The position numbers and the translations under genes were made by a program. From positions 1 to 40,636 of the forward strand of contig NZ_JZRB01000041.1 of assembly GCF_000964085.1 (NCBI RefSeq): DNA of 40,636 bases, in the 5' to 3' direction. This document shows, in pieces, positions 1 through 40,636 of this stretch. This DNA is from Luteibacter yeojuensis. GTDB lineage: Bacteria; Pseudomonadota; Gammaproteobacteria; Xanthomonadales; Rhodanobacteraceae. Under the pieces are notes generated by a model. That model saw nothing but the letters and a program-made list of their open reading frames with translations, was not told where the DNA came from and ran no database searches. Each line of letters begins with the position of its first letter. Within the stretch, counting starts at the first letter, position 1.

Positions 1-735
1 CAGCCCCCCACCACCCTGCCCGCCCACGCCGCGCTGTTCCTCGACGCCGACGGCACCTTGCTGCCTTTCGCCGATGACCCGGAGGCGGTCAGGGTGGCGG
101 ACGGCCTGCTGGCCACGCTGGATGCCCTGCACGAGGCCCTGGGCGGCGCGATGGCCCTGGTGAGCGGCCGCCCCATCGAGGGCCTGGACCGCATCTTCGG
201 CCGGCCCACATGGGCGGCGGCCGGCCAGCATGGCCTGGAGCGGCGGCGTGCCGATGGCAGCCTGGCCATCATGCCGGTCGACAAGGCCGAGCTGGCCAGC
301 CTGCGCGAGGCCGTCCACGCCGCGGCCCGCGACCTGCCCGGCCTGCGGGTGGAGGACAAGAGTTGGTCGGTGGCCCTGCACTGGCGTGAACGGCCGGCGC
401 TGGGTGCCGCGGTGGAAACGCTCGCCCCCGCGCTCGCCGCCCGTTTCCCCGGCTTCGAGCTCCAGCCGGGCAACCACGTGTGCGAGTTCAAGCCCCGCGG
501 CATGGACAAGGGGGTCGCGGTAGCGAAATTTCTTGATGAAAGCCCCTTCCAGGGCCGCACGCCGGTCTACCTGGGGGACGACCTCACCGACGAGCACGCG
601 TTCGTGGTCGTGAACGCACGGGGCGGCATGTCGGTGCTGGTGGGTGCAAGATCGCCGTCACACGGCGCGTTCACATTGTCTAGCCCGGCGGATGTCCATG
701 CTTGGCTGGATAAAGTGAAAACCGCATTGACATAG
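1..735 (+). CDS. otsB: Trehalose-6-phosphate phosphatase OtsB, 5' end outside window
   Basis: This enzyme dephosphorylates trehalose 6-phosphate to trehalose, the second step of the OtsAB pathway, in the cytoplasm. It is a HAD-superfamily phosphatase. Motif I (DADGTL) is at bases 43-60, motif II is the SGRP segment near base 165, the conserved lysine lies in KPRGMDKG, and motif III is GDDLTDEHAF near the C-terminus. The frame is open from base 1 and motif I lies only about 15 codons into the window, so the true start is just upstream. A TTG at 58 falls after the catalytic aspartates and cannot be the start. The gene is followed after 17 bases by otsA, which makes a two-gene operon. The family call is firm; only the N-terminus is missing. 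Confidence 0.93.
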   Translation, partial: QPPTTLPAHAALFLDADGTLLPFADDPEAVRVADGLLATLDALHEALGGAMALVSGRPIEGLDRIFGRPTWAAAGQHGLERRRADGSLAIMPVDKAELASLREAVHAAARDLPGLRVEDKSWSVALHWRERPALGAAVETLAPALAARFPGFELQPGNHVCEFKPRGMDKGVAVAKFLDESPFQGRTPVYLGDDLTDEHAFVVVNARGGMSVLVGARSPSHGAFTLSSPADVHAWLDKVKTALT

Positions 736-752
736 GGAGCCGCAAGCAGACG

Positions 753-2168
753 ATGAGCCGACTGGTCGTCATTTCGAACCGCGTTGCGCTGCCGAAGCAG
801 ACGCAGACCGGCGGCCTCGCGTCCGCCATGAACGCGGCGCTGCAGGAAATGGGTGGGTTGTGGTTCGGCTGGAGCGGCAACATCGCCGCCGAGACGGGCA
901 AGGAGCTGCACGAGGTGGAGGAAGGCAATATCGCCTACGCCACCATCGACATGTCCAAGGCCGACCACGACGAGTACTACAGCGGGTTCGCCAACCGCGC
1001 CCTGTGGCCCTTGTTCCACTACCGCGGCGACCTGGTCGATTACCGCCGCGACCACCTCGAGGGCTACCTCCGGGTGAACCGCGTCTTCGCCAAGCGCGTG
1101 GCGAAGCTGCTGAAGAAAGACGACATCGTCTGGGTGCACGACTACCACCTGATCCCGCTGGCGGCCATGCTCCGCGAACTGGGGGTGGAGAACCGCATCG
1201 GCTTCTTCCTGCACACGCCGCTGCCCGCGGCCGGCCTGCTCATCACCCTGCCCCGCCACCGCGAGCTGCTGGAACCGCTGGCCTCGTACGACCTGGTGGG
1301 CGTGCACACGCAACGCGACCTGCGCGCGCTGGAGGATTACTTCCTGCACGAACTGGGCGCCGCGATGCGTACCGGCGGCCGCATCCGCGCCGCCAACGGC
1401 CGCATTTTCCGGGCCGGCGTGTTCCCCATCAGCATCGACACGGCCGAGGCCGTGGAGCTCGCCCACCGCGCGGAGGACAGCGGCGCCGTCTCCAAGCTGA
1501 AAGCCTCCATCGACGACCGCGCGCTGATCATCGGCGTGGACCGCCTCGACTACTCCAAGGGCCTGCCGGAGCGCTTCGACGGCTTCGCCCGCCTGCTGCG
1601 CGACCACAAGGACATGCGCGGCCGGGTCTCGCTGCTGCAGATTGCCCCGCCCTCGCGCAGCGACGTGCCCGAATACCGCATGCTCCGCCGCGAACTGGAA
1701 CGCAGCGCGGGCCATATCAACGGCCAGTACGCCGAGCCGGATTGGGTGCCCATCCGCTACGTGAACAAGTCGTTCGGCCACAAGGTGCTCGCGGGCTATT
1801 TCCGCGTCGCGAAGGTGGGCCTGGTCACGCCCCTGCGCGACGGCATGAACCTCGTGGCCAAGGAGTACGTGGCCTGCCAGGATCCGCAGGACCCCGGCGT
1901 GCTGGTGCTATCGCGCTTCGCGGGCGCCGCCCAGGAGCTCGACGCCGCCCTGCTGGTGAACCCCTCCGACCTGGACGAGGTGTCCGAGGCCCTGAAGCGG
2001 GCGCTCGAGATGCCGCTGAAGGAGCGCCGCATGCGCTGGCAATCGATGATGGACGTGCTGGAACGCAACGACATCACCCATTGGCGGAACAACTTCCTGC
2101 ATGCCCTGATGGAACCGCCAAAGGTGAAGCCGGAGATTTACGTGCCCACGCCGCTTACGGCGCCTTGA
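753..2168 (+). CDS. otsA: Trehalose-6-phosphate synthase OtsA
   Basis: A GT20 glycosyltransferase of 471 residues that joins UDP-glucose and glucose 6-phosphate to give trehalose 6-phosphate in the cytoplasm. Family signatures are in the expected order: the N-terminal VVISNRVALP loop with a following GG, WVHDYHLIPL, GFFLHTPLP, GVDRLDYSKGLPER for phosphate and sugar binding, and PLRDGMNLVAKEYVACQ with LSRFAGAAQEL for the nucleotide sugar. The length matches the usual 450-480 residues. The ATG at 753 is preceded by AGGGAG about 12 bases upstream, and no upstream in-frame start is better. It is co-transcribed with otsB. In some xanthomonads a glucoamylase-like gene lies between the two; here they are adjacent. 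Trehalose made here is an osmotic and desiccation protectant. Confidence 0.95.
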   Translation: MSRLVVISNRVALPKQTQTGGLASAMNAALQEMGGLWFGWSGNIAAETGKELHEVEEGNIAYATIDMSKADHDEYYSGFANRALWPLFHYRGDLVDYRRDHLEGYLRVNRVFAKRVAKLLKKDDIVWVHDYHLIPLAAMLRELGVENRIGFFLHTPLPAAGLLITLPRHRELLEPLASYDLVGVHTQRDLRALEDYFLHELGAAMRTGGRIRAANGRIFRAGVFPISIDTAEAVELAHRAEDSGAVSKLKASIDDRALIIGVDRLDYSKGLPERFDGFARLLRDHKDMRGRVSLLQIAPPSRSDVPEYRMLRRELERSAGHINGQYAEPDWVPIRYVNKSFGHKVLAGYFRVAKVGLVTPLRDGMNLVAKEYVACQDPQDPGVLVLSRFAGAAQELDAALLVNPSDLDEVSEALKRALEMPLKERRMRWQSMMDVLERNDITHWRNNFLHALMEPPKVKPEIYVPTPLTAP

Positions 2169-2179
2169 GTCACCGTCCC

Positions 2180-2274
2180 GTAGGAGCCCACTCCGTGGGC
2201 GACAGGTTCTCGCGAAACGCCACAGGCCCTGTTGCGGTGAGGCGAAAGATGTCGCCCACGAAGTGGGCTCCTAC
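2180..2274. repeat. Two-armed extragenic inverted repeat, GTGGGCGAC subtype
   Basis: The left arm begins GTAGGAGCCCACTCCGTGGG and the right arm is its near-complement ending in GTGGGCTCCTAC, with a loop of about 45 bases. It sits between the convergent ends of otsA and pgeF. The same arms recur at 8647-8741, 38027-38094 and 39101-39168. A REP/BIME-like role in RNA 3'-end stability is an inference. Confidence 0.85.
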
Positions 2275-2289
2275 GTGCAGCGATGGGAT

Positions 2290-3024
2290 TTACCGAGTCC
2301 AGACCAGGCTGGCGAACCGCCCGCTTTGCGCCCCATCCCGCCGGTAGGAATACAGCCGATCGTCGGTGAGCGTATCGAAGCCGCCGCCGGAGACTTCGGT
2401 AACCCCCGCCGCCGCCAGCCGCTGCCGCGCCAGCATGTACAGATCGCACAGCCAATGCCCCGGCCGCGTGGCGGTGAATGCGCCACCCGCCTGCGGATCG
2501 TGGGCCATGAACGCCGCGCGCACCTCGTCGCCCACTTCGTACGAGCCCGCCCCGATGGCCGGGCCCAGCCAGGCCCGGACGCCTTCGGCGTCCATGGCTT
2601 TCACGGTGTTCTCGAGCACGCCGGCCACCAGCCCGCGCCACCCCGCATGCGCCGCGCCGATCACCTGGCCATCGGCCGAGGCGAACAGCACCGGCAGGCA
2701 GTCGGCCGTGAGGATGGCCAGCACCTGCCCGGGCCCGCGGGCCACGGCCGCGTCGGCCACGGGTTCATCCGCACCCGCCACAGGGCCCTCGGCCACGTCG
2801 GTGCCGTGCACCTGGCGCAGCCATAGCGGCTCGGCCGGCAGGCCCAGCGCGGTGACCACCGAGGCCCGGTTCGCGGCGACGGCGGCGAGGTCGTCGCCGG
2901 AACGCAGCCCCAGGTTCAGCCGCCCATAGGGCCCGGCCGAGACGCCAGGCCCCTGCCGGGTGGACACGGCGGCCTCGACGCCCGCGGGGGCACGCCAGTC
3001 CGGGCGGATCCAGGCGTCTGCCAT
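2290..3024 (-). CDS. pgeF: Purine nucleoside phosphorylase/laccase-domain protein, YfiH (PgeF) family
   Basis: A 244-residue member of the YfiH/LACC1 family, once annotated as polyphenol oxidase. Members act on purine nucleosides, and in Escherichia coli PgeF is linked to peptidoglycan precursor editing. The Zn-binding residues fit H73 (RQVHGTD), C109 (LTADCLPV) and H126 (AAHAGWRGL). The start is the ATG at 3024, only four bases after the rluD stop, which implies translational coupling. The rluD-pgeF pair divergent from bamD is a widely conserved gammaproteobacterial arrangement. The family is certain; the in vivo substrate is not shown by sequence. A link to the stem-peptide locus further on is tempting, but this gene has a standard housekeeping neighbourhood. 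Confidence 0.9.
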   Translation of the reverse strand: MADAWIRPDWRAPAGVEAAVSTRQGPGVSAGPYGRLNLGLRSGDDLAAVAANRASVVTALGLPAEPLWLRQVHGTDVAEGPVAGADEPVADAAVARGPGQVLAILTADCLPVLFASADGQVIGAAHAGWRGLVAGVLENTVKAMDAEGVRAWLGPAIGAGSYEVGDEVRAAFMAHDPQAGGAFTATRPGHWLCDLYMLARQRLAAAGVTEVSGGGFDTLTDDRLYSYRRDGAQSGRFASLVWTR

Positions 3025-3028
3025 GGCC

Positions 3029-4003
3029 TCAATCCTCGATGGGGTTCAGCACCGTATCGGCGCGCAGGGCCTCGATGAGGGCCTCCTGGTCGGGCGGCCG
3101 CGGCGACGAGAACTCGAGGTATTCCCCCGTGACGGGGTGCTCGAAGGCCAGGTGCTCGGCGTGGAGGGCCTGGCGGCGGAAGCCGCGGAGGGCGTCGATC
3201 AGTGCCTGGCTGGCGCCGCGCGGCAGGCGCAGGCCATTGCCGTAAAGCTGGTCGCCCACCAGCGGGTGGCCGATATGGGCCATGTGCACGCGGATCTGGT
3301 GGGTGCGGCCGGTTTCCAGCTGGCACTGCAGCACGCTGTGGGCGCGGAAGCGCTCGCGGACGCGATAGTGCGTCACCGCTTCCTTGCCGCCCTGCTCCAC
3401 GTCGCGGATGCCCTGCTTCAGGCGGTCGTGCTGGTGCCGGCCGATGGCCTCGTCCACCGTGCCGCCGGCCACCATGGTGCCCAGCACCACGGCCTCGTAC
3501 TGGCGATGCACGTCGTGGCGCGAGAGCATGGCCACCAGGGCCGTCTGCGCCGCGATGGTCTTGGCGACCACCATGAGGCCGGAGGTGTCCTTATCGAGGC
3601 GGTGGACGATGCCCGCGCGGGGCAGCTGGGCCAGCGCCGGCAGCCGGTGCAGCAGGGCGTTGAGCATCGTCCCGGCGGGGTTGCCCGCCCCGGGGTGCAC
3701 CACCAGGCCCACGGGCTTGTCGATCACCATCAGGTCGTCGTCCTCGAAGACCACGTTGAGGGCGATATCCTCGGGCTGGGCGTCGACCTCCACGGCCAGC
3801 TCGGCCTCCAGGACCACCGATTCACCCCCGCGCAGCAGCTGGCGCGGCGCCACGGGGGCCCCGTCCAGCAACACCTTGCCCTCCTTGATCCACGCCGTGA
3901 GGCGCGATCGGGAGTAATCGGGGAACATCTCGGCCAGGGACTGGTCGAACCGCCTGCCCGCGGCCGTCAACGGCACCGTGGCCTCGTGTTTGACCGTCGT
4001 CAT
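3029..4003 (-). CDS. rluD: 23S rRNA pseudouridine synthase RluD
   Basis: A 324-residue RluA-family pseudouridine synthase expected to modify U1911, U1915 and U1917 of helix 69 in 23S rRNA. An S4 RNA-binding domain occupies about residues 17-75 ([10 protein letters not shown]...[16 protein letters not shown]). The catalytic core follows with the hallmark HRLDKDTSG; the catalytic aspartate is D137. Further core motifs are [10 protein letters not shown] and the C-terminal [19 protein letters not shown]. Length and architecture fit RluD rather than RluA or RluC, and the genomic context beside bamD and pgeF supports this. The first ATG of the frame, at 4003, gives a full N-terminus; a GGGCGG stretch just upstream may be its ribosome site. 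It is divergent from bamD across 69 bases that must hold both promoters. Confidence 0.93.
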
Positions 4004-4072
4004 ACCGCCCCGCCCGGCCGGGGGCCGGTTTCAGCTATCATGCCCATTCGCTTAAGCATCCGAACTCTCTCA

Positions 4073-4903
4073 ATGCGTGCAACCAAGATCACCATTCTGC
4101 TCGTCCTCGCCCTGTCGATGAGCGCCTGCTCGATGTTCCGCAGCAAGAAGGAAACGATCGACACGATGCCGATCGACCGCCTCTATGCGAACGCGCACGA
4201 CTCGCTGGAGCATGCCGACTACGCCGCCGCCGAGAAGGCCTACCAGCGCCTTATCGCGCGCTTCCCGTCCGGCGACATCAACGAGCAGAGCCAGATCGAG
4301 CTGGCCTACGCGCAGTACAAGGACAACAAGCCGGATGACGCGTACTCGACGATCAACCGCTTCATCAAGACGTTTCCGACCCACAAGCATGCAGATTATG
4401 CCTATTACCTGCGCGGTCTGATCAATTTCGACCGTACGGGCGGCATTATCGAGCGTTACCTGCAGCGTGGCGACGATTCGGGCAGCACCCGCCGCGACCA
4501 GGGCTTCAACCTCACGGCGTTCGACGATTTCAGCCAGCTGACCCGCCGCTACCCCAACAGCGCCTACGCCACGGACGCCCGCCAGCGCATGATCTTCCTG
4601 CGCAACCAGCTGGCCATGTTCGAAATCCACGTGGCCGAATACTACCTGCGCACCAAGTCGTACATCGCCTCGGCCGACCGCGCCCAGTACATCGTGGAGC
4701 ATTACCAGCAGTCGCCGCAGACGGCCGACGCCCTGGCCATCCTCACCCGCAGCTACATCGCGCTCGACCGCCAGCCGCTGGCCGACCAGACCCGCAAGGT
4801 GCTTGCCCTGAACTACCCGGACCACCCGTACCTCACGGACCCGAACTGGCCCCACCACCCGTCGATCTGGCGCAAGGCCATCCCGTTCTCGGGGCATCAC
4901 TGA
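4073..4903 (+). CDS. bamD: Outer membrane assembly lipoprotein BamD
   Basis: An essential lipoprotein of the BAM complex, which folds beta-barrel proteins into the outer membrane. It has 276 residues. The signal peptide MRATKITILLVLALSMSAC has a lipobox with Cys19 as the lipidated residue. The rest is made of TPR-like helical hairpins (for example YAAAEKAYQRLIARFPSG and DDAYSTINRFIKTFPTHKHADYAYYLRGL), as in BamD/ComL. The frame is open far upstream, but only the ATG at 4073 gives a proper lipoprotein signal. A TATCAT hexamer at 4036-4041 is a candidate -10 element, without a convincing -35. The gene ends in a clear intrinsic terminator. Confidence 0.95.
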   Translation: MRATKITILLVLALSMSACSMFRSKKETIDTMPIDRLYANAHDSLEHADYAAAEKAYQRLIARFPSGDINEQSQIELAYAQYKDNKPDDAYSTINRFIKTFPTHKHADYAYYLRGLINFDRTGGIIERYLQRGDDSGSTRRDQGFNLTAFDDFSQLTRRYPNSAYATDARQRMIFLRNQLAMFEIHVAEYYLRTKSYIASADRAQYIVEHYQQSPQTADALAILTRSYIALDRQPLADQTRKVLALNYPDHPYLTDPNWPHHPSIWRKAIPFSGHH

Positions 4904-4941
4904 TAGCGTGAAGCGTTAGTCGGCCCTTCGGGCCTGTGAAG

Positions 4942-4972
4942 CGCCAGTCCGAAAGGGCTGGCGTTTTTTTTT
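4942..4972 (+). terminator. Rho-independent terminator after bamD
   Basis: Stem CGCCAG-CC...GG-CTGGCG with a short GAAA-containing loop is followed by a run of nine T at 4964-4972. The T run exists only on the plus strand, so it ends bamD transcription and does not serve nadE. Confidence 0.9.
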
Positions 4973-4988
4973 GGCCTGGCGCAGCGCT

Positions 4989-5074
4989 TGTGGGAGCGCG
5001 CTTGCGCGCGATGGGGCTTGTCGCAGGGGCCATCGCGCGTTTACCCCCTTTTCGGGCGCAAGCGCGCTCCCACA
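4989..5074. repeat. Two-armed extragenic inverted repeat, GCGCGCTTGCGCGC subtype
   Basis: The left arm TGTGGGAGCGCGCTTGCGCG and a matching right arm ending GCGCGCTCCCACA flank a loop of about 35 bases. The right arm is partly decayed. It lies between the converging bamD and nadE. The subtype is shared with 6747-6816 and 13214-13290. Confidence 0.85.
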
Positions 5075-5083
5075 GGGCTGGCG

Positions 5084-6700
5084 TTAGCGCCAGCCCGAGG
5101 TAATCGGATAGCGGCGTTCGCGGCCGAAGGCCTTGGTGGTGACGCGGGGGCCGGGGGCGGCCTGGCGGCGCTTGAACTCGTTGATGAACACCATGCGGAT
5201 GACGCGGCGGACCGTGGCGTCATCGTGGCCGGCGGCGATGATGTCTTCCGCCGAGGCCTCGCCCTCGATGAAATGCTCGAGGATCGCGTCGAGTTCATCG
5301 TACGGCGGCAGCGAATCCTGGTCGGTCTGGTCGTGGCGCAGCTCCGCCGAGGGCGGGCGCTCGATGACCACCTCGGGAATGGCACCGTCGATGGCCGCGC
5401 GCCACCGCGACAGGCGGTACACCACGGTCTTGTACACGTCCTTCAGGGGCGCGTACGCACCGCACATATCGCCGTACAGCGTGGCGTAGCCCACCGCCAT
5501 CTCGCTCTTGTTGCCCGTCGAAAGCAGCAGGCGGCCGGTCTTGTTCGACATGGCCATGAGCAGCACGCCACGCGTGCGCGACTGCAGGTTCTCTTCGGTG
5601 ATATCGGGCTTGCGGCCTTCGAACACCGGGGCCAGCGTGCTGGTGAGCGACTCGTAGATGCCTTCGATGGGCAGCACGTGGTACTCGATGCCCAGGTGCT
5701 CGGCCTGGGCCTTCGCCTCGCGCAGCGACAGATCCGACGTGTACTTCGTCGGCATCATCACCGCCGTGACCTTGTCCTTGCCCAGGGCATCGACCGCCAT
5801 GGCCACGGTAAGGGCCGAGTCGATGCCGCCGGAGAGGCCCAGCAGCACGCCGTCGAAGTGGTTCTTGCCGACGTAATCGCGGATGCCGCGGACGATGCCG
5901 GCGTACATCACGGCCTCGGCGCTGCGGTTATCCGGCGCTGGCCAGTCGAGGGCGGTGAGCCGCTTCGTGCTGCTGTCGTACTCGACGCCCAGCAGCAGGT
6001 CTTCGAAGAAGGGCGCGCGGGCGGCGATGCTGCCATCGGGCTGCACCAGCAGCGAATGGCCGTCGAACAGCAGGTCGTCCTGGCCACCCACGAGGTTCAC
6101 ATAGGCGATGGCCACGTTGTTCTCGGTGGCGCGCTGGCGCAGCAGCGCCTCGCGCGTGGCGGCCTGGCGCTGGTCATAGGGCGAGGCGTTGATGACAAGG
6201 ATAAGCTCGGCGCCGGCTTCCGCGGCATGCGCGGCCGGCTCGGCTTCCCAGATGTCCTCGCACACCAGCATGCCCACGCGCACGCCCTCGATCTCGAAGA
6301 CCTGGGTCTGCGTGCCGGCCTGGAAATAGCGCTTCTCGTCGAAGACCGTGTAATTGGGCAGCGCCTGTTTGTGGTACGTCCACTCCACCTGGCCGTCGCG
6401 GATCAGCGAGGCAGCGTTATAGACCTCGCCACGGGTATCCGGGTAGCCCACGATGGCCGCGATGCCTTCCAGGTCAGCCGCCAGGGCCTCCAGTTCGCGG
6501 CCACAGGCCTGCAGGAAGCTGGGCCGCTGGAGCAGGTCCTCCGGCGGGTAGCCAGAAAGGGTGAGCTCCGGGAACGCGATAAGGCTGGCACCCAGGCGGT
6601 CGCGCGCCTCGGCGGCGAGGGCCCGGACCCGGCGCGCGTTGTCGGCGGTGGCACCGACGGGGAAATCCTGCTGGGCCAGGGCAAAGCGGAAGGTGGACAT
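5084..6700 (-). CDS. nadE: Glutamine-dependent NAD+ synthetase
   Basis: A 538-residue enzyme that amidates nicotinic acid adenine dinucleotide to NAD+, taking ammonia from glutamine. The N-terminal nitrilase-type glutaminase domain (about residues 1-250) shows the Glu-Lys-Cys triad: E45 in FPELTLSGYPPEDLL, K111 in HKQALPNY and C147 in VCEDIWE. The C-terminal ATP-pyrophosphatase domain has the P-loop GLSGGIDSALT and the conserved STGNKSE and GDMCGAYAPLKD segments. The frame stays open upstream to 7024, but MSTFRFALAQ at 6700 matches the family N-terminus and gives normal length. It is transcribed alone and is flanked on both sides by inverted repeats. Confidence 0.95.
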   Translation of the reverse strand: MSTFRFALAQQDFPVGATADNARRVRALAAEARDRLGASLIAFPELTLSGYPPEDLLQRPSFLQACGRELEALAADLEGIAAIVGYPDTRGEVYNAASLIRDGQVEWTYHKQALPNYTVFDEKRYFQAGTQTQVFEIEGVRVGMLVCEDIWEAEPAAHAAEAGAELILVINASPYDQRQAATREALLRQRATENNVAIAYVNLVGGQDDLLFDGHSLLVQPDGSIAARAPFFEDLLLGVEYDSSTKRLTALDWPAPDNRSAEAVMYAGIVRGIRDYVGKNHFDGVLLGLSGGIDSALTVAMAVDALGKDKVTAVMMPTKYTSDLSLREAKAQAEHLGIEYHVLPIEGIYESLTSTLAPVFEGRKPDITEENLQSRTRGVLLMAMSNKTGRLLLSTGNKSEMAVGYATLYGDMCGAYAPLKDVYKTVVYRLSRWRAAIDGAIPEVVIERPPSAELRHDQTDQDSLPPYDELDAILEHFIEGEASAEDIIAAGHDDATVRRVIRMVFINEFKRRQAAPGPRVTTKAFGRERRYPITSGWR

Positions 6701-6746
6701 GGGGGATCCGTGGGGCGGGGTATCCGTCCATGATAATGCAGGCCCC

Positions 6747-6816
6747 CTGTAGGAGCGCGCTTGCGCGCGATGGGGGGTTGCGGCAAGGCCCATCGCGCGC
6801 AAGCGCGCTCCTACAG
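6747..6816. repeat. Two-armed inverted repeat supplying a stop codon
   Basis: The arms CTGTAGGAGCGCGCTTGCGC and its complement ending GCGCTCCTACAG enclose a loop of about 20 bases. It lies between nadE and the M19-VanX gene. The right arm overlaps the 3' end of that gene: the TAG stop at 6811-6813 (minus strand) is part of the repeat arm. Confidence 0.88.
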
Positions 6817-8760
6817 GACTGGGACGTCGTACAGGACAGGCGCGACGGCGGACGGCAGCGTGAAGTGCCACCACTCGGCCGGGTAGTTGCTGAAGCCTTC
6901 GGCGGCCATGGCCTTGAGCAAGCGCTCGCGGTTGGCCTTCTGCGCCGGCGTGATGCGTGGATCGGCTGTATGCGCCAGCGGGTCGAAGAAATCGAACCCC
7001 GTGCCCATGTCGAGCGGCTCGCACGTGCCGGCCGTGCAGCGCAGCAGCGTGAGGTCCACCGTGCCACCCCGGCTGTGGCCGGAGACCGGGGCGATGTACT
7101 CACCGAGCAGTTTTTCCTTCCCCAGGTTCGGGTAGTGCGCCGCCTTCGTCTGCGTCGCCGACACGTCGCCGGCCCAGCGCACGAATGCCGCGACAGCGCG
7201 CGCTGGGCGGTAGCAATCCCACACCTGCAACGCGTAACCCTGCTTGCGCACCGCGGCTTCCACGCGTGCCAGCGCCTGGGTAGCCGGTGTACGGAGGAAA
7301 CACTTCGGCGCGCGGTAGCCATCAACGACCGCGCCGGTGAAGTTGTCGGTGCCGGCGTACTTCATGTCTTCGGCAAGGCCAGGCGCCAGTGAGCGGATAT
7401 CCACCATGCCGGCGTCGGCCATCGTCTTCGCGGGTGACACCGCCGGCGTTGCATCGACCGACTCCGCCGCTGCCGGCTTTTCCGTTGCCGCCTGCTCATC
7501 GGCGGCCCAGGCGCGCAGCAGGTTGCCGCCCCAGATCTTCGCGATGTCGTCGTCGGAGAAGCCGCGTTGTTTGAGCCCTGCGGTAACGTTGCGCGTTTCG
7601 GACGCGTCCATCCACCCGGTGATCTCGCCACCGCCATCGAAATCCGATGCGATGCCGACGTGGTCGATGCCCGCCACGGTGACCATGTGCTGGATGTGGT
7701 TGAGGTAGTCATCCAAGGTGGCCAGTGGATGCTTGCGCTGGATCTGTTGCATGCCCTCGGCGTACGCAGGCAGGTAATCGTGCTTCTCGCTGTCGTACTT
7801 GCTATCGCCTGCCGCGGCCGCGACGCGCTGCTGCAGCGCCTTCTCGGCGGCCTCCCGCGCCGGATCCTTTCTCAGGAACTCCTTGTACGCCACCGCCTGC
7901 ACCACCCCACCCTTCGCCGCGATCGCCTTGAGCAGGTCGTCGGGAAGATTGCGTGGGTGGTCGGTAACGGCGCGCGACGACGAATGCGACGCGATGATCG
8001 GCGCCTTCGACAAGGCCAGCACATCGCGGACGCAGGCATCGGACGAATGCGAGACATCGACCATCATGCCCAGCGCGTTGGCGCGCGCCACCACGGCGCG
8101 GCCAAACGGTGTGATACCCAGGTTGCTGTCGGACTTGTCGCCGAGATCCTTGTCGGGCAGCGAACTGCCGCAAAGGTCGTTGTTGCCCACGTGCGCAAGG
8201 CCGATGTAGCGGGCGCCCCGCGCATAGGCGGCGTCGAGGCGGTGGATATCGTGGCCCAGCGAATAGCCGTTCTCGATGCCGATCATGGCCGACAGCACAC
8301 CCGCGGCCTTGTTCGCCCGCACGTCGGCGGGCGTCCGCGCCGCGCGGATCTGCGTGGGGTACGCCGCCAGCATGCGGTCGATGGCGTCGTACTTCTGCGC
8401 GGCCTGCGCCACCGCCTTCGCATAGCCGGCCGCATCCAGGCGCCCCTGCGCCACGTAGATGACGAAGAACGCGGCATCCAACCCGCCCCTGCGCATCTTG
8501 GGCAGGTCGACCTTCAGCGGCCCATCCTTGCCCGCGTCGAACTTCGGGTCGGCCATGTAGGTGAGCGGGATATCGACGTGGGTATCGATGGTGAGGGGAT
8601 GGTCCTGGGCGTGGGCCGCCATGCCCACCAAGGCAAGCCCAAGCCCCTGTAGGAGCCCACCCCGTGGGCGACGCCTCCCGCGACTGCCTTTGGGGCTTGG
8701 GTCTCGAGGGGAAAGATGTCGCGCACGGAGTGCGCTCCTACCTGGGGGGCATGGGATCAT
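6811..8760 (-). CDS. Secreted fusion of M19 membrane-type dipeptidase and VanX-type D-Ala-D-Ala dipeptidase
   Basis: Two zinc dipeptidases in one chain of 649 residues from the ATG at 8760. Residues about 54-420 are an M19 renal-dipeptidase domain: metal-site H61 and D63, bridging E163 in IGIENGY, H238 in VDVSHSS, H259 in ASHSSSR, and SDFDG near 372. M19 enzymes cut dipeptides, many with a C-terminal D-residue. A linker rich in Ala, Glu and Pro (about 421-450) leads to a VanX/DdpX domain: R518 in YRP, H562 and D569 in SGHSRGGTVD, and E629/H632 in EWWH, which hydrolyses D-Ala-D-Ala. All catalytic residues of both domains are present. The start is uncertain. The hydrophobic signal core (LLQGLGLALVGMAAHA, likely cleavage after residue 51) is intact, but the codons before it lie in an inverted repeat; starts at 8760 (three bases after the receptor stop) or TTG/GTG inside the core are possible. 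It is the last gene of the minus operon. Periplasmic location is inferred. Confidence 0.85.
   Translation of the reverse strand: MIPCPPGRSALRARHLSPRDPSPKGSRGRRRPRGGLLQGLGLALVGMAAHAQDHPLTIDTHVDIPLTYMADPKFDAGKDGPLKVDLPKMRRGGLDAAFFVIYVAQGRLDAAGYAKAVAQAAQKYDAIDRMLAAYPTQIRAARTPADVRANKAAGVLSAMIGIENGYSLGHDIHRLDAAYARGARYIGLAHVGNNDLCGSSLPDKDLGDKSDSNLGITPFGRAVVARANALGMMVDVSHSSDACVRDVLALSKAPIIASHSSSRAVTDHPRNLPDDLLKAIAAKGGVVQAVAYKEFLRKDPAREAAEKALQQRVAAAAGDSKYDSEKHDYLPAYAEGMQQIQRKHPLATLDDYLNHIQHMVTVAGIDHVGIASDFDGGGEITGWMDASETRNVTAGLKQRGFSDDDIAKIWGGNLLRAWAADEQAATEKPAAAESVDATPAVSPAKTMADAGMVDIRSLAPGLAEDMKYAGTDNFTGAVVDGYRAPKCFLRTPATQALARVEAAVRKQGYALQVWDCYRPARAVAAFVRWAGDVSATQTKAAHYPNLGKEKLLGEYIAPVSGHSRGGTVDLTLLRCTAGTCEPLDMGTGFDFFDPLAHTADPRITPAQKANRERLLKAMAAEGFSNYPAEWWHFTLPSAVAPVLYDVPVL
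8647..8741. repeat. Two-armed inverted repeat inside the 5' end of the M19-VanX reading frame
   Basis: The left arm TGTAGGAGCCCACCCCGTGG and the right arm ending GAGTGCGCTCCTAC enclose a loop of about 45 bases. It covers codons 7-38 of the M19-VanX frame as read from 8760, immediately before the hydrophobic core of the signal peptide, and leaves only 22 bases between itself and the TonB receptor stop codon. Confidence 0.85.
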
Positions 8761-8763
8761 CGG

Positions 8764-11757
8764 TTAGAAATCGATCGAGACGGTGAGCTGGCCGAAGCGG
8801 GGCGACTGGAAGCGCTGGGGCTGCAGGTAGGTGGGGTTGAGCCCGCCCACGCTGGTCTGCAGGTCCTGGTCGACGCCCAGGGTGCGCTGCTGGTTCAGAA
8901 GGTTGTAGACGGCGAATTTCACGCGGAGGTTGTTCTTCTCGTCGATGGGCAGCAGGTAGGTGATGCTGGCATTGAGGTTGAAGGTCCATGGCGTACGGTG
9001 TTCTCCCCGGGGCGAGCGTTCGTACACGCGGTTCTCGGAGACCGGGTCGGCGCAGTTCGACACGCAGATGAAGTAGCTGTGGTACACGGTAGCATCGTAC
9101 GGGTTGCCCACGCCGTAGCCCGTGATGGGGCTGCCGGAGAGCGCCGTCAGGTCCGCGCCCACCTGCCACTGCGGGGTGATGGCATAGGTGCCGCGCAGCT
9201 TGAACTGGTGGCGGTGGTCGTTGGGCAGGTAGCCGCCGTTGAGGTTCACCCACGGGTCGTCGAAGTTCTCGGTGCGGCCGGTGTCGTCGAAGTTGGTGTC
9301 GGAGTTCACCGGGCCCTCGGCGTTGCCCCGGCTCCATGAGAGCACGTACGAGGCATTGAACATCCACTTCTCGTCCCACGCGCGGTCGAGCTGGAATTCC
9401 AGCGAGCCGAACGTGCGGCGGGGCTTCTTCCAGCCGCGCTGGCCCAGGTAGTTGCCGTCGGCGTCGTACAGGGCCCAACCCTGTTTCGATGTATCGATGG
9501 TGAGGTAGCCATCGGGCGTGCCGTCGCAGTTGGTGTCGCCATACACGGTGACCTTGCGGCCCGGGTTGCCCATCACGTAACCGATGTAGCCATTGCCGCC
9601 GCACTGCGGGGTCGCGCTGATCTCCATGTCGTCGATGGCGTTGTGCAGCTTGCGGTAGGTGCCGCTGACGCCCCACGACCAGGTGTCGTCCAGTGCCTGC
9701 TGGAAGCCAAGGATGGCTTCGTCCTGGTAGACCGAATCCATGTGCTTGTCGACCTCGGCGCGCAGGTCGCCGACCGTGCCGTTGCCCTGCGAATCATCGA
9801 CGGGGCCGATCTGCGGCCCGAGGATGGGCACGGCGTACTGGCCGCCGTTGCGTTCCAGTACCTGGTAACCGTCGAAGCCATAGTACGTGCGCTGATCGAG
9901 CAGGCCGCCCGCCTGCTTGATGTTGATGACATTGGCCACCGGCAGGTAATAGCGGCCCAGGTTGCCGAAGACCTTGGTCGTGCCATCGCCTTTCAGGTCC
10001 CAGGAGAACCCGAGGCGCGGCGCGATCATGTTGTCCATCTTGATATAGCTCTTGCCCTCGCCCGTCTTGTTGTCGAAGGCGTCGCGGCGCACGCCGGCGT
10101 TGAGGAGGAAATCGGGCGTGATGTTCCAGTTATCCTCGACGTAGAACGCATTGTTGTCGGTCTCGAACGTGCCGTCGATCTCGTAGCGGCGGGCGCGCAC
10201 GTAGGCCGTGTACCCCGCCGGCACGACGCCACCGTTCTCGATCGTCGCGCCGGGCGTGGTGTCATAGATGTTGTAGTAGTACGCGCCCGGGCCGGGGTAA
10301 CGGCGCGAATACTGAGAGGTATCCACCTCGTGGTCGTAGCCGAACCGCACCACGTGGTCGCCCAGGGTCCACTCGAAGTCGGCCCGGCCCTGCTTGCGCG
10401 TATCGTTGCGTTTTTCGACCGCCGTGCTGGTGCTGCAGCCCAGCGGCACGCCCGGCGACGGCACCGCGCTGACCCGCGCCACCGGGTTGCACTCCTCGTC
10501 GGAAAGGCCGCGGGTGAAATCCTCCCGGTTGTTCTTGCCGTACATCAGCTTCATGGAGAGGTTATCCACCAGGTAGCTGGTGAACGTGCCGTTCCAGTTC
10601 GTGCCGCCGGTGTCGCTGTAGATCTCATCCTGCTTCACGCCCTTGGCGTGGTTGTCGTAATCGTAGGTATAGACCGAGCCGACGTTCTTGTCCTTGTCCG
10701 AGAAGGCCATGAATTCGAGCAGGTTCTTGTCGTTGATGTGCCAGTCGACCTTGCCGCCCCAGAAGCCCGAGTCGGTGTCGTTCTGCGTCAGCACCGTGCC
10801 ATCGTTATCCGTGTTTTGCGGTGTGTAGCCGCGTGCCTCGTACATGGCGAAGAAGAACAACTTGTCCTTCACGATGGGGCCGGAGGCATACACGTTCATC
10901 TTGGTGCGCGTGTAGTGGTCTTCCGACGACGTGATATAGCGCTCGCCATCCCAGTAGCGGTTCTTCGTCTGCGCCTGCCAGTCGCTGGGCTCGAAGGTCA
11001 TCTCGCCACCGGCCTTGAACTCGTTGGTGCCCGAGCGCGTCACGGCGTTCACCACGCCACCCGTGGTGCGGCCGAACTCCACCGAGTAGCCGCCGGTCTT
11101 CACCTGGAACTCCTGGTAGAAGGCGAACGGCGCCTCGGAAAAGCCGTTGCGGTTGTAGAAGTCGGTGACATTGAGGCCGTTCACGTAGAACGAGTTCTCG
11201 GCCACGGACGAGCCACCGAACGAGATGCCGCCGAAGCCGGCATTGCCCTTGTTCACGCCGGGCGCGAGCAGCGCGACGGCCTGCACGTTCTGGTCGACGG
11301 GCAGGCGGCGGATTTCCTCGCGGCTCACGTTGGTCGCGGTCTCGGTGGAACTGACGTCCACGGCCGAGATCACCACGGGCGCGCTCACCTGCACGCCTTC
11401 CAGGTCGGTGGGGCCCTGCTGCCGCTCCACCAGGTTCACCGTGGTGGCGTTGCCGAGGCTGACATTCACCTCGGCGGCCTGGCCCACCGGCGTGCCATCC
11501 AGCGTGCTGTCGAGGCGGTACCGCCCCACCGGCAGGAACGGGAAGCGGTAGCTACCATCCCGGTCCGCGGTGACGGTACGGGTCAGCCCCGTGGCCGGGT
11601 CACGCACCGTGACGGTGGCGCCCGGTTTCGTGCGGCCGACGATCGAACCGTCGGTGTTCGCGGCGAGCGCGGCCTGCGAGCCCAGCAGGCCCAGCCCCAT
11701 CGCAAGGCACAGGGCCCCGTGGCGCGGCACGCGCCGGTTCGTCTTGGTGTGCCCCAT
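8764..11757 (-). CDS. TonB-dependent outer membrane receptor, Oar-like
   Basis: A 997-residue outer membrane transporter. The signal peptide is about residues 1-32, with hydrophobic core LCLAMGLGLLGSQAALA. A carboxypeptidase-regulatory-like beta-sandwich follows (about 35-105: SIVGRTKPGATVTVRDPATG...DGSYRFPFLPVGRY), then the plug domain (VSREEIRRLPVDQNVQAVALLAPGV...SFGGSSVAENSFYVNGLNVTDFYNRNG). A large barrel ends in the terminal phenylalanine typical of outer membrane proteins (LTVSIDF). The architecture is that of Oar-type receptors common in Xanthomonadales. The substrate is unknown from sequence. Its place between a transglutaminase-like gene and a stem-peptide dipeptidase suggests muropeptides or peptides. 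The ATG at 11757 has GGAG about seven bases upstream. No iron-box-like sequence was noticed upstream. Confidence 0.9.
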   Translation of the reverse strand: MGHTKTNRRVPRHGALCLAMGLGLLGSQAALAANTDGSIVGRTKPGATVTVRDPATGLTRTVTADRDGSYRFPFLPVGRYRLDSTLDGTPVGQAAEVNVSLGNATTVNLVERQQGPTDLEGVQVSAPVVISAVDVSSTETATNVSREEIRRLPVDQNVQAVALLAPGVNKGNAGFGGISFGGSSVAENSFYVNGLNVTDFYNRNGFSEAPFAFYQEFQVKTGGYSVEFGRTTGGVVNAVTRSGTNEFKAGGEMTFEPSDWQAQTKNRYWDGERYITSSEDHYTRTKMNVYASGPIVKDKLFFFAMYEARGYTPQNTDNDGTVLTQNDTDSGFWGGKVDWHINDKNLLEFMAFSDKDKNVGSVYTYDYDNHAKGVKQDEIYSDTGGTNWNGTFTSYLVDNLSMKLMYGKNNREDFTRGLSDEECNPVARVSAVPSPGVPLGCSTSTAVEKRNDTRKQGRADFEWTLGDHVVRFGYDHEVDTSQYSRRYPGPGAYYYNIYDTTPGATIENGGVVPAGYTAYVRARRYEIDGTFETDNNAFYVEDNWNITPDFLLNAGVRRDAFDNKTGEGKSYIKMDNMIAPRLGFSWDLKGDGTTKVFGNLGRYYLPVANVINIKQAGGLLDQRTYYGFDGYQVLERNGGQYAVPILGPQIGPVDDSQGNGTVGDLRAEVDKHMDSVYQDEAILGFQQALDDTWSWGVSGTYRKLHNAIDDMEISATPQCGGNGYIGYVMGNPGRKVTVYGDTNCDGTPDGYLTIDTSKQGWALYDADGNYLGQRGWKKPRRTFGSLEFQLDRAWDEKWMFNASYVLSWSRGNAEGPVNSDTNFDDTGRTENFDDPWVNLNGGYLPNDHRHQFKLRGTYAITPQWQVGADLTALSGSPITGYGVGNPYDATVYHSYFICVSNCADPVSENRVYERSPRGEHRTPWTFNLNASITYLLPIDEKNNLRVKFAVYNLLNQQRTLGVDQDLQTSVGGLNPTYLQPQRFQSPRFGQLTVSIDF

Positions 11758-11796
11758 CTCCCCACTCCCATAAGATGATGTTTCGGGTTGTCGTCG

Positions 11797-13356
11797 CTAT
11801 GGCCGCGTGGGCGCGCCCCCTCCTGGCGCATCGACGCGATGCCAGCGGAAGTCGTAATCCCACTGGTCGAAATACAGGTTGCCGCCACGCCACTCGGCCT
11901 CGCCGCGCTGCGAATCCACCGTCTCGGAACGGGGGAACGTCTTCGCGGGCTGGAAGGGCCGTGCATAGTCGTCGTTGAAGGCGACGCGGTAGGCATCGAG
12001 CCCACCGAGGTAGAAATGCTCGAGCGACGGGTCGCCGTGCAGGCGCCCGGACGTCACGTCGACCGGCACCCAGCCGTACGGCGCGAGGTACACCTGGCCC
12101 CAGTCGTGGATGTTGTTGTACGTACCATCGGAGAACATCCAGCCCGATTGCCAGCGTGCCGGGATGCCGTTGAGGCGCAGCAGGGTCAGCAACAGCAGAG
12201 TCTGTTCGCCGCAATCGCCATGGCCCGCGTGCAGGGTGTAATCGCCGATGTTCGAGAGCGTGGAATACTCACGCGCGCCAGCCCAGGGGATGGTGTCGAC
12301 GGCGTCGAAAAGCTTCTGGGCGATGCGGTAGGGGTTGGTCTCGCCACCCACCACCTGCTTCGAGTACGCACGCATCGCCTCAGTGAAGACGATGTGCGGC
12401 GCCCGCTCCGCCACGTAGGGCTGCAAGTCGGGCGTGATCGGCGCACGCACCACCTTCGAAGGATCGATGTGGAAGTCGCGGCCGTATAGGGTGGCCTGCC
12501 ACGTCACCGAGAACGTCGTGGGCTTGCCCGCCACGGCCTTCGCCTCGAGGTACACCGTGCGTTGCACGGCATCGCTGGGTTGCGTGGCGAACGCGGCCGG
12601 TGCGTGGGCCACCAGCGTGACACCCTCGGCCTGCCCCTTGATCTCGCGTGGGAACGGCAGCCACGCGCGGATGGTTTCACCGGCGGGCACGGCATCGGCA
12701 TGGACGGTCAGTGTCTGGGTCACTTCCTCGCGCATGGGCAGCACACTGGTGCTGCCCGTGCGCAGGGCCGCCGCACGGATGGCGCGGTGGTGGTCGTTCA
12801 GCACTTCGTTCGGGCCATCGTTGAATGGCACGGGGTGGGCGCGGCGCGCACGCGCCTCGGCGCTGAGCCGGAACAGATTGGACGGCGCGCGGCTGAAATA
12901 GAGCGTGCGGCCGTCGATCACCTGCTTTTCAAGCAGCCCGGCGGCATCCCACGTCGCGAACTCGGCGTCGCTGAGGTCGGGGATCTGCTTGCGCAGCTTC
13001 GCCTTGGCGGCGTCGGCATCGAGCGTGAAATCGAGCAGGATGCGGCGCATGCGTTCGCGCTGGAAGCGCAGCGTCTGCTGTTGCGCAGAGTCGAGATGGG
13101 GCGCGGCCAGGGCGGTCTTGATCGTGGCTTCGGCGGCGGTGAAGTGGCCGGCGTCGATCTGCTGGGCGGCGGTGGCGGCGGGGGTGTTGGGTTGGGGGGC
13201 CTGGGGCAAGCTGGTATCGCGCGCAAGCGCGCTCCCACAGCAAGGTGCGGCCCGCGCTACCTCCTGTGGGAGCGCGCTTGCGCGCGATACCCCCGCGGCA
13301 CACAGCAAGGCTGCGATGGCGCCGCAAAAGAAGGCTGGTCGAAGAGCCGCTTGCAC
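11797..13356 (-). CDS. Secreted transglutaminase-like (papain-fold) protein
   Basis: A 519-residue protein with a C-terminal transglutaminase-like core. The cysteine, histidine and aspartate of the triad are C382 (GHGDCGEQTLLLLTLL), H417 (IHDWGQVYL) and D433 (VPVDVT). Bacterial members are usually cysteine peptidases or amidases rather than cross-linkers. I chose the GTG at 13356: it starts a normal signal peptide (MQAALRPAFFCGAIAALL), has CGGGGA upstream, and lies downstream of a TTGACC/TACACA promoter at 13405-13433. The frame remains open to a TTG at 13422 (541 residues), but that codon would lie upstream of the transcription start. Residues 23-48, right after the signal core, are encoded by an inverted repeat. 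The middle part (about 60-310) has no motif I recognise. First gene of the minus operon, with the TonB receptor 39 bases downstream. Substrate unknown; peptides are inferred from context. Confidence 0.8.
   Translation of the reverse strand: MQAALRPAFFCGAIAALLCAAGVSRASALPQEVARAAPCCGSALARDTSLPQAPQPNTPAATAAQQIDAGHFTAAEATIKTALAAPHLDSAQQQTLRFQRERMRRILLDFTLDADAAKAKLRKQIPDLSDAEFATWDAAGLLEKQVIDGRTLYFSRAPSNLFRLSAEARARRAHPVPFNDGPNEVLNDHHRAIRAAALRTGSTSVLPMREEVTQTLTVHADAVPAGETIRAWLPFPREIKGQAEGVTLVAHAPAAFATQPSDAVQRTVYLEAKAVAGKPTTFSVTWQATLYGRDFHIDPSKVVRAPITPDLQPYVAERAPHIVFTEAMRAYSKQVVGGETNPYRIAQKLFDAVDTIPWAGAREYSTLSNIGDYTLHAGHGDCGEQTLLLLTLLRLNGIPARWQSGWMFSDGTYNNIHDWGQVYLAPYGWVPVDVTSGRLHGDPSLEHFYLGGLDAYRVAFNDDYARPFQPAKTFPRSETVDSQRGEAEWRGGNLYFDQWDYDFRWHRVDAPGGGAPTRP
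13214..13290. repeat. Intragenic inverted repeat with perfect 27-bp arms
   Basis: The arms at 13214-13240 and 13264-13290 are perfect reverse complements (the left one begins GTATCGCGCGCAAGCGCG) around a 23-base loop. They lie in frame inside the transglutaminase-like gene, directly after the signal peptide, and are oriented opposite to most other copies (GTGGGAG ends face the loop). Confidence 0.92.
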
Positions 13357-13404
13357 CGTTCGGTATCCCCGTTGCACCGTGGTGGATGGGTCGTGCGTCA
13401 GGGC

Positions 13405-13433
13405 TGTGTAACATGCTTGCAAACGCCGGTCAA
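13405..13433 (-). promoter_or_regulatory. Candidate sigma-70 promoter of the minus operon
   Basis: On the minus strand a TTGACC -35 (13428-13433) and a TACACA -10 (13405-13410) are separated by 17 bases. A start near 13397 would leave a short leader before the GTG at 13356 and would exclude the TTG at 13422 as start codon. Confidence 0.5.
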
Positions 13434-13444
13434 TAATTTATGCT
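13417..13444 (+). promoter_or_regulatory. Candidate sigma-70 promoter of the plus operon
   Basis: TTGCAA (13417-13422) and TATGCT (13439-13444) have a 16-base spacer. The element overlaps the opposing minus-strand promoter, so the two operons probably share control. Confidence 0.45.
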
Positions 13445-13460
13445 GCATGCAATCTCGTCA

Positions 13461-13474
13461 GGAATAGATATTCC
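13461..13474. promoter_or_regulatory. Palindromic candidate operator GGAATAGATATTCC
   Basis: Perfect 6-base arms GGAATA/TATTCC around a 2-base centre lie just downstream of the plus-operon -10, where a bound repressor would block transcription. The RpiR-type regulator encoded in the plus operon is the obvious candidate binder, but this is inference from position. Confidence 0.4.
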
Positions 13475-13506
13475 CGACGCCGTGCGGCACCACCCGGGAG
13501 GGACGC

Positions 13507-14655
13507 GTGATCCAGTCGGTTTGGCCTTACCTGGCCGTGATGCTGCTAGCCGCCGGCTTCTGGCCGGCCATCGAACGGCGTTTCGGCTGGAAGGTGTTTG
13601 AAATACTGCCGCCCATCGTGCTCACCTACCTCACCGTCACCGCGCTGTCGGTCGCGGGCGTGTGGACCGCCTCGCCCGATATCCACGCGGCACAGGGCAT
13701 GCTGGTGCAGCGGATGGTGCCCGCCCTGCTCTTCCTGCTGATGATCAACTGCGACCTGCGCGCCATCCTGGCGCTGGGGCCGCGCGTGCTCGGCGTGTTC
13801 GCCTGTACGTCGATCAGCCTCTTCGCCGCCTTCGTGCTGGCCTACCTGCTGTTCCGCCACTGGATGCCAGGCAACGGCTGGATGCCGCTCGCGTCGCTGT
13901 CGGGGAGCTGGGTGGGCGGCACCGCCAACATGATCGCGGTGAAGCAGGCCATCGGCATGTCCGATACCGCGCTGGCCACGACGTTGCTGACCGATGCGCT
14001 GTGCTATTCCATGTGGGTGGTGGTGTTGTTCGCCGTCGCGCGCCTGGCGCCCGCCTTCAACCGCTGGACGCGCGCCACGTCGAGCGCCGACATGGCCGTG
14101 GCCGAAACCGCGCCGCGTGCACCGGCCACCACCGACAGCGTGCTGCTGTGGCTCGGGCTCGCGCTTGGCGTTTCCGCGCTGGCCACCGTGTTCGGCGCGA
14201 TGCTGCCCGTGGGGAGCATGGTGTCGTCCACCACCTGGACCATCCTCATCGCCACCTTCACCGGCCTGGTCGCCGCGCACACGCCGCTTGCCCGTTTGCC
14301 CGGTGCGCAGGCGGTGTCGAGCGCCATGCTGATTTCCGTCGTCGCCGTGCTCGCCTCGCAGAGCAGCTTCGCCGGCATCGCCGCCGCGCCACTGTACCTG
14401 CTGTGCGGCGTCACCGTGATCGCGTTGCACGCCGTATTTCTTTGCGGTTTCGCCCGCCTGTTCCACTTCGACCTGTACCTGTGCGGCATCTCGTCGCTCG
14501 CCCACATCGGCGGCGTGGCGGCGACCCCGGTGCTGGCCGCCACGTACTCGCGCTCGCTGGTGCCGGTGGGCATCCTGCTGGCGTTGCTGGGCTATATCCT
14601 TGGCACGGGCTTCGGCCTCGTTGTCGCGTCCGTCCTTTCCGCGCTGGCTTCCTGA
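13507..14655 (+). CDS. DUF819 family inner membrane protein
   Basis: A 382-residue polytopic membrane protein of the DUF819/YjcL family. About ten hydrophobic segments are visible, for example VWPYLAVMLLAAGFWPAI, LGVFACTSISLFAAFVLAYLLF and TLLTDALCYSMWVVVLFAVA. The glycine-rich LSGSWVGGTANMIAVKQAIG segment is characteristic of the family. The family has no established substrate, but several relatives sit beside dipeptide epimerases, so a role as a carrier of peptides or amino acids is plausible. The start is the GTG at 13507 with a strong GGGAGG five to six bases upstream. It is the first gene of the plus operon, and the next gene starts two bases after its stop. Function here is inferred from context only. 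Confidence 0.85.
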   Translation: MIQSVWPYLAVMLLAAGFWPAIERRFGWKVFEILPPIVLTYLTVTALSVAGVWTASPDIHAAQGMLVQRMVPALLFLLMINCDLRAILALGPRVLGVFACTSISLFAAFVLAYLLFRHWMPGNGWMPLASLSGSWVGGTANMIAVKQAIGMSDTALATTLLTDALCYSMWVVVLFAVARLAPAFNRWTRATSSADMAVAETAPRAPATTDSVLLWLGLALGVSALATVFGAMLPVGSMVSSTTWTILIATFTGLVAAHTPLARLPGAQAVSSAMLISVVAVLASQSSFAGIAAAPLYLLCGVTVIALHAVFLCGFARLFHFDLYLCGISSLAHIGGVAATPVLAATYSRSLVPVGILLALLGYILGTGFGLVVASVLSALAS

Positions 14656-14657
14656 CC

Positions 14658-16067
14658 ATGGACCTCGGCATGAACACGCTCCGCCACACCCTGCTTGCCG
14701 CGGCACTCGCGCTCGCCGTGGGCACCACCGCGGCCCGCGCCGCCGACACACCCGCGCCGCCACCGTCGGGCGTGCTCGGCGTCACCGACGCCCAGCTCGA
14801 TCCGGGTTACTGGGTGCAGCGCCAGCCGGAGGCCGACACGGTGCTGCTCGACGCCGCGGCCATCGCGTCGCTCAACGCGAAGGTGCTTGGCGACGACCCG
14901 TCGATGCACGACATACGCCACCTGGGCGCCACGGTGCCCCACGAGCAGGTGGTGGGCTGGATCACCACGCTGACGAAGAAGCCGGCGAAAACCCTGTACG
15001 ACGTGCAGGGGCGCGAGGTACCCGCGGCGACGATCGACGATGCCATCGCCAACGCCAGCCTCGGCACCATCCCGGCCCGCGTCACGCCGAAATACGGCAT
15101 GGCCCTGCGCCGCAGCGCGCTGCGTGGGTACCCCACCGACCAGCGCGTCTTCAGCCACGACGACGACACCGACATCGACCGCTTCCAGGAAAGCACGCTG
15201 TTCCCCGGCGACCCGCTGGTAACCGTGCACACCAGCCGCGATGGCCACTGGGCCTTCGTGGTGAGCCCGCGCTATGCGGCGTGGATGCAGGTGGCCGACA
15301 TCGCGTACGGCAGCGCGCAGGCGGTCTTCGCCCACGTGGATGCCACGCCCTATCGCGTCATCACGGGCGCGAAGCCCGCGACGGTGTTCACCCCCGAGGT
15401 GCCGGCGCTCTCCGAGTTGCAGCTCGACATGGGCACGCGGGTGCCGCTCGATGCCAGCGTGCCGCCCGACCAGCCGGTGAACGGCCAGACCGCGTACACC
15501 TCGTGGACGCTGAGCCTGCCGGTGCGCGATGCCAACGGCGGGCTGGCCTTCCACCCCGCGCTGCTCCAGCGCAACCAGGACTCCGCGGCGGATTACCTGC
15601 CGCTCACCCGCGCCAACATCATCCGCCAGGCGTTCAAGTTCCTGGGCGAACGCTATGGCTGGGGCCACGCCTACAACGGGCGCGACTGCAGCGGTTTCGT
15701 CTCCGACGTCTACCGCAGCATGGGCGTGCAGATGCCGCGCAACACAGGCGACCAGGCGAAGAGCCCTGCCCTGCCGCATACGCTTTTCACCACGAAGGAC
15801 AGCCACGACGCGCGCGTGAAAGCCGCCATGGCGCTCGACGTCGGCGACCTCGTCTATATCCCCGGCCACGTGATGATGGTGATCGGCAAGATCGACGGCC
15901 AGCCGTATGTCATCCATGACGTGGGCGGCATGAGTTACCGCCTGGCCGATGGCAGCATGCGCCGCGTGAAGCTCAACGCCGTCTCCGTCACGCCGCTGCT
16001 GCCGTTGATGTTCAACGACACGCAGACCTTCGTCGACCGCATGACCAGCATCGTACGGATCCCATGA
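14658..16067 (+). CDS. Secreted NlpC/P60 endopeptidase with SH3-type domains, YkfC-like
   Basis: A likely gamma-D-glutamyl-L-diamino acid endopeptidase that cuts the stem peptide between D-Glu and the diamino acid. It has 469 residues. The signal peptide (NTLRHTLLAAALALAVGTTAARA, end near 28) sends it to the periplasm. An N-terminal helical region and two SH3-like segments (about 140-220 and 235-300) precede the NlpC/P60 domain, with C344 in GRDCSGFV, H404 in GHVMMVIG and H420 in VIHDVGG as the triad. This matches the N_NLPC_P60-SH3-SH3-NLPC layout of YkfC-type enzymes. The ATG at 14658 lies two bases after the DUF819 stop; an in-frame ATG at 14670 gives a shorter n-region and is equally possible. 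Its stop overlaps the start of the epimerase (ATGA), as expected for genes acting in sequence. Confidence 0.88.
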   Translation: MDLGMNTLRHTLLAAALALAVGTTAARAADTPAPPPSGVLGVTDAQLDPGYWVQRQPEADTVLLDAAAIASLNAKVLGDDPSMHDIRHLGATVPHEQVVGWITTLTKKPAKTLYDVQGREVPAATIDDAIANASLGTIPARVTPKYGMALRRSALRGYPTDQRVFSHDDDTDIDRFQESTLFPGDPLVTVHTSRDGHWAFVVSPRYAAWMQVADIAYGSAQAVFAHVDATPYRVITGAKPATVFTPEVPALSELQLDMGTRVPLDASVPPDQPVNGQTAYTSWTLSLPVRDANGGLAFHPALLQRNQDSAADYLPLTRANIIRQAFKFLGERYGWGHAYNGRDCSGFVSDVYRSMGVQMPRNTGDQAKSPALPHTLFTTKDSHDARVKAAMALDVGDLVYIPGHVMMVIGKIDGQPYVIHDVGGMSYRLADGSMRRVKLNAVSVTPLLPLMFNDTQTFVDRMTSIVRIP

Positions 16068-17155
16068 AAATCACCGACATTCGCTTCGGCATGCTGCGCG
16101 TGCCGTTGAAAACCGCGTTCAAGACCGCGCTGCGCACCGTGGAAAGCGTGGAAGACATCGTGGTGATGGTGCACACCGACGACGGCCACGTCGGCTACGG
16201 TGAAGCCCCCGCTACCGCCGTCATCACGGGCGATACGCACGGTTCCATCGTCGATGCGATCCGCCACTACATCGCGCCGCGCCTCATCGGCGAGGATATC
16301 GCCGACCTCAACCGGCTCACCCGGCTGATCCAGGGCGCGATGGAACGCAACACCAGCGCCAAGGCCGCCGTGGAGATCGCGGTGCACGACCTGTGGGGCC
16401 AGCTGTATGGCGCGCCACTCTACAAGCTGCTGGGCGGCGGCGACCCGGTGATCACCACCGACATCACCATCAGCGTCGACTACATCGACAAGATGGTGGC
16501 CGATTCCGTCTCCGCCGTGGAGCGCGGGTTTGAGTCGCTCAAGATCAAGGTAGGCAAGGATATCGGCGTGGACATCGAACGCGTCCGCGCCATCCATGCC
16601 GCGGTGGAGAACCGCGCGCTGCTGCGCCTCGACGCGAACCAGGGCTGGACCGCGAAGGAAGCCGTCTATGCGCTGCACGCCCTGGAAGACGCCGGCGTGC
16701 GCCTCGAGCTGGTGGAGCAGCCGGTGAAGGCCCGCGACCTCGAAGGCATGCGCTACGTGACCGAGCGGGTGCACACCCCGGTGATGGCCGACGAGAGCGT
16801 CTTCGGGCCGCTCGAGGTCATGGAGCTGATCCGCATGCGCGCCGCCGACATCATCAACATCAAGCTGATGAAGACCGGCGGCATCTCCAACGCGATCAAG
16901 ATCGCCGACATCGCCGGCCTGCACGGCATCGAGTGCATGATCGGCTGCATGCTCGAGACCAGCATCAGCGTGGCCGCCGCGGTGCACGTGGCGGTGGCCA
17001 AGGCCGATGTCATCACCAAGGTGGACCTCGACGGGCCCTCGCTGTGCGCCTACGACCCGGTCGACGGCGGCGTGGCGTTCAACGAATCGGAAATCTCGAT
17101 CACGGATGCGCCTGGCCTGGGCATCCGCGAAATCCGCGGCCTGCAGGCGCTCTGA
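16064..17155 (+). CDS. L-Ala-D/L-Glu epimerase (dipeptide epimerase), YkfB-like
   Basis: An enolase-superfamily enzyme of 363 residues that epimerises L-Ala-D-Glu from murein to L-Ala-L-Glu, so that ordinary peptidases can use it. The acid/base lysines are K160 and K162 in SLKIKVGKD and K267 in INIKLMKTGG. The metal ligands are D190, E218 and D243. The dipeptide-specific DxD motif (D321-L-D323) binds the substrate ammonium group. R24 in FKTALRTV matches the arginine that holds the glutamate side chain in Bacillus subtilis YkfB, and the surrounding residues are almost the same as I recall for that protein. These residues favour Ala-Glu over other dipeptide epimerase specificities. The enzyme is cytoplasmic, with no signal peptide. 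The start overlaps the stop of the YkfC-like gene. This is the strongest single piece of evidence for the function of the locus. Confidence 0.92.
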   Translation: MKITDIRFGMLRVPLKTAFKTALRTVESVEDIVVMVHTDDGHVGYGEAPATAVITGDTHGSIVDAIRHYIAPRLIGEDIADLNRLTRLIQGAMERNTSAKAAVEIAVHDLWGQLYGAPLYKLLGGGDPVITTDITISVDYIDKMVADSVSAVERGFESLKIKVGKDIGVDIERVRAIHAAVENRALLRLDANQGWTAKEAVYALHALEDAGVRLELVEQPVKARDLEGMRYVTERVHTPVMADESVFGPLEVMELIRMRAADIINIKLMKTGGISNAIKIADIAGLHGIECMIGCMLETSISVAAAVHVAVAKADVITKVDLDGPSLCAYDPVDGGVAFNESEISITDAPGLGIREIRGLQAL

Positions 17156-17165
17156 GGCCAACGCC

Positions 17166-17999
17166 ATGTCACCCCTGGTGAAAATCCGCTCCGAACGCGA
17201 CCGCATGAGCGCGGTGGAGCGGCGCATCGCCGACTTCATCCTCGAGAACGCCCAGCTGCTGCGCGATTACTCCTCGCAGCAACTGGCCAACGCATTGGGC
17301 ATCAGCCAGTCGAGCGTGGTGAAGTTCACGCAGAAGCTCGGCTTCCGCGGCTACCCCGACCTGAAATACTCCGTGGGCGAGGCCATCGGCCGCGTGGAAG
17401 GTGACGACGCCCCCGCCGCCGGGCAGCGCGGCGATGCCATTGGCGCCGAGTTGTGGGCCCGCAAGACACGGGCCGAGGAAGCCACGCATGCCATCAACGC
17501 GCCCGCGACCGTGGCCGCCGTCGTCGCCGCGATCGAGCGCGCACGGCGCGTCTTCATGATCGGCGTGGGCGAAGACGACCTGCACGTGCGTACGTTCGCC
17601 ATGCGCCTGTCCCTGCTGGGCATCACCGCCATCCGCCATGCCGACGTGGGCCGCATGGCCGCCCAGGTGGGCATGGCCGAGGCCGGCGACGTGCTGATGG
17701 TGTTTTCCGAGCACGGCAGGCACGCCGCGCTGGCCAGGATCGCCCGCTTCGTCCGCGAACGGCGCGTGCACGTCGTCACCGTCACGCGGCACACGGCCAA
17801 CCCACTGCGGGCCATGGCCGACCTCGCCCTCGTGGTGGCCGCGCACGACGATGCCTCGTACGTCCAGGCGCTGATTTACCAATCCACCGTGCAGCAACTG
17901 GTGGATACCCTCTTTGTCCACCTGTGCGAAGGCGACGAACAGCGCCACCAGCGCCTGGTGGAGAACTTCGACCGCGTCCAGCAGTTGCTGGAACCCTAG
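17166..17999 (+). CDS. RpiR/MurR-type transcriptional regulator with altered SIS domain
   Basis: A 277-residue regulator. The N-terminal HTH_6 domain (about 1-77: MSAVERRIADFILENAQLL...SQQLANALGISQSSVVKFTQKLGFRGYPDLK) is typical of RpiR proteins. The C-terminal SIS domain (about 125-260) has a recognisable fold, but the usual sugar-phosphate loops are changed: GxGxS reads GVGEDD, and the SxSGxT loop reads SEHGRH. The family normally senses phosphosugars such as MurNAc 6-phosphate; here the effector may be something else, perhaps a dipeptide or amino acid. The start at 17166 lies ten bases after the epimerase stop; the frame is open further upstream, but that stretch is a shadow of the epimerase gene. 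A likely local repressor of the two divergent operons; the palindrome at 13461-13474 is a possible target. Confidence 0.9.
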   Translation: MSPLVKIRSERDRMSAVERRIADFILENAQLLRDYSSQQLANALGISQSSVVKFTQKLGFRGYPDLKYSVGEAIGRVEGDDAPAAGQRGDAIGAELWARKTRAEEATHAINAPATVAAVVAAIERARRVFMIGVGEDDLHVRTFAMRLSLLGITAIRHADVGRMAAQVGMAEAGDVLMVFSEHGRHAALARIARFVRERRVHVVTVTRHTANPLRAMADLALVVAAHDDASYVQALIYQSTVQQLVDTLFVHLCEGDEQRHQRLVENFDRVQQLLEP

Positions 18000-18015
18000 C
18001 CCCCGGAGCCACACC

Positions 18016-18768
18016 ATGGCCTTCCTGCCCCGGCTCGCCGGCCTGCTCGCCCTGACGCTCACCCTGCCCGCCGCGGCCGTCGAGGCCCCCGTGCCCTGGT
18101 CGGTCTCCCGGCAAATGGTGGTGGTGACCACCGATGGCTGGGACGCCACGCAAGGCACGCTGCGCACCTACGTGCGCGAAGGCGCCAGCTGGACGGCCGT
18201 GGGCGACGCCTCGCCCGTCGTCATCGGCAAGACCGGCAGCGCATGGGGCGTGGGCCTGTCGCCACCGCAGCCCGATGGCCCGCAGAAGAAGGAGGGCGAC
18301 GGCCGCAGCCCGGCCGGCGTGTTCCGCATCGGCAAGGCCTTCGGCTATGCGGCGACGAATGCCACCGCCATGCCTTACATGGGCCTCACGGCTTCGGACT
18401 ACTGCGTCGACGTGGATGGCTCGCCGTACTACAACCAGCTCGTCGACGAGAAAAAAGTGGGCGAGCAGGCCGTGGCCGGCGCCACCGAGCCCATGCGCCG
18501 CGACATCCATTTCCAGGGCGACCACGCCTACCGCATCGGCTTCGTCATCGAACACAATCCCGAGGGCAAGAAGGGCCAGGGCAGTTGTATCTTCGCCCAT
18601 CTGTGGAAGACGCCCACCTCGGGCACCGCGGGCTGCACGGCCATGGCCGACGACGTGATGGAACGGTTGCTCGCGTGGCTCGACCCGACGAAGAAGCCTG
18701 TGTTCGTGCTGCTGCCGAGAAGCGAATACGTGCGCCTGCACGATGCCTGGAACCTGCCCTCGCCATGA
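18016..18768 (+). CDS. Secreted YkuD-fold (L,D-transpeptidase-like) protein
   Basis: A 250-residue protein with a signal peptide (MAFLPRLAGLLALTLTLPAAAVEA, end near 22) and a single YkuD/ErfK-like catalytic domain. The active-site block is AHLWKTPTSGTAGCTAM, with H195 and nucleophile C207 corresponding to the HG...S-x-GC motif. The upstream GDGRSPAGVFRIGKAFGY segment is typical of the COG3786 branch. YkuD enzymes swap or cut the bond after the L-centre of the diamino acid in stem peptides and release D-Ala. No LysM or other wall-binding domain is present, so it may act on free muropeptides as a carboxypeptidase or by D-amino acid exchange; this is inference. The start at 18016 is 16 bases after the regulator stop, and the gene overlaps the next one by four bases. 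Confidence 0.88.
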   Translation: MAFLPRLAGLLALTLTLPAAAVEAPVPWSVSRQMVVVTTDGWDATQGTLRTYVREGASWTAVGDASPVVIGKTGSAWGVGLSPPQPDGPQKKEGDGRSPAGVFRIGKAFGYAATNATAMPYMGLTASDYCVDVDGSPYYNQLVDEKKVGEQAVAGATEPMRRDIHFQGDHAYRIGFVIEHNPEGKKGQGSCIFAHLWKTPTSGTAGCTAMADDVMERLLAWLDPTKKPVFVLLPRSEYVRLHDAWNLPSP

Positions 18769-19871
18769 GCTCGCACGACGTGATCGTCATCGGCGCCGGC
18801 ATCGCGGGCGCATCGGTGGCGTGGTTCCTCGCACCCCACGCACGCGTGCTGGTGCTGGAACGCGAGGCCTTCGCGGGCATGCACACGACGGGGCGCTCGG
18901 CGGCGCATTTCAGCGAAACCTACGGCTCCGCGCAGGTGCGCGCCCTGTCGCGCGCCACGCGGCCCTTCCTCGCCTCGCCGCCACCCGGTTTCGCGGCCCA
19001 CCCGATCCTGCAGCCACGTGGGTCGATGGTGGTGGCGCCGCGCGCGCAGGAGGATGCGCTGCGCGCGGATTTCGAAGGGATGCGTGCAGGCACGCCTTCG
19101 CTGGCGTGGCTCGACACCGACGCCGTGCTCGCCAGGGTACCCGTGCTGCGGCCTGAGGCGGCGCACGCCGCGATCCTCGAGCCCGCTTCCGCCGACATCG
19201 ACGTCAACGAACTGCACCAGGCGTTCCTGCGCGGGGCGAAGGCACGCGGCGCCACGCTCCAGCTCGACACCGACGTGCGCAGTGTCACGCGCGAAGCCGG
19301 CGGCTGGTGCGTCAACGGTAGCCTGCAGGCCCCTGTGGTCGTCAACGCCGCCGGCGCATGGGCCGACGTGATCGCGTCGCTCGCCGGCATCCGCCCCATC
19401 GGCCTCGAACCACGCCGCCGCTCCGCATTCCTCTTCGAAGCGCCGCAAGGCATCGCCACGCAAGCGTGGCCCTTCGTCGTCGACCACGACGAATCGTTCT
19501 ACTTCAAACCCGACGCCGGCCTCCTCCTCGGCTCGGCCGCCAACGCCGACCCGACGCACCCGCACGACGTACAACCCGAGGAATACGACATCGCCCTCGG
19601 CATCCACCGCATCGAGGAAGCCACCACGATGACCATCCGCCGCCCCACCCGCACCTGGGCCGGCCTGCGCAGCTTCGTCCCCGACGGCGACCTCGTCGGC
19701 GGCTACGCCCCCGACGCCCCCGGCTTCTTCTGGCTAGCCGCCCAAGGCGGCTACGGCATCCAGACCAGCGCGGCCATGGCCGAAGCCAGCGCCGCGCTGA
19801 TCCTCGGCCACCCCATGCCCACCCACCTGGCCGATGCCGGCATCAGCGCGGCGATGCTCGCCCCGCGGTAA
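18765..19871 (+). CDS. DAO-family FAD-dependent oxidoreductase (glycine/D-amino acid oxidase-like)
   Basis: A 368-residue flavoenzyme. The N-terminal dinucleotide-binding fold is clear (DVIVIGAGIAGASVAWFLAP, then LVLERE). Other family features are TTGRSAAHFSETYG after the first fold, NAAGAWAD in the middle, and the C-terminal GFFWLAAQGGYGIQTSAAM that closes the flavin site. The DAO fold covers D-amino acid, glycine, sarcosine and glycerol 3-phosphate enzymes, and sequence alone does not give the substrate. As the last gene of a stem-peptide operon, with its ATG overlapping the YkuD-gene stop, oxidation of released D-amino acids is the simplest proposal. No signal peptide, so it is cytoplasmic. 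The frame is open upstream of 18765, but that part is a shadow of the previous gene. Confidence 0.85.
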   Translation: MSSHDVIVIGAGIAGASVAWFLAPHARVLVLEREAFAGMHTTGRSAAHFSETYGSAQVRALSRATRPFLASPPPGFAAHPILQPRGSMVVAPRAQEDALRADFEGMRAGTPSLAWLDTDAVLARVPVLRPEAAHAAILEPASADIDVNELHQAFLRGAKARGATLQLDTDVRSVTREAGGWCVNGSLQAPVVVNAAGAWADVIASLAGIRPIGLEPRRRSAFLFEAPQGIATQAWPFVVDHDESFYFKPDAGLLLGSAANADPTHPHDVQPEEYDIALGIHRIEEATTMTIRRPTRTWAGLRSFVPDGDLVGGYAPDAPGFFWLAAQGGYGIQTSAAMAEASAALILGHPMPTHLADAGISAAMLAPR

Positions 19872-19887
19872 TGGCGTGGCCAAACAC

Positions 19888-19980
19888 TAACCACCAAAAC
19901 GCAAGTCGTTGTCGCAACTCATGAGACGACACTTATCCACACTGTTATGCAGCACGTATCCACATTCGCTGTGGATATCG
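19888..19980 (+). repeat. Direct repeat copy A with DnaA-box-like 9-mers
   Basis: A 93-bp unit beginning TAACCA and ending GTGGATATCG. It holds a perfect DnaA box TTATCCACA (19933-19941), GTATCCACA (19956-19964) and TGTGGATAT (19970-19978). The last two form a hairpin with stem TATCCACA/TGTGGATA and a 5-base loop. Confidence 0.85.
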
Positions 19981-20000
19981 CACCGTCGACACGCGCCGTT

Positions 20001-20024
20001 GTCGGAGCGCACTCCGTGCGCGAC
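20001..20024. repeat. Single arm of the GTAGGAGC-type repeat
   Basis: GTCGGAGCGCACTCCGTGCG is followed by CGAC and resembles the arm at 8721-8741, but no opposite arm is visible. It lies between direct repeat copies A and B in the 480-base stretch without genes (19872-20351), which otherwise holds only the direct repeats and a promoter. Confidence 0.65.
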
Positions 20025-20048
20025 GCCTTTCGCGACAAGGTGAATTTC

Positions 20049-20140
20049 TAACCAGCCAAACCCAAGTCCCTGCCATGCAAGGCGACTTTCGACTTATGCA
20101 CATGCTTATGCAGTGCGTATCCACATTTGCTGTGGATATC
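20049..20140 (+). repeat. Direct repeat copy B with DnaA-box-like 9-mers
   Basis: Same unit as copy A, 92 bp. It has TTATGCACA (20094-20102, fits TTATNCACA), GTATCCACA (20117-20125) and TGTGGATAT (20131-20139). The hairpin stem is kept while the loop changes to TTTGC. Confidence 0.87.
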
Positions 20141-20173
20141 CCTCGGCATGCATTCCGCGCATCGGCGAAAAGA

Positions 20174-20266
20174 TAACCAGCCAAACCCAAGTGCCTGACC
20201 CATAAGGTCGCGGGTGAGTTATGCACATGCTTATGCAGCGCGTATCCACACTCGCTGTGGATATCG
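20174..20266 (+). repeat. Direct repeat copy C with DnaA-box-like 9-mers
   Basis: Same unit, 93 bp, closest to copy B. It has TTATGCACA (20219-20227), GTATCCACA (20242-20250) and TGTGGATAT (20256-20264), with loop CTCGC. It lies just upstream of the small lipoprotein gene. Confidence 0.87.
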
Positions 20267-20287
20267 CACGCCGTGGCGCCCGCCGAG

Positions 20288-20316
20288 TTGACCCCAACGA
20301 CCGGCAAGCGCATAAA
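20288..20316 (+). promoter_or_regulatory. Candidate sigma-70 promoter of the small lipoprotein gene
   Basis: TTGACC (20288-20293) and CATAAA (20311-20316) have a 17-base spacer, 36 bases before the start codon and just downstream of repeat copy C. Confidence 0.55.
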
Positions 20317-20351
20317 TCTGCCCAAGGGACAAACCGAAAAGGAGCTCGGCG

Positions 20352-20684
20352 ATGGCATTCACAAGAGTTCTTGGCCTGGCGATCACCGTGCTCTGCACCG
20401 GCTGCGCTGCCATGCCCCTCACCTCGAAGCCGAAAGTGTATGAAGGCGTCTACTTCTACAACTTCGAGAACGCCAAATTCCAACCGACCGGCAGCGACGA
20501 ATGGTGGTGCATCAACCAAGGCATGAGGCGTGCCGAGCTCGATGACGGCTGGGGAACCTCGCACGTAGTGATCGAAGGCATCGCAGGCCCCAAGGGCCAC
20601 TATGGTGGCTTGGGCGGATGCGATCGCGTATTCGCACTGAACCGCCTGATCAAGGTAAGCGACATGCGGGTAACACGCCCTTGA
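20352..20684 (+). CDS. Small predicted lipoprotein of unknown function
   Basis: A 110-residue protein that I do not recognise. The signal MAFTRVLGLAITVLCTGC ends in a lipobox (LCTGC, Cys18), so it should be lipid-anchored. The mature part is short and aromatic-rich (KVYEGVYFYNFENAKF, EWWCINQG), with two cysteines in addition to the lipidated one. AAGGAG 11 bases before the ATG and a promoter at 20288-20316 support expression. Codon use looks less GC-rich than in neighbouring genes. It is flanked by direct repeat copies C and D, which could have moved or duplicated it by recombination; that is inference. It has no operon partners: sucD on the other side is on the opposite strand. Confidence 0.8.
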   Translation: MAFTRVLGLAITVLCTGCAAMPLTSKPKVYEGVYFYNFENAKFQPTGSDEWWCINQGMRRAELDDGWGTSHVVIEGIAGPKGHYGGLGGCDRVFALNRLIKVSDMRVTRP

Positions 20685-20692
20685 TCACGCCG

Positions 20693-20785
20693 TGACCAGC
20701 GAAACGCAAGTCGTTGCCACGTAAGGCCATGTATGACTTATGCACACGGTTATGCATCCAGTATCCACACCCGCTGTGGATATCG
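20693..20785 (+). repeat. Direct repeat copy D with DnaA-box-like 9-mers
   Basis: Same unit, 93 bp, starting nine bases after the lipoprotein stop. It has TTATGCACA (20738-20746), GTATCCACA (20761-20769) and TGTGGATAT (20775-20783), with loop CCCGC. The GAAACGCAAGTCGTTG part matches copy A best. Confidence 0.86.
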
Positions 20786-20794
20786 TGGCGGGAC

Positions 20795-20826
20795 AAAAAA
20801 AATGCCCCGCCGAAGCGGGGCATTTC
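20795..20826 (-). terminator. Rho-independent terminator of sucCD
   Basis: Stem ATGCCCCGC/GCGGGGCAT with a 4-base loop. On the minus strand it is followed by a run of eight T (A run at 20795-20802 on plus). It lies 23 bases beyond the sucD stop. Confidence 0.93.
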
Positions 20827-20848
20827 TTACAACCTAAGCAAAGCCTGA

Positions 20849-21721
20849 TTACTTCATCAGGCCAGCAAGGGTCTTGCCGAGGTCCGCCGGCGACTTCACC
20901 GTCGTGACGCCCGCCTTCTCGAGCGCGGCGAACTTGGCTTCCGCCGTGCCCTTGCCGCCCGAGATGATGGCGCCGGCATGGCCCATGCGCTTGCCCGGGG
21001 GGGCCGACGCACCAGCGATGAACGACACCACCGGCTTCTTGACGTACTGGCTGATGAACTCGGCCGCGTCTTCCTCGGCGCTGCCGCCGATCTCGCCGAC
21101 CATGATGATGCCTTCGGTCTGCGGATCGTCCTGGAACAGCTTCAGGCAGTCGATGAAGTTCAGGCCGTTGATCGGGTCGCCACCGATGCCGATGCAGGTG
21201 GACTGGCCGAGGCCTTCGTTCGTGGTCTGGAACACCGCTTCGTACGTCAGGGTGCCCGAACGCGACACGATGCCGACCTTGCCCGGCTTGTGGATGTGGC
21301 CCGGCATGATGCCGATCTTGCACTCACCCGGGGTGATGACACCCGGGCAGTTCGGACCGACCAGGACCACGTCCGGGTTCGACTTCAGCACGTTCTTCAC
21401 GCGCATCATGTCGAGGACGGGAATGCCCTCGGTGATGGCGACAATGACCTTGATGCCGCTGTCGATGGCTTCGAGGATCGAATCGGCCGCGAACGGGGGC
21501 GGCACGAAGATGACCGAGGCGTCGGCCTTGGTCTGGTCGACAGCCTGGCGCACGGTGTTGAACACCGGCAGGCCGATGTGCTCTGAACCACCCTTGCCCG
21601 GCGTGACGCCACCCACGACCTGGGTGCCGTAATCAAGGGCCTGCTGGGCGTGGAACGTGCCCTGCTGGCCGGTGAAGCCCTGGACGAGGACCTTGGTGTT
21701 CTTGTTGATCAGGACGCTCAT
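20849..21721 (-). CDS. sucD: Succinyl-CoA synthetase alpha subunit
   Basis: The 290-residue alpha subunit of the TCA-cycle enzyme that converts succinyl-CoA to succinate with formation of ATP or GTP. It has the N-terminal CoA-binding fold ([17 protein letters not shown]), the PNCPGVI segment, and phosphohistidine H248 in [15 protein letters not shown]. The frame opens upstream to 21766, but the [11 protein letters not shown] start at 21721 matches the family and leaves ten bases after the sucC stop, so the two are one operon ended by the terminator at 20795-20826. Confidence 0.96.
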
Positions 21722-21731
21722 GGTTCGCTCC

Positions 21732-22892
21732 TCAGGCCGCTGCGGCCACGGCCTTCTGGGCCGCATCGTTGAGATCGTCGGCCGGCGTGATCGCCAGGCC
21801 CGAGTTGGCCAGGAGCTCGCGGCCCTGGTCGACGTTGGTGCCCTGCAGGCGGACGATCACGGGGATCTTCAGGCCTACTTCCTTCACCGCGGCGATGATG
21901 CCCTCGGCGATGAGGTCGCAACGCACGATGCCGCCGAAGATGTTGACCAGGATGGCCTTGACCTTGTCGGACGAGAGGATGAGCTTGAACGCCTCGGTGA
22001 CGCGCTCCTTGGTGGCGCCGCCGCCCACGTCGAGGAAGTTGGCCGGCTCGCCGCCCGCCAGCTTGATGACGTCCATGGTGGCCATGGCCAGGCCTGCGCC
22101 GTTGACCATGCAACCGATGGTGCCGTCCATCGTGACGTAGTTGAGGTTGTGCTGCACGGCAGCCGCTTCGGCCGCGTCTTCCTGGGTGAGGTCGCGCATG
22201 GCGGCCAGGTCGGCGTGGCGGAACTCGGCGTTGTCGTCGGAGTTGACCTTGCCGTCGAGGGCGGCGAGGTTGCCGTCGGCCAGGATGGCGAGCGGGTTCA
22301 GCTCGACGAGGGCCAGGTCCTTCTCGTTGAACAGCTTGTACAGGCCAAGCATGATCTTGACGAGCTGGTTCACCTGCTTGCCTTCGAGGTCCATCTTGAA
22401 CGCGAGTTCGCGCGCCTGGTACGGCTGCAGGCCTTCGACGTAATCCACGACGAGCGTGTGGATGTCTTCGGGCGTGTCGTGGGCGACCTGCTCGATGTCG
22501 ACGCCGCCGTGCTTGGAGGCGATGAACGAGATGGCCTTGGTATCACGATCGGTGAGGATCGAGAGGTAGAGTTCCTTCGCGATGTCGGTCGCGTCGGTGA
22601 CCAGCACCAGGTTCACGGGCAGCGCGCGGCCGGCCGACTGGTAGGTTTCCATGTTGGTGCCGAGCATGCCCTTGGCGGCGGCGCGGACGTCGTCCAGGCT
22701 GCGGCAGAACTTGACGCCACCGGCCTTGCCGCGACCACCGGCATGGATCTGGGCCTTGACCATCCACTGCGAACCACCAAGGTGCTTGGCGGCGTCGACA
22801 GCGGCATCGGGAGAGTTGGCAACCTTGCCCGGGGGCACGGCGATGCCGTACTTCGCGAACAGTTCTTTGGCCTGGTACTCGTGGAAATTCAT
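21732..22892 (-). CDS. sucC: Succinyl-CoA synthetase beta subunit
   Basis: The 386-residue ATP-grasp beta subunit. The N-terminus [16 protein letters not shown] is near-invariant in the family and fixes the start at 22892, although the frame is open to 23192. Nucleotide-binding and C-terminal ligase segments are present ([47 protein letters not shown]-like, [10 protein letters not shown]). GAGG lies about six bases upstream of the ATG. It is divergent from pilS, an arrangement known in Xanthomonas and relatives. Confidence 0.96.
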
Positions 22893-22932
22893 TCGATACC
22901 TCGAGCGAACGGAGAAAAGCGAGGAAGGGGGG

Positions 22933-22962
22933 ATAACACGCGAACTACGCGAAACGGCGCAA
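22933..22962 (-). promoter_or_regulatory. Possible sigma-70 promoter of sucCD
   Basis: On the minus strand TTGCGC (22957-22962) and TGTTAT (22933-22938) have an 18-base spacer, about 40 bases before the sucC start. Weak match. Confidence 0.3.
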
Positions 22963-23037
22963 TACGGCCCAGTATTTTCGACGATGGGGCGCCCAAAGGA
23001 AAGGGGCGAGGCCGCGGCGGGCTGCCGATCACGCATG

Positions 23038-23065
23038 TTGCCGTGTATCAGCGCCGCCCTATACT
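23038..23065 (+). promoter_or_regulatory. Candidate sigma-70 promoter of pilSR
   Basis: TTGCCG (23038-23043) and TATACT (23060-23065) have a 16-base spacer. A start near 23072 would exclude the in-frame ATG at 23071 and fits a GTG start at 23113. Confidence 0.5.
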
Positions 23066-23112
23066 GGCCCATGCCAATGGCCGGAAAGGCCGCCTGGGGG
23101 AGAGTCCGAACC

Positions 23113-24756
23113 GTGTCCACGCCCGCGCCGTCCGCCACCGCCACCGCCCGCGCGAACCAGGCCACGGCAAGGCACGAACTCTTCTTTTTCAACTACTTCC
23201 GGCTGGGCCAGGCTGCCGTCTACACGGCGCTGGCGTTCCGCCCCGAGCACATGGCGTGGCCCGCCCTGCCCGATCCGGTCCTGGCCCGCGGCATGGCCCT
23301 GGCCTACCTCTTCGCCGCGCTGGTCATGGTGGCCCGCACGCGGACCATGCTGCACCGCCCCGTGCTCGCGGTATCGATCGGCCTGGTGCTCGATATCGCC
23401 GCCGCGGTACTGGCCCTTATCCTGATGCACGACGTGCGCATGGGCGTGGCCATGATGCTGGCCGTGAACATCGCCACCGGCGCCCTGCTGCTGCCCCTGC
23501 GGCTATCCATGTTCTTCGCGGCCGTGGCCACGCTGGCCATGCTCGGCCACTCCCTGTTCGATGTCGACCAGCCCGGCTCGTCCGACCGCGAACTGGTGGA
23601 ATACGGGCTGTTCGGCGCGGCGTATTTCGCCTGCGCCTCGCTGTGCTATGTGTTGGGCCGCAACATCCGCGCCACCGAGGCGCTGGCCGAGCAGCGCGGC
23701 ATCGACCTGGCCAACCTCTCGCAGGTGAACGAGCTGATCATCCGCCGCCTGAAAACCGGCGTGCTGCTGGTCGACGAGGGCAACCGCATCCACCAGCTCA
23801 ACGAATCGGCCTGGATGCTGATGGGCAACCCCGCCGCCGACCAGCGCGACCTGGGCTCGCTGGCCCCGGAGCTGTCGCGCCGCCTGTACCACTGGCGCAC
23901 CTCGGGCAAGCTCGACGAAAGCGCCACCATGCTGGCCGACGGCACGCCCGAGGTGGTACCCCGTTTCTCGCGCCTGGCACCCAACGACGATTCCCACGTG
24001 CTGATCTTCCTGGACGATACCTCGCTGGTATCGCGCCGGGCCGAGGAGCTCACGCTGAGCTCGCTGGGCCGCCTGTCGGCGTCCATCGCCCATGAGATCC
24101 GCAACCCGCTGGCCGCCATCCACTATTCGGCCCAGCTGCTGGCCGAATCCACGGAGCTGGCCGACACCGACGTGCGCATGGTCGAGATCATCAACAACCA
24201 CTGCGTGCGTCTCAACGAGATCATTGAGAACATTCTGCAGCTCTCCCGCCGGGAGCGTTCCCGGCCGGAAACGCTCGACCTGGGCCGCTGGGTCCATGAT
24301 TTCGTCAGCGAGTACCGCCAGGGCAACGACCTGGGCGCCGATATCCTCCGCGCGGTATCCGGTTCCGAGCCGGTGGCCGCGGTGGCCGACCCGCAGCACC
24401 TGCAGCAGGTCATCTGGAACCTGGTGCAGAACGCCCTGCGTTACGGGCGCATGCCCAGCGAGCCGGCGCGGGTGATGGTCGTGGCCCGCCACTCCGAGGC
24501 CGGCGTACCCATCCTCGAGGTCATCGACCGCGGCCCCGGCATCGCCCCGAAGGTGGCCGCCCAGATCTTCGAGCCGTTCTTCACCACGCACGAATACGGC
24601 ACGGGGCTGGGGCTGTACCTCGCCCGGCAGATGACCGAAGCCAACCAGGCCGCCCTCGAGTACGTGCGGGTGGCCGGGGGCGGCAGCTGCTTCCGGATCA
24701 GCCTCACCCCGCCCGCCCGCACCCCGGCCGCGGCCCCGGTGGCGGCGCGCGCATGA
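23113..24756 (+). CDS. pilS: Sensor histidine kinase PilS
   Basis: The membrane kinase that, in Pseudomonas and xanthomonads, phosphorylates PilR to control type IV pilin genes. It has 547 residues. About six membrane segments fill residues 20-190 (for example [35 protein letters not shown] and [19 protein letters not shown]). A PAS-like domain follows ([25 protein letters not shown]-like), then the H-box [19 protein letters not shown] and the ATPase motifs [22 protein letters not shown] and [12 protein letters not shown]. The GTG at 23113 is preceded by GGGGGAG at ten bases and is my preferred start; ATGs at 23071 and 23077 are in frame but overlap the likely transcription start. PilS is followed by pilR after 67 bases. 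Confidence 0.9.
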
Positions 24757-24823
24757 CCGCCACCCTTTGCGCGAAGGCGCGGGGCGGTTACATTGGGCCA
24801 ATTCACCGAAACGTTCGGAACCG

Positions 24824-26239
24824 ATGAGCAAGCAGACTGTCCTGGTGATCGACGACGAGCGGGATATCCGTGAGTTGTTGACCATCACTCTCGGTCGAAT
24901 GGAACTCGACGTCGACGCCGTGGGGAGCGTCAGCGAAGCCCGCAACGCGCTGGCCTCGCGCCGGTACGACCTGTGCTTCACCGACATGCGGCTGCCCGAC
25001 GGCAGCGGCCAGGAGATCATCGAGCTCATCGCGGCCACCTACCCCGACATGCCGGTGGCCATGATCACGGCCTATGGCAATGTCGACGCGGCCGTGAACG
25101 CGCTGAAGGCCGGCGCGTTCGATTTCGTCTCCAAGCCGGTGGATATCCACCTGCTGCGCCGCCTGGTGAAAACCGCCCTGCGCCTCTCGGAGGAACGCAA
25201 GGCCGATACCGGCAACAAGGCCGCCCCGGGCGCCGATCGCCTCATCGGCGAATCGCCGGTGATGGTCGAGGTGCGCGGCAAGATCGCCAAGCTGGCCCGC
25301 AACCAGGCGCCGGTGTACATCGGCGGCGAATCGGGCGTGGGCAAGGAGCTGGTGGCACGGCTCATCCACGAGCTGGGGCCGCGCGCCACGGGCACCTTCG
25401 TGCCCGTCAACTGCGGCGCCATCCCTTCCGAGCTGATGGAAAGCGAGTTCTTCGGCCACCGCAAGGGCAGCTTCACCGGCGCCCACGCCGACAAGGAAGG
25501 CCTGTTCCAGGCCGCCCACGGCGGCACGCTGTTCCTCGATGAGGTGGCCGAGCTGCCCCTGCACATGCAGGTGAAGCTGCTGCGCGCCATCCAGGAAAAG
25601 GCCGTGCGCCCCATCGGCGGCCGCGACGAGGTGCCCGTCGACGTGCGCATCCTCTCCGCCACGCACAAGAACCTTGCCGCGCTGGTGGAACAGGGCCAGT
25701 TCCGCCAGGACCTGTTCTACCGCATCAACGTCATCGAGCTGCGCGTGCCGCCCCTGCGCGAGCGGCGCGGCGACGTGCCCCGCCTCGCCGAGTTCATCCT
25801 GCGCCAGCTGGCGCAGGAAGCCGGCGGCGCCATCGGCAAGCTGCAGCCCGAGGCGCTGGCCGCCCTCGAGGCCTACCAGTTCCCGGGCAACGTGCGCGAG
25901 CTGGAGAACATCCTGGAACGCGCCATGGCCATGTGCGAGGGCGACACCATCGAGGCCGACGACCTGATGCTGCCGCAGCGCGGCGCCATGCCGGGCGACG
26001 CCCCCGTGGCCAGCGCCGCGGGCACCGCCCCGGCCGCCGCCGCGCCGGTGGCCGCCACGCCCGCCGCGCACAACCCGGCCGCCGATGGCTCGCTCGAGGA
26101 TTTCATCACCAACATCGAGCGCGAGACGATCATGAAGGCCCTGGAAGAGTCCCGCTACAACAAGACCGCCACCGCCAAGAAGCTCGGCATCACGTTCCGG
26201 GCGTTGCGCTATAAGCTGAAGAAGCTGGGGATCGACTGA
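24824..26239 (+). CDS. pilR: Sigma-54-dependent response regulator PilR
   Basis: A 471-residue NtrC-type activator. The receiver domain (1-120) has phosphoacceptor D54 in CFTDMRLPDGSG and K in SKPVD. The AAA+ domain (about 140-370) has Walker A GESGVGKE, the sigma-54 contact loop as GSFTGA (the form usual in PilR rather than GAFTGA), Walker B GGTLFLDEVAEL, and the NVRELENILERAM segment. An Ala/Pro-rich linker (about 385-425) leads to a Fis-type HTH (YNKTATAKKLGITFRALRYK). With PilS it should activate pilA from a sigma-54 promoter; no pilin gene is in this window. The start MSKQTVLVIDDE at 24824 fits the family; an upstream extension to 24767 overlaps nothing recognisable. Confidence 0.94.
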   Translation: MSKQTVLVIDDERDIRELLTITLGRMELDVDAVGSVSEARNALASRRYDLCFTDMRLPDGSGQEIIELIAATYPDMPVAMITAYGNVDAAVNALKAGAFDFVSKPVDIHLLRRLVKTALRLSEERKADTGNKAAPGADRLIGESPVMVEVRGKIAKLARNQAPVYIGGESGVGKELVARLIHELGPRATGTFVPVNCGAIPSELMESEFFGHRKGSFTGAHADKEGLFQAAHGGTLFLDEVAELPLHMQVKLLRAIQEKAVRPIGGRDEVPVDVRILSATHKNLAALVEQGQFRQDLFYRINVIELRVPPLRERRGDVPRLAEFILRQLAQEAGGAIGKLQPEALAALEAYQFPGNVRELENILERAMAMCEGDTIEADDLMLPQRGAMPGDAPVASAAGTAPAAAAPVAATPAAHNPAADGSLEDFITNIERETIMKALEESRYNKTATAKKLGITFRALRYKLKKLGID

Positions 26240-26247
26240 GGTACGGC

Positions 26248-26269
26248 CATCGCGCGCTTGCGCGCGATG
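26248..26269. repeat. Perfect 22-bp hairpin CATCGCGCGC-TT-GCGCGCGATG
   Basis: Lies between the convergent ends of pilR and the small membrane protein gene. It matches the inner part of the GCGCGC-type repeat arm. There is no T run, so a classical terminator is unlikely. Confidence 0.7.
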
Positions 26270-26271
26270 CT

Positions 26272-26637
26272 TCAACCCGTGCCCCGCGACGCACGCCACC
26301 GCCGCCACCCGCGGCTTGCGCCCAACCAGGCGCACGCGTAGATCAGGACGGCCAGCACGGCATTGGCGCACAGCCAAGCGAAGAGTGCCCCGCTGCGTAC
26401 GAACGTCGCGTCCTGCGCGGGAAAATCCGCCAACGGCGTGAGGAAGAGCGGAAACATGGCAACACCGCGCGGGACGTCGAAGAACAACGACTCGAAGCAC
26501 GGCACGTCGAAGCACGAGGTCTGCACGGCCAGCACCGCCAGCGAAGCCACCATGTGCGCCATGCAGAGCCCGGTGAACAGCGCCGCGCGTTCCTGCCAGG
26601 CCCATGCGCGGGTTGCCGCATCCGGTTCGCTTCCCAT
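26272..26637 (-). CDS. Small two-helix membrane protein of unknown function
   Basis: A 121-residue protein that I do not recognise. Two hydrophobic segments are visible (LFTGLCMAHMVASLAVLAVQTS, about 20-41, and LFAWLCANAVLAVLIYACAWLG, about 86-107). They are joined by a loop with two cysteines (TSCFDVPCFESLFFDVP). The ends are basic at the C-terminus (SRGWRRWRASRG), which suggests a cytoplasmic tail. GAGGGAG eight bases upstream of the ATG at 26637 supports real translation. It is a single gene, downstream of but 176 bases away from the signalling operon on the same strand. Confidence 0.7.
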   Translation of the reverse strand: MGSEPDAATRAWAWQERAALFTGLCMAHMVASLAVLAVQTSCFDVPCFESLFFDVPRGVAMFPLFLTPLADFPAQDATFVRSGALFAWLCANAVLAVLIYACAWLGASRGWRRWRASRGTG

Positions 26638-26758
26638 CGTGTTCGCTCCCTCGCCACTGGCCTGCGGGTTGCAGGTGGGGAAAGGCTAGCGGGGCGTTGC
26701 TGTCGGGGTATATGGAAGGATTCTGAAAAATCGGGCGGATGTGGGGCCGGGGGGAGAG

Positions 26759-26783
26759 CATCGCGCGCGAGCGCGCTCCCACA
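26759..26783. repeat. Single arm of the GCGCGC-type repeat
   Basis: CATCGCGCGCGAGCGCGCTC followed by CCACA, without an opposite arm. It is located just past the 3' end of the hybrid kinase gene. Confidence 0.6.
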
Positions 26784-26812
26784 TCAAGGCAGCTTGGCCC
26801 CCACGGGAGGGA

Positions 26813-28369
26813 TCAGGCTTTGGCGGGGGTGGTGGCTTCGAGGGCTTCGCGTACTTTTTTCAGCAGCGTGCGGCTCTGGATGGGTTTTTCGATGAGGTAG
26901 AGGTGTTGCAGCTCGGGCAGCTCGTCGAGGTTGGGTGGCGCGTCGGGGCGGGCCAGCAGCAACACCGCGCCGCGGTAGCCGTGCTCGAGCAGCGCCGCCA
27001 GCGTGCGGACGCCGGTGAACAGGTTCATGTCGGCGTCCATCACCACCAGGTCGGGCACGCCGTGCGCCTCGATCCACTGCAGGGCCGCGGTGCCGCTCTG
27101 GCTGGCGCCGGCCTGGTAGCCGTAGGTGTCGAGCGTATCGACCAGCAGGGAGAGCTGCGTGGCTTCCTCCACTACCACCAGCACGCGCTCGGCTTCGCCC
27201 TGCAGGTGGTGCTCCAGCACGGGCATGTCGCCGGCCTCGTCGTCCATCGCGCCCAGCGGCAGGTAAAGGTGGAACTGCGTGCCCTCGCCCACGCGGCTGC
27301 GCACGCGCATGAGGCCGCCGTGGCTGGCGACGATGCGCTTGCACGAGAGCAGGCCCAGGCCGGTGCCGGTTTCCTTCGTGGTGAAGAACGGCTCGAACAG
27401 GCGCTGCAGCACCTCAGGTGGCATGCCCGCGCCGGTATCGATGACCGAGATGCGCAGGTAGCGACCCGGGACGATGCTCTCGTCGTCGCTGAAGAAATCG
27501 TCCGCCAGGGTCACCTGCGCCGTATCGATGCGCAGGCTGCCGCCCTCGGGCATGGCCTGGATGGCGTTGAGGCACAGGTTCAGCAGGCACTGCTGCAGTT
27601 CGGTGTGGTTGCCCTCGAACGCCACGTCGGGGTCGTATACCTCGATGCCCATCTGCACCGTGCGCGGCACGCTGCCCTGCAGCAGCAGCTTCAGCGCGTC
27701 GGTGAGGGCACCCAGCTTCACCTGCTCGGCGCGGCGCGCACCGCGGGCGAACGAGAGCATGGACGACACCATCTCGAGGCCACGCCGGCCGCAGTCGCGC
27801 ACCAGCGCGCCAAGGCGCGCCAGGCGCGGATCGTCCGCGTAATCCTCGAGCGTATCGCCGGCCAACAGCAGCGGCTGCAGCAGGTTGCGCAGGTCGTGCG
27901 ACAGGCCGCCGGCCAGCAGCGCGAGGCTTTCGAACCGCTGCGCGCGGATCAGTTCCTGCTCGGCGCGCGCACGTGCCTTCAGCTCGTCGGCTTCGCGCAG
28001 CGCGCGGCGCACGGCCGACGCCAGGCGCGCGGTGTTCTGTTTCAGGATGTAATCGGTGGCACCGCTGCGCAGCGCCTCGATGGCGGCCTCTTCGCCCAGC
28101 GTGGCCGAGATGAAGATGAAGGGCGTCTCGGTGTTGCGGGCACGCAGGAGTTCAAGCGCGCGTTCGCCGCTGAAGTGCGGCATGCTGAGGTCGGAAAGGA
28201 TGATGTCGGGCCGGAACTCATCCAGCGCGGCCACGTAGGCCGGTTCGTCGTCGACGAGGCGCACCTCGTAATCGAGGCCGTCGTCGTCGAGTTCGGACAA
28301 CACCAGCTCGGCATCGAGTTCGTTGTCCTCGACCTGGAGGATGCGCACCTTGTGGATCGGTCCGTTCAT
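26813..28369 (-). CDS. Hybrid histidine kinase, receiver-kinase-receiver
   Basis: A soluble 518-residue signalling protein without membrane segments. The N-terminal receiver (about 8-125) has phosphoacceptor D60 in ILSDLSMPHF and K110 in YILKQN. The kinase core has H158 in GGLSHDLRNLLQPLL and ATPase motifs LLNLCLNAIQAMPEGG, DTGAGMPPE and TGTGLGLLSCKRIV. A C-terminal receiver (about 395-510) has D445 in VVMDADMNLF, but its acidic pocket is EE rather than DD, so its phosphorylation is uncertain. The start MNGPIHKVRILQVED at 28369 is 22 bases after the stop of the Rcp1-like receiver gene. Last gene of a three-gene signalling operon. A phosphorelay from the CHASE3 kinase through the small receiver to this protein is an inference. 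Output unknown. Confidence 0.87.
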   Translation of the reverse strand: MNGPIHKVRILQVEDNELDAELVLSELDDDGLDYEVRLVDDEPAYVAALDEFRPDIILSDLSMPHFSGERALELLRARNTETPFIFISATLGEEAAIEALRSGATDYILKQNTARLASAVRRALREADELKARARAEQELIRAQRFESLALLAGGLSHDLRNLLQPLLLAGDTLEDYADDPRLARLGALVRDCGRRGLEMVSSMLSFARGARRAEQVKLGALTDALKLLLQGSVPRTVQMGIEVYDPDVAFEGNHTELQQCLLNLCLNAIQAMPEGGSLRIDTAQVTLADDFFSDDESIVPGRYLRISVIDTGAGMPPEVLQRLFEPFFTTKETGTGLGLLSCKRIVASHGGLMRVRSRVGEGTQFHLYLPLGAMDDEAGDMPVLEHHLQGEAERVLVVVEEATQLSLLVDTLDTYGYQAGASQSGTAALQWIEAHGVPDLVVMDADMNLFTGVRTLAALLEHGYRGAVLLLARPDAPPNLDELPELQHLYLIEKPIQSRTLLKKVREALEATTPAKA

Positions 28370-28391
28370 GGCCCTGCCTTCCGCCCTTGCC

Positions 28392-28838
28392 TTACTCGAC
28401 TTCCGGGCGCTGGTTGAGCACCGCCCAGAAGTGGCCGAGCGTCTGCACGGCCGTGAAGAACTGTTGCACATCCACCGGCTTCAGCACGTAGGCGTTGACG
28501 CCGAGGTCCCAGCTGCGCGCCAGGTCGCTTTCCTCGCGTGAGGACGAGAGGATGACCACCGGCGTGCGCTTCCAGCGATCGTCGCCGCGCAGCTCCTTGA
28601 GCACTTCCAGGCCATCTTTCCGCGGCATCTTGATGTCGAGGAGGATCACCGCCGGGTCGGGCTCGGGGCGGTTCGCGTAGCGGCCACGCGCGTTGAGCCA
28701 GTCCATGCAGTCCACGCCATCCTCGACATGGACGACGGGGTTGGCGAGGTTGGCTTCGCGCAGGGCGTCGATGGCCATCTCGGCATCGGCGGGCGAGTCC
28801 TCGACGAGGAGGATGGTGCGGATATCCGGGTTGTTCAT
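28392..28838 (-). CDS. Single-domain response regulator, Rcp1-like
   Basis: A 148-residue stand-alone receiver of the type found beside phytochrome-like kinases. The acidic pair is E13-D14 (LLVEDSPAD), the phosphoacceptor is D68 in VILLDIKMPRKDGLE, and the switch and lysine residues are SSSREESD and YVLKPVD. It has no output domain, so it acts by protein contact or as a phosphate shuttle. Its ATG overlaps the stop of the upstream kinase gene by four bases (ATGA), which implies matched amounts of the two proteins. Confidence 0.92.
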   Translation of the reverse strand: MNNPDIRTILLVEDSPADAEMAIDALREANLANPVVHVEDGVDCMDWLNARGRYANRPEPDPAVILLDIKMPRKDGLEVLKELRGDDRWKRTPVVILSSSREESDLARSWDLGVNAYVLKPVDVQQFFTAVQTLGHFWAVLNQRPEVE

Positions 28839-30637
28839 GCGTCGGCCATTCGGGCGCCCGTGAAATCGGAGGCCGGAAGTGAAAAGTGGAAAATGGCGCC
28901 GTGGTCGGTTTCACCCTCGGCCCAGGTGCGGCCGCCATGGCGCGCGATGATGCGTCGTACGTTGGCAAGGCCGATGCCGTTGCCCGGGAACTCTGAAGCG
29001 CGGTGCAGGCGCTGGAACACGCCGAACAGCTTGCTGGCGTACTGCATGTCGAAGCCGGCGCCGTTGTCGCGGACGAAGAACACGTAATCGCCCGACGCGG
29101 GGTCGCGCTCCATGCCGACCTCGATGCGGCCCACCTCGCGGTTCGCGGTGTACTTCACCGCGTTGCCCAGCAGGTTCTGCCACACGGTGCGCAGCATGTT
29201 TTCATCGGCCACCACGATGGGCAGCGGCGCGATGCTCCATTCAAGATGGCGGCCGCGGGCCTCGGGTTCAACCAGGGCGCGGGCCTCTTCCACCAGCGAC
29301 TGCATGTCGACGGCCTGCAGGCGCAGCGCGCCGCGGCCCAGGCGCGAGAAGACGAGCAGGTCGTCGATAAGCTGGGCCATGCGCCGCGACGAGCTGCTGA
29401 TGACCTCGATGTAATGGCGCACGCGGTCGTCGGCCTGGTCGGCCAGGTGGGCCTCGAGCTTGCCGGCGAAACCGGAGATGTGGCGCAGCGGGGCGCGCAG
29501 GTCGTGCGATACCGAATAGCTGAAGGCCTCCAGCTCGCGGTTCACATCCGATATCTGCTCCACCTTGCCCTCGAGCTGGCGGTTGAGCTCGGTGACGCGC
29601 TGCTCCACCAGGGCGCGCGCCGTAATGTCGCTGACCGTGAGCAGCAACGCCGGCTTGTCGCTATCGGGCTGGGTGATGCGGCGGGCGTTGATCACGACGA
29701 AGCGGTCGATGTTGTCGACGGTGCGCTGGGTGAACTCGTAATCCCACAGCTCGCGGTCGCGGAGCACCACGTCGTTGAGCCGCTGCAGCAGGGGTGGGTC
29801 ATCCCACGCGCCGTTGCCGATGGCGCGCAGCGGCATGTGCGCTTCTTCATCCTCGGTGTCGTAGCCGTAGAGCTCGGCGAAGGCGGCGTTCACCATCAGC
29901 GTGCGCAAGTCGCCGTCGAGCAGCGCGATGGGCTCGCGCACGGCCTGCACGACCACAAGCGAGCGCTTGACCGCCTCGGCCACCTTCGATTCCGCGGCGA
30001 GGCGGCTGGTGATCTGCCGCTCGGACACGACCACCACGATGGCCAGCAGTATCACCTGCGCGATGGCGGCCACGCCAAGGACGATGCGGTTGTCGGTGGC
30101 GCTGCCGCGCGCGTTGGCGCGGCGTTGCTCCTGCAGCCGGGATTCCTCCGCGAGGATATCGACCACTTTCTCGCGGAACGGGAACATGTGCCGGGCGTCT
30201 TCCATGGCGGCGAACGCGCCGGCGCGGTCGCCCGCCTTCAGCTGCGCCAGGGCCTGCTCGGTAAGCTTCATGCGCCCGTTGGCCACGGCTTCCAGCCCCC
30301 CGAGCCGGGCGGTCTGCTCCGGGTTGTCGCGCACGGCCCCGCGCAGGCTGTCGATGAGGCCGGGGCCCAGTTTTTCGGGCATGAGCGCCCGCTGGGTGAG
30401 GTCGTCGTCGATGGCGCCGCCGGCGAGCAGGGTGTACATCGCGGCCTCGCTGCTGCGCAGGATGGCGTCGAGACGGTAGACGTTTGCCTTGATATCGGCC
30501 GTGTGCGTGACCCAATCGCGCGAGGTGAGGGCCTGCTCGGAGCTGGAGCGGGTGACGAAATACGGCAAGGCCACGCTGACGAGCACGGCGACCAGCAAGC
30601 CAGCAAGGCGCCAGCGCAGTCCGATCCGCTCGATCAT
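28835..30637 (-). CDS. Membrane sensor histidine kinase with CHASE3-like and PAS domains
   Basis: A 600-residue kinase. TM1 is about residues 11-29 (AGLLVAVLVSVALPYFV) and TM2 about 185-205 (IVLGVAAIAQVILLAIVVVVS). The roughly 155-residue periplasmic part between them is helical and CHASE3-like. A PAS domain spans about 230-345, then a short coiled coil, H378 in FSYSVSHDLRAPLRHISGF (the phytochrome-type kinase box), and the ATPase motifs WQNLLGNAVKYT, DNGAGFDMQ and GNGIGLANVRRII. The PAS domain lacks an obvious cofactor-binding cysteine, so the signal is unknown. First gene of the operon. The start at 30637 begins the first membrane segment properly, although the frame is open further upstream. 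Confidence 0.9.
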   Translation of the reverse strand: MIERIGLRWRLAGLLVAVLVSVALPYFVTRSSSEQALTSRDWVTHTADIKANVYRLDAILRSSEAAMYTLLAGGAIDDDLTQRALMPEKLGPGLIDSLRGAVRDNPEQTARLGGLEAVANGRMKLTEQALAQLKAGDRAGAFAAMEDARHMFPFREKVVDILAEESRLQEQRRANARGSATDNRIVLGVAAIAQVILLAIVVVVSERQITSRLAAESKVAEAVKRSLVVVQAVREPIALLDGDLRTLMVNAAFAELYGYDTEDEEAHMPLRAIGNGAWDDPPLLQRLNDVVLRDRELWDYEFTQRTVDNIDRFVVINARRITQPDSDKPALLLTVSDITARALVEQRVTELNRQLEGKVEQISDVNRELEAFSYSVSHDLRAPLRHISGFAGKLEAHLADQADDRVRHYIEVISSSSRRMAQLIDDLLVFSRLGRGALRLQAVDMQSLVEEARALVEPEARGRHLEWSIAPLPIVVADENMLRTVWQNLLGNAVKYTANREVGRIEVGMERDPASGDYVFFVRDNGAGFDMQYASKLFGVFQRLHRASEFPGNGIGLANVRRIIARHGGRTWAEGETDHGAIFHFSLPASDFTGARMADA

Positions 30638-30681
30638 GCTTTCGTCATCCCCACGACGACTCCTGCCCAAAGTGAACGGGC

Positions 30682-30687
30682 ATTGTA
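30682..30687 (-). promoter_or_regulatory. Possible -10 element TACAAT of the signalling operon
   Basis: A good -10 hexamer on the minus strand about 45 bases before the kinase start, but no clear -35 is visible 16-18 bases upstream. Confidence 0.3.
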
Positions 30688-30743
30688 AACGCTGGTACCC
30701 CTTATCCGGTGGATCACGTGCCCCGCCCTGTGGAAACAACAAC

Positions 30744-30783
30744 GGGTGCGCGCTGCCTGGCTGGCCAGGAAAGCGGCGCACCC
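30744..30783 (-). terminator. Hairpin after the GH92 gene, possible terminator
   Basis: Outer stem GGGTGCGC/GCGCACCC and inner stem CCTGGC/GCCAGG. On the minus strand the sequence after it is GTTGTTGTTT, only moderately T-rich. It lies 68 bases beyond the GH92 stop. Confidence 0.45.
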
Positions 30784-30851
30784 GTCTGGTTTGCCCGATA
30801 TTGGCGCCGCGCGGGCGTGAAAATTGCGTGACGAAAACCTGAGGCCGGGCC

Positions 30852-33197
30852 TTATTTTTCCGAGGTGCTCATCGAATACGGCGCGGCGTCGGCACCGGTG
30901 CCCCACTTCGACGGCTCGGCCTGCATGCTGAAATGCAGCTCGCCACCGGCGGTGAGCTCCTCGTGGGTGACCCACGTGCGCGCCAGGTCCTTGCCATTCA
31001 GGGTGACCTTGCCCACATACGGGTGCTTCGCATCGAGGTGGTCGGTGGAGACCGTGAACTGCTTGCCATTCTGCAGGTTCAGCGTGGCCTTCTCCACGAA
31101 CGGGCGGCCGATGACGTACTGGCTGCTGCCCGGCGCCACCGGATAGAAACCGAGCGCGCTGAAGATGTACCACGCCGACATCTGGCCCAGGTCGTCGTTA
31201 CCCACCAGGCCGGTCGGCGTCGGCGAATACTGCGTCTTCATGATCTGGGTGAGGCGCTCCTGCGTCTTCCAGGGCTGGCCGGCGTAATCGTAGAGGTAGG
31301 CCACGTGGTGGCTGGGCTCGTTGCCGTGCGCGTACCAGCCGATGAGGCCGGTGATGTCTTCCACGTGCGCGAACGACTTGGGATCCACCTTGGCGTCGAA
31401 CACGGTGTCGAGCTTCTTCACGAAGGCATCGGCGCCACCCAGGGTCTGGATGAGCGAGGCGATATCCTGCGGCACGTACCACGAGTACTGCCACGCATTG
31501 CCTTCGGTGTAGTCACTGCCATAGGCGGCCGACGACGGATCGAACGGCTCGCGGTAGTTACCGTCGGCCTTGCGGGCGCGCAGGAAGCCGGTCTTGGCAT
31601 CGAAGCTGTTTTTCCAGTTGCCCGCGCGCTTCATGAAGGTGGCGGCCACGTCGGCCTTGCCCATGGCCTTGGCGGCCTGCGCCAGCGACCAGTCGTCGAA
31701 GGCGTATTCCACGGTCTTGGAGGCCGATTCCGGCGAGTGGTCGATAGCGACGTAGCCGAGCTTCATGTAGTCGTCGAGGCCGCCGTAGGGGCCGTAGGTG
31801 GCGCTGGCCACCATGGCTTCGAGCGCCTTGTTGGCGTCGTAGCCGCGGATGCCCTTGACGTAGGCATCGGCGATGACCGGCACCGCGTGGTAGCCGATCA
31901 TGCACCAGGTTTCCATGCCGCCGTACGCCCACACCGGCAGGATGCCGAAGGGGCTGGCCTCGCGGGCCGCGATCAGCGAGCTGACGAAATCGTTGCTCTT
32001 GTTCGGCTCGAGCAGGGTCATGAGCGGCTGCTGGGCGCGGTAGACATCCCACAGCGACCAGGTGGAGTAGAAGTCGAAGCCCTTGGCGCTGTGCACCTGG
32101 TCGTCGGGGCCGCGGTATTCGCCGTTCACGTCCATGGAAAGCGTGGGCGAGAGCATGGCGTGGTAAAGCGCGGTGTAGAACGTCTTGCGCGTTTCGGCCG
32201 GGGCCTTCAGGTCGACCACCGACAGGGTTTTCTCCCACAGCGCGCGGGCATCGGCGCGGCGGGCGTCGAAATCAAAGCCGGCGCCATCCTTGTCGAGGTT
32301 GGCGATGGCGTTGTCCTCGCTCACCGTCGAGATGGCCACCTTGGCCAGCAGCGGCTTGTCGAGGTTGCCGAAGTCGAACACGCCCTCGAGCGCGCGGCCA
32401 CTGATGCCGTCGACGTCTTCGGCGCGGTTGCCCGGGCCACTGAAGCCCTTGTAGACCACCTTCTCTTCGCGGTTCTTGAGGCTGCGCGAGGCCATGGGCT
32501 GGTTGAAGCGCATGGCGAAGAAGATCTTGCGGCCCGGCGCCCAGCCGCGCACCTCGCGGCCACCCGTGACCGTGCCGTCGGGGCGTACGCGCAGGGTCGA
32601 CCACAGCACCTTGCCCTCGTAGTCGTAGATGCTGGGGCGGAAATCGAGCAGCACGTGGGTCGGCTTGCCCTTGGGGAAGGTGTAGCGATGGAAGCCCACC
32701 CGGGCGTTGGCGGTCAGCTCGGCGCGGACGTCGTAGTCGCTGAGGGTAACCGCGTAGTAACCTGCCTCGGCCTTTTCGGTCGCATGCGAGAAACGCGACC
32801 GGTAACCGCTGCCGGGCTGGTCGGGGGAGCCGGGGTCCAGCTTGACGTCGCCGGCGATGGGCATGACGAGCACGTCGCCCAGGTCGGAATGGCCGCTGCC
32901 GGAGAAATGCGTATGCGAGAAGCCCAGGATGCTCGAATCGCCGTACTGGTACCCGGCGGCCCACTTATAGGCGTGCTTGAAGTCCGGCATGGCGGTGTCC
33001 GGCGAGAGCTGGACCATGCCGAAGGGCACCGTGGCGCCAGGGAACGTGTGGCCATCGCCACCGGTGCCGATCATCGGGTCGACCGCCGACCAGGCGCTGG
33101 AGCCCTTGCCACCGGTGGCGCCCATGGCCACCACGGGCAGGGCAAGGGACAGGGCGGCGGCCAGCAGGCCGCGGCTCAGGCGCGTGGAACTCGGCAT
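30852..33197 (-). CDS. Secreted GH92 alpha-1,2-mannosidase-type glycoside hydrolase
   Basis: A 781-residue exo-alpha-mannosidase of family GH92, calcium-dependent and inverting. The signal peptide MPSSTRLSRGLLAAALSLAL is cleaved near residue 26. The N-terminal beta-sandwich holds VDPMIGTGGDGHTFPGAT and GFSHTHFSGSGHSDLGD. The (alpha/alpha)6 domain holds YTEGNAWQYSW (E565, candidate general acid), HGNEPSHHVAYLYDY and NDDLGQMSAWYIFSALGFYPV, all family signatures. The linkage is not certain from sequence; 1,2, 1,3 and other specificities occur in the family. The start at 33197 has GGGGAG six bases upstream. Divergent from the LacI-type gene, with a shared control region, and upstream in function of the transporter, isomerase and kinase on the other side. 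Confidence 0.93.
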   Translation of the reverse strand: MPSSTRLSRGLLAAALSLALPVVAMGATGGKGSSAWSAVDPMIGTGGDGHTFPGATVPFGMVQLSPDTAMPDFKHAYKWAAGYQYGDSSILGFSHTHFSGSGHSDLGDVLVMPIAGDVKLDPGSPDQPGSGYRSRFSHATEKAEAGYYAVTLSDYDVRAELTANARVGFHRYTFPKGKPTHVLLDFRPSIYDYEGKVLWSTLRVRPDGTVTGGREVRGWAPGRKIFFAMRFNQPMASRSLKNREEKVVYKGFSGPGNRAEDVDGISGRALEGVFDFGNLDKPLLAKVAISTVSEDNAIANLDKDGAGFDFDARRADARALWEKTLSVVDLKAPAETRKTFYTALYHAMLSPTLSMDVNGEYRGPDDQVHSAKGFDFYSTWSLWDVYRAQQPLMTLLEPNKSNDFVSSLIAAREASPFGILPVWAYGGMETWCMIGYHAVPVIADAYVKGIRGYDANKALEAMVASATYGPYGGLDDYMKLGYVAIDHSPESASKTVEYAFDDWSLAQAAKAMGKADVAATFMKRAGNWKNSFDAKTGFLRARKADGNYREPFDPSSAAYGSDYTEGNAWQYSWYVPQDIASLIQTLGGADAFVKKLDTVFDAKVDPKSFAHVEDITGLIGWYAHGNEPSHHVAYLYDYAGQPWKTQERLTQIMKTQYSPTPTGLVGNDDLGQMSAWYIFSALGFYPVAPGSSQYVIGRPFVEKATLNLQNGKQFTVSTDHLDAKHPYVGKVTLNGKDLARTWVTHEELTAGGELHFSMQAEPSKWGTGADAAPYSMSTSEK

Positions 33198-33258
33198 CGG
33201 AATCTCCCCGGTATGATATTTGGATCGTGACAAACGCGTCGAACGTAGCAAAGATAGC

Positions 33259-33287
33259 GCATGCACGCATGTTGCAGTGCGTGATGC
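33259..33287. promoter_or_regulatory. Candidate LacI-type operator between GH92 and its regulator
   Basis: GCATGCACGCA and TGCGTGATGC form an imperfect inverted repeat around an 8-base spacer in the 146-base divergent region. The position would let one bound dimer control both directions. Assignment to the adjacent LacI-type protein is inferred. Confidence 0.4.
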
Positions 33288-33343
33288 ATCCCTAGCCCTG
33301 CCGCGCGATGATCGCGCGGTTTAGATCGTTTGAAGGAGCCACG

Positions 33344-34393
33344 ATGGCGAGGACAACCCCGCAGCGCCGCAAGGTAACGCTGGCCGACATCGCACAGGGG
33401 TGCGATGTATCCCGTGCCACCGTTTCACTGGTGCTGCGCGGCAGCCCCCTGGTGAACTCGGTCACCCGGGCCCGCGTTGAGGCGGAACTCAAGCGGCAAG
33501 GCTATGTTTATAACCGCGCGGCCGCCAACCTGCGCCGTCGCACGTCCTCCAGCATCGGCCTGGTCATCAACGACCTGGGCAACCCCTTTTTCGCCGAATT
33601 CGCCGCCGGCGCCGACGAAACGCTGGCCAGCGCCGGCTACGTCACCCTGCTGGGCAACACGGGCGAATCACCCGAGCGCCAGCAGGCGGTGCTCAATTCG
33701 ATGATCGAGCACGGCCCGGCGGGCATCATCCTCTCGCCCGCCGAAGGCAGCGATGGCGAGCGCGTGCTCTCCGCCGTGGGCATGCACACGCCCGTGCTGG
33801 TGTTCAACCGCGAGCTGCCCGACGACGACGGCGCCCACCGCTGGGACACGCTCGAGATGGATAACGAGCACGGCGCCCGCCTGGCCACGCAACACCTTAT
33901 TGAGCTGGGCCACCAGCGCATCGCCTTCTTCGGCGGCCACCGCGATTCCAGTTCGGTGGAGCAGCGCCGCCGCGGCTACGCCAGCGCCATGAAGGCGGCG
34001 GGCCTGAAGGTGGACCCGGCCTGGCTGATCGAGAGCGCGCCCACCCGCCTGGAGGCCGCCCGCCAGACCGGCGCCCTGTTCGCGCGCGACCCCGCGCCCA
34101 CGGCGGCGGTTTGCTACAACGATGCCGTCGCCCTGGGCCTTATGCTGGGCCTGACCAAGCGGGGCCGGCGCCCGGGCGAGGATTTCGCCCTCACCGGCTT
34201 CGATGACGTGGCCGAGGCCTCGGTATGCGTCCCGCCCCTCACCACCGTCGCGGTCGACCCGCGCGGCCTGGGCCGGCGCTGCGCCGAGCTCATCTTGGAA
34301 AGACTTCGCAATCCCGAGACGGAAGCAGCCTATACGATCGCGCCAGTACGGCTGGTCGTCCGCGAAAGCAGCTGCACGCCGTCGTCCCCCTAA
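33344..34393 (+). CDS. LacI-family transcriptional regulator of the mannoside locus
   Basis: A 349-residue regulator. The N-terminal HTH reads VTLADIAQGCDVSRATVSLVLRG, followed by the hinge helix segment NRAAANLRRRTSSSIGLV and a periplasmic-binding-protein-like effector domain (GLVINDLGNPFFAEF, HLIELGHQRIAFFGG, DFALTGFDDVAEA). It probably senses mannose, fructose or a phosphate of these and represses the divergent GH92 gene and its own operon; this follows from position only. AAGGAG eight bases before the ATG at 33344 decides the start over an in-frame ATG at 33308. The transporter gene follows after 20 bases. Confidence 0.92.
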   Translation: MARTTPQRRKVTLADIAQGCDVSRATVSLVLRGSPLVNSVTRARVEAELKRQGYVYNRAAANLRRRTSSSIGLVINDLGNPFFAEFAAGADETLASAGYVTLLGNTGESPERQQAVLNSMIEHGPAGIILSPAEGSDGERVLSAVGMHTPVLVFNRELPDDDGAHRWDTLEMDNEHGARLATQHLIELGHQRIAFFGGHRDSSSVEQRRRGYASAMKAAGLKVDPAWLIESAPTRLEAARQTGALFARDPAPTAAVCYNDAVALGLMLGLTKRGRRPGEDFALTGFDDVAEASVCVPPLTTVAVDPRGLGRRCAELILERLRNPETEAAYTIAPVRLVVRESSCTPSSP

Positions 34394-34413
34394 ACCACCC
34401 AATGGAGCGCCCC

Positions 34414-35739
34414 ATGGCCACCGGATCCACGCCATTGCCCAATTCGTCGTCGTCCGCGTCGACCCCGGGCGACACCCGTTACACGTTCTTCCCGCTCGCC
34501 CTGGGCGTGATGACCACCATCTTCTTCATGTGGGGCTTCATCACGTGCCTCAATGACATCCTGATCCCGCACCTCAAGGCGGTGTTCGAGCTGAACTACG
34601 CGCAGGCGTTGCTCATCCAGTTCACCTTCTTCGGCGCGTACTTCATCATGTCGCTGCCCGCCGGCAAGCTTGTCGCCGCGCTGGGCTACAAGAAGGGCAT
34701 CGTCGCCGGCCTCATCATCACCGGCATCGGCGCCGCGCTGTTCTGGCCCGCCGCCAGCCTGCGCGTGTATGAGTTCTTCCTCGGCGCGCTGTTCATCCTG
34801 GCCACGGGCATCACCGTGCTGCAGGTGGCGGCCAACCCGTACGTGGCGCTGCTGGGCCCCGAGAAGACGGCCTCGAGCCGCCTCACCCTGGCCCAGGCCC
34901 TGAACTCGTTCGGCACCTTCCTCGCCCCGTTCTTCGGCGGCGTGCTGATCCTGTCGAACGAAGTGAAGCCCGCCGCCGACATCGCCAAGCTGTCGGCCGC
35001 CGAGCAGGTCGCCTACCGCGCGCAGGAAGCCTCCTCGGTGCAGGGCCCGTACCTCGGCCTGGCCGTGGTGCTGGTGCTGCTCGCCATCGGCGTGTACTTG
35101 TTCAACCTGCCGAAGCTGGAAGAAACCACCGAGAAGGCCGATGACGGCCAGCACTCGCTGATGGACGCCCTGAAGACCCCGCACGTGTTCTTCGGCGTGC
35201 TGGGCATCTTCTTCTACGTCGGCGGCGAAGTGTCGATCGGCAGCTTCATGATCAACTACCTGCAGCTGCCCGAGATCGGCAACATGAGCGGCCCGGTGGC
35301 CGCCAACCACGTGGCGTTCTACTGGGGCGGCGCCATGGTCGGCCGCTTCATCGGCTCGGCGCTGCTGGCCAAGTTCTCGCCGCGCAAGCTGCTCGCGGTG
35401 TTCGCGGTCATCAACTGCCTGCTCGTCATCACCACCATGGTGACCACGGGCTTCATCGCCACGTACAGCATCGTCGCCATCGGCCTGTTCAACTCGATCA
35501 TGTTCCCGACGATCTTCTCGCTGGGCATCGAGCGCATGGGCCCGCTCACCGGCAAGGCCTCGGCCCTGCTGATCATGGCGATCGTGGGTGGCGCGCTGAT
35601 TCCCTGGATCCAGGGTGTCCTGGCCGACAACATCGGCCTGCAGCATGCGTTCTTCATCCCGCTGATCTGCTACGCGTACATCGTGTTCTTCGGCCTCTCG
35701 GGCTCGAAGGTGCGCGGCACGCCTGTCGCCGCCCGCTAA
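34414..35739 (+). CDS. Sugar MFS transporter of the FucP/GluP family
   Basis: A 441-residue major facilitator with about twelve membrane segments, close in pattern to FucP/GluP proton-sugar symporters (MTTIFFMWGFITCLNDILIPHLK near the N-terminus, LQVAANPYVALLGP in helix 4-5, and SIMFPTIFSLGIE late in the chain). Relatives carry fucose, glucose, galactose or mannose. Within this operon, mannose is the best guess. GGAG lies six bases before the ATG at 34414; an ATG at 34402 is in frame but overlaps that ribosome site. It is co-transcribed with the LacI gene. A strong hairpin follows its stop. Confidence 0.9.
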   Translation: MATGSTPLPNSSSSASTPGDTRYTFFPLALGVMTTIFFMWGFITCLNDILIPHLKAVFELNYAQALLIQFTFFGAYFIMSLPAGKLVAALGYKKGIVAGLIITGIGAALFWPAASLRVYEFFLGALFILATGITVLQVAANPYVALLGPEKTASSRLTLAQALNSFGTFLAPFFGGVLILSNEVKPAADIAKLSAAEQVAYRAQEASSVQGPYLGLAVVLVLLAIGVYLFNLPKLEETTEKADDGQHSLMDALKTPHVFFGVLGIFFYVGGEVSIGSFMINYLQLPEIGNMSGPVAANHVAFYWGGAMVGRFIGSALLAKFSPRKLLAVFAVINCLLVITTMVTTGFIATYSIVAIGLFNSIMFPTIFSLGIERMGPLTGKASALLIMAIVGGALIPWIQGVLADNIGLQHAFFIPLICYAYIVFFGLSGSKVRGTPVAAR

Positions 35740-35750
35740 AGCCACCATGT

Positions 35751-35782
35751 CGACGGCCGGCACCCGCCGGCCGTCGCGTTTT
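35751..35782 (+). terminator. Strong hairpin inside the mannoside operon, terminator or attenuator
   Basis: A perfect 10-bp stem CGACGGCCGG/CCGGCCGTCG with a 6-base loop is followed by CG and TTTT (35779-35782). It lies between the transporter and kinase genes and should at least partly end transcription there. Confidence 0.65.
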
Positions 35783-35809
35783 CAACCGCACCAAGGACAG
35801 GCCGTTAGC

Positions 35810-36799
35810 ATGTCTTCCATCCTCTGCTTCGGCGAGGCGCTGATCGATTTCCACGCACAGCCCCAGGGCGGCGCTGGTCAGCCCCCCGCCTTCGTTCCCT
35901 TCGCCGGCGGCGCCCCCGCCAACGTCGCCGTGGCCGCCGCACTGCTGGGTGCGCGCGCCCGCTTCGCCGGCATGCTCGCCCGCGACATGTTCGGCGACTT
36001 CCTGCTGAAGAGCCTTACCGACCTCGGCGTCGGCGTGGACGACGTGGCCCGCACCGACGACGCGCGCACCGCGCTCGCCTTCGTGGCGCACGACGACAAA
36101 GGCGACCGCAGCTTCAGCTTCTACCGCCCGCCGGCGGCCGACCTGCTGTTCCGCCCCGAGCATTTCCGCAAGGAGACGTTCGACGACGTGGCCATCTTCC
36201 ACGTCTGCTCCAATTCGCTCACCGAGGGCGCCATCGCCCAGACCACCGTGGAGGGCATGCGCCGCGCCCGCGCCGCCGGTGCCCTGGTCAGCTTCGACAT
36301 GAACCTGCGCCCGGCCCTGTGGCCGAAGGGCCACGAGCAGGACGCCCAGCTGGGGCGCCTGTGGCAGGCCCTCTCCGAGGCTGACGTGATCAAGCTCAGC
36401 GCGGAAGAGTTCGCGGTGGTGCACGAGGGGGCCGGCTCGGACGAAGCCGTGCTGAAGCGCCTGTGGGAGGGCACCGCCCGCCTGCTGCTCATCACCGACG
36501 GCCCCGCGCCGATGCGCTGGTTCACCCGCGCCGCCAGCGGCACCATCCCCGGTTACAGCGTCGACGCGGTGGATACCACCGCCGCGGGCGATGCCTTCGT
36601 GGGCGGCATGCTCGCCCGCCTGGCCGCCGAAGGCACCACGCACGCCGACCTCGACGCGCTGGTGGCCGACGAGGCCCGCCTCACCGCCCTCATCCGCTTC
36701 GCGGCCGCGTGCGGCGCCATCACGGCGACGCGCAAAGGCTCGTTCACCGCCATCCCCAACCAGGCCGAAGTACGGGCCTTCATGGAGAAGAACGCATGA
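35810..36799 (+). CDS. PfkB-family sugar kinase, probable fructokinase
   Basis: A 329-residue ribokinase-fold enzyme. The sugar-site signature GGAPANVAVAAALLG is near residue 33, and the C-terminal signature DTTAAGDAFVGG has catalytic base D261. The N-terminal CFGEALIDF is typical of fructokinases. With an AGE-type isomerase encoded next, the expected product is fructose 6-phosphate from fructose. The start at 35810 is the first codon giving the family N-terminus; the frame is open upstream through the hairpin. It overlaps the next gene by four bases. Other hexoses cannot be excluded. Confidence 0.9.
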   Translation: MSSILCFGEALIDFHAQPQGGAGQPPAFVPFAGGAPANVAVAAALLGARARFAGMLARDMFGDFLLKSLTDLGVGVDDVARTDDARTALAFVAHDDKGDRSFSFYRPPAADLLFRPEHFRKETFDDVAIFHVCSNSLTEGAIAQTTVEGMRRARAAGALVSFDMNLRPALWPKGHEQDAQLGRLWQALSEADVIKLSAEEFAVVHEGAGSDEAVLKRLWEGTARLLLITDGPAPMRWFTRAASGTIPGYSVDAVDTTAAGDAFVGGMLARLAAEGTTHADLDALVADEARLTALIRFAAACGAITATRKGSFTAIPNQAEVRAFMEKNA

Positions 36800-38016
36800 C
36801 GAACGTCCCCCTCCCCAATTTCCACGACGTGGGCGTGCTGCGCGACCACGTCGCCACCACCATGAAGTTCTACGCGCCCAACGAGGTCGACAAGGACGGT
36901 GGTTTCTTCCAGTACTTCAAGGACGACGGCACGGTGTACGACCGCGTCGACCGCCACCTGGTATCGAGCACGCGCTTCGTGTTCAACCATGCCATGGCCT
37001 TCCTTGAGTTCGGCAAGCCCGAAGACAAGGCGCTGGCCACGCACGGCCTGAAGTACCTGCGCGAGGTGCACCGCAACCCCGCGACGGGCGGCTACGCGTG
37101 GACCATCAAGGACGGCAAGCCCGACGACCAGATGAACCACTGCTACGGCCTGGCCTTCATGCTGCTGGCCTACTCGTGCGGCGTGAAAGTGGGCTTCGAC
37201 GAAGCCCGCGCCTGGCAGGGCGAGATCTGGGACCTGCTCGAGAAGCGCTACTGGGAGCCGGAGTTCGGCCTGTACCGCGACGAGGCCGACAAGGACTGGA
37301 ACTTCACCGGTTACCGCGGCCAGAACGCCAACATGCACATGACCGAGGCCATGATCGCCGCGTGGGAAGCCACGAAGGAAGATCGCTACATGGACCGCGC
37401 CCTGCTGCTGGCCGAGAACATGACCCAGCGCCAGGCGGGCCTCACCCCGCAGAAGCTGGTGTGGGAGCACTACCACGAGAACTGGACGATCGACTGGGAG
37501 TACAACCTCGACAACCCGAAGCACCTGTTCCGTCCGTGGGGTTTCCAGCCGGGCCACCAGACCGAATGGGCCAAGCTGCTCATGATGCTGGAGCGATACA
37601 CCAAGGGCACCGCGCGCCACAAGGCATGGCTGGTGCCCACCGCCCGCCACCTGTTCGACGTGGCGCTCGACAAGGCGTGGGACAAGGAATTCGGTGGCAT
37701 CGCCTACGGCTTCGCGCCCGAGGGTGATGTGTGCGACGACGACAAGTACTTCTGGGTGCAGGCCGAATCGCTGGCCGCCGCGCAGCTGCTTTTCGAAACC
37801 ACCGGCGACGCGAAGTACGACGAGTGGTACGAGCGCATCTGGGCCTATAGCTGGGAGCACTTCGTCGACCACACCTACGGTGCGTGGTACCGCATCCTGC
37901 ACCGCGACAACAGCAAGTACGACGACGAGAAGAGCCCCGCCGGCAAGACCGATTACCACACCATGGGCGCCTGCTACGAAGTGATGGCCTCGCTGCGGCG
38001 CATGCAAAAGGCGTAA
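36796..38016 (+). CDS. AGE-family sugar isomerase, probable D-mannose isomerase
   Basis: A 406-residue (alpha/alpha)6-barrel protein of the N-acylglucosamine 2-epimerase/YihS family. Conserved histidines stand in NANMHMTEAMIAAWEAT, GFQPGHQTEWAKLL and DYHTMGACYE, matching the catalytic positions of mannose isomerases. The chain lacks the nucleotide loop of mammalian renin-binding epimerases. In this operon the simplest reaction is mannose to fructose, which would link the GH92 product to the fructokinase. The ATG at 36796 overlaps the kinase stop (ATGA); longer frame extensions are shadows of the kinase gene. Cellobiose 2-epimerase activity is a less likely alternative. Confidence 0.88.
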   Translation: MTNVPLPNFHDVGVLRDHVATTMKFYAPNEVDKDGGFFQYFKDDGTVYDRVDRHLVSSTRFVFNHAMAFLEFGKPEDKALATHGLKYLREVHRNPATGGYAWTIKDGKPDDQMNHCYGLAFMLLAYSCGVKVGFDEARAWQGEIWDLLEKRYWEPEFGLYRDEADKDWNFTGYRGQNANMHMTEAMIAAWEATKEDRYMDRALLLAENMTQRQAGLTPQKLVWEHYHENWTIDWEYNLDNPKHLFRPWGFQPGHQTEWAKLLMMLERYTKGTARHKAWLVPTARHLFDVALDKAWDKEFGGIAYGFAPEGDVCDDDKYFWVQAESLAAAQLLFETTGDAKYDEWYERIWAYSWEHFVDHTYGAWYRILHRDNSKYDDEKSPAGKTDYHTMGACYEVMASLRRMQKA

Positions 38017-38026
38017 CGGCCCGGCT

Positions 38027-38094
38027 GTAGGAGCCCACACCCGTGGGCGACAGCTTTTCGCGAAGAGCTATCGCCCACGGGTGTGGGCTCCTAC
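38027..38094. repeat. Two-armed inverted repeat, GTGGGCGAC subtype, nearly perfect
   Basis: The arms start GTAGGAGCCCACACCCGTGG and pair over almost the whole 68 bases, with a short loop near TTTTCGCGA. It lies between the AGE gene and the converging ku gene and could protect or end both transcripts. Confidence 0.92.
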
Positions 38095-38103
38095 GGTGGC
38101 ATT

Positions 38104-39045
38104 TCAGGCGCGACGTTTGCGCGCCGCAGGCTTTTTGGCGGCGGCCTTCCTGGCCGCCGTTTTCTTTGAGGGGGCCTTTTTCGTCGCCGCCTTTTTCGTG
38201 GCGGCGGCCTTCTTCGTGGCCGGGGCCTTCTTCGCCGGCGTGCGCTTCTTCGCGCCAATGCTCTTCTTCAGCAACGCCATGAAGTCCACCACGTTGGTCG
38301 TGGCGTGCTCCGGCACATGCTCGTCATCGTCGTCCACCGCGGTGGTGACGCCCTTGCTCTTCAGGCGCTTCTCGATCACCTTGCGCAGCTTGTCGCGGAA
38401 ATCGTCGCGGTAGTCGGCGGGCTTCCACGTGCCGGCCATCGACTTGACGAGGTCGGCCGCCATCTGGATTTCCTTGGGCGTGATGCGGTACGCCGAGGCC
38501 TCCTTGCCCGGCAGGCCGTATTCCCCGGGGTCCACCAGCTCCGCCTCGTAGCGCAGGATGTTGAGCAGCAACGCGTCGCCCTCGGGCATCACGGCGGCCA
38601 GGTACTCGCGCGTGCGGATCACCACGCGGGCGATACCCACCTTGCCGGTTTTCTTCAGCGTCTCGCGCAGCAGCACGTAACCCTTTTCCGCCTTCTTGGC
38701 CGGGGCGAGGATGTAGGGTTTCTCGAAGTAGGCCGGGGGAATCGCGGCGGCGTCGACGAAGCTGTCGATCTCCACGGTCTCGTGGGCGTCGCTGGCCGCG
38801 CTCTTGATATCGTCCTCTTCCAGGACGACATAGTTGCCCTTCTGGTACTCGAACGCCTTGACGATGTCCTTCCAGGGCACTTCCTCGCCGGTCTCGGCGT
38901 TCACCCGCTCGTACCGCACCGGCGTGTTGTCACGCTGGTCGAGCATGCGGAAGTGGATATCGCTGCGGCGCTCGCCCGTCATCAGGCGGATGGGCACGTT
39001 GAGCAGCCCGAACGACAGCGTACCGGTCCAGATGGGGCGGGCCAT
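38104..39045 (-). CDS. ku: Ku homodimer protein, non-homologous end joining
   Basis: A 313-residue bacterial Ku protein that binds DNA ends and recruits LigD. The core beta-barrel (about 1-255) begins with the typical MARPIWTGTLSFGLLNVPIRL and holds YVVLEEDDI, KPYILAPAKKAEKGYVLLRE and MAADLVKSMAG. The tail (about 265-313) is a run of Lys/Ala/Pro repeats (KKAPATKKAAATKKAATKK), like the lysine-rich extended C-termini that bind DNA in some bacteria. The start at 39045 matches the family; the open frame beyond it crosses an inverted repeat and is not credible. No ligD is in the window, so the partner must be elsewhere. Flanked by inverted repeats on both sides. Confidence 0.95.
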   Translation of the reverse strand: MARPIWTGTLSFGLLNVPIRLMTGERRSDIHFRMLDQRDNTPVRYERVNAETGEEVPWKDIVKAFEYQKGNYVVLEEDDIKSAASDAHETVEIDSFVDAAAIPPAYFEKPYILAPAKKAEKGYVLLRETLKKTGKVGIARVVIRTREYLAAVMPEGDALLLNILRYEAELVDPGEYGLPGKEASAYRITPKEIQMAADLVKSMAGTWKPADYRDDFRDKLRKVIEKRLKSKGVTTAVDDDDEHVPEHATTNVVDFMALLKKSIGAKKRTPAKKAPATKKAAATKKAATKKAPSKKTAARKAAAKKPAARKRRA

Positions 39046-39100
39046 GGGCGGATCCTCGGGGGCGGGCCCCTGAGCATCGCGCCGGGGGTGTCGAGGAAAT

Positions 39101-39168
39101 GTAGGAGCCCACCCCTGTGGACGACAGCTCTTCGCGAGGAGCTGTCGCCCACGGGTGTGGGCTCCTAC
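39101..39168. repeat. Two-armed inverted repeat, GTGGGCGAC subtype
   Basis: The arms begin GTAGGAGCCCACCCCTGTGG and end GTGGGCTCCTAC, with loop TCTTCGCGAGGA. It is located between the ester hydrolase and ku genes. Confidence 0.9.
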
Positions 39169-39184
39169 AACACCGCCAACCGGG

Positions 39185-40636
39185 TTATTTGCCCTCAACC
39201 ACCGGCAGCTCGATGGCGCTGGCCTGGCCGGGGGTGTGCCAGACCTGCTGCGTGGCCTTCACGTAGTCGCTGGGCTTCGCGAAGAAGATGTTGGGCACGA
39301 AGGTCTGCGGGTTGCGGTCGTAGAGCGGGAACCACGACGACTGCACCTGCACCATCACCCGGTGGCCGGGCAGGAACGTGTGGTTCACGGTCGGCAGCCC
39401 AAAGCGGTACTGCAGCGGGGTGTTGGGCGTGAGGGCCTTCGGCTCGCTGAAGCTCTCGCGGTAGCGCCCGCGGAAGATATCCATGGATACCGACAGCTCG
39501 TAGCCGCCCATCTCGGGGTTGCTAGCGTCGGTATCGGGGTAGACGTCGATGAGCTTCACCACCCAGTCGCTGTCGGTGCCGCTGGTGGAGGCATGCAGGT
39601 CGACCTGCGGGGCGCCCGCCACGCGTAGCGGCGCCGTCAGTGGCTCGGTGACGTAGGTGAGCACGTCGGGGCGGCCGTCGACGAAGCGCTGGTCGTGCAC
39701 CAGCCACGTGGTCCACGACTGGCGGTCGGCGAAGTGCACCGGGCGCGGCACGTAGGGCACCGGCTTGGCCGGGTCGGAAACGTACTCGTCGTATTTCGCC
39801 GCGCCAGCCGCCGGTGCCGTGAACGACAGGCCCCCGTTGGCCTCGAGGTACAGCGGCTTGGTGCCCTTGGCCTGCGGCCAGCTCTTGAAGCGGTCCCAGT
39901 GGTTTTCGCCGGTGTTGTAGATGAAAACCGGCGGCGTGTTCGCCTTGGGCGCGCCATCGACGAGGTACTGGTTGAAGAACGGCAGCAGCACGTCGCGACG
40001 GAACTGCAGCGCGGTGTCGCCATCCCAGTCGAGCGCGCCCAGCGAGGCGGCGCCGTAGTTCACCTGGCTGTGCCGCCACGGGCCCATCACCAGGTAGTTC
40101 TTGTCGTTGCCCTTGTCGCGCGGCTCCATGGCCTCGTAGCTGTGGATGGCGCCCCACATGTCTTCCTGGTCCCACAGCCCCTGCAGCCACATGGTCGGCA
40201 CCTTCAGCGGCGTCTTCGCCATCACCTTGTCGAGCGCCTGGTTCGACCAGAAGCTGTCGTAGGCCGGGTGCTCGCTGACCTTGCGCCAGTACGGCAGCTG
40301 GTCGAGCCCGTTGGCACGGGCGTAATCGCCGGCGGACCCCGCGCGCAGGAAGTTGGCGTAATCGTCGTAGCCGGCGCGGGTGATCTCGCTGCCCTTGCCT
40401 GCCTTGGTCGTCTGGCCGGTGAAGTAATCGAAATTGGTCTGGCGGTAGGCGCCGTAATGGAACCAGTCGTCACCCATCCAGCCGTCGACCATGGGGCTTT
40501 CCGGCGCGGCCACCTTCAACGCCGGGTGCGGGTTCACCAGGGCCATGACCACGGTGAAACCCTCGTACGACGAGCCGAGCATGCCCACCTTGCCGTTCGA
40601 CTCCGGCAGGTTCTTCACCAGCCAGTCGATGGTGTC
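39185..40636 (-). CDS. Alpha-amino acid ester hydrolase (CocE/NonD family), 5' end outside window
   Basis: At least 484 codons are present; the frame runs off the window end, so the N-terminus and signal peptide are not visible. The catalytic serine motif GSSYEG is near 40565, followed by the segment VDGWMGDDWFHYG that is diagnostic for alpha-amino acid ester hydrolases. The catalytic aspartate is in GLWDQEDMW and the histidine in GPWRHSQVNY. The C-terminal jelly-roll domain of X-Pro dipeptidyl-peptidase type is complete (VDLHASTSGTDSDWVVKLIDVYPD, HRVMVQVQSSWFP). Enzymes of this group hydrolyse and form esters and amides of alpha-amino acids, including beta-lactams with an alpha-amino group; the natural role is unclear. 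An ordinary cocaine-esterase-like or glutaryl acylase function is less likely because of the WMGDDWFHYG segment. Confidence 0.92.
   Translation of the reverse strand, partial: DTIDWLVKNLPESNGKVGMLGSSYEGFTVVMALVNPHPALKVAAPESPMVDGWMGDDWFHYGAYRQTNFDYFTGQTTKAGKGSEITRAGYDDYANFLRAGSAGDYARANGLDQLPYWRKVSEHPAYDSFWSNQALDKVMAKTPLKVPTMWLQGLWDQEDMWGAIHSYEAMEPRDKGNDKNYLVMGPWRHSQVNYGAASLGALDWDGDTALQFRRDVLLPFFNQYLVDGAPKANTPPVFIYNTGENHWDRFKSWPQAKGTKPLYLEANGGLSFTAPAAGAAKYDEYVSDPAKPVPYVPRPVHFADRQSWTTWLVHDQRFVDGRPDVLTYVTEPLTAPLRVAGAPQVDLHASTSGTDSDWVVKLIDVYPDTDASNPEMGGYELSVSMDIFRGRYRESFSEPKALTPNTPLQYRFGLPTVNHTFLPGHRVMVQVQSSWFPLYDRNPQTFVPNIFFAKPSDYVKATQQVWHTPGQASAIELPVVEGK

What the first reader, a model, noticed from the sequence alone, without database searches (positions are those of the whole stretch)
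6811..19871. Divergent operons for import and catabolism of peptidoglycan stem peptides
Nine adjacent genes form two divergent, tightly packed operons whose members match successive steps on murein peptides: a TonB receptor (outer membrane entry), a VanX domain (D-Ala-D-Ala), an M19 domain (dipeptides with D-residues), a YkfC-like NlpC/P60 enzyme (D-Glu to diamino acid bond), a YkuD-fold enzyme (diamino acid to D-Ala), a YkfB-like epimerase (L-Ala-D-Glu to L-Ala-L-Glu), a DUF819 membrane protein as candidate carrier, a DAO-family flavoenzyme and an RpiR/MurR-type regulator. Seen directly: gene order, overlaps and intact active sites. Known: Bacillus ykfABCD uses the same YkfB/YkfC pair. Inferred: that the whole set is one nutrient pathway for foreign or self murein, with the transglutaminase-like protein and TonB receptor as new parts of it.
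Basis: partly seen in the sequence, partly recalled or inferred. Interest (0 to 1): 0.85.

Follow-up and report, generated by a model that had tools for sequence, protein, structure and literature searches.

The report
Gene set for eating cell-wall peptides
A bacterium that appears to be a Luteibacter carries a switchable set of genes that looks built to pull in and break down the short peptides of bacterial cell walls, and its conserved neighbours point to a membrane protein of unknown function (DUF819) as the likely importer of one cell-wall dipeptide.

Summary
The nine genes are present as described. The murein-peptide reading holds, with corrections. DUF819-NlpC/P60-epimerase is a conserved core: 80 of 81 DUF819 loci of this subfamily have NlpC/P60 or epimerase within 4.5 kb, against 0 of 22 loci of other DUF819 subfamilies. 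Distant loci (Kordiimonadales, Paraglaciecola, Bacillota) add LD-carboxypeptidase, DAP decarboxylase or MurQ/NagA. A second module (M19, TonB receptor, transglutaminase-like protein, RpiR; usually the flavoenzyme) is absent together from 8 of 22 congeners, genome-wide, by at least three changes on two of three trees. A dyad nGAAT-N4-6-ATTCn lies upstream of DUF819 in 56 of 58 loci with RpiR and 1 of 21 without. Corrections: NlpC/P60 lacks the YkfC-defining Asp (46 of 46 rows) and resembles PnpA/DvLysin; the flavoenzyme is DauA-like; the M19-VanX fusion is rare and derived. Best mechanism: periplasmic trimming, import of L-Ala-D-Glu by the CitS-fold DUF819 carrier, cytoplasmic epimerisation, RpiR control. 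Substrates and transport are inferred, not assayed.

The parts
6811..8760 (-). M19 dipeptidase + M15 VanX-type dipeptidase fusion, probably exported; fusion looks derived
   Evidence: Pfam M19 3e-98 and M15 2e-40; VanX motifs; close congeners G003 and G008 have M19 in one frame with a beta-lactamase-fold domain and a separate VanX; a second fusion with another junction in G013
8764..11757 (-). Oar-like TonB-dependent receptor (Oar-like is recalled)
   Evidence: no orthologue in the 8 MIN genomes, best there 35-37% paralogues, against 94% in G003
11797..13377 (-). transglutaminase-like cysteine peptidase, probably exported (start uncertain)
   Evidence: PF01841 3e-18; AF2 model closest to 3isr, a putative cysteine protease; no match in 8 MIN genomes
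13428..13444 (+). invariant 17-mer GGTCAATAATTTATGCT of the divergent promoter region
   Evidence: 19 of 19 FULL loci, 0 of 8 MIN; only match in own genome at up to 2 mismatches
13461..13474 (.). dyad GGAATAGATATTCC, proposed RpiR operator
13507..14655 (+). DUF819 membrane carrier, candidate L-Ala-D-Glu importer
   Evidence: PF05684 3e-74; CitS-like predicted fold; context
14670..16067 (+). [quoted passage not shown]
16064..17155 (+). YkfB-like L-Ala-D/L-Glu epimerase, no signal-like N-terminus
   Evidence: best PDB match 1jpm/1tkk, 343 bits; checked residues kept in 45 of 45 rows
17166..17999 (+). RpiR-family HTH-SIS regulator
   Evidence: presence tracks the dyad; no match at E<=1e-20 in 8 MIN genomes
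18016..18768 (+). YkuD-fold enzyme, proposed L,D-carboxypeptidase, probably exported
   Evidence: PF03734 1.6e-6; GCT motif in 38 of 38 rows
18765..19871 (+). DauA-like D-amino-acid dehydrogenase
   Evidence: 3nyc 435.6 bits, 6p9d 434 bits

Best explanation
A regulated pathway that takes up and catabolises murein stem peptides. Proposed order: the TonB receptor brings muropeptides or stem peptides across the outer membrane (inferred). In the periplasm VanX removes D-Ala-D-Ala, the YkuD enzyme trims the terminal D-Ala from DAP, NlpC/P60 cuts between gamma-D-Glu and DAP, and M19 and the transglutaminase-like peptidase act on further peptides (families shown, reactions and location inferred). The DUF819 protein, predicted to have the citrate-symporter fold, imports the released dicarboxylate dipeptide L-Ala-D-Glu (inferred). 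In the cytoplasm the YkfB-like epimerase makes L-Ala-L-Glu for ordinary dipeptidases, and the DauA-like flavoenzyme oxidises D-Ala (inferred). RpiR represses the divergon from the dyad just downstream of the conserved promoter element and is released by a breakdown product (link of regulator and site shown by shared presence; repression and effector inferred). The core VanX/DUF819-NlpC-epimerase-YkuD can stand alone, perhaps for self-murein recycling; the receptor/M19/transglutaminase-like/RpiR module, usually with DauA, adds scavenging of outside material.
For: DUF819 of this subfamily has NlpC/P60 or epimerase within 4.5 kb in 80 of 81 loci vs 0 of 22 other-subfamily loci; the exception L200 has an N-acetylmuramoyl-L-alanine amidase next door. 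Distant loci add LD-carboxypeptidase S66 (L204, L208), DAP decarboxylase (L204, L207 over the NCBIfam cut-off; L212 by Pfam family only), alanine dehydrogenase (L207), MurQ, NagA and NagB-II (L209). A DUF819-epimerase pair with a 4-nt overlap lies in three unnamed AT-rich genomes of the same class. Epimerase residues 45 of 45 rows; best PDB match YkfB. Eight congeners lack receptor orthologue, M19, transglutaminase-like protein and RpiR anywhere in the genome; the flavoenzyme's orthologue remains only in G016, and G010 has a 48% homologue elsewhere. All six other genera of the family that have the subfamily are FULL. Dyad with RpiR 56 of 58 vs 1 of 21. Fold: all 11 PDB matches at E<=0.001 are CitS. 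An M15-DUF819 pair is reported for N. meningitidis (PMC12671195, passages); its DUF819 subfamily was not checked.
Against: No substrate or transport datum exists. DUF819 is a broad family whose other subfamilies lie in other contexts. A periplasmic M19 could split L-Ala-D-Glu before import and make the epimerase redundant. Ten of 80 named loci give no epimerase hit, among them L181-L183 and L185 with DUF819-NlpC. Anaeromonas L206 has an adenosine-deaminase-family gene after the epimerase and no murein peptidase that I identified. The epimerase tree puts all MIN epimerases outside FULL (one change), against the NadE and DUF819 trees. DAO is found in only 34 of 80 named loci. Structural alignments to CitS have 13-15% identity and rmsd of 5-7 A.
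Confidence: 0.72

Rival explanations
1. Self-murein recycling or periplasmic clean-up rather than feeding on foreign cell walls: the cell's own turnover peptides are trimmed and re-imported.
For: The core module survives without receptor, M19, transglutaminase-like protein and RpiR in 8 congeners, as a housekeeping function would.
Against: A dedicated TonB receptor and an operator found at one place (plus one one-mismatch hit) in the genome fit an inducible import system; Paraglaciecola places DUF819-NlpC among NagA, NagB-II, a sugar-kinase-family gene and MurQ.
Confidence: 0.35
2. Catabolism of other peptides with D-residues or of acidic dipeptides in general (for example nonribosomal peptides), DUF819 being a glutamate, D-Glu or general dipeptide carrier.
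For: Dipeptide epimerases vary in specificity (PMC5808125 passages); PaDADH uses most D-amino acids but not D-Glu or D-Asp; M19 enzymes act broadly (recalled); SDF symporter genes in 58 of 80 named loci.
Against: Repeated company of a gamma-D-Glu-DAP-type endopeptidase, LD-carboxypeptidase, DAP decarboxylase, MurQ and a muramoyl amidase points to murein.
Confidence: 0.18
3. A cell-wall stress or antibiotic response: VanX, beta-lactamase-fold and L,D-transpeptidase-like proteins remodel or protect murein.
For: VanX motifs and YkuD fold; a beta-lactamase-fold domain beside M19 in relatives.
Against: No VanA/VanH partner among the window ORFs that were scanned; epimerase, carrier and DauA have no obvious part in such a response; VanX score is below the VanX equivalog cut-off.
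Confidence: 0.06

Closest known systems
Bacillus subtilis ykfABCD (with the dpp genes)
   Different: In Bacillus the enzymes are taken to act in the cytoplasm after ABC import (recalled); here NlpC/P60 has a signal-like N-terminus, is not of the YkfC subfamily, and a DUF819 carrier stands where the ABC transporter would
E. coli murein-peptide recycling (AmpG, MppA-Opp, LdcA, MpaA, YcjG; recalled)
   Same: Ends in L-Ala-L-Glu by an epimerase
   Different: E. coli imports whole peptides and cuts them inside (recalled); here cutting looks periplasmic and the set is probably RpiR-controlled
PnpA of Photobacterium and DvLysin (3m1u)
   Same: SH3b-NlpC/P60 enzymes; PnpA cuts gamma-D-Glu-DAP in muropeptides (PMC7860986, passages)
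   Different: PnpA is secreted and acts on other bacteria's peptidoglycan; here the gene sits in a carrier/epimerase operon
MurNAc/GlcNAc catabolic clusters (murQ, nagA)
   Same: Paraglaciecola L209 joins DUF819-NlpC with such a cluster
   Different: The nine genes of the window are the peptide arm only
CitS (2HCT sodium-citrate symporters)
   Same: Predicted fold of DUF819
   Different: 13-15% identity in the structural alignments; substrate unknown

Membership tests
L-Ala-D/L-Glu epimerase (YkfB type) | two catalytic Lys (YkfB K162, K268) and metal ligands | tested here: met
   K162, K267, D190, E218, D243 kept in 45 of 45 rows; Lys roles from PMC5808125 passages; ligand labels recalled
L-Ala-D/L-Glu epimerase (YkfB type) | substrate-binding residues R24, D321, D323 (labels recalled) | tested here: met
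   45 of 45 rows
NCBIfam Ala-Glu epimerase equivalogs | score above curated cut-off | tested here: not met
   NF041118 253 of 500 bits, NF011708 112 of 343
YkfC subfamily of NlpC/P60 | Asp at YkfC position 256 | tested here: not met
   Asn in 46 of 46 rows; criterion from PMC2954226 passages
YkfC subfamily of NlpC/P60 | SH3b Tyr118 | not tested
   not aligned
PnpA/DvLysin-type NlpC/P60 | SH3b and NlpC/P60 domains with catalytic Cys and His | tested here: met
   SH3_6 and NLPC_P60; best PDB 3m1u 1.8e-24, 6sqx 2.4e-10; Cys and His 46 of 46 rows
PnpA/DvLysin-type NlpC/P60 | signal peptide | tested here: inconclusive
   signal-like N-terminus by hydropathy and eye; no signal-peptide program
PnpA/DvLysin-type NlpC/P60 | N-terminal c-clip domain | tested here: inconclusive
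   no Pfam match to that region; no model made
VanX D-Ala-D-Ala dipeptidase | SGHS[RK]GxTxD and EWWH motifs, conserved Arg | tested here: met
   SGHS motif and Arg 36 of 36 rows, EWWH 35 of 36; L045 is cut at the locus end; residue roles recalled
VanX D-Ala-D-Ala dipeptidase | NCBIfam VanX equivalog cut-off | tested here: not met
   170 of 320 bits
MurR | NCBIfam MurR equivalog cut-off | tested here: not met
   83 of 408 bits; HTH_6 + SIS architecture is met
DauA D-arginine dehydrogenase | close full-length similarity to the characterised enzyme | tested here: met
   435.6 bits over query residues 5-368
DauA D-arginine dehydrogenase | activity on D-Arg | not testable with these tools
   no assay
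DUF819 / CPA-AT carriers | PF05684 cut-off and CPA-reentrant fold | tested here: met
   251 vs 27 bits; CitS top matches of the predicted model
L-Ala-D-Glu transporter | transport of the dipeptide | not testable with these tools
   inference from context only
ykfABCD operon | ABC transporter part (recalled) | tested here: not met
   no such family among the nine genes

The most novel reading that the evidence does not exclude
One DUF819 subfamily is a dedicated importer of the murein dipeptide L-Ala-D-Glu, and with a TonB receptor, exported peptidases and an RpiR switch on a GAAT/ATTC dyad it forms a periplasmic-processing route for murein peptides, distinct from AmpG/Opp-type import of whole fragments, with the carrier-epimerase core found in two phyla.
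Probability: 0.55. Interest if true: 0.82.

Novelty: new variant of a known kind. Interest (0 to 1): 0.7.

Why it matters
The seven papers that name DUF819 in the held library (listing; passages of two) give it no tested function that I saw. If this subfamily imports L-Ala-D-Glu, an orphan carrier family gains a testable substrate, and Gram-negative bacteria gain a murein-peptide route that cuts outside and imports the dipeptide. It would also link a TonB receptor to murein feeding and give an operator by which to trace the regulon.

Tried and rejected
Rejected: YkfC-subfamily assignment of the NlpC/P60 gene; MurR equivalog assignment of the regulator; the M19-VanX fusion as a general part; D-Glu as substrate of the flavoenzyme, by analogy with PaDADH. 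Led nowhere: PDB profile search for DUF819 (one weak hit, E 0.065); PDB search for the YkuD protein (none at E<=1); consensus promoter scan (one 9-of-12 site at 13408-13437, partly overlapping the 17-mer). Paper searches (ten searches, cap reached with the two that are not named here being on the enzymes) showed no paper describing this system; I saw listings and abstract starts, plus passages of PMC12671195, PMC8396727, PMC5808125, PMC2954226, PMC7860986 and PMC9996824; no paper was read whole, and only the held open-access library was searched. Not done: SH3b Tyr118 and c-clip tests, genome-wide regulon scan in relatives, check of MurI, AmpG or LdcA in the own genome, residue alignments of M19 and the transglutaminase-like protein. 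The Fisher values ignore relatedness and are not used.

Rows dropped: one search kept 81 of 83 subfamily loci (L196 and L207 have under 3 kb downstream); one search kept 79 of 80 (L198 has under 250 bp upstream). The 80 named loci are the best 80 of 257, mostly Rhodanobacteraceae and Lysobacteraceae. Rows are loci that I selected and that gave an ORF hit, not all loci. Control loci were searched with the window's own proteins by tblastn at E<=1e-3, so remote homologues there could be missed; two control loci do have an M19 or a beta-lactamase-fold hit within 4.5 kb at one locus each.
Full report
Observation. Families: M19 plus M15/VanX, TonB receptor, transglutaminase core, DUF819, SH3b-NlpC/P60, enolase-superfamily epimerase, RpiR HTH-SIS, YkuD, DAO. 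M19-VanX, the receptor, the transglutaminase-like protein, NlpC/P60 and YkuD have signal-like N-termini and DUF819 has 9 membrane-like segments; DAO also has a hydrophobic N-terminus, which I read as its FAD-binding strand (hydropathy and eye, no signal-peptide program was run). The left flank is NAD synthase; the right flank I recognise as succinyl-CoA synthetase genes from the sequence (recalled, not scanned). The window is one whole 40.6-kb contig of a 4.5-Mb genome. Several same-genus contigs have exactly the lengths of named Luteibacter records, so the window is very probably Luteibacter.

Conservation and modules. DUF819 occurs in 21 of 22 other congeners (G020 has none; in G007 the contig breaks inside it). 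Of the 22, 12 have the full set (FULL; G014 without M19), 8 have only VanX, DUF819, NlpC, epimerase and YkuD (MIN; G016 also keeps DAO), one is a fragment and one has none. Of the 14 sampled genomes of other genera in the family (G023-G036), six are FULL (in G036 no DAO was seen; in three the fetched stretch ends before VanX would be reached), one (G026) has another DUF819 subfamily and seven have no DUF819. The module is really gone from the 8 MIN genomes: RpiR 0 of 8 and M19 0 of 8 at E<=1e-20, transglutaminase-like protein 0 of 8 at E<=1e-10, each with one match of 84-87% identity in the FULL control G003; the receptor has only paralogues, best 35-37% identity against 94% in G003; the flavoenzyme persists in G016 (73%) and G010 has a 48% homologue elsewhere. 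On a NadE tree the MIN label needs 5 changes, at least 3 by well-supported branches; on the DUF819 tree 4, at least 3. The epimerase tree disagrees: one change, in 96% of bootstrap trees, with long MIN branches, so faster evolution or replacement of the epimerase in MIN lineages is possible. All three are single-gene trees.

Regulation. All 19 FULL loci carry the exact 17-mer GGTCAATAATTTATGCT, none of the 8 MIN loci does. Just downstream all 19 show a dyad nGAAT-N4/5-ATTCn in the printed sequence; 13 of the 19 fit GGAATANNTATTCC exactly, and none of the 8 MIN loci has it at up to 2 mismatches. In the own genome the 17-mer has one match at up to 2 mismatches; the dyad pattern has this site (found on both strands) and one other one-mismatch hit. 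In 79 named loci the dyad nGAAT-N4-6-ATTCn lies within 400 bp upstream of DUF819 in 56 of 58 with an RpiR hit anywhere in the locus (L156 and L176 lack it) and in 1 of 21 without (L200). Each Kordiimonadales locus (L204, L212) has it twice there, and L204 has further copies by the LD-carboxypeptidase and a beta-lactamase-fold gene, L212 one by the DAP-decarboxylase-family gene. Over the 80 named loci (1.56 Mb) the pattern occurs 60 times in the 400 bp upstream of DUF819 and 23 times elsewhere; a control pattern with each arm reversed occurs 4 times in all. Most loci are related, so these are not independent counts.

Context elsewhere. Within 4.5 kb of subfamily DUF819 (81 of 83 loci with enough flank): NlpC 75, epimerase 73, YkuD 61, TonB 57, transglutaminase-like 57, RpiR 56, SDF symporter 49, VanX 10, M19 3, beta-lactamase-fold 3, DAO 3 (the last four mostly lie further out); either NlpC or epimerase 80. 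In 22 control loci of other DUF819 subfamilies: M19 1, beta-lactamase-fold 1, all the others 0. Anywhere in the 80 named loci: NlpC 75, epimerase 70, YkuD 61, TonB 58, RpiR 58, SDF 58, transglutaminase-like 57, VanX 55, beta-lactamase-fold 53, M19 47, DAO 34. The exception L200 has Amidase_2 next door. Distant members: Kordiimonas L212 and Pseudokordiimonas L204, Alphaproteobacteria (TonB, DUF819, NlpC, epimerase, DAP-decarboxylase-type gene, RpiR; LD-carboxypeptidase and a DAO in L204); Hyphomonadaceae L207 (alanine dehydrogenase, DAP decarboxylase); Paraglaciecola L209 (NagA, NagB-II, DUF819, NlpC, SSF symporter, a BadF-family kinase below the NagK cut-off, MurQ); the Bacillota Marinisporobacter L208 (DUF3870, epimerase, S66 LD-carboxypeptidase) and Anaeromonas L206 (DUF3870, epimerase, an adenosine-deaminase-family gene) (lineages). 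N. meningitidis has an M15-DUF819 pair in 75 of 128 genomes (PMC12671195, passages only; subfamily not checked).

Enzymes. The epimerase is closest to YkfB in the PDB (343 bits). NlpC/P60 keeps Cys and His in 46 of 46 rows but has Asn where the YkfC subfamily has Asp256, so it need not demand a free N-terminal Ala; PnpA, among its best PDB matches, cuts gamma-D-Glu-DAP in muropeptides. The flavoenzyme is DauA-like, and PaDADH accepts most D-amino acids but not D-Glu or D-Asp (passage). The M19-VanX fusion appears twice with different junctions (window and G013). In the window's close congeners G003 and G008, M19 shares a frame with a beta-lactamase-fold domain and VanX is separate; among 47 named loci with M19, 7 have that frame, 1 (L135, the same contig as G013) has M19-VanX and 39 have neither. 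The transglutaminase-like model resembles a putative cysteine protease, 3isr (E 4e-15, TMq 0.45).

Carrier. The DUF819 model (pLDDT 86, pTM 0.83) matches CitS in all 11 PDB hits at E<=0.001, TMq 0.59-0.70, rmsd 5-7 A, 13-15% identity, in line with the published CPA/AT assignment (PMC8396727, passages). CitS carries a carboxylate; L-Ala-D-Glu freed by NlpC/P60 is a dicarboxylate. This fits but does not prove the substrate.

Verdict. A real, conserved, probably RpiR-regulated murein-peptide locus with a probable new carrier; mechanism inferred from context; new variant of a known kind.

Noticed in passing
window about 13211-13290 and about 8660-8760: REP-like palindromes (my reading) lie inside or beside the N-terminal coding parts of the transglutaminase-like gene and the M19-VanX gene, lengthening the leader of the latter.
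   Followed up: partly
L043 15331-17139 (same contig as L135 3420-5228): A second M19-VanX fusion with a different junction, so the fusion probably arose more than once.
   Followed up: yes
L031, L035, L040, L046, L047, L048, L049: Epimerases of these MIN loci have long branches (0.08-0.43) though all checked active-site residues are kept; G011 (L041) is shorter at 0.055.
   Followed up: partly
L206 5603-5929, L208 11227-11562: A DUF3870 gene sits between DUF819 and the epimerase in two Bacillota.
   Followed up: no
L204 5494, 19032, 19074; L212 18817: Extra dyads near LD-carboxypeptidase, beta-lactamase-fold and DAP-decarboxylase-type genes suggest a wider regulon in Kordiimonadales.
   Followed up: partly
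L200 9067-9834: N-acetylmuramoyl-L-alanine amidase divergent from DUF819 in a Thermomonas MAG, with a dyad upstream of DUF819 but no RpiR hit in the locus.
   Followed up: partly
L032 14119-15930: An SDF (sodium:dicarboxylate) symporter gene between YkuD and DAO in many relatives; no room for it in the window, where YkuD and DAO overlap.
   Followed up: partly
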